Shown: positions 1 through 64,000 of the stretch, piece by piece
Layout: each line of letters starts with the position of its first letter
Numbering within the stretch: the stretch's first letter is position 1
Source: Burkholderiaceae bacterium
GTDB taxonomy: Bacteria; Pseudomonadota; Gammaproteobacteria; Burkholderiales; Burkholderiaceae_C
Assembly: GCA_016790575.1 (NCBI GenBank)
Contig: JAEUOU010000032.1
Span: 1-64,000, forward strand
DNA length: 64,000 nt
Direction: 5' to 3'
Notes under the pieces: model-generated
Database searches by the model: none
What the model saw: only the letters and a program-made list of their open reading frames with translations
What the model was told of the DNA's origin: nothing
Translations under genes and position numbers: made by a program

Positions 1-1
1 G

Positions 2-3000
2 CTGATTGTCGAGAACGCCGAAGCGCGGCGCGACTACCAGAAGGTGCGCGGCATGGGCGGCTTCGTGCGCTCGAGCTGGGAGGAAGTCAACCAGCTGATC
101 GCCGCGGCCAATGTCTACACCGTGAAGACCCACGGTCCGGATCGCGTGATCGGTTTTTCTCCGATCCCGGCGATGAGCATGGTGAGCTACGCGGCCGGCA
201 GCCGGTATCTGTCGCTGATCGGCGGCGTCTGCATGAGTTTCTACGACTGGTACTGCGACTTGCCGCCGGCCAGCCCGCAGATCTGGGGCGAGCAGACCGA
301 TGTGCCCGAGTCTGCCGATTGGTACAACTCCAACTTCATCATCGCCTGGGGATCCAACGTGCCCCAGACCCGTACGCCCGACGCCCATTTCTTCACCGAA
401 GTTCGCTACAAGGGTGCAAAAACGGTGGCGATCACGCCGGACTACGCCGAGATCAGCAAGCTCTGCGACATCTGGATGCACCCCAAGCAGGGCACCGACG
501 CGGCGATCGCGATGGCCATGGGACATGTGATCCTGAAGGAGTTCTATTTCGACAAACGCTCGGCGTACTTCGACGACTACGTGCGCCGCTACACCGACAT
601 GCCCAACCTGGTGCAGTTGGAAGAGCGCACTTTGCCCGACGGTCGCAAGGTCGTGGTGCCCGGACGCTACCTGCGCGCCAACGATTTCAACGGCAAGCTG
701 GGCCAGGACAACAACCCCGAGTGGAAGACGGTCGCCATCGACCAGGACGACAAGGTCGTGCTGCCCAACGGTTCGGTCGGGTTCCGCTGGGGCGCTGAAG
801 GCCGTGCCGATGCCGGCAAGTGGAACCTGGAGGACAAGGAAGCGCGCGACGGCGAGCAGGTCAAGCTCAAGCTGAGCCTGATGGAGGGCGAAGGCAGCGC
901 CTATGAAGTGGGCGAGGTGGCCTTCCCCTACTTTGGCGGCATCGACACCCCGCACTTCAATGCCAACAAACAGGCCGGAGCCGCCGACGACGTGCTGGTG
1001 CGCAAGGTGCCGGTGCGCCGCATCAAGCTTGGCAAGGCCGGCGACGAGCGCTATGCGCTGGTCGCCACCGTGTTCGACCTGACGGTATCCAACTACGGCG
1101 TGCCCCGCGGCCTGCCGGGCGACAACGGCGCCACCAGTTTTGACCAGGACACGCCCTACACGCCGGCGTGGCAGGAGAAGATCACGGGCGTCAAGCGCGA
1201 CCAGGTGATCGCGGTTGCGCGCCAGTTCGCCGACAACGCCGACAAGACCCATGGCAAGTCCATGGTGATCATCGGCGCGGCGATGAATCACTGGTACCAC
1301 GCCGACATGAACTACCGCGGCATCATCAACATGCTGATGATGTGCGGCTGCATCGGCCAGAGCGGCGGCGGCTGGGCCCATTACGTGGGCCAGGAGAAGC
1401 TGCGGCCGCAGACCGGCTGGACCGCGTTGGCGTTCGCGCTCGACTGGGCGCGCCCGCCGCGCCAGCAAAACAGCACCAGCTTCTTCTACGCCCACACCGA
1501 CCAGTGGCGTTACGAGAAGCTGGGCGTGGACGAAATCCTCTCGCCGCTGGCGGACAAGTCGAAATTTGGCGGCAGCCTGATCGACTACAACGTGCGCGCC
1601 GAGCGCATGGGCTGGTTGCCCAGCGCGCCGCAGTTGCAGACCAACCCGATGCAGGTGGTGCGCGACGCGCAGGCGGCTGGCCTGGACCCGAAGGACTACG
1701 CAGTCAAGGCGCTGAAGGATGGCAGCCTCAAGATGAGCTGCGAAGACCCGGACAACCCGCTGAACTGGCCGCGCAACCTGTTCGTATGGCGCTCCAACCT
1801 GCTGGGCTCTAGCGGCAAGGGGCACGAGTACTTCCTGAAGCACCTGCTGGGCACCACCCACGGTGTGCAGGGCAAGGACCTTGGGCTGAACGACGCGAAG
1901 CCAACTGAAGTGCAGTGGCACGACGAGGCGCCCGAAGGAAAGCTCGACCTGTTGGTCACGCTCGACTTCCGCATGAGCACCACCTGCCTGTACTCCGACA
2001 TCGTGTTGCCCACGGCCACCTGGTACGAGAAAAACGACCTCAACACAAGCGACATGCACCCGTTCATCCACCCGCTGTCCACCGCGGTCGATCCGGCCTG
2101 GCAGAGCAAGTCCGACTGGGAGATCTACAAAGGATTTGCCAAGGCCTACAGCGAGGTGTGTGTCGGGCATCTGGGTGTCGAGAAGGAACTGGTCCTGACC
2201 CCGTTGATGCACGACTCGCCGGCCGAACTGGCGCAGCCCTTCGACGTCAAGGAATGGAAAAAAGGCGAATGCGATCTGATCCCGGGCAAGACGGCGCCGC
2301 AGATTTCGGTGGTGGAGCGGGATTATCCGAACACGTTCAAGCGCTTCACGGCCCTGGGCCCGTTGATGGAAAAAGTCGGTAACGGCGGCAAGGGCATTGC
2401 CTGGAACACCGCCGACGAGGTGCGCCAGCTGGCTGAACTCAACGGCAAGGTGCATGCCGAGGGTGTCACCAAGGGCATGCCGAAGATCGAGTCCGATATC
2501 GATGCCTGTGAGGTGGTCCTGCAGCTGGCGCCGGAGACCAACGGTCATGTGGCTGTGAAAGCCTGGGAGGCGCTGTCCAGAATCACCGGGCGCGATCACG
2601 TGCACCTGGCGTTGCACCGCGAGGACGAAAAGATCCGCTTCCGCGACATCCAGGCCCAGCCACGCAAGATCATTTCCTCGCCGACCTGGTCGGGGCTGGA
2701 AAGCGAAAAGGTCAGCTACAACGCGGGCTACACCAACGTGCATGAGCTGATCCCGTGGCGCACGCTCACCGGGCGTCAGCAGTTCTACCTCGACCACCCC
2801 TGGATGCTTGCGTTCGGCGAAGGTCTCTCAAGTTACCGCCCGCCGGTGAATCTCAAGACGGTGGACGACATGTTGGGGCGAAAACCCAACGGCAACAAAG
2901 AGATTCAGCTCAACTTCATCACCCCTCACCAGAAGTGGGGCATTCACAGCACTTACAGCGACAACCTGCACATGCTCACACTCAACCGGGGCGGCCCGGT

Positions 3001-3385
3001 GATCTGGCTCAGCGAGGACGATGCGCGCAGTGCCGGAATTGTCGACAACGATTGGGTCGAGTTGTTCAACACGAACGGGGCCATTGCGGCGCGTGCGGTG
3101 GTGAGTCAGCGGGTCAACCCGGGTATGGTCATGATGTATCACGCCCAGGAAAAGATCGTGAACACCCCGGGGGCCGAGATCACCGGTACCCGCGGCGGCA
3201 TTCACAACTCGGTGACCCGGATCGTCACCAAGCCGACCCACATGATTGGTGGCTACGCCCAGTTCAGCTACGGCTTCAACTACTACGGAACCATCGGAAC
3301 CAACCGAGACGAGTTCGTCATCGTGCGCAAGATGCGCAAGATCGACTGGCTCGATGGTGAAGGCACCGACAGCGTTCAGGCCTGA
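2..3385 (+). CDS. narG: Respiratory nitrate reductase alpha subunit (partial, 5' end outside window)
   Basis: Catalytic molybdenum subunit of the membrane-bound, cytoplasm-facing nitrate reductase; it reduces nitrate to nitrite with quinol-derived electrons. The reading frame is open from base 2, so the window begins inside the gene; compared with E. coli NarG (about 1,247 residues) roughly 135 N-terminal residues, including the first iron-sulfur cluster ligands, are missing. The rest is recognisable throughout: YDWYCDLPPASP around base 257 carries the Asp that ligates molybdenum in NarG, followed by GEQTDVPESADW, VTLDFRMSTTCLYSDIVLPTATWYEK, and the C-terminal THMIGGYAQFSYGFNYYG. A GTG at 44 is an internal valine codon, not a start. 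narH follows after 23 bases. No frameshift is seen. Confidence 0.97.
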   Translation: MIVENAEARRDYQKVRGMGGFVRSSWEEVNQLIAAANVYTVKTHGPDRVIGFSPIPAMSMVSYAAGSRYLSLIGGVCMSFYDWYCDLPPASPQIWGEQTDVPESADWYNSNFIIAWGSNVPQTRTPDAHFFTEVRYKGAKTVAITPDYAEISKLCDIWMHPKQGTDAAIAMAMGHVILKEFYFDKRSAYFDDYVRRYTDMPNLVQLEERTLPDGRKVVVPGRYLRANDFNGKLGQDNNPEWKTVAIDQDDKVVLPNGSVGFRWGAEGRADAGKWNLEDKEARDGEQVKLKLSLMEGEGSAYEVGEVAFPYFGGIDTPHFNANKQAGAADDVLVRKVPVRRIKLGKAGDERYALVATVFDLTVSNYGVPRGLPGDNGATSFDQDTPYTPAWQEKITGVKRDQVIAVARQFADNADKTHGKSMVIIGAAMNHWYHADMNYRGIINMLMMCGCIGQSGGGWAHYVGQEKLRPQTGWTALAFALDWARPPRQQNSTSFFYAHTDQWRYEKLGVDEILSPLADKSKFGGSLIDYNVRAERMGWLPSAPQLQTNPMQVVRDAQAAGLDPKDYAVKALKDGSLKMSCEDPDNPLNWPRNLFVWRSNLLGSSGKGHEYFLKHLLGTTHGVQGKDLGLNDAKPTEVQWHDEAPEGKLDLLVTLDFRMSTTCLYSDIVLPTATWYEKNDLNTSDMHPFIHPLSTAVDPAWQSKSDWEIYKGFAKAYSEVCVGHLGVEKELVLTPLMHDSPAELAQPFDVKEWKKGECDLIPGKTAPQISVVERDYPNTFKRFTALGPLMEKVGNGGKGIAWNTADEVRQLAELNGKVHAEGVTKGMPKIESDIDACEVVLQLAPETNGHVAVKAWEALSRITGRDHVHLALHREDEKIRFRDIQAQPRKIISSPTWSGLESEKVSYNAGYTNVHELIPWRTLTGRQQFYLDHPWMLAFGEGLSSYRPPVNLKTVDDMLGRKPNGNKEIQLNFITPHQKWGIHSTYSDNLHMLTLNRGGPVIWLSEDDARSAGIVDNDWVELFNTNGAIAARAVVSQRVNPGMVMMYHAQEKIVNTPGAEITGTRGGIHNSVTRIVTKPTHMIGGYAQFSYGFNYYGTIGTNRDEFVIVRKMRKIDWLDGEGTDSVQA

Positions 3386-3408
3386 AGCGAAGAACAAGGA
3401 GAAACACG

Positions 3409-4941
3409 ATGAAAGTCAGAGCTCAAATCGCGATGGTCCTGAATCTGGACAAGTGCATCGGCTGCCATACCTGTTCAGTGACCTGCAAGAACGTCTGGAC
3501 CAGCCGACCAGGTGTCGAATACGCATGGTTCAACAACGTCGAGACCAAACCAGGCATCGGCTATCCCAAGGACTGGGAAAACCAGGACCGATGGAACGGT
3601 GGTTGGGTGCGCCATGCCGACGGTTCGATTGTTCCAAAGCAAGGTGGCAAGTGGTCCTTGCTGATGAAGATTTTCAGCAACCCGAATTTGCCGCAAATTG
3701 ATGATTACTACGAGCCATTCACCTTCGATTACGACCACCTGCAGTCGGCGCCCGAGTCCAAGGCTGCGCCGACCGCACGGCCGCGCAGCCTGATCACCGG
3801 CAAGCGGATGGAGAAGATCGAATGGGGTCCTAACTGGGAAGAAATTCTCGGCGGCGAATTCAGTAAACGCAGCCAGGATGCCAACCTCGCGAACTTCGAC
3901 AAGGTCCAGAAAGACATGGTCGGTCAGTTCGAGAACACCTTCATGATGTACCTGCCGCGCCTGTGTGAGCATTGCCTCAATCCGGCGTGCGTGGCGTCCT
4001 GTCCCTCCGGTTCCATCTACAAGCGCGAGGATGACGGCATAGTTCTGATCGACCAGGACAAGTGCCGTGGCTGGCGCATGTGTGTCAGCGGCTGTCCGTA
4101 CAAGAAGATCTACTACAACTGGCAGACCGGCAAGGCCGAGAAGTGCATCTTCTGCTACCCGCGCATCGAGGCGGGCCAGCCGACGGTCTGCAGCGAAACC
4201 TGTGTCGGTCGTATCCGGTACCTGGGCGTCATGCTTTACGACGCCGATCGGATTGCGGAGGCCGCAAGTGCGCCCAACGAAAAAGACCTTTACCAAGCCC
4301 AACTCGACATCTTCCTGGACCCTAACGATTCGCGGGTGATCGAGCAGGCACGTAAAGACGGCATTTCGGAGTCGTGGCTGGAAGGTGCGAGGAATAGTCC
4401 GGTTTACAAGATGGCCATCGACTGGAAGGTCGCTTTGCCTCTTCATCCGGAATATCGCACGTTGCCGATGGTTTGGTATGTTCCGCCGCTGTCGCCCATC
4501 AGCGCTGCGGCAAACGCCGGCCAGATTGGCGTGAATGGCGAGCTGCCGGATATCAACCAGCTGCGCATTCCGGTGCAATACCTCGCCAACCTGCTGACCG
4601 CCGGCGATACCGGTCCGGTGGTGCGGGCGCTTGAACGCATGCTGGCCATGCGCGCCTACCAGCGCGGGCGGCATGTTGACCAGGTGCAGAACCTGACCGT
4701 GCTGGAACAGGCAGGCCTTTCGGTAGCGCAGGTCGAGGAGATGTATCACGTGATGGCAATTGCGAACTACGAAGACCGCTTCGTGATTCCTTCCAGTCAT
4801 AGGGAGTACGCCGAAAACGCCTTTGACCTGCGCGGAGGCTGCGGCTTCTCGTTCGGCAACGGATGCTCGGATGGGGCATCCGAGGCCAGCCTGTTCGGTG
4901 GCAGCAAACGCCGAACCATCCCTATCCAGTCGGTTGTCTGA
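3409..4941 (+). CDS. narH: Respiratory nitrate reductase beta subunit
   Basis: Iron-sulfur electron-transfer subunit that links the NarI haems to NarG. The 510 residues match the usual length of about 512. Four cysteine groups are visible: C16, C19, C22, C26; C186, C189, C194, C198; C219, C225, C229; C246, C249, C261, C265. In the third group W222 replaces a cysteine (CRGWRMC), which in NarH is the known basis for a [3Fe-4S] rather than a [4Fe-4S] cluster. The ATG follows an AAGGAG ribosome binding site. It lies in the narGHJI order, 14 bases ahead of narJ. Confidence 0.97.
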   Translation: MKVRAQIAMVLNLDKCIGCHTCSVTCKNVWTSRPGVEYAWFNNVETKPGIGYPKDWENQDRWNGGWVRHADGSIVPKQGGKWSLLMKIFSNPNLPQIDDYYEPFTFDYDHLQSAPESKAAPTARPRSLITGKRMEKIEWGPNWEEILGGEFSKRSQDANLANFDKVQKDMVGQFENTFMMYLPRLCEHCLNPACVASCPSGSIYKREDDGIVLIDQDKCRGWRMCVSGCPYKKIYYNWQTGKAEKCIFCYPRIEAGQPTVCSETCVGRIRYLGVMLYDADRIAEAASAPNEKDLYQAQLDIFLDPNDSRVIEQARKDGISESWLEGARNSPVYKMAIDWKVALPLHPEYRTLPMVWYVPPLSPISAAANAGQIGVNGELPDINQLRIPVQYLANLLTAGDTGPVVRALERMLAMRAYQRGRHVDQVQNLTVLEQAGLSVAQVEEMYHVMAIANYEDRFVIPSSHREYAENAFDLRGGCGFSFGNGCSDGASEASLFGGSKRRTIPIQSVV

Positions 4942-4955
4942 AGGAGGAATGACCC

Positions 4956-5630
4956 GTGAAAACTCCACGTTACTCCCTGCGGGCGTTGGCGGCGCTGTTG
5001 CGTTATCCCGACGCTGGCCTGCGTGAAAAACTGGCGGGACTTGTGGCCGCGATTGATGACGAGGCCGTTCTTTCAGCGGGCCGGAGGAGCGAACTGCGGG
5101 CCTTGGCGGCCGATCTCGCCCGGCTTGACCCGATGCAGGTCGAAGCGCGCTATGTCGAGACTTTCGATCGAGGCCGGTCTACATCCCTGCACCTGTTCGA
5201 GCATGTGCATGGCGATTCCCGTGACCGCGGTCCTGCAATGATCGATCTCGTTCAGACCTATGAGAAAGCCGGTCTCTACCTGGGGCCGGATGAACTGCCC
5301 GATCACCTGTGTGTGGTGCTGGAGTTCGCCTCGACCCAGCCCGCTGGCGTGGCCCGTTCCTTCCTGGCGGAAATGGCGCATATCCTGGCTGCCGTATTCA
5401 GTGCCTTGCTCAAACGCGGCAGTCCTTATGCCGCTGCCGTGGCCGCGGTGCTGGAGCTGGCGGGCGAAAAGGTCCAGCCGGTCCCGTTTGAAGCCGATGA
5501 GTCCATGGACGACAGCTGGGGCGAACCTGAGGCGTTTGCCGGCTGCAGCACCCGTGGGCAAGCCCGGCCGGGCGATCCCCAACCTATCCATATTGTTCGC
5601 AAGACCGTCTCTCAAGGAGTTCCAGCATGA
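4956..5630 (+). CDS. narJ: Nitrate reductase molybdenum cofactor assembly chaperone
   Basis: Dedicated NarJ/TorD-family chaperone that binds apo-NarG and allows cofactor insertion before membrane docking. The 224 residues include the conserved LHLFEHVHGDSRDRG segment near residues 75-90, typical of NarJ. The start is a GTG at 4956, chosen because GGAGG lies about 9 bases upstream; an ATG at 5023 would discard conserved sequence. The stop overlaps the narI start by 4 bases (ATGA), suggesting translational coupling. Confidence 0.95.
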   Translation: MKTPRYSLRALAALLRYPDAGLREKLAGLVAAIDDEAVLSAGRRSELRALAADLARLDPMQVEARYVETFDRGRSTSLHLFEHVHGDSRDRGPAMIDLVQTYEKAGLYLGPDELPDHLCVVLEFASTQPAGVARSFLAEMAHILAAVFSALLKRGSPYAAAVAAVLELAGEKVQPVPFEADESMDDSWGEPEAFAGCSTRGQARPGDPQPIHIVRKTVSQGVPA

Positions 5631-6358
5631 AGGACTACCTCATTCAGTTCCTGTTCGGGTATTACCCCTACATCTGCCTGACCGTATTTCTATTGGGGAG
5701 CCTGATCCGTTTTGATCGGGATCAGTACACCTGGAAAAGTGACTCGTCGCAATTGCTGCGGGCCGGCCAGTTGCGTTGGGGCAGTAACCTGTTCCACATC
5801 GGCATTCTGTTTCTCTTTTTCGGACATAGCGTGGGCATGCTGACGCCACACTTTGTGTACGAACCCTTCATGTCCGCAGGTACCAAACAGATCCTGGCGA
5901 TGGTTTCGGGCGGATTGTTCGGCATTCTGGGATTTGTCGGGGTTTCCCTGTTGCTGCACCGTCGGCTTTCGGACGAACGCATTCGCTCGACGAGCCGCAC
6001 CAGCGATATCGTGCTGCTGTGGCTGTTGTGGCTGCAGTTCGCACTGGGTCTGGGGACGATTCCGTTGTCCGCGCAACACCTTGATGGATCGATGATGTTG
6101 AAGCTGGCCGAGTGGGCTCAGCGGATCGTCACGTTCCGGGGTGGCGCTGCTGAATTGCTGGCGGACGCGGGGTGGGTCTTCCGTGCCCACATGTTTCTCG
6201 GCATGACCATCTTCCTGGTCTTTCCGTTCACGCGTCTGGTTCATGTCTGGAGCGGGTTTGCCACGCTGGGCTATCTCACGCGGCCGTACCAGGTTGTGCG
6301 CAGCCGGCGCCTCGGCATGACACCGACTGCCGTTGGTAGCCGTCGCCCCACCCATTGA
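5627..6358 (+). CDS. narI: Respiratory nitrate reductase gamma subunit (cytochrome b)
   Basis: Membrane-embedded dihaem cytochrome b that oxidises quinol and passes electrons to NarH. The 243 residues contain five hydrophobic segments; the four haem-ligand histidines of the family appear as H57 (NLFHIG), H67 (FFGHSVG), H188 (RAHMFLG) and H206 (RLVHVWSG). It is about 18 residues longer than E. coli NarI, the excess being a basic C-terminal tail. It overlaps narJ by 4 bases and sits 22 bases ahead of the PpiC-type gene, so all probably share one transcript. Confidence 0.97.
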   Translation: MKDYLIQFLFGYYPYICLTVFLLGSLIRFDRDQYTWKSDSSQLLRAGQLRWGSNLFHIGILFLFFGHSVGMLTPHFVYEPFMSAGTKQILAMVSGGLFGILGFVGVSLLLHRRLSDERIRSTSRTSDIVLLWLLWLQFALGLGTIPLSAQHLDGSMMLKLAEWAQRIVTFRGGAAELLADAGWVFRAHMFLGMTIFLVFPFTRLVHVWSGFATLGYLTRPYQVVRSRRLGMTPTAVGSRRPTH

Positions 6359-6380
6359 AAGACCCTGCGAGGATTTCATC

Positions 6381-7217
6381 ATGAAGGCTTCCACTTCAGC
6401 GGTTACGGGGTGTGGCGATAGCACGTGTGGTTGTCTGAGCGCCGAACCACCGCGTGCCCGCGTCAATGGACGCCTGTTGCATCGGCAAGGCGACCGGCCC
6501 AGCGAATCCGCGCTGCGTGAGCTCGCCTTTGGCGAGTTGTTGCGCCAGGAGGCTGTGCGGCAAGGGCTTTTGGCCGATCAACCGGGTGACGTTGCGCCGC
6601 CACTGGATGACACCCAGCGGCAGGTCATCGAAACGATGCTGGAGAAGCAGGTTCCGACACCCCGTCCGAGTGATGCCGAGTGCGCACGCTATTACGAAGC
6701 AAACCTGCAGCAGTTTGTGGTCGGGCAGATGGTTCATCTGCGCCATATCCTGTTCGCGGTCACGCCCGGCGTCAACGTGCATGCGCTGACCGTTCGCGCT
6801 GAACAGGCGTTGCTCGAACTGTCTCGCAAGGATGTTCCCGCGGGGCGCTTTGCCCAACTGGCTGCCGAACTGTCCAACTGCCCCTCAAGCGCACAAGGTG
6901 GTGATTTGGGCTGGGTCGGGCCGGACGATTGCGCTCCGGAGCTTGCCAACGAACTGTTTCAGCTCAAAAGCCCTCAGTGGGGCATAGGCATTCACCCTCG
7001 GCTGGTGCATACCCGCTTCGGGTTTCACATTATTGAAGTGATTGGCCGCAGAAAGGGCCGGCAGGCTTCGTTTGATGAAGTCAGAGGGCGGGTGCAAACC
7101 CAGTTGACACTTAGCTCGGGTGCGCGTGGTCTGAACCAGTACATGGCGTTACTCGCGGGGAAGGCACGGATTGAGGGTGTGGTGTTGGATTCGGCGGAAA
7201 CACCTCTAGTGCAATGA
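6381..7217 (+). CDS. PpiC-type peptidyl-prolyl cis-trans isomerase (NifM-like)
   Basis: Predicted parvulin-fold prolyl isomerase, 278 residues. The rotamase domain runs from about residue 118 (VHLRHILFAVTP) to about 225, with GGDLGWVGPDDCAPELANELF near its middle and the terminal TRFGFHIIEVIGR motif. An N-terminal helical region precedes it, as in SurA/NifM-type proteins. No signal peptide is evident, so a cytoplasmic role is likely, plausibly folding or maturation of nitrate reductase; a PpiC gene after narI is a recurrent arrangement in proteobacteria. A cysteine group CGDSTCGC lies at residues 11-18. The ATG at 6381 follows GCGAGGA; an upstream in-frame ATG at 6333 lies inside narI. The stop overlaps the next start by 4 bases. 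Confidence 0.88.
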   Translation: MKASTSAVTGCGDSTCGCLSAEPPRARVNGRLLHRQGDRPSESALRELAFGELLRQEAVRQGLLADQPGDVAPPLDDTQRQVIETMLEKQVPTPRPSDAECARYYEANLQQFVVGQMVHLRHILFAVTPGVNVHALTVRAEQALLELSRKDVPAGRFAQLAAELSNCPSSAQGGDLGWVGPDDCAPELANELFQLKSPQWGIGIHPRLVHTRFGFHIIEVIGRRKGRQASFDEVRGRVQTQLTLSSGARGLNQYMALLAGKARIEGVVLDSAETPLVQ

Positions 7218-7912
7218 ACCATGCGGGTGATGCACCGGATGACTTGCTTTCGCGTCTGCGGCAGTTTCACTCCGACTATTTCCCGCTGCATCAGCAGCGA
7301 TTTCAGGACTTGGTGTCTCAAGGGCAACACCCGAAGACCTTGTTTGTCGGGTGCTCAGACTCCCGACTAGTTCCATACCTTCTCACCGGTGCGGGGCCGG
7401 GGGAGTTGTTCATAGTCCGCAACGTCGGCGCGTTCATTCCACCGTACGATGGTTCACACGGTCTGCACGGGACCATGGCGGCCATCGAGTTTGCAGTGCT
7501 GCATCTTCATGTAGAGCGCATCATCGTCTGCGGTCACAGTCACTGTGGCGCGATACGAGCAGCTTATGAAGGCGTGTCCGATGAGGCCATTGCGCTGAAA
7601 GCGTGGCTAAAGCTGGCAAGCGAAGCCTTGCTGCCAGTTCAACCGGGTGCCGAGGCATTCCGACGGACCGAACAAAGGGCAGTTGTGCTACAGCTCGAAC
7701 GCCTTATGGACTATCCCATGGTTCGACGTGCCGTAGAAGAGGCACGGCTTACCTTGCACGGATGGCACTACGTGATCGAAGACGGTGAAATCCATGTATT
7801 TGACGCTTTGCGAGGCGGCTTCGTCGCGGCCTCGGAGGCCTCAAACAGTGGAACCGGTCCCTATCGGCCCTATGTCGATCCGGACGCACCAGAACAGGCC
7901 ACCTCGCTGTAG
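7214..7912 (+). CDS. Beta-class carbonic anhydrase
   Basis: Zinc enzyme interconverting CO2 and bicarbonate, 232 residues, cytoplasmic. Zinc ligands typical of the beta class are present: C47 in GCSDSRL, and H108 and C111 in CGHSHCGA, with the D49/R51 dyad. The start codon overlaps the stop of the PpiC-type gene by 4 bases (ATGA), so it is translationally coupled to the end of the nar run. A bicarbonate or pH role during nitrate respiration is an inference from position only. A weak hairpin (AGACT/AGTCT, 7946-7960) follows. Confidence 0.93.
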   Translation: MNHAGDAPDDLLSRLRQFHSDYFPLHQQRFQDLVSQGQHPKTLFVGCSDSRLVPYLLTGAGPGELFIVRNVGAFIPPYDGSHGLHGTMAAIEFAVLHLHVERIIVCGHSHCGAIRAAYEGVSDEAIALKAWLKLASEALLPVQPGAEAFRRTEQRAVVLQLERLMDYPMVRRAVEEARLTLHGWHYVIEDGEIHVFDALRGGFVAASEASNSGTGPYRPYVDPDAPEQATSL

Positions 7913-8063
7913 GGTGTCGGGGCGTGAGTGTCGCAGAGTTATCGCAGACTTTTTGAGTCTCGTCATGGAACGATAGGGAGGCTGGGCTGCTGGGATGTCA
8001 GAATCCTCCCCCGGGGGCAGCATATGCCGACCGAGTTCGGCCCGCTTTTTTAGAATGCGAACG

Positions 8064-10508
8064 ATGAAACGCGAAAATTTTGGAAGGCCCCACGACGCCA
8101 CGGCCGCACAACCCATCAGCCTGGACGTCTTGCACGAAAAGTACCTCAAGCCCGGCGAGACAGGGCTGGAGGATCTGCTGCGTCGGGTGGCTCGTGCCCT
8201 CGCATCGGTGGAAAAGCCTGACATCCGCGCCGAATGGGACCAACGTTTTCTCGACAACTTGCACGCTGGCGCCATCGGCGCCGGGCGCATCATGAGCGCT
8301 GCCGGAACCGAAATCCAGGCGACCCTCATCAACTGCTTTGTCCAGCCGGTGGGTGACGCCATACAAGGGGTGGATGGGGAGGGCTTTCCGGGCATTTACG
8401 AAGCCTTGCGCGAAGCGGCGGAAACCATGCGGCGCGGCGGGGGGGTCGGCTACGATTTTTCGCGTATTCGCCCCAAAGGCGCGCAAGTCAAGGGGACCCA
8501 TTCCATGGCGTCCGGCCCGTGCAGCTATATCAACGTCTTCGACCAGAGCTGCTCCACGGTAGAAAGTGCCGGTGCCCGCCGGGGCGCACAGATGGGGGTG
8601 CTTCGGATAGACCACCCCGACGTGCTCGAATTCATCACCGCCAAACGAACGCCGGGACGCTGGAACAACTTCAACGTGTCGGTCGGCGTGAGCGACGCCT
8701 TCATGGAGGCCGTCAGCACCGACCGGCCCTGGGACCTGGTGCACAAGGCGCGGCCGGGAGAAAAGTTGTTGAAACAGGGCGCCTACCAGCGCAGCGACGG
8801 ACTGTGGGTCTACCAGACCTTGGCCGCTCGTGAGTTGTGGGACACGATCATGAAGTCGGCCTACGACTTCGCTGAGCCCGGCATCCTGTTCCTTGACAAG
8901 ATTGGCACCGATAACAACCTGAATTACTGCGAGACGATTTCGGCGACCAACCCGTGTGGCGAGCAACCCCTGCCACCATACGGTTGCTGCGATCTTGGCC
9001 CCATCATCCTGACGCGTTTTGTCCGCAACCCGTTCGGATTCGGCGGTGTTCCCGGCTTCGACTTTGATGCCTTCGAGGCAGCCGTGGCGACCCAGGTTCG
9101 TGCGCTGGACAATGTGCTGGATGTGACCTTCTGGCCCTTGCCTCAGCAGCAGGCCGAAAGTGCCGCCAAACGGCGTATTGGTGTCGGTTTTACCGGCATG
9201 GGCAATACCTTGGCCATGTTGTGTGTGCGTTATGACCGGGACGAAGGGCGTCGCGCGGCAGCCCGAATTGCCGAGCGCATGCGCGATGCCGCCTACCGAG
9301 CTTCGATCGAACTGGCCAAAGAAAAGGGCCGCTTTCCCAAGTTCGACGCCGCGGGCTATCTGGCGCCCGGAACCTTTGCAAGCCGGTTGCCCGAGCCCAT
9401 CAAGGCGGACATTCGTCAGCACGGCATCCGCAACAGTCACCTGTTGTCCATCGCACCGACCGGTACGGTCAGTCTGGCCTTTGCCGACAATGCCTCCAAC
9501 GGCATTGAGCCGCCGTTCTCCTGGGCCTACCGCCGCAAGAAACGCGAATCTGACGGTACTACCAGCGAATACGCGGTCGAAGATCACGCCTGGCGCCTCT
9601 ACCGGGAACTGGGGGGCGATGTCCACCAGCTGCCTGATTACTTTGTCAGCGCTCTGTCCATGTCCGCAGGCGACCATATCGCAATGATGCAGGCCGTGCA
9701 GCCCTTTGTGGACACCGCGATCTCCAAAACGGTGAATGTGGCCGAAGACTATCCCTTCGACGACTTCAAGAATCTGTATCTGCAGGCCTGGCGGGCCAAC
9801 CTGAAGGGAATGGCGACCTACCGGCCCAACACCATACTGGGGTCCGTTCTGGATACCGGCACCCCGGTCGCCAAGGCGGAACCAGCACCTTCGGCGCCGA
9901 TCGCGCCGGTTGATCCGATGCGCACCGTGATCGAAAGCCGACCCAAAGGGGCGCTGTCGGCCGTGGCCGACAAGGTCGAATACTGGACACAGGAGGGGCA
10001 CAAGACGCTGTATGTCGTGGTCTCTTTCCTGCCCGTGCCGGCGGCGGACGGACTTGGCATGGTGGAACGGGCGGTCGAATTTTTCATGCCGGTCGGCCAA
10101 AGCGGCGAATCCCAGCAATGGATCACCTCCACCATGCGGATGCTGTCGCTGGCCGCGCGCGGCGGGTTTCTGGAGCGAGCCCTGCGCGACATGCGCAAGG
10201 TTGCCTGGGATCGTGGCCCGGTGCGTCTGGGTACCTACCAGAAGGCCGATGGCACCCATGTGCCAATGTGGCACGACTCGGAGGTGGCGGCCATCGCTTT
10301 TGCCATTCAGAACATCCTGGCACGTCGCTCGCCAGCCGAGCCAGCCGCCCCCCGGCCGGCCAGCGGTCCGGCTGCACCCGAACTTCTGGGGCTGCCGACG
10401 GGCGTGATGGCCGGGAAAAAATGCCCCGAATGCGGTGCACACGCCATGATTCGCAAGGATGGATGCGACTACTGCACCTCGTGCGGGCACCTGGGGAGCT
10501 GCGGTTGA
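8064..10508 (+). CDS. nrdJ: Adenosylcobalamin-dependent (class II) ribonucleotide reductase
   Basis: Reduces ribonucleotides to deoxyribonucleotides using adenosylcobalamin as radical generator, independently of oxygen. The 814-residue product has the LINCFVQPVGD region, the NPCGEQPLPPYGCCDLG loop with the radical cysteine at C298, and RNSHLLSIAPTGTVSLAF further on. The last 30 residues hold a zinc-ribbon-like CPECGAHAM...CDYCTSCGHLGSC tail, as in long class II enzymes. The start is uncertain: an ATG at 7995 in frame follows GGGAGG by 13 bases but adds 23 residues across a GC palindrome; the ATG at 8064 has a poor ribosome binding site but a family-like N-terminus. A TTGA overlap couples it to the next gene. 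Confidence 0.95.
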   Translation: MKRENFGRPHDATAAQPISLDVLHEKYLKPGETGLEDLLRRVARALASVEKPDIRAEWDQRFLDNLHAGAIGAGRIMSAAGTEIQATLINCFVQPVGDAIQGVDGEGFPGIYEALREAAETMRRGGGVGYDFSRIRPKGAQVKGTHSMASGPCSYINVFDQSCSTVESAGARRGAQMGVLRIDHPDVLEFITAKRTPGRWNNFNVSVGVSDAFMEAVSTDRPWDLVHKARPGEKLLKQGAYQRSDGLWVYQTLAARELWDTIMKSAYDFAEPGILFLDKIGTDNNLNYCETISATNPCGEQPLPPYGCCDLGPIILTRFVRNPFGFGGVPGFDFDAFEAAVATQVRALDNVLDVTFWPLPQQQAESAAKRRIGVGFTGMGNTLAMLCVRYDRDEGRRAAARIAERMRDAAYRASIELAKEKGRFPKFDAAGYLAPGTFASRLPEPIKADIRQHGIRNSHLLSIAPTGTVSLAFADNASNGIEPPFSWAYRRKKRESDGTTSEYAVEDHAWRLYRELGGDVHQLPDYFVSALSMSAGDHIAMMQAVQPFVDTAISKTVNVAEDYPFDDFKNLYLQAWRANLKGMATYRPNTILGSVLDTGTPVAKAEPAPSAPIAPVDPMRTVIESRPKGALSAVADKVEYWTQEGHKTLYVVVSFLPVPAADGLGMVERAVEFFMPVGQSGESQQWITSTMRMLSLAARGGFLERALRDMRKVAWDRGPVRLGTYQKADGTHVPMWHDSEVAAIAFAIQNILARRSPAEPAAPRPASGPAAPELLGLPTGVMAGKKCPECGAHAMIRKDGCDYCTSCGHLGSCG

Positions 10509-11173
10509 CTGACGCCGCAGCCCAGGATTGGGCGGACTGGGTACGCACCCTGGTCGACAGCCGCCAGACCATATTGCCCAAACGCCTGCAGGCGCCCGGA
10601 CCCGATGCCCATCAATTGCAGCGCATCCTGGGTTCCGCTGCGGCCGCGCCGGACCATGGCCAGATCACGCCCTGGCGGTTTGTTCAGGTGCCGTCCGCGC
10701 AGCGTGCCCGGCTGGGCGAGGTTTTTGTCCAGGCCCTGTGCGAACGCGATCCGCTGGCAACGGCAGAGCAGCAAGGGCAAGCCCGCGAGAAGGCGGACCG
10801 GGCACCGGTTCTCCTGCTGGCTGTGGCCCGACTGCACGGCGGCGACCCGGAAATCGATGCCGCTGAGCGGCTGATATCCCTGGGTTGTGCGCTGCAAAAC
10901 ATCTTGCTGACCGCCCATGCCCACGGTTTTGGAGCAGCCCTGACCAGCGGCAAAGCCATGAAGTCGCAGGCCTTGCGTGATTTGTTTGATATCGCTGCAA
11001 CGGAACAAGCCATCTGTTTTGTCAGCATCGGCACCGCCCAATCGCGCCGCGCGGCGCGGATCAGGCCCCAGCTGGCGGACTACGTCAGCGAACTCGGTCC
11101 GGCTGGGACGGGCTCCGCGGCAGTTCTGGGGGCAAAGCTCCATGATGAACCGGAGGACGGTTGTGCACCGTAG
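10505..11173 (+). CDS. Nitroreductase family protein (YdjA-like)
   Basis: Predicted FMN-dependent oxidoreductase of the nitroreductase fold, 222 residues. Family landmarks are [15 protein letters not shown] near residues 39-53, as in the YdjA branch, and [23 protein letters not shown] in the middle. The start is a TTG at 10505, supported by GGGGAG at 10493-10498, six bases upstream, and by a 4-base overlap (TTGA) with the nrdJ stop. In-frame ATG codons further upstream lie inside nrdJ in another frame. The substrate is unknown. The end overlaps the start of queC by 11 bases. Confidence 0.88.
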
Positions 11174-11903
11174 CGCCCTGGTGCTGTTCTCCGGTGGTCA
11201 GGACTCCACCACCTGCCTGGCCTATGCGCTGGAGCGCTACGAGCGGGTCGAAACACTGGGCTTTGACTACGGACAGCGCCACCGTGTCGAACTCGACGCC
11301 CGGCTGGCGGTGCGTTTGGCGTTGGCACAGCGATTTCCCGCCTGGGCCGAGCGCCTGGGAGACGACCATGTGCTCAATCTCGCCGTTCTTGGCAAAGTGA
11401 GTGAAACCTCACTGACGCGGGAGATGGCGTTTTCCATGGAGCAATCCGGTCTGCCCAATACCTTTGTGCCCGGTCGCAATCTGGTATTTCTGACGCTCGC
11501 GGCGGCGCTGGCCTACCGGCGCGATCTTCAGGTGCTGGTCACCGGCGTGTGCGAAACGGATTTCTCCGGCTATCCGGACTGCCGCGACGACAGCATGAAA
11601 GCGCTGCAGGTGGCCCTGGCCTTGGGCATGGACCGCCGCATCCTGATCGAAACGCCCCTCATGTGGATCGACAAGGCCGCCACCTGGGAGATGGCCAGAC
11701 AGCTGGGTGATCGCAGCGCAACGCCCCAGGGCGGCGCTGCGCTCATTGATCTGATCGTTGAAGAAACCCACACCTGCTACCGGGGTGACCGCATTCACCG
11801 CCACCCCTGGGGATGGGGGTGTGGCGCGTGTCCCGCTTGTGAACTGCGTGCCAGCGGGTGGGTTCGCTGGAAAAATGCAAGCGCCATGCTATCAATAAAA
11901 TAG
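11163..11903 (+). CDS. queC: 7-cyano-7-deazaguanine synthase
   Basis: ATP-dependent enzyme that converts 7-carboxy-7-deazaguanine to preQ0 in queuosine biosynthesis. The 246-residue product has the PP-loop motif SGGQDST at residues 10-16, a VPGRNLVFL segment, and a C-terminal zinc site of four cysteines (C-x14-C-x2-C-x2-C ending ACPACELR). The GTG start at 11163 is preferred because GGAGG at 11152-11156 lies six bases upstream; ATGs at 11142 and 11145 would lie at or before that site. The final residues (SAMLSIK) and the stop are encoded by a copy of the dispersed element at 11886-11945, so the C-terminus appears to have been remodelled by it. Confidence 0.93.
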
Positions 11904-11945
11904 CACAGTATCACCTTTTCACGCTGGGTATTGGCCCATTTTTTG
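11886..11945 (+). repeat. Dispersed hairpin-core element, copy A (queC 3' end)
   Basis: Arm TGCTAT (11887-11892), 7-nt loop, arm ATAGCA (11900-11905), 15-nt spacer, core ACGCTGGGTATTGGCCC from 11921, then a T-rich tail. It holds the queC stop codon. The queC-tpsB interval is otherwise short, with a further small hairpin (CAGGC/GCCTG) just after. Confidence 0.75.
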
Positions 11946-11978
11946 CCTAAAAACAGGCGCAATCGGCCTGTCGGTGGC

Positions 11979-13631
11979 TCAGTAGCGCAGCGACACTGTC
12001 ACATGCATCCGGTCGTCGCCCTTTTTGGGGGCATCGGGGAAACTGGCGGCCGGAAGGCGGCTGCCAGTGATCACCCGTCCGTAGTCGACGCTGACGAACA
12101 TATTCGGTTCCTTGGCCCATCTCAGGCCCACGCCCACCGTGCTGGCCCGGTCCGACACCAGCCGCGAGGCATTGGGGTTGTGGTGGCGCAATTGGGCGGA
12201 GTCAAGGAAGCCCTGTAACTGCAAGCCAGGTGCCACGGGCGGCGTATTCAGTTGCAAACTGGCCATCACCCCCTGGTCGCCCTGGAGTGCCCGGTCTTTC
12301 AATCCCCGCAGCGAGCTGGCACCACCCACACCGAACTGTTCACCCGCAATCAGGGCATCCGGGCTCATCTGGAACTCCGAGCGCAGACTCAGCACCCAGC
12401 CCGATGGGAAACCCTGACTGAAGCCCAGATTGCCACGGATCGCCTTCCAGCTCCGCGATTTGATGGCCGTATTCAGTCCGCCGTTGGTAAACGATGCCAG
12501 GTCATTGCCTCGGCCGCCGGAGAGCGAGGTGACGAAATTCACCCCGTATGAAAACAGGCGGTTGTCCCCCGACTGGGTGCCAGAGAAGCCGCCGCTGAGC
12601 GAACGGCCGCGTGTATCCGGCGTTGCGGTTCCGGCAATGGCTGCACCGGAGGCGTCCAGCAACTGGGCGCCGCGGAACAGCCGGTCTGCCAGCGTGGCGT
12701 TCCATTCGAAGGACTGGCCCTCGGCCAGTGGAATCACCTTGACCAGCGCCAGACTGAACGAGTCGCCCGCTCCGGTGCTGCTGAACGCGCCAAAGCGTCC
12801 GACGACGTCCGATCGGCTGAAACTGGCCGTCAGCCAGCTGGTTTGCAGGTACAGCGGCAGCTTGTAGGTCAGACCCCATTGTTTGACGTCACCGGGTTTC
12901 TCGAACGAACTGGTCCAGACGCCGCTGAACTGATGGTCACGATCGAACACGTTGCTGTGACTGGCCAGCAGAGTGAAACGGTCACGTCCGGTCGCCGCCG
13001 TGCCACTGTTGCTCAGGTCCAGGCCGAGTTGCCAGGGCGAGGACTCCTGCACGGTTACGGTAGCGTCAATGGCGTCGGGCGCCTCCGAGGCTTTGAGCCC
13101 GACACGGACCTGCTTGTGATTGCCGGCGTTGGACATTTTTGTCTCGGTGGCAAGGGCCGCCAGATTGGGCGAGGAGCCACTGCGAAGCACCGGCAGGCCA
13201 CGCTCGATATTGGCACGGTCCAGGGTCTTCATCCCTTGATAGTCCACTTTGGCGAGTTTGAAACTCACGACCTCCAGCCGAACCGTCGCTCCCAGCTCTT
13301 GCGGAGGCAGGGTCACCCGGTGCAGGCCGAAGCCCCGGCTCTTGAGTGCGGCTTCCAGGGCTTCCGACGCCTTGCCCAGTGTGTCGATACTGGCTTTGGT
13401 GCGCAAAAACGGCGCGAGCACCTCCGTCGTTTCAGAAGCCGACAGCGGGTTCTCGCCCACCACATCGAAACCGCGGATGTCGAACAGGATGACGGGTGCT
13501 GCCGCTGGCGCCGGCGATCCACCCGCCGGGGCGACGGCCTGCGCGCCTGCAGCGACCGATACGGTCAGCCCCAAGGTGACCCACAGGGCACGGCGGAGAA
13601 CCCCCCCGGGGGGGCAATGGCTTAACGGCAT
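11979..13631 (-). CDS. Two-partner secretion outer-membrane transporter (TpsB, ShlB/FhaC/HecB family)
   Basis: Predicted 16-strand outer-membrane beta-barrel that exports the TpsA partner. The 550 residues begin with a signal peptide (to about residue 30, GAQA), then two POTRA-like domains (about 47-120 and 125-197), then the barrel, which ends in an aromatic residue after alternating polar and hydrophobic residues (TVSLRY). GGASSLRG near residue 440 corresponds to the conserved VRGY/F loop motif that plugs the pore. The start lies 10 bases inside the 3' end of the FecR-domain gene behind GGGAG, so the two are coupled. The cognate TpsA is the gene at 15073-20679. Confidence 0.92.
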   Translation of the reverse strand: MPLSHCPPGGVLRRALWVTLGLTVSVAAGAQAVAPAGGSPAPAAAPVILFDIRGFDVVGENPLSASETTEVLAPFLRTKASIDTLGKASEALEAALKSRGFGLHRVTLPPQELGATVRLEVVSFKLAKVDYQGMKTLDRANIERGLPVLRSGSSPNLAALATETKMSNAGNHKQVRVGLKASEAPDAIDATVTVQESSPWQLGLDLSNSGTAATGRDRFTLLASHSNVFDRDHQFSGVWTSSFEKPGDVKQWGLTYKLPLYLQTSWLTASFSRSDVVGRFGAFSSTGAGDSFSLALVKVIPLAEGQSFEWNATLADRLFRGAQLLDASGAAIAGTATPDTRGRSLSGGFSGTQSGDNRLFSYGVNFVTSLSGGRGNDLASFTNGGLNTAIKSRSWKAIRGNLGFSQGFPSGWVLSLRSEFQMSPDALIAGEQFGVGGASSLRGLKDRALQGDQGVMASLQLNTPPVAPGLQLQGFLDSAQLRHHNPNASRLVSDRASTVGVGLRWAKEPNMFVSVDYGRVITGSRLPAASFPDAPKKGDDRMHVTVSLRY

Positions 13632-15046
13632 TGTTGAGACTCCCTCAGACCGGCTTCATTGAGCAGGTTGCGAACGGTAAATTGCTGCGTGGACGGCAGC
13701 GGCAGGCGGTCGAATTCGATGAAACGCGGCATGCGCATTGCGCGATCCACTGAGCCATCCGGACGGGCCAGCCCGATCTCGTCACGACCGAGTTGCAATA
13801 CCCCGGTTGCCGTGGTCACTTCGATGTGCCCATCGCGCACAAAGATGAACAGACCTTCTTCGCCTTCACTCACCGGAGCCTGACCGAACAGATTCGGCGG
13901 TACCGTCACTCCGTCAGGGCGCGGACCCAGGGGCGTGTCGATCGAATTGATGGAACGACGCCCGCCGGTGCCTATGAACACACCTTGGCCGCTCAGCAAT
14001 ACCTCGGCCAGCGTCTGCCCGCCGGGTGTCACCTCGATCGAGCCCAGCCAGGCCAGCACGCTGAAACCGGTTCCGGGCGCATCCGGTTCATCGGCACAGG
14101 TTCCGGTGCAGACGATGTCCTGACCGGTTCCCCGGATACCGACCGTGGCGGTCCGGGTGGTGTAGAGCACGTTGCGGTTGTTGGCTTTGCCGATCGCACC
14201 CGAAAGCGCCCGCAGCGAGCCCTTCAGCAACGACACCAGGAACCGGCCTTCCTGCGGCTTGGCCGGATCAAAGGCGAACTGGTCCACCTTGAAGCGGGTC
14301 GTCGGGCCAAGGGTAACCCGGCTGTCATCGCGAAACACCAGAACGGCGTTGGCCCCGGCGGCCGTTTCGATCAATTCGCCCGAATACACCGGGCCACCGT
14401 TGGCCAGCAGGCGGCGCTGACCGGCGGCGTCAACGGCAAAGGCCTCTCCCTGCAATGCAACAAGACGGGCGCTGGCTTTGATGTCCACGCCCCGAGGTGC
14501 GCCACCGACCGCCGTCGACTCCCGCGCGCAGTCTCCTTGGCACAGGCGGGCATCGAAATCGGTGCCCCGAATACCGACCGTAGCGGTTGCCGTCTGCAGG
14601 CGGGCCGCGTTGGGCTGCCCCTTGTTGATCAGCCCGGTCAGCGCCCGCAGGCCGCCTTTGAGCAGATTCAAGACCATCGAGTTGTCGTTGGCCCCGTTGG
14701 AAAAGCGGTACTGGCTCAGCACCAGGTCCGACTCGGGTCGCACGGTCATGCGGGTGCCGTCGCGCAGCACCACCACCGCAGAACCCTGCGCTGCCGTGGA
14801 AACGCGGTCACCCTCCAGCAACGGGGTGCCTTTGCTCAGGCTGCGCGGCGCCTGGCCGGGGGTCTGGACGAAACCGATGCCACGGACCGATTCGATCTCG
14901 CCCGCTGCCGAAGCCGCGGGCGTGGTGGGTGACTGGGCCCACGTGGCATGACCGGCACACAAAATGAGCGCGGCCAGAGCGACGCGGGCCGGGCGCAACG
15001 TCTGTCGGGCGCGCACGGGTGCAAGGGATAGGTTCAGCGAAGACAT
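13622..15046 (-). CDS. Exported protein with two FecR domains
   Basis: The 474-residue product has an N-terminal signal peptide (hydrophobic residues 20-38, cleavage near ATWAQ) and no later membrane segment, so it should be periplasmic or exported. Two homologous FecR-type domains are visible, about residues 52-175 and 190-318. Each has LRDGTRMTVRPES- or FRDDSRVTLGPTT-like strands, a SLLKGxLRALxG segment, and ends with ATVGIRGT followed by C-x3-C (C169/C173 and C313/C317). Classical FecR proteins are membrane-anchored sigma regulators with a cytoplasmic N-terminus; this one lacks that layout and no ECF sigma gene is nearby. It lies between tpsA and tpsB, suggesting a role in TpsA biogenesis or display. 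The ATG at 15046 follows GGGAG. Confidence 0.85.
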   Translation of the reverse strand: MSSLNLSLAPVRARQTLRPARVALAALILCAGHATWAQSPTTPAASAAGEIESVRGIGFVQTPGQAPRSLSKGTPLLEGDRVSTAAQGSAVVVLRDGTRMTVRPESDLVLSQYRFSNGANDNSMVLNLLKGGLRALTGLINKGQPNAARLQTATATVGIRGTDFDARLCQGDCARESTAVGGAPRGVDIKASARLVALQGEAFAVDAAGQRRLLANGGPVYSGELIETAAGANAVLVFRDDSRVTLGPTTRFKVDQFAFDPAKPQEGRFLVSLLKGSLRALSGAIGKANNRNVLYTTRTATVGIRGTGQDIVCTGTCADEPDAPGTGFSVLAWLGSIEVTPGGQTLAEVLLSGQGVFIGTGGRRSINSIDTPLGPRPDGVTVPPNLFGQAPVSEGEEGLFIFVRDGHIEVTTATGVLQLGRDEIGLARPDGSVDRAMRMPRFIEFDRLPLPSTQQFTVRNLLNEAGLRESQQCR

Positions 15047-15072
15047 GGTGGTCAACTCCCGGATAGTGTGCC

Positions 15073-18000
15073 TCAACGCGCGCAAATCGGCGGTGCTTCG
15101 TCAGTGAACAGCGCTGGGTCGCCGCGACGGCGTGGATCCTCCGGATCATCCGGGTTGTTCTGAGCTGGCGGGTTCTGCAACAGCACCGAGGCGTCCATGT
15201 TGTTCAGCGCCAGCAAGAGAGGAACCAGATCCAGCGAACTGTCCGGGATCGGTGCCGGAGTCGGTGCCGGAGTGGGTGCCGGAGTCGGTGCCGGAGTGGG
15301 TGCCGGAGTGGGTGCCGGAGTGGGCGCCGGAGTGGGTGCCGGAGTGGGCGCCGGAGTGGGTGCCGGAGTGGGTGCCGGAGTCGGTGCCGGAGTGGGCTCA
15401 GGCGTTGGCTCAGGAGTCGGCGCCGGAGTGGGTGCGGGTGTAGGGGTCGGCGATGGCGAGGGAGTGGGTTCCGGCGCTATGGCCAACAGCAGCGAACCGA
15501 ACTGGAGATTGGCACGGTCGACGTTGGTGGTGGTCAGCGTCGGAAGGGCGCCGGTGGTGTTTCCGCTGATCAGCGTGTAGGTGCCGGCAGGGGGTTGCGC
15601 GGGGGCGACCACGTCAACCTGCGCTCCCGATGTGAAATTCACCGTTTTCCCGGGCGCCATGATGACCTGGTCATGGCTGCTTCCGCTCATGTCGAAGTCG
15701 ATCCGGGCGTTGGGCCCGATATCCAGATCGCCATTGAAATAGACCTGCCCGATCTGGCCCGCCCCGCCGGGCGTCAGTTTGCCATCCAGCGTAACGGCGC
15801 TGTCGATGTTCAGCAAACCTTTGGACCAGACCACACCGTCAATGGCGCCATCAAGAGAGCCGAGGTAGGTCCGTGCGAATCGGGAAATGTCGAGCGCGCC
15901 ATCCACCGTGGCACCGTACAGATGGAGGTTGTCGGTGCCCGCCGCACGGCCAGTCAGCGTCGAGGTTGCACCGGCGGTCAAGGTGTGCACCTTGAAATCG
16001 CCGACATGCTCGGATTGCAGATGCACACCGCCTGTGGCGATCGCGACGACTTTGCCGGGTGCATCCAGCAATATCGGCGACGCAATCGTTCCGATCGAGC
16101 CGCCCGAGGCCTGCAGAAATACGCTGCCCTGGCCGAGGACATTCGCATCCTCGGCCACCGTGGCCAACAGGGTCAAGCCACCTTCCGGCGGTGGCGCTGC
16201 TGGGGGCGGGGGCGGTACTGCGGCGCCCGAAACAATGGAGGTCCCGCGAATGGCAATGTCGGCCGTCTCGAAGGTTATGCCGTTGGCACTGTCGGGGGCC
16301 ACCACGGATTCCAGTGTGACAGCCCCGCTACTCTGGAAGGCAATACGTCCAGTGCCCAGTCCGAGCCCGGCGCGCAGGTTGACCGTGGTGGGTGTGTTCG
16401 CGTTGACGGCCAGAACGTCGGCGCCCGAAATCAGTTCGTAGCGCGAGAAGGCGTTGCCGCTATGGCGCAAGTCGATGGAGCCGCCGCTGGCAAGCAACTG
16501 GTTGCCGCTCATCGCCTCCGTCTGCGTCAGCGGCCCCTCGCCCGCGTTAAGTGTCACATTGCCGTTGGGCGCTGCAATTCCGGCAACGACGTCCGTGAAG
16601 CCGACCTCCAGCCCCTCGGTCCGCCCGGTGTTGCTGAAGACAAACCCTCCAGATCCGGCGCGTCCGCTGAGGACTTCGACACTGTTGGCCCGGTCCAGCA
16701 CCACACTGTGCGCATCGGCGTTCAGCTTTTTGACCTGGATCGTTCCCGCAGGTGCCGACGTACTGGCCGGCGCAGAGTAGATCGACCCGGTGCTGGGGTT
16801 GTTGATCAGGCTCAGACCTTCGATCTGTGCCGGATTCAGCACCACCGCGCCTTTGATCGCGATGCCGCCGCTATAGTCGCCGCCGCCGATGACCAGGGTT
16901 TTGGCCGTGATGCGGTCCAGTTCGGCCTGCTGGAGGTTGAGCCCGTCGTTCTTGGTTGATCCGCCCAGGGTGATTTTCTTGCTGGTCGTATCCGGCAGGA
17001 TCATCGTACGTGCTTCTGCACCGGAACTGACGGTTCCGTCCAGTTCAATGCGATCAGCACGCAGGCGAATCTCGCCGCTGCCACCGGACACATTGCCCAC
17101 AAATGCCTCGTTGCCGATGACGATGCCGGGATATTCATCACCGTAGGAACCGGTGGCGTGCAGATCGATGCCGCCCGTGCCGGTGTTCTCTATCTGGGAC
17201 GTTCCCTGCAGCAACATGCGCCCGCCCTCTGCCTTGATGCGCAAGGTTCCGTCAGTGGCGCGAACGGTTTCGCCCTCAATGATCAACGCATTTCCGTGCG
17301 CCTGGCTGTGCGCCAGGATGTCAACTGACTTGCCGGAGAGGGTTTCGCAGCCCAGGGCGCACTCATCTTTGCTGATGTTCACGCCCACCCCGCTCGCAGA
17401 CTGTCCCCGGATCTCCAGCAGACCACCGGCGTGAACCTCCGAGTTGTAGATCTTTACACCGGAAAAAGTCAGGTCACCCGTCCCTTTGATCTTGATCGCG
17501 TTGCCATCGCTGCGGCTGTTCTCCACGGTGCTGAACGCAATATTCACGGCCCCAGGATGGCCCGCAGCCTCGGTCAGTGTGATGCTGCCGCCAGTCGTGC
17601 TGACTGTGACGCCGTTCATGGTGATGGCGTCGAGCCCACCGACGCTGGCTCCGCCCTCCACCACGATGTCGCCAGACCGTTCGATTCGCGACTGTTCAAG
17701 CGAGACGCCATAACCCCCTGCGCTCTTTCCCCGAATGGTCAAAGAACCGGATCCGGAAATCAGCGACTTGTCCTCGCCGCCCCAGTTCTCCTGAAGACTC
17801 ACACCTGCGCCGTTTGCGCCGGCACCTTCGGAGCGACCATCAATCGTGACGCCGCCCGATGCGCTGAGCGTGAAATTACCGGAGAGATAGACGCCAGCGT
17901 CCCAATTGGTGCTGCCGGTGCGCCCTTCGACAGTCACGGCCCCTTCCGTTGCCTCCAGCGTCGTGTCATCTCCCAGATACACGCCGACTCCGGTGCTGAT

Positions 18001-20679
18001 CGGGGCTGCAATGCCGGCTGCAACAAGAACTGACCCACTGTCTGCGGTCACCCGGGTGTTTTCCAGGCCAATACTGCCGCCCTCGCCCCGGATCGAAACG
18101 GGCCCGCTGCTCTGTATCGTCTCGCCATGGACGCGGACCGCGTGCGCACTGGAGGAGCCGCCGTCGGTGGTGCCCTCAATTTCTACTTCGCCACCCGAGA
18201 TCGTCGCGCCACCGTCATAGCGGGCAATGTTGACGGCGTCCTCGCCATAGCTGCGTCCGACGAGCCGAACCTTTCCTGACCCGGCGTGGATGGACGTATT
18301 TTCCAGTTGAACACCAATGGTCTGTCGAGTGCTTGTGTTGCCACCGGTCACGAACACATCGGCGCCAGCACTGCCGCCGGTATTGCTGTCCAGCGTCGAT
18401 TGGTACAGCTTTACCCCAGAGCCGTCCAGTCCTTCGATGCGGATTTCGCCGCTTTGGGTCGAAACGGAGGTTCCGGACAGATTCACCCCCAGGTTGTAGG
18501 GTGTGTCCGTACCACCACGAATCGTCAGCGGGCTGGCGTCAGACCGTGAGAGGCTCGAATAGCTCACCACTAGGCCGTCCACCGGGTCACCGATGCCGAC
18601 GGCGCGCCCCTCGATCAACAGGGGGCCCGTGCCAGTAATGGTGGCATCTTCGCCGACGAATCCGTTGCCGGGGTAAAGGCCCCCGGACGTACCGATGATC
18701 TGCGCACCCGTCGCACTGCTGATCGTGCTGGCGCCGTACATCGCCACGCCGATACTTTCGCTGGCATGGCCCTGGACATCGACTTGACCCGTCCCCGCAA
18801 TAAGTGTCGCCTTGTCCAGCGAAACAGCGGTACCACTGATCGTTCGATTGCTTTCGGTGCCGCCTTTGACCGTGACATTGGCACCTGCAACCGTGGTGTT
18901 GACCAGCGTGACGCGCCCGGAATTGGCCTGAACGGTGACGTTGCCGGTGGTGCCGGCATTCAGGGAGCTGGCGTTGTGCGCTTCACCCACGCGGATCTCA
19001 CCGCCGACGGGGTTCATGACGCGCAGATCAATATTGCCGCCGCCACTGGTCTGGATACTGATCGGTACCGCTACCGGGCTTCCGCTGCCGCTCGGGGGTG
19101 TCACCAGATCAATCAATCCGTATCCACTGCCACCGGCGACGGTCAGCGAAATGGAATTGCCAGGCTTGACGTTGATGTCGTTGTTGCTGAAGCTGCCGTG
19201 CACGGAAATGGAGTCCGTGGCTTGCAAAACGATATTGGCGTCGAGGGCTTCGATCTCCCCTTCAAAGACCACCATCAGGGGGTCGCCGCCAGCGATGGTG
19301 CCGGGTACCGGGGTGCCAAATGTCGCGGAACCGTCCAGATCGCCATCGCCGTTGCCCCCGATGATGGACAGGGTGGCCGGATCCAGCAGCAAGGTACCGG
19401 TCCGCCCCTTGGCGGCCGTCAGGTTCGCCTTGCCACGAAAACCCAGTTGTTGTCTGCCGGACACTTCGGCGGTGCCGCCATCGCCGCCTTCGGCTCCGCC
19501 GCGCGCCTCGATGGAGCCGGCAAAGCGGGTGGCCTGATCACTCCACACGACCACGGTTCCCCCATCGCCGCGCGTGGTGGCGTTGGCTTCAAGGCGGGCA
19601 CCGGAGGCAACCACCGTCTGCTGTGCGTTGGCCAGGCGGGAGTCCTGGCCCTGCCAGCCGCCGCCGACCAGGATTTCGCCACCCCCGTAGGTGCCGCTGG
19701 CGTCCACGCGGGCGGTGCTGTCCACCTGTACCTGGCGGGCCGTGGCGTGGAAAAGTCCACCCAGACCCTGAAGGCGACGGGCCGTGACCTGACCGTCAAT
19801 TTCGGCACGCTCCAGTGCCTTCAGTTCAACGCGACCGCCCTCGGCCTGGACCGCCTGGACATCAATCTGGCCGCTGTGGCGCAAGGTGCTGGCAAACAGT
19901 CCAACCGCATCGGCGGTGAGTCGCCCGAGATTGACGGCTCGGTCGCTGGGCGCCTGCACCAGGAGGCGCACGCCCCCGAGCCCACGCGAGGTGATTTCGG
20001 CATGTTGGCCGGCGGCAAGAATCACCGAACCGTCCGGTGCTTGCACCAGGGCCGACGTGCCGGTCTGTACCTGGGGGGCAATCAGCGTGACATCGCCGGC
20101 GCGCGCGACGACATGGCCATCGACCTGGACCAGCCCGCTGGCGCCGCCGGCCGCGTCGCCGAACTGCAGCCGGCCCGCTTTGGCGTTGAACTCACTGATC
20201 TGCAGGGCCGACGCGGTGAACCCGGCGGTGTCGACTACCGCACCCGCACCCACGGTGATGCCGGCAGGGTTGACCACAATCACCCGGCCATTGGAGCCCA
20301 GGGTGCCAAATATGGCTGTGGGCTGCGGGGTGACCACCCGGTTGATGACGGTACTGGTGGCACTGGGCTGGTTGAACTGGGTCACGGTTCCACCGGGCAC
20401 CGAAAACGACTGCCAGTTGATGGCGGAATGCGCCGTGCCCGCGCCGTTGGTGGTGGTGATGACCGTGCGGTTGCCCTGGGTGGCCTGGGTCATGCCGCCA
20501 TGGATGGCCACGCCCCCCACCGGCTGCGCGGCGGCGGGGGCCAATGCGCCCGGTACGGAAAACGCCAAGGCCAGCGACCAGGCCAGCACATGCGGGCGCA
20601 CCGCGTGCGGCGCGGGAGCCGCGGCGGCGGCAGAGAGTCGACTGCGTGGGGTGCCGGTTCGGCTGGTTCGACGTGACAT
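15073..20679 (-). CDS. Large two-partner secretion exoprotein (TpsA, filamentous haemagglutinin-like)
   Basis: The 1,868-residue product begins with an extended signal peptide and a haemagglutination-activity (TPS) domain at about residues 50-180 ([41 protein letters not shown]). It continues as repetitive, Gly/Ser/Thr-rich sequence with short strand repeats such as [15 protein letters not shown], as expected of a secreted beta-helix. A proline-rich stretch of APTP units covers about residues 1746-1809, then a short tail ending in EAPPICAR with one cysteine. GGAGG lies about five bases before the ATG. The role is probably adhesion or biofilm, inferred from the family. tpsB and the FecR-domain gene follow on the same strand. 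Confidence 0.92.
15251..15442. repeat. 12-bp tandem repeat encoding the APTP proline-rich stretch of TpsA
   Basis: Sixteen consecutive 12-base units. The first twelve are almost uniform, GGYGCCGGAGTS on the plus strand; the last four are degenerate (including GGCTCAGG variants that encode Glu instead of Ala). Each unit encodes four residues, so gain or loss of a unit keeps the frame. Confidence 0.9.
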
Positions 20680-20699
20680 AAAAACCTCCGCTGGGCTAT

Positions 20700-20788
20700 T
20701 GCCCTGATTACTTTTGGAGTCTATCCCTTTACCACAACATTTCTAGGGAATTTGTCTCAGTTGCTCAATTCCATTCTGCGCCCACAAT
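20700..20788 (-). promoter_or_regulatory. Possible tpsA promoter region
   Basis: Reading leftwards, a TTGAGC box is followed after 17 bases by TAGAAA, about 55 bases before the tpsA ATG. Both hexamers match the sigma-70 consensus only partly. The interval between tpsA and the 5'-nucleotidase gene is 136 bases and AT-richer than its surroundings. Confidence 0.25.
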
Positions 20789-20802
20789 AAGGGTTAACCC
20801 TT
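20789..20802. promoter_or_regulatory. 14-bp perfect palindrome upstream of tpsA
   Basis: AAGGGTTAACCCTT, a perfect palindrome about 110 bases upstream of the tpsA start and just past the end of the 5'-nucleotidase gene. Its shape suits a dimeric regulator site; the protein is unknown. Confidence 0.45.
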
Positions 20803-20815
20803 GCAGTTTTCTGAA

Positions 20816-21712
20816 TCACGGGTTCTGTATGCCGCTGACCACATGGCCGGCGGGGACGTGGCGGGCGGCGGCGGCGATGTGACCCGCCTGGTCATCAAAA
20901 AAGAAGTCCGGCCCGAACTCGCGCAGGAACTCGCCCTTGGGCAGACCGCCGAGGAACATGGCCTCGTCAACGGCGATGTTCCAGGCCATCAGCGTGCGGA
21001 TGGCGCGTTCGTGCGCGGGGGCGCTGCGGGCGGTGACCAGCGCCGTGCGGATGCGCATCGACGGCGTACCGGCCTGCTGCAGGCCGTGCAGTGCAGCCAG
21101 CAACGGTTTGAACGGCCCGGCCGGCAGGGGCAACACGGCTTTGGCCCGTTCGTGGGCCTGAAAGGCGGGCAGTCCGTCGGCCTGGAAGATGCGTTCGGCC
21201 TCGTCGGAAAACAGCACCGCGTCGCCATCGAACGCAATGCGCACCTCGTTGGGGTATTGGCTGCCCGCGTGGGCGGCGTCGGTGGCCACGGTGGCTGCCG
21301 GGAATCCTTGATCCAGCGCGGCGCGAACATCGGCCGGATTGGCGGAAAGGAAGAGATTGGCGCGCAGTGGCGCCAGGTAGCGCCAGGGCTCGCGTCCGCG
21401 GGTGAATACGCCGCGGGCCACGCCCAGACCATGCGACTGCAGCGAGCGGAAAACCCGCAAGCCCGATACCGGGTCGTTGCGCGACAGCAGCACCACCTCG
21501 ACCCGTGGCTGGCCCGCCGTGTTGAAGGCCAGCAGCTTGCGAACCAGGGAAAACGCCACACCAGGGGGGGCAGGGACTTCCAGCCGGTCGAGCTGCAGTT
21601 GCATATAGGCGCGGTCGTCGGCCTGTTCGAACACCTGGTTTTCTTCTTCCAGACTGAATAGCGCGCGCGACGAGATGGCGACAACCAGTTGACCGTCCAG
21701 AGTTGCTGCCAT
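20816..21712 (-). CDS. 5'-nucleotidase (cytosolic NT5C1-like family)
   Basis: Predicted nucleoside 5'-monophosphate phosphatase, 298 residues, no signal peptide. Recognisable segments are LVVAISSRALFSLEEENQVF at the N-terminus, VEVVLLSRNDPVSGLRVFRS, RIAFDGDAVLFSDEAERIF (haloacid-dehalogenase-like acidic motif) and AVDEAMFLGGLPKGEFLREFGPDFFFDDQ near the end, as in the bacterial relatives of cytosolic 5'-nucleotidase I. The ATG at 21712 lies 16 bases after the gspF stop; a longer in-frame start at 21781 would lie inside gspF. It is the last gene of the minus-strand gsp run although it has no obvious secretion role. Confidence 0.82.
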   Translation of the reverse strand: MAATLDGQLVVAISSRALFSLEEENQVFEQADDRAYMQLQLDRLEVPAPPGVAFSLVRKLLAFNTAGQPRVEVVLLSRNDPVSGLRVFRSLQSHGLGVARGVFTRGREPWRYLAPLRANLFLSANPADVRAALDQGFPAATVATDAAHAGSQYPNEVRIAFDGDAVLFSDEAERIFQADGLPAFQAHERAKAVLPLPAGPFKPLLAALHGLQQAGTPSMRIRTALVTARSAPAHERAIRTLMAWNIAVDEAMFLGGLPKGEFLREFGPDFFFDDQAGHIAAAARHVPAGHVVSGIQNP

Positions 21713-21728
21713 GCCCAGGGCCCCCGCT

Positions 21729-22973
21729 TCAGCGCACCAGCTGGTTGAGCTGGATGATGGGCAGCAGCACCGCCAGCACAATCAGCATGACGATCAGGCC
21801 CATGGCCACGATGAGCAGCGGCTCCAGGATGGTGGCCAGGGCCAGGGCCCGGCGTTGCACTTCCTGCGACAGCTGGCCGGCGGCGCGCTGAAGCATCGCC
21901 GGCAACTGGCCGGTCTGCTCACCGAGCCGGGCGAACATGCTGACCAAGCCCGGGAACCGGGGTTTCTGGGCCAGCGCCGAAGCCAGCGGCGCGCCTTCGC
22001 GCACCAGCGCCAGGGTGTCGAGCGCATCGGCGCGCATGGCGCGGTTGTTGAGCGTTTCTGCGGCCGCCTGCAAGGCCCGCAGGATCGGAACCCCGGCCCC
22101 GGCCAGCATGGCCAGTGTGCTGGCGAACCGCGCGGCGTTATACCCACGTGCCAGACGGCCGATGACCGGCAGTCGGAGCCAAAAAGCATCAAATTTCAAG
22201 CGAAACTGGTCAATACCCAGCGCAAAATGGCCACCTATTGCTACTAAAAAAATAGTAATTGCCATAAGCCAGCCATAGCTGCGCACAAAGGCGCTGAGCG
22301 CCAGCATCGCGACCGTGAGCCAAGGCAGGGCGCGTTTGGTGCCCGCAAACACCGTGGCGACCTGGGGGACCACATAGCCAACCAGAAAAAGCACGATGAC
22401 CACCGCTACGAGGGTGACGATGGCCGGGTACAGCGCCGCGCCGATGAGTTTGCTGCGCAGCGTCAGGCGTTCGTCGAGATCGTCGGCCAGCCGCTCCAGA
22501 ACGGTGCCCAGCTTGCCACCTTGCTCGCCGGCGGCAATGACTGCGACGTAAATGGCTGCGAATTCCCGCGGATGTTGACCCAAGGCCCGCGCGAAGCTGG
22601 ATCCGGCGTTGACTTCGGCCCGCAGGGCGGCGACGAGATTGCGTTGCACCGGCGTTTCCGCTTCATCGGCCAGTGCGGTCAATGCCCGCTCGAGGGCCAG
22701 GCCGGCACCGACCAGACCGGCCAGTTGGCGAGTCCAGACCGCCAGGCCGGCGGCGTCGAAAGCCCGCGGTGCGAGCCAGCCAGCGCGTCGGCCGGCCGCC
22801 GGGTCGCCCCCGGCGTCGCCCGCGCCCGTGCCCGTAGCAACCGGAGCGACGTCCAGCGGCACCAGTTGTTGCGCCCGCAGCAGGCTGCGGGCCGCGCGGA
22901 CGGTATCGGCCTCGACGACACCTTTGCGGGTTTTGCCGTCGGCTTGGAGCGCTTCGAATGCGTAGGCGGGCAT
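21729..22973 (-). CDS. gspF: Type II secretion inner-membrane protein GspF
   Basis: Polytopic inner-membrane platform protein of the type II secretion system; 414 residues with two T2SSF domains (about 75-200 and 275-400) and three membrane segments. Conserved segments include FARALGQHPREFAAIYVAVIAAGEQGGKLGTVLERLADDLDE in the first domain and RMARLGEQTGQLPAMLQRAA-like sequence in the second. Residues about 237-258 (AITIFLVAIGGHFALGIDQF) are encoded by a copy of the dispersed element and form much of the central membrane segment. The start is 27 bases after gspE. Confidence 0.93.
   Translation of the reverse strand: MPAYAFEALQADGKTRKGVVEADTVRAARSLLRAQQLVPLDVAPVATGTGAGDAGGDPAAGRRAGWLAPRAFDAAGLAVWTRQLAGLVGAGLALERALTALADEAETPVQRNLVAALRAEVNAGSSFARALGQHPREFAAIYVAVIAAGEQGGKLGTVLERLADDLDERLTLRSKLIGAALYPAIVTLVAVVIVLFLVGYVVPQVATVFAGTKRALPWLTVAMLALSAFVRSYGWLMAITIFLVAIGGHFALGIDQFRLKFDAFWLRLPVIGRLARGYNAARFASTLAMLAGAGVPILRALQAAAETLNNRAMRADALDTLALVREGAPLASALAQKPRFPGLVSMFARLGEQTGQLPAMLQRAAGQLSQEVQRRALALATILEPLLIVAMGLIVMLIVLAVLLPIIQLNQLVR
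22200..22263 (-). repeat. Dispersed hairpin-core element, copy B (inside gspF, in frame)
   Basis: On the minus strand: TACTAT, 7-nt T-rich loop, GTAGCA, 15-nt spacer ending GGCCATTTT, then core GCGCTGGGTATTGACCA (22206-22223). It is markedly AT-richer than the rest of gspF. Element and gene run in the same direction and the core is read as Ala-Leu-Gly-Ile-Asp. Confidence 0.75.
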
Positions 22974-23000
22974 GGTGGTGTTGGCGACAGTCGGAGCGCG

Positions 23001-24395
23001 TCAGTCCCTGGTAACGCGCAGCAGTTCTTCGCGTGAGGTAATGCCCTGGGTGACCAGGCGCTCACCGTCGTCGCGCATCAACACCATGCCGTTGGCGAGT
23101 GCGGCCGTCCGGATGGCCGCCTCGGCGGCTCGATCATGGATCAGCGCACGTATGGTGTCATCCGCCACCAGCATTTCGAACACCCCGGTTCGGCCGGCAT
23201 AGCCGCTGCGGCCACAGCGCTCGCATCCCGCGCCGTGACATGCGGTGCAGAGTTTGCGCACCAGCCGTTGCGCCAGAACGCCCAGCAGCGACGAACTGAG
23301 CAGGAAAGGCTCGACCCCCATGTCGGTCAGACGGGTCACGGCGCTGGAAGCGTCATTGGTGTGCAGGGTGGCCAGCACCAGATGCCCGGTGAGGGAGGCT
23401 TGGATCGCGATCTGTGCGGTTTCGAAATCGCGGATCTCACCGATCATGATGACGTCGGGGTCCTGGCGCAGGATGGCGCGCAGCGCGCGGGCGAAGCTGA
23501 GCTCGATTTTGCTGTTGACCTGGGTCTGGCCGACGCCGGGCAATTCGTATTCGATCGGGTCTTCCACGGTCATGATGTTGCTGACCGAGGCATCCAGCCG
23601 CTGCAGTGCGGCATACAGGGTGGTGGTTTTGCCCGAGCCGGTCGGACCGGTGACCAGAATGATGCCGTGGGGCTGACCGATCAGTTGGGTGAACCGCGCC
23701 AGCACCGGCCCTTGCATGCCGATGGACTCCAGGCTCAGGCGGTGGCCGGACTTCTCCAGCAAGCGAAGAACCGCGCGCTCGCCATGGGCGCTGGGCAGGG
23801 TCGAGACCCGGACATCGACCGCGCGAGTGCCGATCCGAAGGCTGATTCGTCCGTCTTGGGGCAGTCGCTTCTCGGAGATGTCGAGCTCGGCCATGATCTT
23901 CAGGCGCGAAATCAGCGCGGCATGCAGCGCCCGATTGGGCTGAACGACCTCGCGCAGGTTGCCATCGACCCTGAATCGCACACTGGAGTGGCGCTCATAC
24001 GGTTCGATGTGGATATCGCTGGCGCCGTCGCGGGCCGCCTGCGTCAGCAAGGCGTTGAGCATGCGGATGATGGGCGCGTCGTCGCTGGTGGCCAGAAGAT
24101 CTTCCACCGCCGGGAGCTCTTGCATCATGCGCGACAGGTCCGCGTCACTTTCCACCTCGCTGACCACCGCCGCTGCACTGGACTCCCCCCGGGCATAGGC
24201 GGCGGAGATTCGCTGGGCCAGTTCGGCGGCGTCCAGCGCACGCAGGCGGGGCGCCATGTCCTGGCCGTGTCGGCGGATGACCTCCGACAATGCCCCGGGG
24301 TCCGGGCTTCCGTTGTGCCACAGGGTCGGCTCTTCGTCGACTTCCAGCAAGAGCTGGGCGCTACGGGCAAACGAATAGGGCAGGGGGTACAGCAT
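23001..24395 (-). CDS. gspE: Type II secretion ATPase GspE
   Basis: Cytoplasmic hexameric ATPase that powers pseudopilus assembly. The 464 residues contain the Walker A motif GPTGSGKTTT (K256), aspartate and histidine boxes (DPDVIMIGEIRDFETAQ, GHLVLATLHTNDA), and a two-CxxC zinc motif CTACHGAGCERCG near residues 388-400. It is shorter than many GspE proteins (about 500) because the N-terminal GspL-binding region is reduced. It starts six bases after the gspD stop. Confidence 0.95.
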   Translation of the reverse strand: MLYPLPYSFARSAQLLLEVDEEPTLWHNGSPDPGALSEVIRRHGQDMAPRLRALDAAELAQRISAAYARGESSAAAVVSEVESDADLSRMMQELPAVEDLLATSDDAPIIRMLNALLTQAARDGASDIHIEPYERHSSVRFRVDGNLREVVQPNRALHAALISRLKIMAELDISEKRLPQDGRISLRIGTRAVDVRVSTLPSAHGERAVLRLLEKSGHRLSLESIGMQGPVLARFTQLIGQPHGIILVTGPTGSGKTTTLYAALQRLDASVSNIMTVEDPIEYELPGVGQTQVNSKIELSFARALRAILRQDPDVIMIGEIRDFETAQIAIQASLTGHLVLATLHTNDASSAVTRLTDMGVEPFLLSSSLLGVLAQRLVRKLCTACHGAGCERCGRSGYAGRTGVFEMLVADDTIRALIHDRAAEAAIRTAALANGMVLMRDDGERLVTQGITSREELLRVTRD

Positions 24396-24401
24396 GGCCG
24401 T

Positions 24402-26498
24402 TCAGGGGCGGTTGCTGGCCGCGCCTGTGGCGGGCCGAAGCGGCGGCATGACCGGGGCGTCGGCGATCGGCAGCAGTGCTTTTGCGGCCGGTTGGCTGTC
24501 TTTTTGCAGCGAGCGCATCAGGTCGTACCGGTCCAGGGACAGCGTGTCGGCCGAGGCGCCGTCGCGCATCACGACCGGCCGCAGGAACACCATGAGATTG
24601 GTTTTCTTGCGGCTGCGCGACTCGGTGCGAAACAGGTTGCCCAGAACCGGCACATCGCCGATGCCGGGAATCTTGTCTTCATTGCCGGCGTATTCGTCCT
24701 GCAGCAGGCCGCCCAGCACCACGATGGAACCATCATCGACCAGTACGTTCGACTCGATCGACCGCTTGTTGGTGATCAGCCCGGCGGATGAGTTCACCGA
24801 CGAGGCGAGCACACTGCTGACTTCCTGGAAGATTTGCAGCTTGACCGTGCCGTTTTCACTGATCTGGGGCTTGACCCGCAGTGTCAGGCCGACGTCCTTG
24901 CGCTCAATGGTCTGGAACGGATTGACAGCGCCGCTGCCGCTGTTGTTGTTGGTGTATTGACCCGTCACAAAGGGCACGTTCTGGCCAATGACGATTTTGG
25001 CCTCTTCGTTGTCCAGCGTGAGCAGGTTGGGGGTGGACAATATGTTGCCAGCGCCGTTCTCCTGGAGAAAGCGCGCCAGAAAGCCCAGCACATAGACCCC
25101 GTTGGTACGCTGGAAGAGACCGAGATTTGCGCCCGTGGATGGCGCAACTGTTCCCGCCGCGCCCTGGAGGGCCAGGCTCAGAATGTTCTTGCCACCGGTG
25201 CCGAAATTGGTGCCCAGAACGCCAACCACGCTGTCTCCGGATTTGCCGACCGGGCCCTGCCACTGAATGCCGAATTCCGCTGCTTTGTCCGCATTGACTT
25301 CGGCGATCAGGCTCTCGACATAAACCTGTGCGCGGCGTGCATCCAGTTTGTCGATGACCGCCCGCAGCTGTCGGTATTGCGGCTCGGGGGCGGTAATCAC
25401 CAATGCGTTGGTGGCGGCGTCTGCCTGAATCTGGCCACCGGTGCTTGACTGGCCGGCCGCAGCCGACGCGCCTGCCGAATTGGCGCCGGCGGGTGCCGGT
25501 GTGCCCGCCGGTGCTGACGCGCTGCGGGCGTCAGCACCCAGGGCTGCGCGCAAAGTGGCCGCGAGTTTCACGGCGTCGGCGTTCTTCAGGTAGACGACAT
25601 GGATGTTTCCGGCGGCCGAGCCGTCGCGGCTGGAGGGCTGATCGAGTCGGTCGATCAGGGAGCGCACCAGTGCAGCCCGCGCCGGATTGGCGGCTCGCAC
25701 GATCAGGGCGTTGCTGCGGCTTTCCGCCAGGATGGTTGTCTTGAACGACGTGTCAGCCTGGCCCTGGGGCGCCGCAGCCGCAGCACCGGATTCGATCAGG
25801 CGGGTGACGATTGGGGCCAGATCGGAAGCGATGGCATGTCGGAGCGCAATGATTTCCAGATCGGTGGCATTCGAGATGTCCAGCGCAGCGATGATGCGTC
25901 CGATACGCTGCAGGTTGTCGGCGTAGTCGGTGATGACCAGGGAGTTGTTGCCGGGGTTGATGTTGATGGTGTTGTTGGGACTGATCAGGGGACGCAGGAC
26001 CGGCACCAGGTTGTTTGCCGTCTCGTGATTGAGCCGGAAAATCTGCGTGACCAGCTGACCGGAGGCGGCCGGTGCGCTGCCAACCGACACCGGGCCCGCT
26101 TGCAACTTGGCATCGGTTTCGGGAACAACCTTGTACAGGCCGGCGCTGTCGACCACGGTGAAGCCTTGCATGCGCAGCGCGGCAAGGAACTGGTTCCATG
26201 CCACCGCCGGGGCAACGGCGCGTTCGGTGCTCAGGTGGATCGTCCCCTTGACCCGGGGATCGACAATGACCTGGCGGCCGGTAATCGTTGCCATGGTTCG
26301 AGCGACGGCTTCGATTTCCGCGCCGGCGAAGTTCAAGGTGACCTGATTGCCGCGCCTGACGGCGCCATCATCAGACCAGGCCACCGGAGCGCCCAGGGCC
26401 AAGGCGGCCGCAACAGCCAGAATGGAGCCGGATCGGCCAAGCGGGCTGGCGTGTCCGGACGGCATTGTGCGAAGGCGAACAAGCGGATCGGCGTTCAT
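24402..26498 (-). CDS. gspD: Type II secretion outer-membrane secretin GspD
   Basis: Forms the outer-membrane channel. The 698 residues show a signal peptide (hydrophobic ILAVAAALALGAPVAWS), N0 to N3 domains (VTLNFAGAEIEAVARTMATITGRQVIVDPRVKG, then LVPVLRPLISPNNTININPGNNSLVITD and later repeats) and the secretin core with FNVPFVTGQY-type and VDDGSIVVLGGLLQDE motifs. A Ser/Ala/Gly/Pro-rich loop lies in N3 around residues 340-365. The ATG at 26498 starts four bases after the gspN stop; an earlier frame extension to 26579 lies inside gspN and is rejected. An ATG at 26465 is an alternative. Confidence 0.95.
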   Translation of the reverse strand: MNADPLVRLRTMPSGHASPLGRSGSILAVAAALALGAPVAWSDDGAVRRGNQVTLNFAGAEIEAVARTMATITGRQVIVDPRVKGTIHLSTERAVAPAVAWNQFLAALRMQGFTVVDSAGLYKVVPETDAKLQAGPVSVGSAPAASGQLVTQIFRLNHETANNLVPVLRPLISPNNTININPGNNSLVITDYADNLQRIGRIIAALDISNATDLEIIALRHAIASDLAPIVTRLIESGAAAAAPQGQADTSFKTTILAESRSNALIVRAANPARAALVRSLIDRLDQPSSRDGSAAGNIHVVYLKNADAVKLAATLRAALGADARSASAPAGTPAPAGANSAGASAAAGQSSTGGQIQADAATNALVITAPEPQYRQLRAVIDKLDARRAQVYVESLIAEVNADKAAEFGIQWQGPVGKSGDSVVGVLGTNFGTGGKNILSLALQGAAGTVAPSTGANLGLFQRTNGVYVLGFLARFLQENGAGNILSTPNLLTLDNEEAKIVIGQNVPFVTGQYTNNNSGSGAVNPFQTIERKDVGLTLRVKPQISENGTVKLQIFQEVSSVLASSVNSSAGLITNKRSIESNVLVDDGSIVVLGGLLQDEYAGNEDKIPGIGDVPVLGNLFRTESRSRKKTNLMVFLRPVVMRDGASADTLSLDRYDLMRSLQKDSQPAAKALLPIADAPVMPPLRPATGAASNRP

Positions 26499-26502
26499 GT
26501 GG

Positions 26503-27360
26503 TTATCCAATGGTGATGATCGAGCGGGGGCCGCTGCGACGCCCGATGATATTGAGCAGATTCGACAAAGCGTCTTCAAACGGCGGCTCGGCGGACGCTT
26601 CCCCGGTGAATCGCAGGCGCGATCCGACCCACTGGCCTTGTCCGCTGAACTGCAAGGCGCCCTGAACCGTTGTTACGTTCAGCGAGACCGGCGCGCCACC
26701 CAGCAGTTGCACACGGTACGTCCCCATCGGCCGGATGGTCGAGAGGCGGGATGACATGTCACGTGCGGTGAACACGGCCTGCCCGGTCAGCGCCATGCGC
26801 CCACCGGCAAAAGTGATTGTCAGGGCCTGTGTGGCCAGTTCGATTGTGCCTTCGGGTTGCAGGGTGTTCCAGGGGGCTCCCAGGCCGCTGAGGAGTTGGG
26901 CCGGCCACCGTGAAGTAGCCGCGTCGGTCGTGGGAATGCTGGCGTCGACCACCCGGACCGATGCCGTCCGCCAGCCGGCATCCAACTGCAGTTGCAGGGG
27001 CTGCGCCGTGCAACACTGCGAAAACAGCCGCAGGCCGAAGCCGCTCCAGGTCGGATGAACAGACCATTCAACTCGCCCCGGTAGCGCAAGGCCATCCTTG
27101 CTTCCGGTGCCGCCTGTGAGCATCCACCGGGAAGAGCCGCTCCAGACCGTTCCGCTTGCGTCGGGGAGCCGAATCCGGCCATCGGTGGCCACTTCGACCG
27201 CGTAGGCCAACCAGCCGGCGGGCGCCTGTACGACAAGGGTCGCAATCGATCCCACGAGCAGTCCCAGCACCGCAGAGCGCCAATGCGCTTGCGGGACCGC
27301 GCGGTCTCGGACCCTGGATCCGGGCGCGTGAACACGCGTGCGGCTGAACAGGGATTTCAT
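26503..27360 (-). CDS. gspN: Type II secretion protein GspN
   Basis: Small accessory inner-membrane protein of type II secretion, 285 residues, with one N-terminal membrane segment (AVLGLLVGSIATLVVQAPAGWLAYAV, about 28-55) and a periplasmic part of GspN type (GRIRLPDASGTVWSGSS, later RMALTGQAVFTARDMSSRLS). The ATG at 27360 overlaps the gspM stop (ATGA); the longer in-frame extension runs into gspM. It belongs to the minus-strand gsp operon, between gspM and gspD. Confidence 0.88.
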   Translation of the reverse strand: MKSLFSRTRVHAPGSRVRDRAVPQAHWRSAVLGLLVGSIATLVVQAPAGWLAYAVEVATDGRIRLPDASGTVWSGSSRWMLTGGTGSKDGLALPGRVEWSVHPTWSGFGLRLFSQCCTAQPLQLQLDAGWRTASVRVVDASIPTTDAATSRWPAQLLSGLGAPWNTLQPEGTIELATQALTITFAGGRMALTGQAVFTARDMSSRLSTIRPMGTYRVQLLGGAPVSLNVTTVQGALQFSGQGQWVGSRLRFTGEASAEPPFEDALSNLLNIIGRRSGPRSIITIG

Positions 27361-27872
27361 CGGACCACGAGGGAAAGGCTGATCGATCCTTCCCACAATG
27401 CAGGGGCCACGGCCGTGGTTCTGCGCAGCTGTACCTGGGATGGCATGGCGCGCGCATTGACACGGACCTGTATCAACCAATCGGCCAGCGCCTCGGCGGT
27501 GACCGATTTGACCGACACAACGACCCGTTCACCCTGGACCGTCACCTGGGAGTTGGCACCCAGACGGATCTTGGTCGACGATTCGATCTGACGGAGAGCC
27601 TCTTCGCGTGCAACCGGCGCCAGCGATTCGATGGATCTGGCCTGTTGCTCGATGAGCTGGACCTGCTGCAGTTGCTGCTCCAGCGCGGATCGCGTCGCGG
27701 GCGCCTCGCGCAGGGTTTTGATCGCCGGTTGCAAGGCAACCCACCAGAGCGCTCCAGCACCGACTACCAGCGTGGCAAGTGCCACCAGGATGCGCTCTCG
27801 CGGCGCCAGGCGGGTCCATGTTGCCCTAAGCCAGGTGGACCACGCAGCGGATTGTTGCGAAATCGGTTTCAT
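27357..27872 (-). CDS. gspM: Type II secretion protein GspM
   Basis: Inner-membrane partner of GspL, 171 residues: a short cytoplasmic N-terminus (WLRATWTRLAPRERILVALATLVVGAGALWWVALQPAI), a single membrane segment at about 25-50, a coiled-coil-like stretch rich in Gln/Leu, and a ferredoxin-like periplasmic domain. It overlaps gspL and gspN by 4 bases each. Confidence 0.9.
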   Translation of the reverse strand: MKPISQQSAAWSTWLRATWTRLAPRERILVALATLVVGAGALWWVALQPAIKTLREAPATRSALEQQLQQVQLIEQQARSIESLAPVAREEALRQIESSTKIRLGANSQVTVQGERVVVSVKSVTAEALADWLIQVRVNARAMPSQVQLRRTTAVAPALWEGSISLSLVVR

Positions 27873-29083
27873 CGGCTTCTCCCCTCGCTCAGCACGAGGC
27901 GTTCGCCGTCCTGTACCAATTGGTACCCCTTGGCCCGCAGCCGCGATTCGAGTTCATCGCGGCTGGCACCGTCCTGGCCGATCACGGTGGTGCGCAGGGA
28001 CTGGCCGTCGTAGTCCAGTTGACCGATCCGGGCGTTCGCGGCCAGGCTGTCTCCCATCGCCGTCAGCATGGTTTCAAAGTCCCCCGGCCCCGGTATGCCG
28101 GAGCGTTGGCGCAGTTGGGCCAGTTCCCGCTGCATCTGAACCGGGGCATCAATCACCAGTTTGAGGGAGGGAAAGGCGCGACGGGCCGTTTCGACAACAG
28201 TGTCCCGGGTACTCTGCTGCTGACGGCGTTCGTTCCATGCCCAGACGTTGAGCCCGACAATCTGGCTTGCCAGCAGCGCCAGGAGTCCCCATCGCGCGGC
28301 CCGCCAATGCGGTCCCTGCGCCAAGGCATGCCCGACTTGCCCCAGTGCTTTCGCCAGCCGCGCCTTGCCGGTCGTGGCGAACTGGAATTGGGCCAGATCC
28401 CATTCGGTGTCGAGCCGACTGGTGATGTATTGGGCGCGGGAAATCGGAGCAACCGGGTGTCCCAGTACGGATTCGGCGGCGGCAACGACGTCGGACTCTG
28501 CCGTGAACCGTGGAGAGTCGGCCGCTATGGCCGCTGCAACAGCCACGGTCTGGCCAGGTGACTCCAATGGAATCGACAAGGACCCGACGGATTCCTGCAG
28601 GTTGGTCATGACCAGCCAGGGACCTTGTGAGGAGCTGGTGACATGCACCCACGCCGGGCCTTCCCCGGGTGCGGCCTCAGGAACAATCCGTCCGACTCGA
28701 CGTCCGCTTGCTTCGAGGCCGCGTAAATGACCGGCAAGCCAGAGCGCGTCACAGGCGCCAATCCAGTATTCGCCCGTTTCAGATGCTCGTGGGGACAAAG
28801 AGAAATGCAGGGCTGACGGTTCATCGAGCAGGCGTTCCTCCAGGATGCCCTCGATGACCTGCCGTGTCCTTTGTTTGTCTTTCAGTACGGCCGCCGGCAT
28901 TTTGGCCCGATGCCAGCTTAATGCGCGGCTTGGGACCAACAGATCGATGTGAGATGCCGCGGGTATCAGCGCAACCGCCGACTGTGTGTGCTGTTCGGGT
29001 GTGCCTGCGCCGGTGTACTGGACGTACTCGTACGAAGGCGTTGCCTCAGCGGTCGTCAGGGGAAGTATGAGTACAAGAGCCAT
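27869..29083 (-). CDS. gspL: Type II secretion protein GspL
   Basis: Inner-membrane platform protein that recruits GspE; 404 residues with an actin-like cytoplasmic domain (LVPSRALSWHRAKMP near 49-63), a single membrane segment near residue 260 (WGLLALLASQIVGLNVWAW) and a periplasmic ferredoxin-like domain. A 65-base gap separates it from gspK; it holds a TACAAT box (minus strand, 29102-29107), so an internal promoter is possible. No strong ribosome binding site precedes the ATG. Confidence 0.9.
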   Translation of the reverse strand: MALVLILPLTTAEATPSYEYVQYTGAGTPEQHTQSAVALIPAASHIDLLVPSRALSWHRAKMPAAVLKDKQRTRQVIEGILEERLLDEPSALHFSLSPRASETGEYWIGACDALWLAGHLRGLEASGRRVGRIVPEAAPGEGPAWVHVTSSSQGPWLVMTNLQESVGSLSIPLESPGQTVAVAAAIAADSPRFTAESDVVAAAESVLGHPVAPISRAQYITSRLDTEWDLAQFQFATTGKARLAKALGQVGHALAQGPHWRAARWGLLALLASQIVGLNVWAWNERRQQQSTRDTVVETARRAFPSLKLVIDAPVQMQRELAQLRQRSGIPGPGDFETMLTAMGDSLAANARIGQLDYDGQSLRTTVIGQDGASRDELESRLRAKGYQLVQDGERLVLSEGRSR

Positions 29084-29148
29084 GGTTTCGGAGGTCGCAG
29101 CATTGTAGAGAGGCGATGTGAATGCATTCGCAGTGCTTGGCGCTCAGG

Positions 29149-30114
29149 TCAGGTTGCCGGTGCAACGGGCACCCGCTCACGCCACCGGGTGCGCACTGTC
29201 AGGCCATCGCGTTGCACCAGTGAACGCTCCTCGACGATCAGGTCATCCAGACGCAGGCGCCCACGGACTTCGAAGTACCGGGTGGATACACCAATCAGCG
29301 CGCTGTCCACGGCATCCAGGCCTGGCACAATCCGCGCGGCTTCAGCCAGACTGCGAAACGCGTTGCGTTGCCGCTCCGTCACCAGACGTTGCGCCTGGGC
29401 CATGTCCAGCCAAGGAACCGTCGCGTGAATCGCGGCTGCGCTTGCCGTATTGATATTGAGCGGCGTGCGCTCCGGCAGCAAGCTGATGTAGGGGCGCAAT
29501 CGCTCGAGGTTTTGCGCCGATACTCCGAGCCAGAGCAGATCGTCCACGCGGCTGGGCATCAGTGGGACGCCCGCGGGCGGCTTGCCGTCAGCTCCGGTGG
29601 TTCCGATGGCGGCACGGTGAAGTGCTTCGGCCATGACCCGCACCTGTCCGACCGGGAGACCCAGATGTTCGAAAAATTTCTCGAAGGTGCGAACCCCCGT
29701 CGCGGAGATCTCTTTGCCCTCAATGAGATTGCCAACGTTGAGTCGCCCCTGCAAGTCAACAATGGAACCAGACAGGAAGGCGTCTCGCTGATCGTCCGTG
29801 ACCTGTTGATCGGCGGAAAGAAATGTAGAAAGCCGCGCTTCCTCCAGCGGAACCGCCCAGGGCTCGGCCAGATGGTCGGCGCCGCCACTGCGCGCATCCT
29901 CGCGCAGGATCAGCCGAGCCCAATCCAGGGCTCCAACGAGCAACCAGGCGCTCTGGGTGCGTGAACGTTCAGCTTTTTCCGTTTCCGCCGCGCGCCACTG
30001 CTGCCAGAGCCCGGCGGCCGCCAAAGAGGCCACCAGCGTGACCGTGAGCATCGCCATCAGAAGGGCCGCTCCCGATTGACAACGTAGTGGCGCAGGACGG
30101 GCCGGTCGGGTCAT
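29149..30114 (-). CDS. gspK: Type II secretion minor pseudopilin GspK
   Basis: Large tip pseudopilin, 321 residues. A type III signal-like N-terminus (CQSGAALLMAMLTVTLVASLAAAGLWQQW) and the helix-hairpin-helix-like TPLNINTASAAAIHATVPWLDMAQAQRLV segment identify GspK. It overlaps gspJ by 4 bases (ATGA) at its start. Confidence 0.92.
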   Translation of the reverse strand: MTRPARPAPLRCQSGAALLMAMLTVTLVASLAAAGLWQQWRAAETEKAERSRTQSAWLLVGALDWARLILREDARSGGADHLAEPWAVPLEEARLSTFLSADQQVTDDQRDAFLSGSIVDLQGRLNVGNLIEGKEISATGVRTFEKFFEHLGLPVGQVRVMAEALHRAAIGTTGADGKPPAGVPLMPSRVDDLLWLGVSAQNLERLRPYISLLPERTPLNINTASAAAIHATVPWLDMAQAQRLVTERQRNAFRSLAEAARIVPGLDAVDSALIGVSTRYFEVRGRLRLDDLIVEERSLVQRDGLTVRTRWRERVPVAPAT

Positions 30115-30809
30115 GAACGGGTCCGGTTCAAGGCCGGACGGACCCAGTCGAGCGTGACCGGGCCGCTAGCCGCTTGTCCCGGGGACAGTTTCAGCACGAG
30201 CCTGATGCCGTCCGGGAGCGACGCGGCGGCGGTGGGAGTCCCCGCACCGGTGGGTGGGGTGGCCGCCCCGCCAGCGCCGTCGCTGGAAAGCGGGTTGGTC
30301 CAGGTGTCGCCGCGAAAATAGAAAACCTGCCACTCGTCGATGGGCAGGACCGCCACCTCCCGACGTTTCTGCGCCTCGCCGGGGTTCGCTATCCAGATTG
30401 ATGCTTCAGACCAGGCGCTTTCCCATTCCGCCCGCGTTTTGACGGGGGCGGACTGCCATCGGCGCCACTGTCCATCCCGTAGAGTCCAGGCGACCACCTG
30501 CAGCCCCGATCTGCCAGGCTGGTCAAACCGTCGCACCAGGCGGAGCGAACGCCCGTTCCAGTCCAGAGGCGCCGTAGCGGGCAGCTCTTCCAGGGACTCA
30601 AGATCGGTTCGCCATTGGGCGAACGCCGCCTGCATCACGAGCAACTCATCGGACCGTGTTTGCCCCGTCTCCTGGGAGCGCGCCATGCTGTCCAGGCCAC
30701 GCCAGCTCATGGTAGCAAGCAGCGCCATCACCGATATGGCAACCAGCACTTCAACCAGGGTAAAGCCGACCATTGCGGTCCGCGATCGCTTGCCGGAGTG
30801 GATATCCAT
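30111..30809 (-). CDS. gspJ: Type II secretion minor pseudopilin GspJ
   Basis: Pseudopilin of 232 residues with the prepilin motif MVG|FTLVEVLVAISVMALLATM after a short basic leader, and WRTDLESLEELP downstream. A Gly/Ala/Thr/Pro-rich loop (GAGGAATPPTGAGTPTAAA) lies near the end. The ATG at 30809 overlaps the gspI stop; the upstream frame extension is rejected. Confidence 0.92.
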   Translation of the reverse strand: MDIHSGKRSRTAMVGFTLVEVLVAISVMALLATMSWRGLDSMARSQETGQTRSDELLVMQAAFAQWRTDLESLEELPATAPLDWNGRSLRLVRRFDQPGRSGLQVVAWTLRDGQWRRWQSAPVKTRAEWESAWSEASIWIANPGEAQKRREVAVLPIDEWQVFYFRGDTWTNPLSSDGAGGAATPPTGAGTPTAAASLPDGIRLVLKLSPGQAASGPVTLDWVRPALNRTRS

Positions 30810-31198
30810 CAATGTCGCCCCACAATGGTCGAAAATTGCAGCAGGTACACCGCTTCCCGGCTTACCCGCGCGTCGACGCGGCGGAAACCGGGGTTGGGCG
30901 TGGGCCGAACGCTCACCAGTACCCCGTAAGCACGACCCGCCTGTTGGCATTCGCTTTCGCTGTCGCCGACGCCAGGCAAGTTGCCCGAAAGGCGCAAGCG
31001 GGCCAGAGCATTCTCGGCGCATATCTGCGCCAGCATGGCGTCACTCTGGCGTTCACTGTTCTGAATCAGGGTGTTGGCGCTGCGAAGACCTGCGGCCAGA
31101 GAAACAGCAACTATTGCCAAGGCAACCAGTATCTCTACCAGCGTGAACCCGGCCATGTCGGGGGCCTGTACACGATGGAGGTCTGAGCTGCAGGTCAC
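30809..31198 (-). CDS. gspI: Type II secretion minor pseudopilin GspI
   Basis: Pseudopilin of 129 residues with MAG|FTLVEILVALAIVAVSLAAGLRS as the prepilin cleavage site and hydrophobic helix. The GTG start at 31198 overlaps the gspH stop by 4 bases (GTGA), giving an 17-residue leader; an ATG at 31156 would leave only three leader residues. The stop overlaps the gspJ start by 1 base. Confidence 0.9.
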   Translation of the reverse strand: MTCSSDLHRVQAPDMAGFTLVEILVALAIVAVSLAAGLRSANTLIQNSERQSDAMLAQICAENALARLRLSGNLPGVGDSESECQQAGRAYGVLVSVRPTPNPGFRRVDARVSREAVYLLQFSTIVGRH

Positions 31199-31629
31199 TC
31201 GGGTGAATCCGAAATCCGAAAAGGCCGCAGGCCATCGGTTGCGATCCGACGCCTTGCCGATGGGGATTCGGAATGCCGCAACTCCACAAACTGCGGTTCA
31301 AGAATCGGCTCCGGACCCAGGGTAATCGGGCGCTCGGATTCGGCGCGGATCGACGAATTGGACCAACGTTCCGGCAAGACCCCTTTGGGAACACCGGCGA
31401 AATGAAAACCATCGACCGTCGTTGTCCAGGTCACCGGGACCCCGCTGGCGCGCGATTGCGCGCGAGCGGATTCAAATAGGGCGCTCAGGCGCACAGCCTC
31501 CCGCTCCAGTGCCGATTCCGCCGGGTCGGGGATGGCCATGGTGACGCCAACGGTTCCCAATGCGATGATGACCAGAACAACCAGCAACTCGAGCAGTGTG
31601 AAGCCACGCCAGCGTTTCTTCGGCGACAT
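31195..31629 (-). CDS. gspH: Type II secretion minor pseudopilin GspH
   Basis: Pseudopilin of 144 residues, leader MSPKKRWRG|FTLLELLVVLVIIALGTVGVTM. The ATG at 31629 gives an ordinary nine-residue leader. A longer frame from a TTG at 31659, overlapping gspG, is possible but gives an unusual leader. The stop overlaps the gspI start. Confidence 0.9.
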   Translation of the reverse strand: MSPKKRWRGFTLLELLVVLVIIALGTVGVTMAIPDPAESALEREAVRLSALFESARAQSRASGVPVTWTTTVDGFHFAGVPKGVLPERWSNSSIRAESERPITLGPEPILEPQFVELRHSESPSARRRIATDGLRPFRISDSPE

Positions 31630-31649
31630 GGGTTTGCCGATGTGCGGAA

Positions 31650-32087
31650 CTATTGCCAACTGCCGATGTCGGCATCATTGCCTTCTCCACCGGCTTTGCC
31701 GTCAGCCCCGAGTGACATGACGTCGATTTCGCCTTTGACGCCCGGGTTGAGGTATTGGTATGGCCTTCCCCATGGGTCGTTGGGGAGCTTTTCGAGATAG
31801 GGGCGCCAGTTCCCGGGTATCGGGGTGGCGCCGGGTTTGCGGACCAGGGCCTCGAGGCCCTGTTCCGAAGTGGGATAGCGTTGGTTGTCCAGCCGGTAGA
31901 GTTTCAGGGCCTGAACGATGTTGTTGACATCGGTGCGCGCAGCGGTTCCGCGTGCGTCGTCAGCGCGATCGAGCACGTTGGGCACGATCAGCGCGGCGAG
32001 GACGCCGATGATGACCAGCACAACCATCAACTCAATCAACGTGAAGCCGCGTCTCTTTCGCGGAGTAGGGGAAACAGTTTTTTTCAT
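31650..32087 (-). CDS. gspG: Type II secretion major pseudopilin GspG
   Basis: Major pseudopilin, 145 residues, with leader MKKTVSPTPRKRRG|FTLIELMVVLVIIGVLAALIVPNV and the GspG signatures RYPTSEQGLEALV and NDPWGRPYQYLNPG, ending in a DIGSWQ calcium-site-like tail. First gene of the leftward gsp operon; its promoter must lie in the 58-base interval shared with gspC. Confidence 0.96.
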   Translation of the reverse strand: MKKTVSPTPRKRRGFTLIELMVVLVIIGVLAALIVPNVLDRADDARGTAARTDVNNIVQALKLYRLDNQRYPTSEQGLEALVRKPGATPIPGNWRPYLEKLPNDPWGRPYQYLNPGVKGEIDVMSLGADGKAGGEGNDADIGSWQ

Positions 32088-32145
32088 AAACCGGGTTTTC
32101 TGGATTTGCCGGGTCGTGGCCAGTCTCAGGTGAGGGCTGGGGCTG

Positions 32146-32628
32146 ATGGCTTCAATCATAATCGCCGCCATGAGCCGCTACATGTCCAAAGTTGCGCCTT
32201 CCCTGATCACTTTTGTGGTGTGGGCGGCTGTTGCCACGAGTGTGATTGGGTGGGGCTTGAAGATACGACATGCCACTGCCCCATCGCAGTTGGCAATGCC
32301 GGTATCTGCGGTCGGCGCAGAAGTTACGCCGGCGACTTTGGCCCGCAGCCTGGGTGGGGGTGGACAAACCGCGCAGCCAGCCAACCCTGTTTCTGGTGGG
32401 GATCGAGGGCGATTCGGGTTGGTGGGCGTTGTCGCCTCGGGTGAGAGCAGCGGGGTCGCGCTCATCGCGATCGACGGAAAGCCGGCACGTCCTTATCGCG
32501 TGGGGGCCGAGGTCGCAGATGGATGGGTCGTCGAGAAACTGGGTTCGAGGAGTGCGGTTCTGGGGCCACTTAAAGGTCAGGGGGGCAAGCTCGAAATCGC
32601 GATGCCTCCCCTGGAGGCGCGCCGCTGA
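32146..32628 (+). CDS. gspC: Type II secretion inner-membrane protein GspC (short form)
   Basis: Links the inner-membrane platform to the secretin. The 160 residues have one N-terminal membrane segment (APSLITFVVWAAVATSVIGWGL) and a homology region (FGLVGVVASGESSGVALIAIDGKPARPYRVGAEVADGWVV); no PDZ domain follows, so this is the short form. It is divergent from gspG, separate from the rest of the operon. An ATG at 32170 is an equally possible start. Confidence 0.85.
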   Translation: MASIIIAAMSRYMSKVAPSLITFVVWAAVATSVIGWGLKIRHATAPSQLAMPVSAVGAEVTPATLARSLGGGGQTAQPANPVSGGDRGRFGLVGVVASGESSGVALIAIDGKPARPYRVGAEVADGWVVEKLGSRSAVLGPLKGQGGKLEIAMPPLEARR

Positions 32629-32657
32629 CCGCAGGGGAGCAAGGCGCAGGTGGATTC

Positions 32658-33398
32658 TCAGCGCAGATCGCCGTATTGAGTCGGGCCCAGTGGGGCAAAG
32701 TGGTCCGATTCGTCACTGAGCACTTGTGTCTCTGCAATTTCGGTGGTTTCTTCGCCAGTCAGGTGTCTCGAACCCGGTCGCACGGCCAATGGATCGGGGA
32801 ATTCCACTGGCGTGGTTTTCGCGCCTGACTGCACCTGGGAGCGAGCGCTTGTCGGGACATTGCTTGCGGCCAACGCTTGTTTCAGCCGATGAATTTCATC
32901 CGGTGCAATCGGATCGTGACGAGCATGCCGCGTCGGGGCCGGCACAACGGCCGGCTCAGTCGCACTGGTGGCATGCAAGCTGCCATCAGTTGCCAGACTT
33001 TCGGATTTTTTTGGACTCCGAATGCGCCAGTACACGGCTCCAACTGTGATGTCATATCGTGCCTTCGCCGTTTGCACGATCAGGTTTTCGATCTCGATGA
33101 ATCGGTCGAGTTCGGCGGACAACTGTGGAGCAAGCTCCATCATCACCAAGAATTGACGCCCTTTGTTGTCCGTGGCAAGTACTTTGAACTGGAATCCACT
33201 GCTAAGTACGCCCATCTTGACCATGGATTCGCGCACAAGCTTGTGCAGAAGCTCGCGCAAGCGAGCTCGTTCAGCGCGATAGTGGGCGGCCGTTCGGGCT
33301 TTTGAGTCCGATGGGCCAGCCTCAGACGCGTTTTTTTCCCCCGTACCTGGTGATTCGGGTTCAGCAGGCTTGCGCCCGAGCCAGTTGAACAAAGCCAT
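32658..33398 (-). CDS. Uncharacterised protein
   Basis: I do not recognise this 246-residue protein. It has no signal peptide or membrane segment. Residues about 35-130 look folded (RARLRELLHKLVRESMVKMGVL, FKVLATDNKGRQFLVMMELAP, ETLIVQTAKARYDITVGAVYWRI-like); residues 130-246 are low-complexity, Ser/Thr/Pro/Ala-rich and probably disordered. It begins MALFNWLGRKPAEPESPG, a style shared by many small betaproteobacterial cytoplasmic proteins. It converges on gspC with 29 bases between the stops and lies downstream of ilvA on the same strand after 107 bases. Confidence 0.75.
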   Translation of the reverse strand: MALFNWLGRKPAEPESPGTGEKNASEAGPSDSKARTAAHYRAERARLRELLHKLVRESMVKMGVLSSGFQFKVLATDNKGRQFLVMMELAPQLSAELDRFIEIENLIVQTAKARYDITVGAVYWRIRSPKKSESLATDGSLHATSATEPAVVPAPTRHARHDPIAPDEIHRLKQALAASNVPTSARSQVQSGAKTTPVEFPDPLAVRPGSRHLTGEETTEIAETQVLSDESDHFAPLGPTQYGDLR

Positions 33399-33505
33399 GG
33401 GTCAGGATTCTATTGAAAGGTCCGTCTGAGCACCAGCCCCGGCTTTCGCCATGTCGTTGGGCGGCCGGTTATGAACATGCACCGTCCAGCCGAGCATGAA
33501 TACGT

Positions 33506-35053
33506 TCAGCGCTGCAGGAAAAGTCGGTACACCGGATTGTCGGTTTCCTCGACATACGGGTATCCCAATGTGTCAAGGAAGACCTGGAACTCGCCGTCCT
33601 CGGACGGCGGCACCTGCAGGCCAACCAGGATCTTGCCGTAGTCTGCTCCTTGATTGCGGTAATGAAACAGGCTGATGTTCCAGCCCGGACGCATCAACGA
33701 CAGGAATTTCAGCAGAGCCCCTGGACGTTCCGGGAACACAAAACGCAGCAGTCGCTCGTCTTTTGCCAGGTCCGATCGGCCTCCCACCATGTGTCGAATA
33801 TGCTCCTGCGCCAGATCGTCATGGGTCAGGTCAATGGCGTCAAACCCATGTTTTCCGAAGGTTGCCACTATCTTCGCGCTTTCGCCGCGCCCATGGGTGC
33901 TCAGGCCAACAAACACATGGGCCCGCGTCGAATCGCTGATCCGGTAGTTGAACTCGGTTACATTGCGCGGGCTCTTGCCCTGGCCTTGGCCAGGCAAGTT
34001 CCCGATCAGTTCCAGAAAGCGTCGAAAACTGCCGCGCTCCTCCGGGATGGTGACCGCCATCAAAGCCTCGCGCTCTTCGCCAACCTCGGCACGTTCGGCC
34101 ACAAACCTGAGGCGATCGAAATTCATGTTGGCGCCGCACAAAATTGCCACGTAGGTTTCGCCCCGGCATTTTCGTGTCGCCACGTACTGTTTGACGGCGG
34201 CGACTGCGAGCGCACCTGCCGGCTCAACGATGCTTCGGGTATCGACGAAAATGTCCTTGATCGCAGCGCAGACCGAATCAGTGTCGACCGTCATAAACTC
34301 GTCGACCAGCGCACTGGTAACCCGGAAGGTTTCTTCTCCGACCTGCTTGACGGCCGTGCCATCGGAAAACAGGCCGACATCCGGCAATGTGATCCTGGAT
34401 TTCTCTCTGACGGAGCGAATCATGGCGTCAGAGTCATTCATCTGGACCCCGATCACCCGTATCTCCGGGCGCACCGCCTTCACGTAGCTCGCAACGCCGG
34501 AAATCAGTCCGCCGCCACCGATGGCGACAAAGATGGCGTCCAACGGACCTTGGTGTTGGCGCAGGATTTCCATTGCAATGGTGCCTTGCCCGGCGATGAC
34601 GTCAGGGTCGTCGAACGGGTGCACAAAGGTCAATCCGTGTTCCTGTTGCAGAACCAGTGCATGCGCGTAGGCGTCGGAATAGCTTTCGCCGTGTAGCACA
34701 ACTTCTCCGCCCAAGGTCTTGACCGCTTCAATCTTGACCGCCGGAGTTGTTGTCGGCATGACGATCACTGCCCGGGTCCCGAGCTTGTGCGCCCCTAGTG
34801 CTACACCCTGGGCGTGGTTTCCGGCTGACGCGCAAATAACTCCCCGCGCAAGTTGCTCTGGGCTCAGACGGACCATTTTGTTGTATGCGCCGCGGAGCTT
34901 GAAGCTGAACACGGGTTGCTGATCCTCTCGTTTCAGCAGGACCCGGTTGTGCAAGCGCCGTCCCAGATTGCGGGCCGGCACAAGATCGGTTTCCGAAGCG
35001 ACGTCGTAAACCCGGGCAGTCAGTACCCGTTGCAGGTAGTCGGAGGATTCCAT
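33506..35053 (-). CDS. ilvA: Threonine ammonia-lyase, biosynthetic
   Basis: PLP enzyme deaminating threonine to 2-oxobutanoate, the first step of isoleucine synthesis. The 515 residues equal the usual IlvA length (514 in E. coli). The catalytic part has FSFKLRGAYNKM with the PLP lysine and VAIGGGGLISGVA for phosphate binding; the C-terminal third has two ACT-like regulatory domains (RGSFRRFLELIGN and RPGALLKFLSLMRPGWNISLFHYRNQG), which confer isoleucine feedback. The ATG at 35053 is chosen by length; the frame stays open to 35329 but that part is not conserved-looking. Confidence 0.95.
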   Translation of the reverse strand: MESSDYLQRVLTARVYDVASETDLVPARNLGRRLHNRVLLKREDQQPVFSFKLRGAYNKMVRLSPEQLARGVICASAGNHAQGVALGAHKLGTRAVIVMPTTTPAVKIEAVKTLGGEVVLHGESYSDAYAHALVLQQEHGLTFVHPFDDPDVIAGQGTIAMEILRQHQGPLDAIFVAIGGGGLISGVASYVKAVRPEIRVIGVQMNDSDAMIRSVREKSRITLPDVGLFSDGTAVKQVGEETFRVTSALVDEFMTVDTDSVCAAIKDIFVDTRSIVEPAGALAVAAVKQYVATRKCRGETYVAILCGANMNFDRLRFVAERAEVGEEREALMAVTIPEERGSFRRFLELIGNLPGQGQGKSPRNVTEFNYRISDSTRAHVFVGLSTHGRGESAKIVATFGKHGFDAIDLTHDDLAQEHIRHMVGGRSDLAKDERLLRFVFPERPGALLKFLSLMRPGWNISLFHYRNQGADYGKILVGLQVPPSEDGEFQVFLDTLGYPYVEETDNPVYRLFLQR

Positions 35054-35279
35054 CAGTTCAGTTGTGGGGGGAGCGGCCGCGTGGGCCAATCCCGCATTGT
35101 GTCGCAAGCGTGCGCGGTGGCCGACAAGGCCGCGGGGGGCGGGAAGCGAAGCCGCCGTACGTGATGCCTCAAGGCAACTTGGCATGTGGCGATAATTTGG
35201 CGTGTTGTCGCAGCTGCGTGGGCCCCGGCGGGGTTCGCGTGTGATGCATTCAGGACTCGGATTGAAACTGGAGCGGGAT

Positions 35280-35729
35280 ATGGAGTGCAATGTCAGTTGG
35301 ACCGGCGGTGTCGGAACGCGGTCAGGCATGGGATTTGTGGCGGAGACGGGTAGCGGGCATGTTCTGGCAATGGATGGTGCTCCTGACAGCTTGCGCCCGG
35401 AACTTGGCGGCCAGAACCTGGCCCCCCGTCCGATGGAGACGCTGCTTGCTGGCGTTGGAGGCTGTTCGGCCTATGACGTGGTGCTGATTCTTCGTCGCGG
35501 GCGGCATGACGTGCGGGGCTGTTCGGTCAAACTCATTGCGGAGCGCGCAGAGCAGGATCCCAAGGTCTTTACCCGCATTCACATGCAGTTTCTGGTTTCG
35601 GGGAAAGGGCTTTCTGCCGCATCGGTCGAGCGAGCCATCGCGCTGAGTCACGAAAAATACTGCTCCGCCAGCATCATGGTCGGAAAAACGGCCGCGATTA
35701 CCACCGGGTACGAGATACAGGAAACCTAA
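35280..35729 (+). CDS. OsmC-family protein (YhfA-like)
   Basis: Member of the OsmC/Ohr fold, 149 residues, closely resembling E. coli YhfA across its length: PMETLLAGVGGCSAYDVVLILRRGRHDV, LSHEKYCSASIMVGKTAAIT. Cysteines at the two OsmC positions (GCSAYD and KYCSAS) are kept, consistent with peroxidase-type chemistry, though YhfA function is not established. The ATG at 35280 follows GGAG by six bases. It is divergent from ilvA across a 226-base interval in which I find no clear operator. Confidence 0.88.
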   Translation: MECNVSWTGGVGTRSGMGFVAETGSGHVLAMDGAPDSLRPELGGQNLAPRPMETLLAGVGGCSAYDVVLILRRGRHDVRGCSVKLIAERAEQDPKVFTRIHMQFLVSGKGLSAASVERAIALSHEKYCSASIMVGKTAAITTGYEIQET

Positions 35730-36021
35730 CTTGACTTCCCAGGGTAAACCAGAACTTGCAGGTCAAAGATGCAGCAGGCGCAAATTTTGCTTTTGCCTTT
35801 TGCCGGGCGCCTCACGGGCAGGTTGAGGGGTGTTTGTTGCACACCTGCAACGAAACGAAACTTCTCGCCATGATTCCTTTGCGGAAAAGGTCATCCTCTG
35901 GTGCAATTACATCAACTTCCCAAAAGGAGGTTGGCCCGGGGACCCGGCGGTCGCATGTCGTTCAAAGGCGACGCGTGTCCTTCGCACCGGAGCCCGATGT
36001 TTAACCTTGGAGAAACCTGCA
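35730..36021 (+). promoter_or_regulatory. Porin upstream region with possible promoter
   Basis: Non-coding stretch of 292 bases before the porin. A possible sigma-70 promoter is TTGCGG (35879-35884), 17 bases, TGCAAT (35902-35907), giving a leader of about 110 bases. Matches are partial. GGAG at 36009-36012 is the ribosome binding site. Confidence 0.3.
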
Positions 36022-36999
36022 ATGAAAAAATCCCTGATCGCTCTGGCTGTTCTGGCCGCATCCGGCGCCGCCATGGCCCAATCTTCCGTGACCCTGTACG
36101 GCGTTGCCGACATGGCCGTTGGTAAAGTCAGCCAAGCCGCTGGTGGCCTGGGTCTGGCCAATGATGACTTCCAAGCCATCACGTCCAGCACCCTGAACAA
36201 TGGCACCTCCCGTTTCGGCCTGCGTGGCACGGAAGACCTGGGTGGCGGCCTGAAGGCTGGTTTCAACTTCGAAGGCGGCCTGTCGCTGGCTAACGGCGCT
36301 GGCAACCTGAGCGGTGGCCAACTGTTCTCCCGCGCTGCCAACATGTCCCTGATGGGCGGTTTCGGTGAAATCCGTGCCGGCCGTTCGCTGACGACTTCGT
36401 TCTACAGCGTCGCTTCCTGGGAACTGACCGGCACCGCCAACTACTCGGTGGTGGCAAACCAGTTCGGTTTTGCCGGCCCCGGCCCGCGTGAAACCGGTCA
36501 GGTGATGTGGAATTCCCCGAACTGGGGTGGCCTGTCCCTGTCGGCTTCGACCGTGCTCAAGGGCAACGGCGTCTACACCGTCGGTGGCGTGAACAAGGGT
36601 AAATATGATCTGGCCGCTACGTACGCTGCCGGCCCGGTCACCGCATCTCTGGCTTACAACAAGGTTCAGAGCGGCCCCAAGGGTCTGACGATTGGTGGTA
36701 AGTTCAACGCTGGCGTTGCTCAGATTGCAGCCAGCTACAACAACTACGAAACCGCCGCTGGCGTGACCGTCAACAAGGGCTTCTCGCTGGGTGCTTCTGC
36801 CAACCTGGGTGGCATCTCCCTGACGGCTGACCTGGCCCGTGACACCAAGGCCAAGGACACCGATTGGGTTGTTGAAGCCAAGTACCCCCTGTCCAAGCGC
36901 ACGTTCGCCTATGGCGTCGTGATGCGTGATGGCAAGGGCAAGGCTGGCCGCACCACCAACGTGACCGGCTACGCTGCTGGCGTCCGTCACAACTTCTGA
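36022..36999 (+). CDS. Outer-membrane porin (Gram-negative porin family)
   Basis: General diffusion porin, 325 residues, with signal peptide MKKSLIALAVLAASGAAMA and mature start QSSVTLYGVADM typical of betaproteobacterial trimeric porins, then FGLRGTEDLGGGLKAGFNFE, FGEIRAGRSLTTSF and a C-terminal phenylalanine (GVRHNF) for barrel assembly. Codon use is strongly biased (CTG, GGC, GCC with runs of preferred codons), consistent with high expression. It is monocistronic, ended by a strong terminator 49 bases downstream. Confidence 0.96.
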   Translation: MKKSLIALAVLAASGAAMAQSSVTLYGVADMAVGKVSQAAGGLGLANDDFQAITSSTLNNGTSRFGLRGTEDLGGGLKAGFNFEGGLSLANGAGNLSGGQLFSRAANMSLMGGFGEIRAGRSLTTSFYSVASWELTGTANYSVVANQFGFAGPGPRETGQVMWNSPNWGGLSLSASTVLKGNGVYTVGGVNKGKYDLAATYAAGPVTASLAYNKVQSGPKGLTIGGKFNAGVAQIAASYNNYETAAGVTVNKGFSLGASANLGGISLTADLARDTKAKDTDWVVEAKYPLSKRTFAYGVVMRDGKGKAGRTTNVTGYAAGVRHNF

Positions 37000-37047
37000 T
37001 CTTTCTCACAAGGCACACCAGTGCCTGTTTGAGAGTGGTCAAACGCT

Positions 37048-37075
37048 GGAAAAACCGCCTTCGGGCGGTTTTTCC
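37048..37075 (+). terminator. Rho-independent terminator after the porin
   Basis: Stem AAAACCGCC / GGCGGTTTT with a four-base TTCG loop and a T-run; the A-run on the left makes it potentially bidirectional. Confidence 0.9.
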
Positions 37076-37223
37076 ATGGGTGCTCGGATATACAAGCCCG
37101 TGAGGTGCGGGTCTTTCGAGGATGTGCAGCGCAAGTTGCCTTGGATATCCCTATTGGGATAACCCCCGGCTCGTTCAAGGCTGGTTTGAGGCATAGTGTT
37201 GTTCTCGTTTTCGAAAGGACACC

Positions 37224-38807
37224 ATGAAGCTCAAATTCACTCTTGTTTGCTCTGCGGCATTGCTGGCGCTGGGCGCTGCGCCTGTTGTTGCCAAACCGTT
37301 CAAGTGGTCGAGTGCCAGTGACATTCCCACGCTGGATATTCACTCGCAGAACAACGCGCTGGGTAACGGTGTTCACGCAGCGGTCTATGAGTCGCTGGTG
37401 TACTACAACAGCAAGACCTTCAAGGTGGAACCGCAACTGGCGACTTCCTGGCGGGAGGTCAGTCCAACGCAGCTGCGTTTTACGCTGCGCTCCGGCGTGA
37501 AATTCAGCGATGGGTCCCCACTGACTGCGGACGATGTGGTCTTTTCGCTCGGTCGCGCCATGGCGCGAACCTCCAATTACGCGGTGTACACCCAGGGTAT
37601 TGACCGGGCTGTCAAGGTCAATGACACCACGGTGGATGTCATGCTCAGGGGACCGAACCCCGTGTTGCTCAATCAGATGACCGAACTGCGCATCATGAGC
37701 AAGGCTTGGGCGGAAAAGAACAAATCGCTTGAGCCCAAGGACATTCGTACCAAAGACGAAACCTTTGCCCATCGCAACGCCATGGGGACCGGTCCGTACA
37801 TGGTCCAATCCTGGCAACCCGACCAGAAGCTGGTACTGGTCAAAAACCCGAACTGGTGGGGCTGGAAAGATGCCGTCACCAACGTAACAGAAATTGTCTA
37901 TACACCGATCAAATCCGAAGCCACACGTGTCGCCGCGTTGCTCTCAGGAGAAGTGGATTTTGTTCTCGACCCCAGCCCGCAAGATTTGGGCCGGATGCGT
38001 GCCAATGCGAACCTGAAAGTGATGGACGGTGTCGAGAACCGGACGATTTTTCTGGGCATGGATCAACACCGTGATGAGTTGCCAGGCTCCAATGTGAAGG
38101 GCAAAAACCCGCTCAAAGATCTGCGCGTACGCAAGGCCTTATACCAGGGCATTGATATCGATACGATCCAACGGGTAACGATGCGGGGACTCAGTCAGCC
38201 TACCGGCGCCTTGGTTGCACCACAGGTTGCCGGCTGGACGGAAGCTGTCCATCGCCGTTTTCCCTTCGATCCCGAAGCCGCGAAAAAGTTGTTGACTGAG
38301 GCCGGTTATCCGCAAGGATTCGAAGTTGATTTTGCCTGCCCCAACAACCGCTACATCAATGACGAAGAGATCTGCCAGGCGGTCACGGCCATGTGGGCAA
38401 AAATTGGGGTCAGAGCAAAACTGAGAACTCAGCCCCTGGTGACCTACTTCCCCATGATTCAACGCTACGAGGCGAGTATTTACATGCTGGGTTGGGGAGT
38501 CCCCACTTTTGATGCGCTGTACTCGCTGCAGTCACTCACGCGCAGCGTCGGGACCGGTGGCGACGGCAACTACAACGTCGGCCGGTACAAAAATGAGCGG
38601 ATGGACTATGTGGTTGACAGAATCAAGACGGAAACTGACCTTCCGGTTCGCAATCGCCTCCTCACGGAGGGTTTGCAATTGCAAAACGATACGGTTGCTC
38701 ATATTCCGCTGCACAACCAGATCATCCCCTGGGCGATGAAAAAGAGCGTGGAAGTCGTACATCGTGCCGACAACCGTCTGGACTGGCGCCTTATCAAGGT
38801 GAACTGA
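37224..38807 (+). CDS. Peptide/nickel-type ABC transporter substrate-binding protein 1
   Basis: Periplasmic binding protein of the SBP_bac_5 family, 527 residues with signal peptide (MKLKFTLVCSAALLALGAAPVVA). Characteristic segments are GVKFSDGSPLTADDVVFSLGRAM and the late YMLGWGVPTFDALYSL. GAAAGGA lies before the ATG. It has its own terminator at 38839-38864, so it may be made in excess of the permease genes that follow. The ligand is not readable from sequence; oligopeptides are plausible given the M20 gene in the operon. About 40% of positions appear shared with binding protein 2 by eye. Confidence 0.92.
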   Translation: MKLKFTLVCSAALLALGAAPVVAKPFKWSSASDIPTLDIHSQNNALGNGVHAAVYESLVYYNSKTFKVEPQLATSWREVSPTQLRFTLRSGVKFSDGSPLTADDVVFSLGRAMARTSNYAVYTQGIDRAVKVNDTTVDVMLRGPNPVLLNQMTELRIMSKAWAEKNKSLEPKDIRTKDETFAHRNAMGTGPYMVQSWQPDQKLVLVKNPNWWGWKDAVTNVTEIVYTPIKSEATRVAALLSGEVDFVLDPSPQDLGRMRANANLKVMDGVENRTIFLGMDQHRDELPGSNVKGKNPLKDLRVRKALYQGIDIDTIQRVTMRGLSQPTGALVAPQVAGWTEAVHRRFPFDPEAAKKLLTEAGYPQGFEVDFACPNNRYINDEEICQAVTAMWAKIGVRAKLRTQPLVTYFPMIQRYEASIYMLGWGVPTFDALYSLQSLTRSVGTGGDGNYNVGRYKNERMDYVVDRIKTETDLPVRNRLLTEGLQLQNDTVAHIPLHNQIIPWAMKKSVEVVHRADNRLDWRLIKVN

Positions 38808-38838
38808 AGCGTTCGTGCCTCAGTCTAGATAAGAGAAA

Positions 38839-38864
38839 CAAGAGGCCTTCGGGCCTCTTTTCCT
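38839..38864 (+). terminator. Rho-independent terminator after binding protein 1
   Basis: Stem AAGAGGCC / GGCCTCTT with TTCG loop followed by TTCCTTT. It may attenuate rather than fully separate binding protein 1 from the permease gene 108 bases further on. Confidence 0.88.
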
Positions 38865-38971
38865 TTGAACCATCGCATTGACCGCGGACGGCGCCGACAG
38901 TGCCCCGGAAAACCCCAACAGGAATTGCCGTAAGCCTCTGTTAGGATCATCCGACCTCTTCTCGCGCCCTT

Positions 38972-39952
38972 ATGTTTGCATTCATTCTCCGCCGCCTCCT
39001 CCAAGCTGTCGTTGTCATGGTCTCGGTGGCGTTCATTGCCTTCTTGCTGTTTCAGTATGTGGGCGACCCGGTCGTGTTTTTGCTCGGTCAAGATGCCACC
39101 CCCGAGCAAATCCGGGAGCTGAGGGCTGATCTGGGACTCGATCAACCCTTCGTCATCCAGTTTTGGCATTTCCTTGTCAACGCCGCGCAGGGCGAATTCG
39201 GTCTCAGTCTTCGCCAGGGTGCCAAGGTATCGCGTCTGATAGCGGAGCGGTTTCCGGCGACACTCGAGTTGGCCCTGGTCGCCGCGTTGATGGCGCTGGT
39301 GGTCGGTATTCCGATGGGGGTCTATGCCGCACTGCGTCGCGGAACATTTCTCAGCCAGGTGTTCATGACCATCTCGCTGCTTGGTGTGTCCTTACCTACA
39401 TTCCTGATCGGCATTCTTCTGATTCTGGTTTTTGCGGTCGGACTGGGCTGGTTTCCGAGTTTTGGCCGTGGAACCACGGTCGAATTCGGATGGTGGAGTA
39501 CCGGACTGCTGACCGCGAAGGGCTGGCATCACATCACCTTGCCTGCCATCACTCTTGCCATTTTCCAGCTCACGCTGATCATGCGGCTGGTACGGGCAGA
39601 AATGCTCGAAGTGCTGCGCACCGACTACATCAAATTTGCGCGGGCCCGTGGTCTGACCGACCGGGCGATTCATTTCGGCCATGCGCTCAAGAACACGCTG
39701 GTACCCGTCATGACCATCACCGGATTGCAGCTTGGTGGTCTGATCGCCTTTGCCATCATCACGGAAACCGTTTTCCAATGGCCCGGCATGGGGCTGCTCT
39801 TCATTCAGGCGGTAACCTTCGCCGACATACCCGTCATGGCAGCCTATCTGTGCCTGATCGCACTGATTTTTGTGGTGATCAACCTGATTGTGGATCTGCT
39901 GTATTTTGTGGTTGATCCGCGTCTTCGAGTGGGCAAGGCCGGGGGGCACTGA
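38972..39952 (+). CDS. ABC transporter permease (DppB/OppB type)
   Basis: Inner-membrane permease, 326 residues with six membrane segments; N-terminal FILRRLLQAVVVMVSVAFIAFLLFQ and the EAA-loop region RTDYIKFARARGLTDRAIHFGHALKNTLVP that contacts the ATPase. The stop overlaps the next start by 1 base (TGATG), indicating coupling with the M20 gene. Confidence 0.93.
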   Translation: MFAFILRRLLQAVVVMVSVAFIAFLLFQYVGDPVVFLLGQDATPEQIRELRADLGLDQPFVIQFWHFLVNAAQGEFGLSLRQGAKVSRLIAERFPATLELALVAALMALVVGIPMGVYAALRRGTFLSQVFMTISLLGVSLPTFLIGILLILVFAVGLGWFPSFGRGTTVEFGWWSTGLLTAKGWHHITLPAITLAIFQLTLIMRLVRAEMLEVLRTDYIKFARARGLTDRAIHFGHALKNTLVPVMTITGLQLGGLIAFAIITETVFQWPGMGLLFIQAVTFADIPVMAAYLCLIALIFVVINLIVDLLYFVVDPRLRVGKAGGH

Positions 39953-41175
39953 TGCTCGCTCCGCGTTACCGCGCCAGCGGTCGGGTGTTTGCTGAACTGG
40001 CACGCCATCACCCGGAACTGACCGCCTTGCGGCGCGATCTGCATTCACACCCCGAACTCGGATTCGAAGAGCAGTACACCGCCGCGCGGGTCGTCGAAGC
40101 GCTGAAAGCGTGTGGCGTCGACGAAATCCATTCCGGAATCGCAAAGACGGGCATTGTGGCCGTTGTACGGGGCCGCGGAACAGGCGGCCGCATGATAGGA
40201 CTGCGTGCCGATATGGATGCGTTGCCAATCGCTGAGCACAACACCTGTCCCTGGCGATCCACAAAGCCGGGGCTGATGCATGCCTGTGGTCATGACGGAC
40301 ATGTCGCCATGTTGGTGGGGGCGGCTCGTTATCTGTCAGAAACGCGGAACTTTGATGGCACGGCCGTATTGATCTTTCAGCCCGGCGAAGAGGGGTTCGC
40401 CGGTGCAAAGGCCATGATGGACGAGGGACTGTTCGACCGCTTCCCGGTCGAGGCTGTGTTTGCCATGCACAACTGGCCGGCGTTACCCGTCGGCACCATT
40501 GCAGTGAATCCTGGTCCGATGATGGCCGCCGCAGACCGGGTGACGATACGTATCCTCGGACGGGGTGGGCATGGTGCGCATGCGTATCAGGCCGTGGATC
40601 CGGTGCTGGTTGCCGGGCACATCATTACGGCGGTGCAGAGCATCGTGTCGCGCAATCTCAAGGCAATCGACAGCGCCGTCATCAGCCTGTGCTCGGTCCA
40701 TGCCGGTGATGCCAGCGCGTTCAGCGTCATCCCCGAAGAAGCGGTCCTTACCGGTACAGTCCGCACTTTTCGCGCCGACGTGCAGGACCAGGTTGAGCGT
40801 CGTCTAGTCGAACTGTGCACCGCTGTGGCGCAGGGCTTCGGGGCGCAGGCCGAGGTCCGCTTCGAGCGACTCTATCCCGCAACCATCAACCACCCGGCAC
40901 AGGCCGAGTTCGCTGCCACAGTCGCCCGGACACTGGTGGGCGATGACCGGGTCATCACCGATCTTGAACCCAGCATGGGCGCGGAAGATTTCGCGTTCAT
41001 GTTGCAGGCCCGTCCCGGCGCCTACTTGCGTATCGGGCAAAGGGATTCGGGCGGTGCGTTCCTGCACAGCAGTCGCTACGATTTCAATGACGAGGTGCTG
41101 CCCTTTGGCGCCGCCTTGCATGCCAGCCTGGTGGAACAGCTGTTGCCACTGGGCGATGAGTCTTTCTTCCCGTGA
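39952..41175 (+). CDS. M20-family amidohydrolase (hippurate hydrolase/aminoacylase-like)
   Basis: Zinc-dependent amidohydrolase, 407 residues, no signal peptide, so cytoplasmic. The family motifs are LRADMDALPI, MHACGHDGHVAML (metal ligands), IFQPGEEGFAGAKAMMDEG (catalytic Glu) and the lid domain RVTIRILGRGGHGAHAYQAVDP. Position between permease and binding-protein genes suggests it hydrolyses the imported N-acyl amino acid or small peptide. It ends 26 bases before binding protein 2. Confidence 0.93.
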   Translation: MLAPRYRASGRVFAELARHHPELTALRRDLHSHPELGFEEQYTAARVVEALKACGVDEIHSGIAKTGIVAVVRGRGTGGRMIGLRADMDALPIAEHNTCPWRSTKPGLMHACGHDGHVAMLVGAARYLSETRNFDGTAVLIFQPGEEGFAGAKAMMDEGLFDRFPVEAVFAMHNWPALPVGTIAVNPGPMMAAADRVTIRILGRGGHGAHAYQAVDPVLVAGHIITAVQSIVSRNLKAIDSAVISLCSVHAGDASAFSVIPEEAVLTGTVRTFRADVQDQVERRLVELCTAVAQGFGAQAEVRFERLYPATINHPAQAEFAATVARTLVGDDRVITDLEPSMGAEDFAFMLQARPGAYLRIGQRDSGGAFLHSSRYDFNDEVLPFGAALHASLVEQLLPLGDESFFP

Positions 41176-41201
41176 TTCAACCGACGAAAAAAGGAGTTTC
41201 C

Positions 41202-42782
41202 ATGACATTCCAGCAAACCACGCTTTCGACCGCATTGGCTGCGGCACTTTGCCTGGCAGCGGCGACGGCATCGGCGCAGACGATTCGAATTGCCAACCAG
41301 GGCGACGCCTTGTCGATGGATCCCCATTCGCTCAACGAATCGCTCCAACTGTCGGTGACCAACAATGTCTACGAAGGCCTGGTCGGAATCGACAAGAACC
41401 TTCAGTTCGTTCCAGGCCTGGCCACCGGCTGGAAGCAGAGTTCGCCCACGGTCTGGCGCTTTGACTTGCGCAAGGGCGTGACTTTTCACGATGGCACCCC
41501 CATGACCGCCGACGATGTGATTTTCTCGTTTGCTCGGGCCTCCGGTGAAGGCTCCGACATGCGCAGCTACACCAACGACATCAAGGAAGTACGCAAAGTC
41601 AACGACCATGCCATCGAGATCGAGACCAAGGCACCGTTCCCGATCCTTCCCAACTCCATTGCGCTGGTCATGATCATGAGCAAGAAGTGGGCGGAGACCA
41701 ATCAGGCCTTGCGCCCGGTCGATCGCCGAAAAGGTATCGAAAACGCGGCATCGTTCCGAGCCAACGGCACCGGGCCGTTCCGTCTGCGCGAACGGCAGCC
41801 GAATGTGCGCACCACGTTCGTTCGGAATGGCAACTATTGGGGCAAGATCGAAGGCAACGTCACCGAAGTCATCTTCACGCCCATTGCCAACGACGCTACA
41901 CGGGTTGCCGCCTTGCTTTCGGGAGAAATCGATGTCATGGAGCCGGTGCCTGTTCAAGACGTCGCCCGGCTGAATGCCGGTGCCACCACCGCAGCGCTGA
42001 CCGGGCCCGAGTTGCGGACCATTTTCCTGGGGATGGATCAGAAGCGCGACGAACTTCTGTATTCGAGCGTGAAAGGGAAGAACCCGTTCAAGGACAAGCG
42101 TGTTCGCCAGGCTTTCTACCAGGCCATCGACATTGAAGGAATCAAGCGCACGGTGATGCGCGGAGCCTCCAACCCGACCGCGCTGATGGTGGGCCCTGGA
42201 ATCAACGGGTTTGCGCCTGACCTCAACAAGCGGCTACCCTTTGATCCCGAAGCCTCGAAAAAGCTGCTGGCGGATGCCGGGTATCCCAACGGTTTCACCA
42301 TCGACATGAACTGTCCCAACGACCGGTATGTCAACGATGGCCAAATCTGTGAAGCCGTCGCGGCCAATCTCTCCCGTGTCAATATCAAGGTCAATCTCAA
42401 GGCCGAAACCAAAGGGACCTACTTCCCCAAAATCCTGCGGCGTGACACCAGCTTCTACCTGCTGGGCTGGACGCCCGGAACCTACGATGGCCACAACCCG
42501 CTCAATGCGCTGATGCGCTGTGTGGACGACAAGGGATCGGGCCAGTTCAACCTGGGCTCCTACTGCAATCCGAAAGTTGACGAACTGACGCTGAAGATAC
42601 AGTCGGAGACCGACCAGGCCAAGCGCAACGCCATGATCCGCGAGGCGTTCCAGATTCATGCCGACGACATCGGCCATCTGCCCTTGCACCAACAGGCGCT
42701 GGCATGGGGCGTCAACAAGAAAGTCACCCTGGTCCAGCGCGCCGACAACTTCATGCCGTTCCGCTACATGAGCGTCAAGTGA
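41202..42782 (+). CDS. Peptide-type ABC transporter substrate-binding protein 2
   Basis: Second SBP_bac_5 protein, 526 residues, signal peptide MTFQQTTLSTALAAALCLAAATASA. It has GVTFHDGTPMTADDVIFSFARA and YLLGWTPGTYDGHNPLNALM. The ATG at 41202 follows AAGGAG, preferred over the in-frame ATG at 41172 inside the M20 gene. Sharing one transporter between two binding proteins would broaden substrate range; this is an inference. Confidence 0.92.
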   Translation: MTFQQTTLSTALAAALCLAAATASAQTIRIANQGDALSMDPHSLNESLQLSVTNNVYEGLVGIDKNLQFVPGLATGWKQSSPTVWRFDLRKGVTFHDGTPMTADDVIFSFARASGEGSDMRSYTNDIKEVRKVNDHAIEIETKAPFPILPNSIALVMIMSKKWAETNQALRPVDRRKGIENAASFRANGTGPFRLRERQPNVRTTFVRNGNYWGKIEGNVTEVIFTPIANDATRVAALLSGEIDVMEPVPVQDVARLNAGATTAALTGPELRTIFLGMDQKRDELLYSSVKGKNPFKDKRVRQAFYQAIDIEGIKRTVMRGASNPTALMVGPGINGFAPDLNKRLPFDPEASKKLLADAGYPNGFTIDMNCPNDRYVNDGQICEAVAANLSRVNIKVNLKAETKGTYFPKILRRDTSFYLLGWTPGTYDGHNPLNALMRCVDDKGSGQFNLGSYCNPKVDELTLKIQSETDQAKRNAMIREAFQIHADDIGHLPLHQQALAWGVNKKVTLVQRADNFMPFRYMSVK

Positions 42783-42896
42783 GCGACTGCGGGGGTGCCA
42801 TCAGGGGTGCCCCCGTTGTGGCCTTTGCTGTGACGACTCACCAGAAACAACACGTGCCGTAACCGTAGCAGGTAACGGCCTCCAAACGGTTACTCC

Positions 42897-43808
42897 ATGA
42901 CCAATCCCTTTACCCGATGGCTTGACAGCGATATCGGTTACAGCTTTCGTACCTCGCCGACGGCCATCGGTGCGGGGCTGATTGCCTTCATCTGCGTTTT
43001 CTGCGCGATGTTTGCTCCGTGGGTTGCTCCCCACGACCCCTTCAACCTGGCTACCCTGGAGCTCAGTGACGCACGCCTGCCCCCGGCGTGGAGCACCGGC
43101 GGAAGCACCAAGTATCTGCTGGGAACCGATGACCAGGGGCGGGACATCCTGTCAGCGCTGATGTACGGCGCCCGCATTTCTCTCGTGGTCGGGCTGATTT
43201 CGGTTGTGTTGTCGGTATTTGTCGGGGTATCGCTGGGCTTGCTGGCCGGATTCAAGGGCGGCTGGATCGACGGCGCGCTGATGCGGCTGTGTGATGTGAT
43301 GTTGTCCTTCCCGTCGATCCTTGTGGCATTGTTGATTGCCGGGGTGGGTCGCGCCTTGTTCCCCAACGCCCATGAAACCCTGGCGTTCGGTGTGCTGATT
43401 GTCTCGCTGACCCTGACCGGCTGGGTCCAATATGCCCGAACCGTTCGCGGTTCGACACTGGTCGAGCGCAACAAGGAATATGTACAGGCTGCGCGGGTCA
43501 CCGGTGTGGCGCCCATGCGCATCATGCGCCGCCATGTGTTGCCCAATGTGCTGGGCCCGGTTCTGGTGCTGGCCACCATTCAGGTGGCCACTGCCATCAT
43601 CTCCGAGGCGACGCTGTCCTTCCTGGGGGTGGGCGCTCCGCCGACGTCACCCTCTCTGGGCACACTGATCCGCATCGGCAACGATTACCTCTTCTCCGGA
43701 GAGTGGTGGATTACCGTTTTCCCCGGTGTGATGCTGGTGCTGATTGCCCTGTCCGTCAATCTGCTGGGTGACTGGCTGCGCGATGCGCTCAACCCCCGAC
43801 TGCGCTGA
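42897..43808 (+). CDS. ABC transporter permease (DppC/OppC type)
   Basis: Second permease, 303 residues, six membrane segments with the N-terminal DppC extension; motifs LLGTDDQGRDILSALMYGARISL and the EAA loop RNKEYVQAARVTGVAPMRIMRRHVLPN. No ribosome binding site is evident: the bases before the ATG form a small stem (GTAAC 42872-42876 with GTTAC 42889-42893). The 114-base gap after binding protein 2 also holds a GC hairpin without a T-run. Confidence 0.93.
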   Translation: MTNPFTRWLDSDIGYSFRTSPTAIGAGLIAFICVFCAMFAPWVAPHDPFNLATLELSDARLPPAWSTGGSTKYLLGTDDQGRDILSALMYGARISLVVGLISVVLSVFVGVSLGLLAGFKGGWIDGALMRLCDVMLSFPSILVALLIAGVGRALFPNAHETLAFGVLIVSLTLTGWVQYARTVRGSTLVERNKEYVQAARVTGVAPMRIMRRHVLPNVLGPVLVLATIQVATAIISEATLSFLGVGAPPTSPSLGTLIRIGNDYLFSGEWWITVFPGVMLVLIALSVNLLGDWLRDALNPRLR

Positions 43809-43820
43809 GCGCCCTCCATC

Positions 43821-44789
43821 ATGAGTCTTCTCCAAGTCAAAAACCTGGTCGTCGAATTTCCCGGGCGCCGCGGCACCCTGCGGGCGCTGGATGACATCTC
43901 GTTCGAAATTGCGCCGGGCGAAATACTGGGCGTTGTCGGTGAGTCAGGCGCCGGCAAATCGCTCACTGGCGCGTCCATCATCGGGCTGCTGGAGCCACCG
44001 GGGCGTGTCGCGTCCGGCCAGATTCTGCTGCAGGGGCAGCGTATCGACAACCTTGGCCACGACGCGATGCGCAGCATCCGTGGCCGCAAAATCGGGGCGA
44101 TCTTCCAGGACCCGCTGACCTCGCTCAATCCCCTGTATTCCGTCGGTCGCCAGCTGATCGAAACCATACGCACCCATCTGCCCGTGTCCGAACAAGAGGC
44201 CAAAGACCGGGCGATCAGCCTGTTGCAGGACACGGGCATCCCCGCGGCGGCCGAGCGCATTGACCACTATCCGCACCAGTTCTCGGGCGGCATGCGCCAG
44301 CGGGTGGTGATTGCCCTTGCGTTGGCGGCCGAGCCGCAGCTGATTGTGGCCGATGAGCCCACCACGGCGCTGGACGTTTCGATCCAGGCGCAGATCATTA
44401 CCCTGCTCAAACGCATCTGCAAAGACCGGGGTGCTGCGGTCATGCTGATCACCCATGACATGGGGGTGATCGCCGAAACCTGTGACCGGGTGGCCGTCAT
44501 GTACGCTGGCCGGATTGCCGAGATCGGGCCGGTCCATGATGTGATCAACCGTCCTGCACACCCTTATACCGAAGGCCTGATGGCCTCGATTCCCGACATG
44601 ACGCAAGACCGCGAACGCCTGAACCAGATCGATGGCGCGATGCCCCGGCTCAATGCCATCCCGACGGGATGCGCTTTCAACCCGCGGTGCCCTCGCAGCT
44701 TCGACCGATGCACCCGGGAGCGTCCGGAACTGATGGCTGCCGGCAACAACCGCGCCGCCTGCTGGCTGCATGACGGGGGGAAGGCATGA
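43821..44789 (+). CDS. ABC transporter ATP-binding protein (DppD/OppD type)
   Basis: Cytoplasmic ATPase, 322 residues: Walker A GESGAGKS, signature FSGGMRQR, Walker [14 protein letters not shown], and the C-terminal oligopeptide-type domain with the [21 protein letters not shown] cysteine cluster. It overlaps the next ATPase gene by 4 bases. Confidence 0.95.
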
Positions 44790-45820
44790 ACGCGCCGTCG
44801 TCCGCATCCATGGCGTCTGCCACAGCAAACCGGCCCCTGGTCGAAGCGCGTGACCTGGCCATGACCTTCGATGTTTCCGCGCCGTGGCTGAACCGCGTCA
44901 TCGAGCGAAAGCCCCGCATGTTGCTGCACGCAGTCGACGGTGTGAGCTTCGACATCGAAAAGGGCAAGACACTTGCGTTGGTCGGCGAGTCCGGCTGCGG
45001 CAAAAGTACGGTTGCGCGCCTGCTGGTGGGCCTGTACACGCCCACCCGTGGTGGCATGACCTTTGACGGCCAGGACGCCCACGCCGCTTTTCGCACGCCC
45101 GAAGGTCGTACCCTGCGCCGACGCATCCAGATGATCTTCCAGGACCCGTATGCCAGCCTCAACCCGCGCTGGATCGTGGGGGACATCGTTGGCGAGCCCT
45201 TGCGAGAACACGGGCTCGCTCCCGACCCGGCGCAACTGCGCCACCGCGTGGGCGAACTGTTGCAGTCCGTGGGACTGTCGGCGCTGGACATGGTCAAGTA
45301 CCCGCACCAGTTCTCGGGCGGGCAGCGCCAGCGCATCTCGATCGCCCGCGCCCTGGCCACCCAGCCCGAGTTCCTGGTCTGCGACGAACCGACGTCGGCG
45401 CTGGACGTCAGCGTTCAGGCGCAGGTGCTCAACATCATGAAAGACTTGCAGCGCCAGCAGGGCCTGACTTACCTGTTCATCAGCCACAACCTGGCGGTGG
45501 TGCGCCACGTGAGCGATCAGGTCGGCGTGATGTACCTGGGGCGGCTGGTCGAACTGGCCGACAAGGCCACCTTGTTCGAAAGCCCGCGTCACCCCTACAC
45601 CCGCATGCTGCTGGATGCGATCCCGAAGATGCATGACACCGGGCGGGCTCGCACGCCGGTCCAGGGCGAGGTGCCCAACCCCTTGAATCCGCCGCCGGGC
45701 TGCGCCTTCAACCCGCGCTGTCCGCATGCCACGGAACGTTGTCGCGTCGAGCGGCCCGCGCTTTTGCAACTCGGCGGTATCCGCATTGCCTGTCATGCGG
45801 TGGAAGAGGGACGGATCTGA
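44786..45820 (+). CDS. ABC transporter ATP-binding protein (DppF/OppF type)
   Basis: Partner ATPase, 344 residues: Walker A GESGCGKS, signature FSGGQRQR, Walker [14 protein letters not shown], and a [19 protein letters not shown] cluster at the end. Start coupled to the preceding gene (ATGA). Last gene of the operon; a dispersed element copy lies just downstream. Confidence 0.95.
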
Positions 45821-45858
45821 GCTGTAGCGTGTGCCTCAACCAGGCATCATCGCCTGCT

Positions 45859-45918
45859 TGATATGAAAAGCATAGCTACAGAGCACCGTTTTTCCATGGG
45901 TATTGGCCGATTTCTCGT
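45859..45918 (+). repeat. Dispersed hairpin-core element, copy C (intergenic)
   Basis: Degenerate arms around GATATG and ATAGCT, spacer ending GCACCGTTTTT, core CCATGGGTATTGGCCGA (45894-45910). It lies between the transporter operon and hexR. Just before it, CTGTAGC and GCTACAG plus CAGGC/GCCTG can fold into a larger hairpin. Confidence 0.6.
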
Positions 45919-45971
45919 CTGACCGCGGTCCGGGGCGCCCGGACCGCGGCTGTCCAGCCGCCATCGGCAAC

Positions 45972-46820
45972 TCAGGCCCAGCGCTTGGCCCGCAGGTTGT
46001 CTTCCATTTCGCGCAGCAGCGGCTGGACCCGTGTGCTGCCCAAGCGCAAGGCGACGCAAGTGGCCAGAATGTCGATGATCATCAGGTGCAGCAGGCGCGA
46101 AACCATCGGGCTGTAGCGGTCGTAGCCCTCGGGGTGATCGGCCGCGAGATGGATTCGGCCGGCCTTGGCCAGGGGTGAGCCGCTGGCCGTGATGACGATG
46201 GTGGTTGCGCCGTGGCGGCGCGCGATATCGCAGGCATCCATCAGGTCCCGGGTGCGGCCGGAGTTGGAAACGATCACCACACAATCGCCCGCCTGCAACA
46301 GCGATGCGCTCATCACCTGCATGTGGCCGTCGCTGTAGGCGATGGTGTTGAGCCCGAGCCGGAAAAACTTGTGCTGGGCATCCTGGGCGACGATCCCGGA
46401 ATTGCCCGCCCCATAGAACTCGATCCGTCGTCCGCAGCGCCGGGTCTCAGCGAGGGCCTCGGCCGCGTGCTCGAACGCGGCGGCAGTGGCCTGGTTGCGG
46501 TATTTGAGAAAGGCGGCGACGGTGTTGTCGATCACCTTGACCATCACGTCGCCCACCTTGTCGTCGGCATCGACGCTGCGGTGGATGTACGGCACACCCT
46601 CGTTGACGTTGCCGGCCAGCTTGAGCTTGAAATCCGCCAGGCCGTCGTAACCCAGGCTGCGGCAAAAGCGCACGACGGTCGGTTTGCTCACCTGCGCCAG
46701 TTCCGCCAGCTGCGCCACCGGCAGGGATGCGAAGCGTCGCGGATCGACCAGCACCAACCGGGCGACCCGCTGTTCCGCGGGTGCCAGCGAAGGCAGACAG
46801 GCAGTGATACGGTCCAGCAT
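45972..46820 (-). CDS. hexR: RpiR-family transcriptional regulator, probable HexR
   Basis: DNA-binding regulator of 282 residues: an N-terminal RpiR helix-turn-helix (residues 1-75, LAQVSKPTVVRFCRSLGYDGLADFKLKL) and a SIS sugar-phosphate domain (about 125-255, IEFYGAGNSGIVAQDAQHKFFRLGL). In proteobacteria HexR binds 2-keto-3-deoxy-6-phosphogluconate and controls central carbon genes; divergence from tal-pgi and the operator-like sequence at 46831-46845 support the same role here. Confidence 0.88.
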   Translation of the reverse strand: MLDRITACLPSLAPAEQRVARLVLVDPRRFASLPVAQLAELAQVSKPTVVRFCRSLGYDGLADFKLKLAGNVNEGVPYIHRSVDADDKVGDVMVKVIDNTVAAFLKYRNQATAAAFEHAAEALAETRRCGRRIEFYGAGNSGIVAQDAQHKFFRLGLNTIAYSDGHMQVMSASLLQAGDCVVIVSNSGRTRDLMDACDIARRHGATTIVITASGSPLAKAGRIHLAADHPEGYDRYSPMVSRLLHLMIIDILATCVALRLGSTRVQPLLREMEDNLRAKRWA

Positions 46821-46830
46821 GGTGTGGCGA

Positions 46831-46845
46831 TGTAATCGGATTTCA
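46831..46845. promoter_or_regulatory. HexR-like operator
   Basis: TGTAATCGGATTTCA, an imperfect palindrome in the hexR-tal interval, differing at one half-site position (and the centre) from the gammaproteobacterial HexR site TGTAATTAAATTACA, as I remember it. Confidence 0.5.
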
Positions 46846-46921
46846 TTGTCTCATGGCCCGGCCGTAACCGCCATGGTTTGCCTGTCATCGTGGGGTGGCG
46901 ATGCGGCGGGATAATGCCCCC

Positions 46922-47869
46922 ATGAACCAGCTTGACGCACTCAAACAATTCACCACCGTGGTGGCCGATACCGGCGACTTTCACCAGATCGCTGCCTATT
47001 CGCCCCGGGACGCCACGACCAACCCCTCATTGATCCTCAAGGCGGTGCAAAAAACCGAATACGCGCCCCTGTTGCGGGAAACGGTGCAACGCTTTGGCTC
47101 TTACGGCATCGATGAAGTCATGAATCGGCTTCTGGTGCGTTTCGGCGTCGAAATCTTGCACCATGTACCTGGCCGGGTGTCGACCGAAGTGGATGCGCGT
47201 CTGAGCTTCGACACCGAAGCCACCGTGGACCGCGCACGCCGGCTGATCGACCTGTATCAGGGCGAAGGCGTGCATGTGGATCGCATCCTGATCAAGATCG
47301 CCGCAACCTGGGAAGGCATCCAGGCGGCCGCCCGCCTGGAGCGCGAGGGCATCCACACCAATCTGACGCTGCTGTTTTCGTTCAGCCAGGCGGTGGCTTG
47401 CGGCCAGGCCCGGGTGCGCCTGATTTCGCCGTTTGTCGGCCGCATCTACGACTGGGCCAAGAAACAGGCGGGTGCATCCTGGGACGAGGCCGCCATGGCC
47501 GGTCCCAACGACCCCGGCGTCCTGTCGGTGCGCCGCATCTATCAGTACTACAAGAAACATGGCATAGCCACCGAGGTGATGGGTGCCAGTTTTCGCAACG
47601 CCGGCCAGATCACCGCGCTGGCCGGATGTGACTTGCTGACCATCAGCCCCGACTTGCTGGCGCAGCTGGCGGCCTGTGACGCGCCGCTGACCCGCGCGCT
47701 CGATCCGCAGGCGGCCCGCGCGCTGGATATTCCGTTCATCACCTACGACGAACCGGCGTTCCGGCTGGCGTTGAACGACGACGCCATGGCCACCGAAAAG
47801 CTGGCCGAGGGCATCCGCGCCTTCATCGTTGATACCGTCAAACTCGAAGCCTTGATGAAAGCCGCCTGA
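46922..47869 (+). CDS. tal: Transaldolase
   Basis: Pentose phosphate enzyme moving a dihydroxyacetone unit between sugar phosphates; 315 residues, as in TalB. N-terminal [13 protein letters not shown], the Schiff-base lysine in [29 protein letters not shown], and [23 protein letters not shown]. The ATG at 46922 is preferred over one nine codons upstream. pgi starts one base after the stop, forming a tal-pgi pair. Confidence 0.96.
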
Positions 47870-47870
47870 C

Positions 47871-49472
47871 ATGAACCCGCTGCCATTGGTGCTGCAAGGC
47901 CGCCCCCGCTGCGACGAGACCGCGGCGTGGACGCGTTTGACCGCCCACTGGCAAAGCGGCCGGCCCTTCGGCCCCCGCGAGGCGCTGGCCCGCGACGGCG
48001 CGCGCCGGGTTGATGCCTGCAGCCTGGAGGCAGCAGGCGTTTTTGCCGACCTGTCGCGCAATGCCATCGACGCCACCGCCGAGGCTTTGCTGCAGGAGCT
48101 TGCAGCGGAATGCCGTCTGCAAGCCCACCGCGACGCCTTGTTCGCCGGCGAGAAGGTCAACACCACCGAAGGCCGCGCGGCCCTGCACACCCTGCTGCGC
48201 ACGCCGCGCGAGACGCTGAACGCCCTTGGGGATCCGGCACAACGCGAGCGACTGGAGGGTGTGCACGCCACGCTGGACGCGATGCTGGATTTTGCCGAGG
48301 CGGTACGCGGTGACGAGACCCTGACCGATGTGGTCAACATCGGCATCGGGGGCTCGGATCTGGGCCCGCGCATGGTGGTGCAGGCGCTGCGCCACCTGGG
48401 TCACCCCCGCCTGCGCATGCACTTTGTCGCCAATGTCGACGGTCATGAGCTTGACGCGGTGCTGCGCCACTGCCAGCCGCAGCACACCCTGTTCCTGGTG
48501 GCTTCCAAAACCTTCACCACCGCCGAGACGCTGGCCAATGCCCACTCGGCGCGGGACTGGTTTCAGGCCGGTGGCGGCACCGACGTGGCCCGGCATTTTG
48601 TCGGCCTCAGCACCAACCCGCCGGCGGCGCAGGCCTTCGGCATCCGCACGCTGTTCGGATTTGAGGACTGGGTGGGCGGACGCTATTCGCTGTGGTCGGC
48701 CATCGGCCTGCCGATCGCGATCGCCTGCGGTGCGGCGGAATTTCGGGCCCTGCTGGCCGGCGCCCACGCCATGGACGAACATTTCCGTACCGCGCCGCTG
48801 GCCGCCAACCTGCCGGTGAGGCTGGGCCTGCTGGACGTCTGGTATCGCAACTTTCACGGCTACACCAGCCGGTGTGTGGCCCCTTACCATGCGGGGCTGG
48901 GTGAACTGGCGGCCCACTTCCAGCAGCTGGAAATGGAAAGCAACGGCAAACGGGTCGACCTGTCGGGCCGACCGCTGGCCGTGGCGACGGCGCCGGTGCT
49001 CTGGGGCGAGCCCGGCACCAATGGGCAGCATGCGTTTTTCCAGATGCTGCACCAGGGCACCGATGTGGTGCCTGTTGAATTCCTGGTGGTGCGCGAACCG
49101 GCGCATCACCTGCCCGGTCACCACGGGAAGCTGCTGGCCAACGCGCTGGCCCAGGCGCAGGCGCTGATGCACGGCCAGGCGGATGCGGCGGGTCACCAGG
49201 ACTTTCCCGGTAACCGGCCGAGCACCTTTTTTGTGCTCGAACGGCTCGACGGCGCCAGCTTGGGGGCTTTCATCGCGCTGCATGAACACCGGGTTTTTGT
49301 CAGCGGCTCCCTGTGGGGCATCGACAGCTTTGACCAGTGGGGGGTGGAACTGGGCAAACGCCTGGCCCGCGGCATCGAACCGCACCTGCTGGGCCGCTCC
49401 GACGCCGACCCGGCGGCGCTGGATGCCGTGTCACAGGCACTGGTGGCCCGGCTGCGCCCAGTTCAAGGCTAA
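47871..49472 (+). CDS. pgi: Glucose-6-phosphate isomerase
   Basis: Interconverts glucose-6-phosphate and fructose-6-phosphate. The 533 residues (typical 540-550) contain NIGIGGSDLGPRMV, FVGLSTNPPAAQAFGI, the PGI signature region near SFDQWGVELGKRLA, and GTDVVPVEFL. The last codons and stop (VQG, stop at 49470-49472) fall at the edge of a dispersed element, and the protein ends shortly after the usual C-terminal helix. Confidence 0.96.
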   Translation: MNPLPLVLQGRPRCDETAAWTRLTAHWQSGRPFGPREALARDGARRVDACSLEAAGVFADLSRNAIDATAEALLQELAAECRLQAHRDALFAGEKVNTTEGRAALHTLLRTPRETLNALGDPAQRERLEGVHATLDAMLDFAEAVRGDETLTDVVNIGIGGSDLGPRMVVQALRHLGHPRLRMHFVANVDGHELDAVLRHCQPQHTLFLVASKTFTTAETLANAHSARDWFQAGGGTDVARHFVGLSTNPPAAQAFGIRTLFGFEDWVGGRYSLWSAIGLPIAIACGAAEFRALLAGAHAMDEHFRTAPLAANLPVRLGLLDVWYRNFHGYTSRCVAPYHAGLGELAAHFQQLEMESNGKRVDLSGRPLAVATAPVLWGEPGTNGQHAFFQMLHQGTDVVPVEFLVVREPAHHLPGHHGKLLANALAQAQALMHGQADAAGHQDFPGNRPSTFFVLERLDGASLGAFIALHEHRVFVSGSLWGIDSFDQWGVELGKRLARGIEPHLLGRSDADPAALDAVSQALVARLRPVQG

Positions 49473-49527
49473 ATTGGGCAATACCCAGCGCAAAAACGTC
49501 GTTTCTTGCTACGAAATTGGAATCTGT
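49464..49527 (-). repeat. Dispersed hairpin-core element, copy D (pgi 3' end)
   Basis: On the minus strand: GTAGCA arm, 15-nt spacer ending GACGTTTTT, core GCGCTGGGTATTGCCCA (49474-49491). The left arm is lost. It carries the pgi stop codon. Confidence 0.72.
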
Positions 49528-49566
49528 TGACCCGATGTCGGGTGATGCGCAGCCCCGGCCCGGGCG

Positions 49567-49605
49567 AAAAAAAGCCCCGCAAGTCGCCTCGCGGGGCTTT
49601 TTTTT
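49567..49605. terminator. Bidirectional terminator between pgi and groEL
   Basis: Stem AAAAGCCCCGC / GCGGGGCTTTT with A-run left and T-run right, between convergent pgi and groEL. Confidence 0.92.
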
Positions 49606-49652
49606 CAGCGGGGGCGGGCTGGCGGTGCAAGGTGCACCGCCGGGCCGGGACA

Positions 49653-51305
<1,653 letters not shown>

Positions 51306-51346
51306 TCAGATTCCTTGCTTTATGGGGTTTTCAGGGGAGGGCTGGA

Positions 51347-51637
51347 TTACTTCTCGACAACCGCGAACAGGTCGTCTTCTTTCATCACCAGCAGTTCGTC
51401 GCCGTCGACCTTGACGGTCTGGCCGCTGTACTTGCCAAACAGAACGCGGTCGCCCACCTTCACCGACAGAGCCTTGGTTTCGCCCTTGTCATTGGTCTTG
51501 CCCGGGCCCACGGCCAGGATTTCGCCCTGATCGGGCTTTTCGGCGGCGTTGTCGGGGATCACGATGCCGGAGGCCGTTTTGGTTTCGTTTTCCAGGCGCT
51601 TGACGATCACGCGATCAGCCAGAGGACGCAGTTTCAT
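51347..51637 (-). CDS. groS: Co-chaperonin GroES (10 kDa)
   Basis: Heptameric lid of GroEL, 96 residues: [31 protein letters not shown], mobile loop, and [29 protein letters not shown] precedes the ATG. The leader between promoter and start has a small stem (ACTTC/GAAGT flanked by GCGC/GCGC, about 51678-51706). Confidence 0.98.
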
Positions 51638-51728
51638 AGGATCTCCTTGAGTTTCAAACAACAGGTTGCATCAAAAAGCGCCGACTTCGTGCCGGAAGTT
51701 AGCGCTGGTCAATTGGTGGAGGCGAAAT

Positions 51729-51755
51729 GCTAGCACTCAACTCCAACGAGTGCTA
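51729..51755 (-). promoter_or_regulatory. CIRCE operator (HrcA site)
   Basis: CTAGCACTC, 9 bases, GAGTGCTAA: a CIRCE element with one mismatch in the outermost base, placed immediately downstream of the probable -10 box of groES. Confidence 0.92.
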
Positions 51756-51783
51756 ATGATAAGGGCATTTGGTGGCAATTCAA
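51755..51783 (-). promoter_or_regulatory. groESL promoter
   Basis: On the minus strand, TTGAAT, about 16 bases, TATCAT (51755-51760). CTTGAA with CCTTATCAT spaced 14 bases also resembles a sigma-32 promoter, so vegetative and heat-shock recognition may overlap. Confidence 0.55.
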
Positions 51784-51811
51784 GGCCGACACTCCGTGCC
51801 ACACTTGGCAC

Positions 51812-54007
51812 ATGCCCGATTCCGCCGAACTTGCCCGCCAGTCGCTGGCTGCCTTTGACGCCGTCGTCGCGGCCGGAGACGGTTTCTGCGACCGGCCCGG
51901 TCAGCGGCAAATGGCCGAAGCCGTGGCCCGCGCCTTCAGCGAAGCCGAACTGGGCAAGGCCGAGGAGGGCGAGGACGCGCCCACCCGCGCCATCGCGGTG
52001 ATCCAGGCCGGCACCGGTGTAGGCAAGTCGCTGGCCTACTGCGCGCCGGCCATCGCGCTGGCCCTGGCGCGCAATACCCGGGTGCTGATCGCCACCGCCA
52101 CCGTGGCGCTGCAGGAGCAACTGGTCCACAAAGACCTGCCGCTGCTGGCGGCGCAGATGCCGCAGCCGTTCCGTTTTGCGCTGGCCAAGGGGCGTGGGCG
52201 CTATGTGTGCAAGCTCAAGCTCGGCCGCCTGTCGGGGGCGCTCGATCTCGGCCCCGAAGACGACCTGTTTGACGATGAAATGGGCCATACCCAGCAGGAA
52301 AAGGTCGAATACCGCTTGCGTTTTTATAGCGAATGGAGCCGCGATCTGAACCGCAGCGCCTGGGACGGTGACCGCGACACCCTGGCCACCCCGCCCGAGG
52401 CCGCGCTGTGGACGCCGGTGGCTGCCGATGCGCGCTCCTGCACCGGGCGGCACTGTCCCCAGTTCGGCGAGTGCACCTATTACGAACGGCGCAAGGAGCT
52501 GGTGGGCGCGCAAGTCATTGTGGCCAACCACGACCTGTTGTTGTCTTCCCTGGGCTCGCGCCTGCTGCCCGAACTGGACCAGTGCCTGCTGGTGCTCGAT
52601 GAAGGCCACCACCTGCCCGCCACGGCGCTGGACCAGTTTGCCTGTGACACCGACCTGTCGCGCACCCATTGGGTGGAAAAGCTCGCCAGTCGCACCGTGC
52701 GTATCGGCGGGCAGCTGGCGGTATCCGAGGTGGCCGACGTGCCGCGCCTGGCTGCGCAATTGCGCCAGACCCAGCAGGACCTGGCCCGGCTGGTGATGGA
52801 GTCCTACGGCGATGTGCTGAAAGCGCCCACGGGCAACTGGGGGCCGGCGCGGGCCCGCGCACACCACGGCCGCTTGCCCGCCGCACTGGACGAGCCGCTG
52901 CGCCTGCTGCTGGTCACGGCCGAGAGCTTCCTGGACATCATCGCCGTGGTCGCCAAGGTGCTCAAAACGGCCATCCGAGACCAGCCCGATGACGCACGCC
53001 GCCTCTCGGCCCTGTACGCCCAGATCGGCACGCTGGCGCCGCGTCTGGAAGAGGTCCATGCCACCGCCGCCTTGCTGCTGCGCGAGCCTGCCACCGGGGC
53101 CGAAGACGAAACCGATGCCAACGGAACCCGCAACCTGCCGGTGGCCAAATGGTTCACCTGCGCGGTGGACGGCGACTACATCGTCGTCCGGGCCCACGCC
53201 AGCCCCATCCTGCCCGGCGCCACGCTGCGCAGCCAGCTGTGGGGCGCGGTGCGTGGCGCCGTGGTCACCTCGGCCACGCTGACCAGTTGCGGCCAGTTCG
53301 ACTTTTTCCTGCGCGAAGCCGGCCTGCACGCCGATCCCGACGTCACGACCCTGGCGGTGGACAGTCCCTTCGACTACGCCCGCCAGGGCCGCTTCATTGC
53401 CGCCGAAACGGCGGCCGACCCCAAGGACGCCGCCGCCTTCAACGCCGAAGTGGCCGCCACCCTGGTGCGCGACTTGCCGGCCGTGGAGCACGGCGCGCTG
53501 GTGCTGTTCACCTCGCGCGAGCAGCTGCGGGTGGCGGTGGACGCGCTGCCCGCCAGCCTGCGCGAGCGGGTGCTGGTGCAGACCGAGCTGCCCCGTGCCG
53601 TGCTGTTGACGCGGCACCGCGAGCGTGTCGCGGCCGGTGTGCCCTCCGTCATCTTCGGCATGCAGTCTTTCGGCGAAGGGCTGGACCTGCCCGGCGAACT
53701 GTGCGAGAGCGTGTTCATCGCCAAGCTGCCGTTTTCCCCGCCGGACGACCCGGTGGGCGAGGCCCGGGCCGAATGGCTGCGCGGCGCCGGGCGCGACCCG
53801 TTCATGGAACTGGTCGTGCCGGCCACGGCGATTCGCCTGGCGCAATGGGCCGGCCGCGCCATCCGCACCGAGACCGACCGCGCTTTCGTCACCTGCTACG
53901 ACCGGCGCCTGTCCCGCACCGGCTACGGCCGCCGCTTGCTGCAGGGCCTGCCGCCGTTCACCCGCGTGCGCCGCGATGCCCAGGGGCAGGAGCAGGCGCT
54001 GGAATAG
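51812..54007 (+). CDS. dinG: ATP-dependent DNA helicase DinG
   Basis: XPD-like superfamily 2 helicase, 731 residues. Walker A GTGVGKS (K72), four iron-sulfur cysteines (C133, C210, C215, C221), DEGH box at 263-266, and motifs V-VI (GMQSFGEGLDLPGE, AIRLAQWAGRAIRTETDR). In E. coli it removes R-loops and is SOS-induced; no LexA box is seen here between it and groES. Intergenic 54008-54169 holds nothing I can name. Confidence 0.93.
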   Translation: MPDSAELARQSLAAFDAVVAAGDGFCDRPGQRQMAEAVARAFSEAELGKAEEGEDAPTRAIAVIQAGTGVGKSLAYCAPAIALALARNTRVLIATATVALQEQLVHKDLPLLAAQMPQPFRFALAKGRGRYVCKLKLGRLSGALDLGPEDDLFDDEMGHTQQEKVEYRLRFYSEWSRDLNRSAWDGDRDTLATPPEAALWTPVAADARSCTGRHCPQFGECTYYERRKELVGAQVIVANHDLLLSSLGSRLLPELDQCLLVLDEGHHLPATALDQFACDTDLSRTHWVEKLASRTVRIGGQLAVSEVADVPRLAAQLRQTQQDLARLVMESYGDVLKAPTGNWGPARARAHHGRLPAALDEPLRLLLVTAESFLDIIAVVAKVLKTAIRDQPDDARRLSALYAQIGTLAPRLEEVHATAALLLREPATGAEDETDANGTRNLPVAKWFTCAVDGDYIVVRAHASPILPGATLRSQLWGAVRGAVVTSATLTSCGQFDFFLREAGLHADPDVTTLAVDSPFDYARQGRFIAAETAADPKDAAAFNAEVAATLVRDLPAVEHGALVLFTSREQLRVAVDALPASLRERVLVQTELPRAVLLTRHRERVAAGVPSVIFGMQSFGEGLDLPGELCESVFIAKLPFSPPDDPVGEARAEWLRGAGRDPFMELVVPATAIRLAQWAGRAIRTETDRAFVTCYDRRLSRTGYGRRLLQGLPPFTRVRRDAQGQEQALE

Positions 54008-54169
54008 GCGAACGATAGACGAACGCCGCCCAGGCCGTTTCCGGCACGCAGGCCTGTCGTGCTCGACTTTGCTTCGGGGTACACCCGGTGCCGATTCGGC
54101 CGTGCGCCTCTTCCCGGAGCGTCGCCGGACGCCTACCATCGGGGCCACACCGTTTGCGCCCCTGGTCCG

Positions 54170-54919
54170 ATGAAACCTGCCACTGCCCCCCACCCGACCC
54201 CACCGGCCGCCGCGCCCGCCTGGGCGCTGGCCCTGCGCCGCTTCACCAACTGGCTCTCGCACGACTTCGGCGGCGGCCCCCGGCCGTGGAAGTTCGCCTG
54301 GGTCATCAATTTCCAGAAGGCCGGCACCTTCTTCTTCCTCGGCTTTCTGATCTGGTGGTACGGCAACACCAGCACCGTGGCCTGGATCTACCTGGCGCTG
54401 CACGGCAGCTACGGTCTGGTCTGGCTGGTCAAGGACATGGCTTTCCCCGACCCGAACTGGCAGGTGAAGATCACCATCGGCGGGGGCATCAACGCCTTCC
54501 TGGGCGTGCTGGGCTGGTACTGGGTGTTCGGCTGGCTGCTGATCTCGGGCACGGTGCGGCCGGTGTACCCGCTGCCGGACCACGCCTGGTTTGCGCTGTG
54601 CATCAGCCTGTGCCTGCTGGGCTCGGTGCTCATGATCGCGGCCGATGCGCAGAAGTACTTCACCCTGCGCGTGAAGCGCGGGCTCATCACCGACGGGATG
54701 CACCGCTATGTGCGCCACCCCAACTACCTGGGCGAGATGCTGATCTACGGCAGCTTCGCGCTGATGGTCTGGCACTGGTTGCCGGTGCTGGTGCTGGCCT
54801 GGGTCTGGGGCGGACTGTTCGCCGTGAACATGGTGCTCAAGGAAGCCAGCATGGCGCGTTACCCCGAGTGGGCGGCGTACAAGAAGCGCACCTGGTGGCT
54901 GGTGCCCGGGCTGCTTTGA
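54170..54919 (+). CDS. Isoprenylcysteine-methyltransferase/DUF1295-like membrane protein
   Basis: Polytopic membrane protein of 249 residues with about six hydrophobic segments. The C-terminal RYVRHPNYLGEMLIYGSFALM and LKEASMARYPEWAAYKKRT are the conserved motif set of the ICMT/steroid 5-alpha-reductase-like superfamily (RHPxYxGE). Its substrate is unknown; it could be a small-molecule or lipid methyltransferase or reductase. The ATG at 54170 begins the conserved sequence; the frame stays open upstream to 54059. No obvious functional tie to dinG or the imu cassette. Confidence 0.8.
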   Translation: MKPATAPHPTPPAAAPAWALALRRFTNWLSHDFGGGPRPWKFAWVINFQKAGTFFFLGFLIWWYGNTSTVAWIYLALHGSYGLVWLVKDMAFPDPNWQVKITIGGGINAFLGVLGWYWVFGWLLISGTVRPVYPLPDHAWFALCISLCLLGSVLMIAADAQKYFTLRVKRGLITDGMHRYVRHPNYLGEMLIYGSFALMVWHWLPVLVLAWVWGGLFAVNMVLKEASMARYPEWAAYKKRTWWLVPGLL

Positions 54920-55090
54920 GAGGCTGAGAGTCTTTCGTCCATGCCTGCCTTGCACGCCAAAACACCCCGGCTCGTCGTTGCACATGCGCGCCATGGCCCG
55001 AGCCATGGCTGTGCTTTGCGCCTCGATCCGGTGCGTTCTGACGCGCCTTTCGGGCACGGCCAAAAAACGCTCAGCCTCTGAGGCGGCAAA

Positions 55091-55110
55091 CGCCCCGTCT
55101 TGGCGGGGCG
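55091..55110 (+). terminator. GC hairpin upstream of the LexA box
   Basis: CGCCCCG / CGGGGCG stem with a six-base loop and no T-run. It may weakly terminate transcription from the membrane-protein gene. Confidence 0.35.
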
Positions 55111-55124
55111 AAGCATTCACCGTA

Positions 55125-55144
55125 TACTGTTTATCCGTACAGTA
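55125..55144 (+). promoter_or_regulatory. LexA (SOS) box upstream of imuA
   Basis: TACTGTTTATCCGTACAGTA has both complete half-sites of the E. coli-type LexA consensus (TACTGT-N8-ACAGTA). It lies about 30 bases before the imuA start and shows that the open frame upstream of it (from 55100) is not coding. Confidence 0.92.
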
Positions 55145-55177
55145 TTGGACGGCCCGCTCAAGCGGGCTGTGTGTTTT

Positions 55178-56116
55178 GTGGTGCCCTTGCGTCTGTCCCT
55201 GTTGGCTGCAGAGGAGCCGGTTTCGCCGGGCGCCGGGCCGTGCCTGCCCGATGCCGTCTGGCGTGCCGATGCGCTGGCGTGTGCCGACGGGGCGGTGCGG
55301 TCCAGCGGCCATGCGGCGCTGGACGCGGCGCTGCCCGGCGGCGGCTGGCCGGTGGGGGCGCTGGTGGAGCTGCTGCAGACCCAGCCGGGGCAGGGCGAGT
55401 GGCGGCTGCTGGCGCCGGCGCTGGCCGCCACCACCGGCGCGCTGGTGCTGGTGGCGCCGCCGCACGCGCCGTTTGTGCCCGCACTGGCGGCGCAGGGGCT
55501 GGCGCCGGCACGGCTGCTGCGGGTGGGTGGCGCGGGCGGTCCGGACGCCGAGCCCGGGGCGGGCCGGGGCACGGCCGCACTCGACCCGGCCGCGCGGGTC
55601 TGGGCGGCCGAGCAGGCGCTGCGTTGCGCCGGGGTGGCCGCCGTGCTGGCCTGGCTGCCGCAGGTGCGCCCCGAGCAGCTGCGCCGCCTGCAGCTGGCCG
55701 CGCAGCGCCACGGCACGCTGCTGTTTGTCATGCGCCCGGCGCGGGCGCGGCACGAATCCTCACCCGCGGTGCTGCGCCTGCTGGTGGACGAGGCCACCGC
55801 CGCCGTCCCTGATACAGCCTCTGCCACCGACCCCGATGCCCTGGTGCTGCACCTGCTCAAGCGCCGCGGCCCGCCGCTGGAGCAGCCGCTGCGCCTGGCC
55901 GCCCGCCCGCCCCGGCTGACGGCGCTGCTGCAGGCCAGCCGGGGTGCGGCCGGCCGGCGGCGCCAGGCGGCGGCGCGCACACCGCTGCCCGCCGGGCCAG
56001 GTCTTCCGGTGGCGCCCGGGGCCGGCACCACGCCCGCCCGAAGCACACCTCCACGGCCCCGAACGGCCGCCACCCCCCATGCTCTGGATCGCCCTCGCCA
56101 GCGCGTCGCCGCCTGA
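55178..56116 (+). CDS. imuA: Translesion synthesis accessory protein ImuA
   Basis: SOS-mutagenesis protein of RecA-like fold, acting with ImuB and DnaE2. The 312-residue product has the ImuA features WRADALACADGAVRSSGHAALDAALPGGGWPVGALVELL near the N-terminus, WAAEQALRCAGVAAVLAWLP and RRLQLAAQRHGTLLFVMRP in the middle; a Walker A motif is not obvious, as is usual for the family. The start is uncertain: GTG codons at 55169, 55178 and 55181 are candidates, all downstream of the LexA box. The 3' end overlaps imuB by 38 bases, and the C-terminal 60 residues are Pro/Arg-rich. Confidence 0.88.
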   Translation: MVPLRLSLLAAEEPVSPGAGPCLPDAVWRADALACADGAVRSSGHAALDAALPGGGWPVGALVELLQTQPGQGEWRLLAPALAATTGALVLVAPPHAPFVPALAAQGLAPARLLRVGGAGGPDAEPGAGRGTAALDPAARVWAAEQALRCAGVAAVLAWLPQVRPEQLRRLQLAAQRHGTLLFVMRPARARHESSPAVLRLLVDEATAAVPDTASATDPDALVLHLLKRRGPPLEQPLRLAARPPRLTALLQASRGAAGRRRQAAARTPLPAGPGLPVAPGAGTTPARSTPPRPRTAATPHALDRPRQRVAA

Positions 56117-57659
56117 GGACGGCGCAGCCGGGCCGGCGGCTGGCGCCTCCACGCGGGCCGCGCCCGACGCCTCGTTCGCCGCCGACGCCACCGCGCTGGC
56201 CTGGCGGGCGCTGGTCTTCACCCCGCGCGTCATCCGGCTCGAAGAAGCCGTGCTGATGGACATCGCCGCCAGCCAGCGGCTGTTTGGCGGCGCCGGCGCC
56301 CTGCTGGCGCGGTTTTTTGAGGAAAAAGAGCCCATACCCAGCGTGATATGGTCTTATGGTGCTACTGAATGGATAGCAATCGGACGCCTGCGCGCGGCCC
56401 CGCTGCAGCCGCTGCAGGCCACCGATCCGGTGGATGCCGCCGAGGGAGGGGAGGGCGCCGCGGCGGTGCCGGCCGCCTGGCCCGCCGTGCCGCCGCCCGA
56501 GGCGCTGCCGCTGGGGGCCTTGAGCGCCGCCCGTCCGCACCTGGCCACACTGGCCGGGCTGGGCTGCCGCAGCTGGGGCGACCTGCGCGCGCTGCCGCGT
56601 GGGGGCGTGGTGCGGCGCTTTGGCGAGCCGCTGCTGGCCGCGCTGGACCAGGCCTTCGGCCTGCGCCCCAGCACGCACGAGTGGATCACCCTGCCCGAGC
56701 AGTTCGACGAGCCGCTGGAGCTGCCGCAGAACGTGGACACCGCCCCGGCGCTGCTGTTCGGCGCACGGCGCCTGCTGGCGCGGCTGCACGCCTGGCTGCG
56801 CGCGCGCCGTCTGGGGCTGCTGGGGCTGGAGCTGGTCTGGCAGATCGACCGCCGCCGCGACCTGCCGCCCGAAGGCCGCCTGCCGGTGCGCACCGCCGTT
56901 CCCACGCTGGACCTGGCCCACATCGAACGGCTGCTGGCCGAGCACCTGGCCCATGTCACGCTGCCCGCGCCGGTGCAGGCGCTGCGCCTGCGCACGCTGG
57001 AGACCGCACCGCTGCCCGGCGACAGCGCCAGCCTGCTGCCCGACCCGCGCCAGGACGGCGACAGCCTGCACGCCCTGGTCGAACGCCTGGGCGCCCGGCT
57101 GGGGGCGCACCAGGTGCAGGCCGTCGAGCCCGTGGCCGACCACCGCCCCGAGCGCATGTTGCGCTGGTTGCCGGTTTCGGAAGCTCCAAAATGGATAGCA
57201 AACAATGACCGGATGACGCTGGGTATCGGCCAAAAAACCATCAAACCGCCGAAAAGGAAGGCCGCCGCGCCCGCGACAGCCCCGTCCGGCCGCCCGCAAC
57301 CCGCCGAAGAGCCGGTGGCCGGCTCACCGCCCGGGCGCCGACAGGCTCCGCCCGAACCGGTGGGGCAGCCGGCACCGCCCGGCGCGCTCTACCCCAGCTG
57401 GCTGCTGGAGCGACCGTTGCGCCTGGTGGTGCAGCGCCACCGGCCGCTCTACCAGGGGCCGCTCACGCTGCTGGTGGGGCCGCAGCGCCTCGAATCGGGC
57501 TGGTGGGACGCCGACGCCACCGGCAGCGCCGCCGCCCCGGCCGCGCTGCGCGACTACTTCATCGCCCGCAGCCCCCAGGCCGGCCTGCTGTGGGTGTTCC
57601 GCGAACGCCTGCCGCAGAGCGCCGAGCCCGGCTGGTACCTGCACGGGCTGTTTGCGTGA
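56079..57659 (+). CDS. imuB: Catalytically inactive Y-family polymerase homologue ImuB
   Basis: Hub of the ImuA-ImuB-DnaE2 mutasome: binds DnaE2 and the beta clamp. The 526-residue product starts MLWIALAS and has the family's LEEAVLMDIAASQRLFGGAGAL and LATLAGLGCRSWGDLRALPRGGVVRRFG. The DxD/E catalytic residues of Y-family polymerases are absent, as expected. Two copies of the dispersed element are in frame: residues about 81-102 (EKEPIPSVIWSYGATEWIAI) and about 369-389 (PKWIANNDRMTLGIGQK), giving a protein longer than usual (about 470-500). A Pro-rich linker follows the second. Confidence 0.9.
   Translation: MLWIALASASPPEDGAAGPAAGASTRAAPDASFAADATALAWRALVFTPRVIRLEEAVLMDIAASQRLFGGAGALLARFFEEKEPIPSVIWSYGATEWIAIGRLRAAPLQPLQATDPVDAAEGGEGAAAVPAAWPAVPPPEALPLGALSAARPHLATLAGLGCRSWGDLRALPRGGVVRRFGEPLLAALDQAFGLRPSTHEWITLPEQFDEPLELPQNVDTAPALLFGARRLLARLHAWLRARRLGLLGLELVWQIDRRRDLPPEGRLPVRTAVPTLDLAHIERLLAEHLAHVTLPAPVQALRLRTLETAPLPGDSASLLPDPRQDGDSLHALVERLGARLGAHQVQAVEPVADHRPERMLRWLPVSEAPKWIANNDRMTLGIGQKTIKPPKRKAAAPATAPSGRPQPAEEPVAGSPPGRRQAPPEPVGQPAPPGALYPSWLLERPLRLVVQRHRPLYQGPLTLLVGPQRLESGWWDADATGSAAAPAALRDYFIARSPQAGLLWVFRERLPQSAEPGWYLHGLFA
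56319..56382 (-). repeat. Dispersed hairpin-core element, copy E (inside imuB, in frame)
   Basis: On the minus strand: TGCTAT, 7-nt loop, GTAGCA, 15-nt spacer, core ACGCTGGGTATGGGCTC (56328-56344). It has the same 34-base arm-to-core distance as copies A, B and G. The gene reads the opposite strand of the element. Confidence 0.75.
57183..57245 (+). repeat. Dispersed hairpin-core element, copy F (inside imuB, in frame)
   Basis: ATAGCA arm, 15-nt spacer AACAATGACCGGATG, core ACGCTGGGTATCGGCCA (57216-57232), A-run tail. The left arm is degenerate. The core is read as Thr-Leu-Gly-Ile-Gly. Confidence 0.72.
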
Positions 57660-57692
57660 GCGGCCCCACCGAACCGTGCCCCCGTTCCGGTC

Positions 57693-60600
57693 ATGTCCTC
57701 GGAATTCCCCGTCCCCGCTGCCGCCTCGCCGCTGCCCGCCTACGCGGAGCTGCACTGCCGCAGCAACTTCAGCTTCCAGATCGGCGCCTCCCATGCCGAG
57801 GAGCTGGTGGAGCGGGCCCATGCGCTGGGCTACAGCGCGCTGGCGGTGACGGACGAATGTTCGGTGGCGGGGCTGGTGCGTGCGCATGGCGAGGCCAGAA
57901 AGCGGGGGCTGAAGCTGATCGCCGGCGCCGAGTTCGTGCTGGAGGACGGCGCCCCGCCGGATGCTGCCGCCGACACCGGCCCGGACGGAGCCGCGGTGCC
58001 CGCCGCCCGCTGGCGCGTCGTTGCCCTGGCGCGGGACCGGCGCGGCTGGGGCCAGCTGTGCAGCTTCATCACCGCCTGCCGCCGCGCCGCGCCCAAGGGG
58101 CACTACCGCGTCGGCTGGGGCGACCTCACCGCCGCCCGGCTGGCGGGGTGCGAGATCCTCCTGGCGCCCGATCGGCTGACGCGAAGCGCTATCACGATGG
58201 AAGCACTCCAGCACCATCTCACGATGGGTAAAAGCCAATTTGGTGCCCATTTCTGGCTCGCGGCCGAGCTGCTGCACGGCCTGGACGACGACCTCTGGCT
58301 GGCGCAGCTGTCAGACGCCTCGGCCGCCACCGGCGTGCCGCTGCTGGCCGCGGGGGACGTGGTCATGCATGTGCGCTCGCGCAAGCTGCTGCACGACGTG
58401 CTCACCGCCGTGCGCCTGGGCGCGCCGGTGGCGCAGTGCGGCTTTGGCCTGCAGCCCAACGCCGAGGCGCACCTGCGCCCCCGGCTGCGCCTGGCCGCGC
58501 TCTACCCGCCCGCGCTGCTGGCCGCCACGCTCACCGTGGCCGGGCGCTGCACCTTCAGCCTGGACGAGTTGCGTTACGAATACCCGCGCGAAACCCTGCT
58601 GCCCGGCTGCACCCCGGCCCAGACCCTGCGCCGCCACACCTGGGACGGCGCCGCCCACCGCTACCCCGGCGGCATTCCGGCCGGGGTGCAGCAGCAGGTG
58701 GAGCACGAACTGGCGCTGATCGCCGAGCTGAAATACGAGATGTATTTCCTCACCGTGCACGACCTGGTGGTCTTTGCCCGCAGCCGCGCCATCCTGTGCC
58801 AGGGGCGCGGCTCGGCGGCCAACTCGGCCGTGTGCTACTGCCTGGGCATCACCGAGGTGGACCCGTCGCGCATGAGTGTGCTGTTCGAGCGCTTCATCTC
58901 GCGCGAGCGCAACGAGCCGCCCGACATCGACGTCGACTTCGAGCACCAGCGGCGCGAAGAAGTCATCCAGTACCTGTATGCCAAATACGGGCGCGAGCGC
59001 GCCGCGCTGGCCGCCACCGTCATCAGCTGGCGCCCGCGCAGCGCGCTGCGCGACGCCGGCCGCGCGCTGGGCATCGCGCCCGCCTGGGTGGACCGCCTGG
59101 CCAAGGAGCATTTCTGGTTCGACGGCAGCGCCGCCGGCCGCCAGCGTCTGGTCGACGCCGGGCTCGATCCCGACGACTGGCGCCTGCTGCAGTGGCTGGA
59201 GGTGGCCGCGCGGCTGATCGGTTTTCCGCGCCACCTCAGCCAGCACGTGGGCGGCTTCGTGCTCACCCAGGGGCCCCTCACCCGCCTGGTGCCGGTGGAA
59301 AACGCCGCCATGGACGGCCGCACCGTCATCCAGTGGGACAAGGACGACCTGGACGCCGTCGGCCTGCTCAAGGTGGACGTGCTCGCCTTGGGCATGCTCA
59401 GCGCCATCCGCCGCTGCCTGGCGCTGGTGGGCCAGCGCCACGGCGCCACCTGGCAGCTGCAGGACATCCCCGCCGACGACACCCCCACCTGGGACATGAT
59501 CTGCGCCGCCGACACCGTGGGGGTGTTCCAGATCGAAAGCCGCGCGCAGATGAGCATGCTGCCGCGCCTGCGCCCCCGCTGCTTCTACGACCTGGTGATC
59601 GAAGTCGCCATCGTGCGCCCCGGCCCCATCCAGGGCGGCATGGTCCACCCCTACCTGCGCCGCCGCCAGGGCCTGGAGCCGGCCGAGCTGCCCAGCCCCG
59701 CGCTGCAGGAAGCGCTGGGCCGCACCCTGGGTGTGCCCATCTTCCAGGAGCAGGTGATGCAGATCGCCATGCTGGCCGCCGGTTTCAGTGCCGACGAAGC
59801 CGACAGCCTGCGCCGCGCCATGGCCGCCTGGAAACGCAAGGGCGGCGTGCAGAAATTCCACGACCGCATCGTCAGCGGCATGACGGCGCGCGGCTACAGC
59901 ACCGAATTCGCCCAGGCCATCTTCCGCCAGATCCAGGGCTTCGGTGAATACGGCTTCCCCGAAAGCCACGCCGCCAGCTTCGCGCTGCTGGTCTGGGCCA
60001 GCTGCTGGCTCAAACGGCACGAGCCGGCGTGCTTCCTCGCCGCCATGCTCGACAGCCAGCCGCTGGGCTTCTACAGCCCCAGCCAGCTGGTGCAGGACGC
60101 CCGCCGCCACGGCGTCACCGTCCACCCGGTGTGTGTGCTGGCCAGCGACTGGCTCTGCACCCTGGAGCCCCCCGCCGCCGAAAGGCCGCTCCCAGCCGTT
60201 CGCCCTGAGCCTGTCGAAGGGCCACCCTCCACCGTTCGCCCTGAGTCGTTCGAAGGGCCGCTCGTGAAAACGCTCCCCGGGCTCGCCGAAAGCCCACCAT
60301 TGACCGTTCGCCCTGAGCCTGTCGAAGGGCCCGCCACCTGGGGCCATGGCCACCCGGCCGTGCGGCTGGGCCTGCGGCAGGTGCACGGTCTGCCCGAAGC
60401 CGCCGCCCGCCGCATCACCGCCGCCCGCGCGGACGCCCCCTTCACCACCGTGGAAGACCTGGCCCAGCGCGCCGGGCTGGACGCCGGCGACCTCAAGGCC
60501 CTGGCAGCCGCCGACGCGCTGGCGGCCCTGGGCGGCCACCGCCGCCAGCAGGTGTGGGATGCCTCGGCCCTGCACCGCGCCCCGGCGCTGCTGCGCGCCG

Positions 60601-61079
60601 CCCCCACCCACGAAGACTGGCTGGACCTGCCCGAGGCCCCCGAAGGCGAAGCCATCGTGCACGACTACGCCGCCACCGGCCTGACGCTGCGCCGCCACCC
60701 GCTGGCGCTGCTGCGCCCGCGCCTGGCCGCACTGCGCCTGCAAACCGCCGCCGCGCTGCAGGCCGCCCCCGACGGCCGCCTGGTGCGGGCCTGCGGCATC
60801 GTCACCGTGCGCCAGCAGCCCGGCACCGCCAAAGGCGTGGTCTTTGTCACGCTGGAAGACGAAACCGGCACCGTCAACGTCATCGTCTGGAAAGCCCTGC
60901 GCGAGCGTTTCCGCCGCGACCTGCTGCACGCCCGCCTGCTGGCCGTGCACGGCACCTGGCAGCGCGACGAAGCCACCGGCGGCCAGGTCCGTCACCTGAT
61001 CGCCGGCTACCTGAAAGACCTGACGCCGCTGCTGGGCCGGCTGGCGGACGCGGGCATGGGAAGCCGGGATTTCCGGTGA
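57693..61079 (+). CDS. dnaE2: Error-prone DNA polymerase DnaE2
   Basis: Alternative C-family replicase for SOS translesion synthesis. The 1,128 residues have a PHP domain (ELHCRSNFSF...ALAVTDE), the catalytic aspartate motif PPDIDVDFEHQRREEVIQYLY (D411, D413, D415), FQEQVMQIAMLAAGFSADEADSLRRAMAAWK, a helix-hairpin-helix region and a C-terminal OB-fold (GIVTVRQQPGTAKGVVFVTLEDETGTVNVIVW). It is longer than usual (about 1,020-1,060): residues about 165-187 come from dispersed element copy G, and about 835-880 hold three VRPEPVEGP-type repeats. It follows imuB by 33 bases in an SOS operon. Confidence 0.95.
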   Translation: MSSEFPVPAAASPLPAYAELHCRSNFSFQIGASHAEELVERAHALGYSALAVTDECSVAGLVRAHGEARKRGLKLIAGAEFVLEDGAPPDAAADTGPDGAAVPAARWRVVALARDRRGWGQLCSFITACRRAAPKGHYRVGWGDLTAARLAGCEILLAPDRLTRSAITMEALQHHLTMGKSQFGAHFWLAAELLHGLDDDLWLAQLSDASAATGVPLLAAGDVVMHVRSRKLLHDVLTAVRLGAPVAQCGFGLQPNAEAHLRPRLRLAALYPPALLAATLTVAGRCTFSLDELRYEYPRETLLPGCTPAQTLRRHTWDGAAHRYPGGIPAGVQQQVEHELALIAELKYEMYFLTVHDLVVFARSRAILCQGRGSAANSAVCYCLGITEVDPSRMSVLFERFISRERNEPPDIDVDFEHQRREEVIQYLYAKYGRERAALAATVISWRPRSALRDAGRALGIAPAWVDRLAKEHFWFDGSAAGRQRLVDAGLDPDDWRLLQWLEVAARLIGFPRHLSQHVGGFVLTQGPLTRLVPVENAAMDGRTVIQWDKDDLDAVGLLKVDVLALGMLSAIRRCLALVGQRHGATWQLQDIPADDTPTWDMICAADTVGVFQIESRAQMSMLPRLRPRCFYDLVIEVAIVRPGPIQGGMVHPYLRRRQGLEPAELPSPALQEALGRTLGVPIFQEQVMQIAMLAAGFSADEADSLRRAMAAWKRKGGVQKFHDRIVSGMTARGYSTEFAQAIFRQIQGFGEYGFPESHAASFALLVWASCWLKRHEPACFLAAMLDSQPLGFYSPSQLVQDARRHGVTVHPVCVLASDWLCTLEPPAAERPLPAVRPEPVEGPPSTVRPESFEGPLVKTLPGLAESPPLTVRPEPVEGPATWGHGHPAVRLGLRQVHGLPEAAARRITAARADAPFTTVEDLAQRAGLDAGDLKALAAADALAALGGHRRQQVWDASALHRAPALLRAAPTHEDWLDLPEAPEGEAIVHDYAATGLTLRRHPLALLRPRLAALRLQTAAALQAAPDGRLVRACGIVTVRQQPGTAKGVVFVTLEDETGTVNVIVWKALRERFRRDLLHARLLAVHGTWQRDEATGGQVRHLIAGYLKDLTPLLGRLADAGMGSRDFR
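58187..58252 (+). repeat. Dispersed hairpin-core element, copy G (inside dnaE2, in frame)
   Basis: CGCTAT, 7-nt, GAAGCA, 15-nt spacer CTCCAGCACCATCTC, core ACGATGGGTAAAAGCCA (58220-58237). Arm-to-core distance is again 34 bases. The core is read as Thr-Met-Gly-Lys-Ser, the same frame as copies B and F. Confidence 0.72.
60197..60331 (+). repeat. Three in-frame copies of a VRPEPVEGP-coding repeat inside dnaE2
   Basis: Near-identical 27-base units at 60197-60223, 60233-60259 and 60305-60331, sharing CGTTCGCCCTGAG and GAAGGGCC, spaced 36 and 72 bases (multiples of three). They are read as VRPEPVEGP, VRPESFEGP and VRPEPVEGP. This resembles a REP-like repeat common in proteobacteria. Confidence 0.9.
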
Positions 61080-61130
61080 GGGGCGGGCGCGGGACCGGGT
61101 CGTGAGCGGGGTGCCCCCCGGCGCCGTTGC

Positions 61131-61601
61131 TCAGGTCATCAGCACCGCCGCGGCGATGATCAGCGCACCGAGGGCCAGGTTCACGCTCACCCCGGTGCGT
61201 ATGCTGCCCAGTGCGGCGGCGCCGGCGGGCCAGTCCTGCGCGGCGGTGGCGCGGGTCAGGCGCTTGAACAGGGCGAAACGGATGTGGCCGAAGATGGCCA
61301 TCATCACCAGGCCCAGCACGGACATGATCATCCAGTCCAGCGGCATGGCAAAGCTCAGGCCGGCCTGCACCGAGTCTTTGGCCACGCGGCCGATCATCCA
61401 CAGGCCGGTGACCAGCACCACGCCGATACACACCAGCACCGCCGCAAAAAAGCGCTGCAGCGCCGCGTGCATCAGCGGCACGCGCTGCGGCGGCGGCAAC
61501 TGCAGCGCCGCCGGACGCAGAAAAAAGTGGGCGAACACCATGCCGCCGATCCAGACCACAATGGCCAGGACATGCAGCAGTTTGAGGCTTGCGTAGAACA
61601 T
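61131..61601 (-). CDS. CopD-family integral membrane protein
   Basis: Small membrane protein, 156 residues with four hydrophobic segments; MFYASLKLLHVLAIVVWIGGMVFAHFFLRPAAL at the N-terminus is typical of the CopD/YedZ-like copper-resistance family, with conserved His and Trp in LLHVLAIVVWIGGM. Function in copper handling is not established for such stand-alone proteins. GGGAAG precedes the ATG at 61601 by six bases. It converges on dnaE2 with 51 bases between stops. A strong 14-bp inverted repeat lies 43-78 bases upstream of its start. Confidence 0.82.
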   Translation of the reverse strand: MFYASLKLLHVLAIVVWIGGMVFAHFFLRPAALQLPPPQRVPLMHAALQRFFAAVLVCIGVVLVTGLWMIGRVAKDSVQAGLSFAMPLDWMIMSVLGLVMMAIFGHIRFALFKRLTRATAAQDWPAGAAALGSIRTGVSVNLALGALIIAAAVLMT

Positions 61602-61643
61602 CACAACTTCCCGGTCGGTAAGTGGCGCACGCGGCGCCGGGCA

Positions 61644-61679
61644 ACATCGCACAGCGCGCGGTGGGGCGCTGTGCGATGT
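61644..61679. repeat. Perfect 14-bp inverted repeat upstream of the CopD-like gene
   Basis: ACATCGCACAGCGC and GCGCTGTGCGATGT around an 8-base loop (GCGGTGGG). No T-run follows on either strand, so an operator or leader-RNA hairpin is as likely as a terminator. Confidence 0.75.
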
Positions 61680-61779
61680 GCATGATGCATGAGAAGCCAA
61701 GCGCCCGCGTCGGTCAAGGCTTTGCGCGCGTACCGCAGCTGTCAGGGCGCCCTCCGCCGGGGCGTACAGACAGATTTTC

Positions 61780-61842
61780 GGTGAAAAGTGCCGATACCCA
61801 TCGTAAAATGGTCATATATAGCTATGAATAGCGTAGTATTTC
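61780..61842 (-). repeat. Dispersed hairpin-core element, copy H (intergenic)
   Basis: On the minus strand: TACTAC and ATAGCT arms, 15-nt spacer ending GACCATTTT, core ACGATGGGTATCGGCAC (61788-61804). Lies about 65 bases upstream of the YhhN-type start. Confidence 0.7.
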
Positions 61843-61908
61843 GCATGCTGGCGAATCGCCTGTCCCTGGCGTGTGTACCGTCGCTTTTCCGCTGAATCCT
61901 TGCCCGCC

Positions 61909-62568
61909 ATGTTCCAGCCACTGCCTGTTGTCCTGACCGCCGTTTGCCTGTTGGCCGTGTGTGCGCTGCTGGTGGCAGACCGGTTCGACCACCCGCCGGG
62001 GCGCGTGGTGGGCAAACTCGCCGCCAGTACCGCGTTTGTCGCGGTCGCCTTGGCCTTGGGCGCATACCGGGGTCTGTACGGACAGCTGATTCTGGGCGCC
62101 CTGCTTCTGGGCTGGCTGGGCGACGCCTTTCTGCTGTCGCGCGCCGCCAAGGCTTTTCTCGGCGGGCTCGCCGCATTTTTGCTGTCGCACCTGCTCTTTG
62201 CGGGCGCATTCATGACAGCCGGGGTGTCCACGGGCGCCATGGGTGTGGCGGCGGTGCTGGCGGTGCTGTTCGGTGCCGGGGTGCTGCGCTGGTTGCTGCC
62301 GCATGTGCCGGGGGAGATGCGGTTGCCAGTGCTCGCCTATGTCGCCGTGATCTTGCTGATGTGCATCGCCGCGGCCGGGCATGCGGCGGCGTCGGGTCGC
62401 TGGGCGGTGCTGGCGGGGGCGGTGCTGTTCACCGCATCCGACCTGTCGGTGGCGCGCGACCGCTTTGTGCAGCCGGCGTTTGTCAACCGGCTGTGGGGCT
62501 GGCCCACGTATTTTGCGGCGCAGCTGGTTCTGGCCTGGACGGTCGCCACGGCGCCCTCCCTGGGCTGA
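61909..62568 (+). CDS. YhhN-family (lysoplasmalogenase-like) membrane protein
   Basis: Membrane protein of 219 residues with about eight hydrophobic segments, matching the YhhN/TMEM86 family: GALLLGWLGDAFLL, FLLSHLLFAGAF and GAVLFTASDLSVARDRFVQP are its conserved motifs with the acidic residues implicated in catalysis. Animal homologues hydrolyse lysoplasmalogen; the bacterial substrate is uncertain. ATG at 61909 chosen; a GTG at 61873 is in frame. Confidence 0.85.
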   Translation: MFQPLPVVLTAVCLLAVCALLVADRFDHPPGRVVGKLAASTAFVAVALALGAYRGLYGQLILGALLLGWLGDAFLLSRAAKAFLGGLAAFLLSHLLFAGAFMTAGVSTGAMGVAAVLAVLFGAGVLRWLLPHVPGEMRLPVLAYVAVILLMCIAAAGHAAASGRWAVLAGAVLFTASDLSVARDRFVQPAFVNRLWGWPTYFAAQLVLAWTVATAPSLG

Positions 62569-62597
62569 GCGCCTCGCTCCGCAGCCGTCCCGGGCGG

Positions 62598-62615
62598 CTG
62601 TCATCAATGTTTCAT
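62598..62615 (+). promoter_or_regulatory. Possible Pho box
   Basis: CTGTCAT, four bases, GTTTCAT: first half identical and second half five of seven to the PhoB repeat (CTGTCAT-N4-CTGTCAT). It lies about 75 bases before the choice-of-anchor-I gene. Confidence 0.4.
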
Positions 62616-62687
62616 CGGTTTTGCGTACGGTGCAGGGCTGGTTGTCACACCATCGCCCCCCTCACGCTCCCTCACGCTTGCTCACCG

Positions 62688-64000
62688 ATGAAAACCCTGC
62701 ACCGTCCTTTCCCGTCCCTTTTTTCGGCCCTGATGGCCGGCCTGGTTCTTTCCCTGGGTACGCTTGCCGCCTGCGGCGGCGGCGATGACCCGTTGCCGCA
62801 AGAGCCGACCCCGGTGTCGTTGACGCTCAAGAAACTGGGCGGCTACGAGACCGGAACCCTGGCGGCCGCCGAAATCAGTGCCTATGATGAACTTAGCCGT
62901 CGCCTGTTTGTCGTCAACGGCGCCCTGGGCACCGTGGACGTGCTGGACCTGAGCAAACCCGAGGCCCCGGCCAAGCTGGGCACCATCACCGTGAGCGACA
63001 TCGGCGGCGCCGTCAACAGTGTGGCCACCCACGACGGACTGGTGGCGCTGGCGGTGGAAGCCAACCCCAAGACCAGCCCTGGCAAGGTGGCGTTCTATGA
63101 CGCCCGCACCTTGACCCGCCTTGCGGTGGTGCCCGTCGGCGCCTTGCCGGACATGCTTGTTTTCACCCCCGACGGCAAACAGGTGCTGACGGCCAACGAA
63201 GGTGAGCCCAACAGTTACGGCGCAGCCGATTCGGTGGACCCCGAGGGCTCTGTCAGTATCGTCACCGTCAACCGCAGCGGCGCCGGTGTCTCGCCGACCG
63301 TCGCAACAGCCGATTTCCGCGCCTTCAACAGTCAGGCCGACGCGCTGCGCACCGCCGGCGTGCGCATCTATGGCCCGGGCGCGACCGTGGCGCAGGACCT
63401 GGAGCCCGAGTACATCACCGTCTCTGCCGACGGCAAGATTGCCTGGGTGACGCTGCAGGAAAACAACGCGATCGCCACGGTGGACATCGCGGCGGCCAAA
63501 GTCACGGCGATTCATCCGCTCGGCCTCAAGGACCACAATGTTGCCGGCGCCGGCCTGGACCCGAGCGACGAAGACGGCGGAACCAACACCAACAGCGGCA
63601 CCCCGACGATCAAGATCGGGCCCTGGCCAGTCCGGGGCATGTACATGCCCGACGCCATTGCCAGCTACCAGGTTGGCGGCAAGCAGTACCTGCTGACCGC
63701 CAACGAAGGCGACGCCCGTACCGACTGGCCCGGTTTCAACGAAGAAGTGCGTGTGCGCGCCCACTGCGACAAAGGGCTTGACCCTGCGGTGTTCCCCGGC
63801 GCGACCGGTACGGCCGCCGACCCGCTGCTGTTCGATTCCAATCTGGGCCGCCTGCGGATCACCGCCAACCCCAATGGCGGCGACAGCGGCAAGAATGCCG
63901 CAGGCCAATGCACCAGGTTGTGGGCCTATGGCGCGCGCTCCTTCACGATCTGGGAAGCTGGCGCGAATGGGTTGACCCGCGTGTTCGATTCGGGCGACGA
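62688..64000 (+). CDS. Choice-of-anchor I family lipoprotein (partial, 3' end outside window)
   Basis: Secreted, probably lipid-anchored protein. The first residues (MKTLHRPFPSLFSALMAGLVLSLGTLAACGGG) form a lipoprotein signal with lipobox LAAC. The following beta-propeller-like sequence (GYETGTLAAAEISAYDELSRRLFVVNG, LTANEGEPNSYG, EYITVSADGKIAWVTLQENNAIAT, YMPDAIASYQ, YLLTANEGDAR) marks the choice-of-anchor I family, in which some members are annotated as phosphatase-like. The frame stays open to base 64000. No clear ribosome binding site: the 30 bases before the ATG are three degenerate 10-base CCTCACGCTC-like repeats. Confidence 0.85.
   Translation, partial: MKTLHRPFPSLFSALMAGLVLSLGTLAACGGGDDPLPQEPTPVSLTLKKLGGYETGTLAAAEISAYDELSRRLFVVNGALGTVDVLDLSKPEAPAKLGTITVSDIGGAVNSVATHDGLVALAVEANPKTSPGKVAFYDARTLTRLAVVPVGALPDMLVFTPDGKQVLTANEGEPNSYGAADSVDPEGSVSIVTVNRSGAGVSPTVATADFRAFNSQADALRTAGVRIYGPGATVAQDLEPEYITVSADGKIAWVTLQENNAIATVDIAAAKVTAIHPLGLKDHNVAGAGLDPSDEDGGTNTNSGTPTIKIGPWPVRGMYMPDAIASYQVGGKQYLLTANEGDARTDWPGFNEEVRVRAHCDKGLDPAVFPGATGTAADPLLFDSNLGRLRITANPNGGDSGKNAAGQCTRLWAYGARSFTIWEAGANGLTRVFDSGD

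Follow-up and report, generated by a model that had tools for sequence, protein, structure and literature searches.

In the dnaE2 gene described here, three copies of a 27-bp REP-like element have probably been captured in frame within one beta-hairpin turn of the encoded error-prone DNA polymerase, at a recurrent hotspot of repeat landing or retention that has been filled independently elsewhere. The gene lies in the window, i.e., the whole stretch of 64,000 nucleotides that was analysed. In 2013, repair genes were reported to contain translated mobile repeats; in its passages on such insertions, that report gave no reason for those particular genes being hit (PMC3733652). With one structurally defined turn, filled about a dozen times by unrelated repeats in a polymerase that is non-essential and acts in the damage response, and with DnaE1 as a clean negative control, the question becomes testable as one of tolerance, targeting, or selection. 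In addition, turns of 7 to >110 residues form a natural series of DnaE2 variants for asking about ImuB binding or mutation rate.

Three in-frame repeats in a hairpin turn of DnaE2

The dnaE2 product scores 1440 bits with the NCBIfam model for “error-prone DNA polymerase”, whose cut-off is 939, and has the Pfam domains PHP, DNA_pol3_alpha, finger, HHH_6, and OB. The gene is preceded by imuA (an NCBIfam equivalog) and then by an imuB-like ORF. The imuB-like ORF has no match to any family model and contains two copies of a ~45-bp dispersed element (56292-56393 on the − strand and 57174-57254 on the + strand). The features of the window that are considered here are collected in the table.

Features of dnaE2 and its surroundings (positions in the window)
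Feature	Position	Strand	Remarks
imuB-like ORF	55944..57659	+	name given from its place between imuA and dnaE2
dnaE2 (error-prone C-family DNA polymerase, imuC)	57693..61079	+	1128 aa; NCBIfam NF004225, Pfam
“element copy G”, PHP domain segment	58187..58262	+	gapless, conserved position; degenerate partial element match 58213-58249
Possible degenerate copy	60161..60187	+	14/27 identity, 36-base register; level matched by 1.4% of dnaE2 27-mers
Insert in beta-hairpin turn, residues ~826-887, between CTLE and AVRLG	60168..60353	+	orthologue alignment, AlphaFold2, PolIII alpha alignment
REP-like copy 1, CGTTCGCCCTGAGCCTGTCGAAGGGCC (VRPEPVEGP)	60197..60223	+	exact 27-mer
REP-like copy 2 (VRPESFEGP)	60233..60259	+	3 mismatches, all in loop; stem intact
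Possible degenerate copy	60269..60295	+	15/27 identity, 36-base register; level matched by 0.5% of dnaE2 27-mers
REP-like copy 3 (VRPEPVEGP)	60305..60331	+	exact; identical to copy 1

An earlier note on this DNA had described three 27-base, in-frame repeats encoding VRPEPVEGP-type peptides and spaced in multiples of three. Coordinates and frame are borne out: the peptides lie at residues ~836-880, and the starts of successive copies are separated by 36 and then 72 bases. A chance origin of the three repeats is excluded. The longest exact repeat within dnaE2 is 28 nt, compared with at most 19 nt in 500 shuffles of codon order; synonymous shuffles, with a mean longest repeat of 14.6, can reach 28 because they preserve the repeated peptide. 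In a comparison of dnaE2 with the genome that holds it, every match outside the locus with E <1e-3, the dnaE1 paralogue excepted, falls in the insert. The cores of the repeats are 27/27 and 24/27 identical, whereas the 9-base spacers between intact copies agree at just 1-4 positions. Since the cores are common and the spacers unrelated, the mobile unit is the 27-base core. All copies in this dnaE2 are in direct orientation, with no inverted pair among them. Two further stretches, judged by sequence similarity, are possible but unproven degenerate copies of the same repeat.

The same note had placed a Pro/Glu-rich insert, probably looping out, between a conserved polymerase segment and the helix-hairpin-helix (HhH) region, and both parts of this description hold. 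In a profile alignment to PolIII alpha, the insert immediately precedes the HhH region, and the Pfam HHH_6 match (residues 807-952) spans it. The equivalent turn in E. coli PolIII alpha is NDDGE (~residues 826-830 of 5fku). AlphaFold2 assigns pLDDT values of 28-35 to residues 830-884, with short flanking strands at residues 823-825 and 889-891; the model as a whole is of moderate quality (pLDDT 71, pTM 0.56) and still matches PolIII alpha structures. The insert is thus predicted to be disordered, and the loop is presumably exposed to solvent.

The same turn in other DnaE2 proteins

We fetched 80 loci and aligned 65 DnaE2 sequences in addition to that of the window. Most DnaE2 have a turn of just a few residues; among the 65, its length ranges from 7 to >110. 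In roughly half of them, it contains translated repeats, which belong to at least four unrelated families. The VRPEPVEG REP occupies the turn in L015, L048 (as an inverted pair), L051, L053 (as a variant), and L067, and is also found at the broken gene L084. The GSDP family (GGGGTCAGA..CC.ATT, peptide GSDPNF and similar) is present in the turn of 19 sequences. Other DnaE2 have, in the same turn, the RAQ family (GCGAGCGCAGCGCGGCAATCC, peptides RAQRGNP / GLRPRDD) or the DQVR family (CGGATCAAGTCCG-type repeat, peptide IPDQVRND). The earlier note had considered repeat acquisition by a mutagenic polymerase unusual; this view is not upheld, given how many of the 65 have repeats in the same turn and that intragenic REPs have already been published (PMC3733652).

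Close relatives can have wholly different turns (L048 vs L049, L067 vs L028), many functional-looking DnaE2 have a turn of 7-10 residues, and several copies are stacked in the single turns of L043, L053, L067, L074, and the window. On a quick DnaE2 tree, built with the repeat columns left out and with SH-aLRT as its only measure of support, repeat type requires at least 15 changes (REP 5, GSDP 6, RAQ 3, DQVR 1); strongly supported branches alone force 5 changes for REP, 4 for GSDP, and 2 for RAQ. In the wider order and class, most turns are short and the long ones are again repeat-bearing, with 15 of the 60 sequences in the class-wide sample not parsed by the turn pattern. Long-turn repeats farther afield, named by eye from the turns alone, include PLSPWERAGVRA (L169), a GGHAPESG type (L188, ~200 residues), LPASRGGTGRG (L270), and LSPRERVRVRA (L326). 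A conserved insert without repeat identity at the nucleotide level would have spoken against the earlier reading of this insert as acquired repeats. Instead, most DnaE2 have a short turn, and inserts elsewhere consist of different repeats; the reading is not refuted.

Several comparisons bear on whether the turn is enriched in repeats. In the DnaE1 paralogue, the homologous turn is exactly 9 residues long in 25 of 25 parsed orthologues (5 of 30 were unparsed). Counts of the named patterns over 755 kb agree in direction with an enrichment in the turn, but they are biased, since it was the turns themselves that supplied the patterns. The genome comparison of dnaE2 (see above) and a count of internal 14-mer repeats are less biased tests. 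In the latter, which scores exact 14-mers within the gene and names no families, internal repeats cover 7.7% of bases in the turn, 6.8% in a second loop at residue 489, and 0.5% in the rest of dnaE2. By a hand count from a listing of six genomes, ~15 of 56 GSDP copies lie in this turn, a share that exceeds by far what intergenic DNA could plausibly hold; the permissive nature of the turn may not be enough to account for it.

Repeats were also seen elsewhere in these loci. The loop at residue ~489 contains a recurring translated repeat, GGRALSAGKGGARAAGGGHGAERSA, in L043, L057, L074, L075, L076, L078, and L086, and an inverted REP pair in L052. The few matches in flanking genes include the ImuB linker of L008, which has the VRPEPVEG REP, and the end of imuA in L012. 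In three genomes (L084, L063, L072), the dnaE2 frame seems to be broken at or near the turn.

The repeats as dispersed elements

The repeat is a discrete, dispersed, REP-like palindromic element; the earlier note had already called it REP-like. Copy numbers of repeats given here come from pattern searches. Within 3 mismatches of the element's 21-mer, there are 17 sites in the genome, three of them in dnaE2, and the reversed-pattern control gives 0. Stem variants of the forms CCC...GGG and GGG...CCC both fold to the same 5-bp stem with an 11-nt loop, and inverted (REPIN-type) pairs of the element occur at C18:22701/22735, C18:24154/24204, and C24:172072/172122. The predicted stem is only 5 bp, with a stability no better than that of shuffled sequences (z about −0.6); the case for a palindrome is therefore based on the paired changes and the inverted dimers elsewhere, not on energy. 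The sequence adjacent to the stem is CGTTC, and the GTAG and CGTC tags are absent, so we keep the element out of the REP superfamilies that those tags define. A literature search for the sequence of the VRPEPVEG repeat gave no match.

In the window's genome, the VRPEPVEG REP also forms part of the translated frame of gcvP, uvrA, mfd, and the genes for a UvrD_C/PD-(D/E)XK protein and an MmeI-like protein (L090, L092, L093, L094, and L096); four of these five hosts encode DNA-metabolism proteins. The uvrA gene of G044 (L204) has an in-frame GSDP-type repeat (WGSDSNLTAK), unlike the repeat in uvrA of the window's genome. A general bias of this VRPEPVEG REP toward DNA-repair genes is suggestive in this genome, where uvrA, mfd, the genes for the UvrD_C/PD-(D/E)XK and MmeI-like proteins, and dnaE2 stand against gcvP. 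The relative G006 is a counter-example, with in-frame copies in tex and in genes for a xanthine-dehydrogenase-type protein, an MFS transporter, a penicillin-binding protein, and possibly a DUF2201 protein. Because these hosts are mixed, we do not claim such a bias. Among forward copies, the VRPEPVEG frame is used 11 times and the FALSLSKG frame twice, by a hand-made list of 13 hosts or clades judged to be separate. From the encoded peptides, this preference would fit selection for hydrophilic disorder.

A likely source of such repeats is seen in the GSDP family. In five relatives, GSDP repeats flank a protein of ~240 residues, in four of the five beside gltB (recognised by its start). The two of the five that were scanned identify the protein type, by NCBIfam, as a REP-associated tyrosine transposase (RAYT). 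The window's genome has a RAYT homologue, also beside gltB (L089 / L208, contig C5 at ~135.6 kb), with an intact frame. In this homologue, NHFH is replaced by DAFQ; with the HUH motif lost, the protein is probably inactive, and its sequence suggests that it is possibly a domesticated REP transposase. For the VRPEPVEG element, we found no transposase in the window's genome that is both cognate and active.

A second, unrelated in-frame repeat family had been proposed for dnaE2 in the earlier note, as “element copy G”, which lies in the PHP domain. This part of the note is not supported: copy G is a degenerate stretch that aligns without gaps, not a repeat gained in addition. The element in question is the ~45-bp dispersed element (ATAGC...TGACCTTTTTACGATGGGTATCGGC), which has at least 44 copies in the window's genome; in the window, it is seen at 11882, 22264, 45858, 49526, 52316, 56393, 57174, and 61853. 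Its abundance and its resemblance to 58213-58249 would favor a second independent in-frame insertion, as would the fact that, in Rhodoferax-type relatives, dnaE2 at the same position resembles their own dispersed element (up to 158 copies). However, 58187-58262 aligns without gaps, i.e., without any change in length, to most Comamonadaceae-type orthologues, and the match to a model built from the genome's own dispersed copies covers 37 bases with an E value of only 0.018 in 64 kb. A model from the Rhodoferax-type elements, kept separate from that of the window's own ~45-bp variant, has no match in the window. A separate insertion at copy G thus seems distinctly unlikely; at most, the segment may be an old capture in an ancestor of the family.

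Explanations and known systems

Capture of mobile repeats in a permissive, disordered turn, presumably near-neutral for the enzyme, is the most likely explanation. An HUH-type REP-associated transposase would copy the element in trans, as the intact RAYTs of relatives suggest for the GSDP family. Selection would then retain only in-frame events that give a hydrophilic, disordered peptide, consistent with the intact frames and the preference for VRPEPVEG. Once seeded, the turn could acquire further copies, to which the multi-copy turns of relatives point. Finally, the peptide would loop out from the turn and would probably be exposed, in keeping with the low pLDDT and with alignments in which most DnaE2, and PolIII alpha as well, have only a short turn. 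The excess of repeats in the turn over intergenic DNA could reflect either targeting or retention. Candidate effects are that the HhH region of DnaE2 might meet the thumb of ImuB differently, or that the mutation rate might change.

Three other explanations deserve consideration. Positive selection of the turn for long disordered inserts that tune the mutasome, through the ImuB thumb or the clamp, with REPs being merely at hand, would account for the excess over intergenic expectation, the number of changes on the tree, and the occurrence of REPs in a relative's ImuB linker. In published AlphaFold models, the HhH region of DnaE2 lies against the thumb of ImuB (PMC12926913, in its passages on DnaE2), and Di Nocera et al. 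speculate, in their discussion of intragenic insertions, that REPs modify repair proteins (PMC3733652). We nevertheless consider such selection unlikely, given that the length and sequence of the insert are unconstrained: even close relatives differ, and many functional-looking DnaE2 manage with 7-10 residues. Biased insertion, in which RAYT-type transposition favors this DNA site or existing REPs, would make a hotspot of the turn by itself, and the stacking of copies and the convergence of several families on one turn speak for it. Unrelated families with different REPs would, however, need a common target, and the residue-489 loop and an ImuB linker have been struck as well. No independent target motif is visible, because protein conservation fixes the flanking DNA. 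Target preference as the main cause is therefore doubtful in our view.

A 36-bp minisatellite, i.e., capture of one REP followed by tandem duplication and later decay, agrees with the output of Tandem Repeats Finder (period 36, 3.8 copies, score 114) and with the two additional in-register units of 14-15/27 identity. Straight tandem duplication would bring the spacer along, yet the spacers are dissimilar despite identical cores. The whole unit, spacer included, is not what is repeated, and we set the minisatellite aside as the main cause, judging it improbable; given the 36/72 spacing and the two weak matches, tandem duplication may still have contributed. In-frame capture of separate REP copies in a tolerant turn remains the preferred reading. 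A more far-reaching version, which we put forward only tentatively and hold to be rather unlikely, is that unrelated mobile repeats converge on this hotspot through targeting or positive retention and remodel the mutasome there, such that the repeat content of the loop would act as an evolvable dial for the induced mutation rate across Burkholderiales.

REPs within DnaE2 have been in print since 2013, so the present case belongs with that known phenomenon. In their sections on intragenic REPs, Di Nocera et al. reported REPs within replication and repair genes, DnaE2 being named, named loops and linkers as places where such insertions may be tolerated, and speculated on mutator effects; a common REP site is described there only for Xanthomonas recB, with different sites in other genes (PMC3733652). 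We found no earlier description of a convergent hotspot in a single DnaE2 turn, and such a hotspot is absent from the passages with relevant terms in two surveys of bacterial polymerases (one being PMC12926913).

The DNA uptake sequences of Neisseria and Pasteurellaceae are likewise short repeats in genome-maintenance genes (PMC2346458), but they number hundreds to thousands per genome, and an uptake sequence reading of the VRPEPVEG element was rejected on its copy number of 17. The Rickettsia palindromic elements (RPE), as described where cited in PMC3733652, are also in-frame palindromic repeats in many protein genes and are apparently tolerated; the likeness is one of description, they occur in other taxa, and the element here is 27 bp. 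As in REP/REPIN-RAYT (TnpA-REP) systems, we see dispersed short palindromes, inverted dimers, and, for the GSDP family, a REP-flanked HUH transposase. Unlike in those systems, the VRPEPVEG element has no active cognate RAYT that was found in this genome and no GTAG tag, and its dnaE2 copies are all direct. A close parallel is with the REPs of PMC3733652, which, in the relevant passages, are short palindromes translated in DnaE2, UvrA, UvrD, RecBCD, and other proteins, as singles, dimers, and clusters. In the present dnaE2, the repeat is read as part of an uninterrupted ORF and is missing from the short form seen in orthologues. The families described there are GTAG- or CGTC-tagged, whereas the present case has a single DnaE2 turn on which several families, unrelated to one another, have converged.
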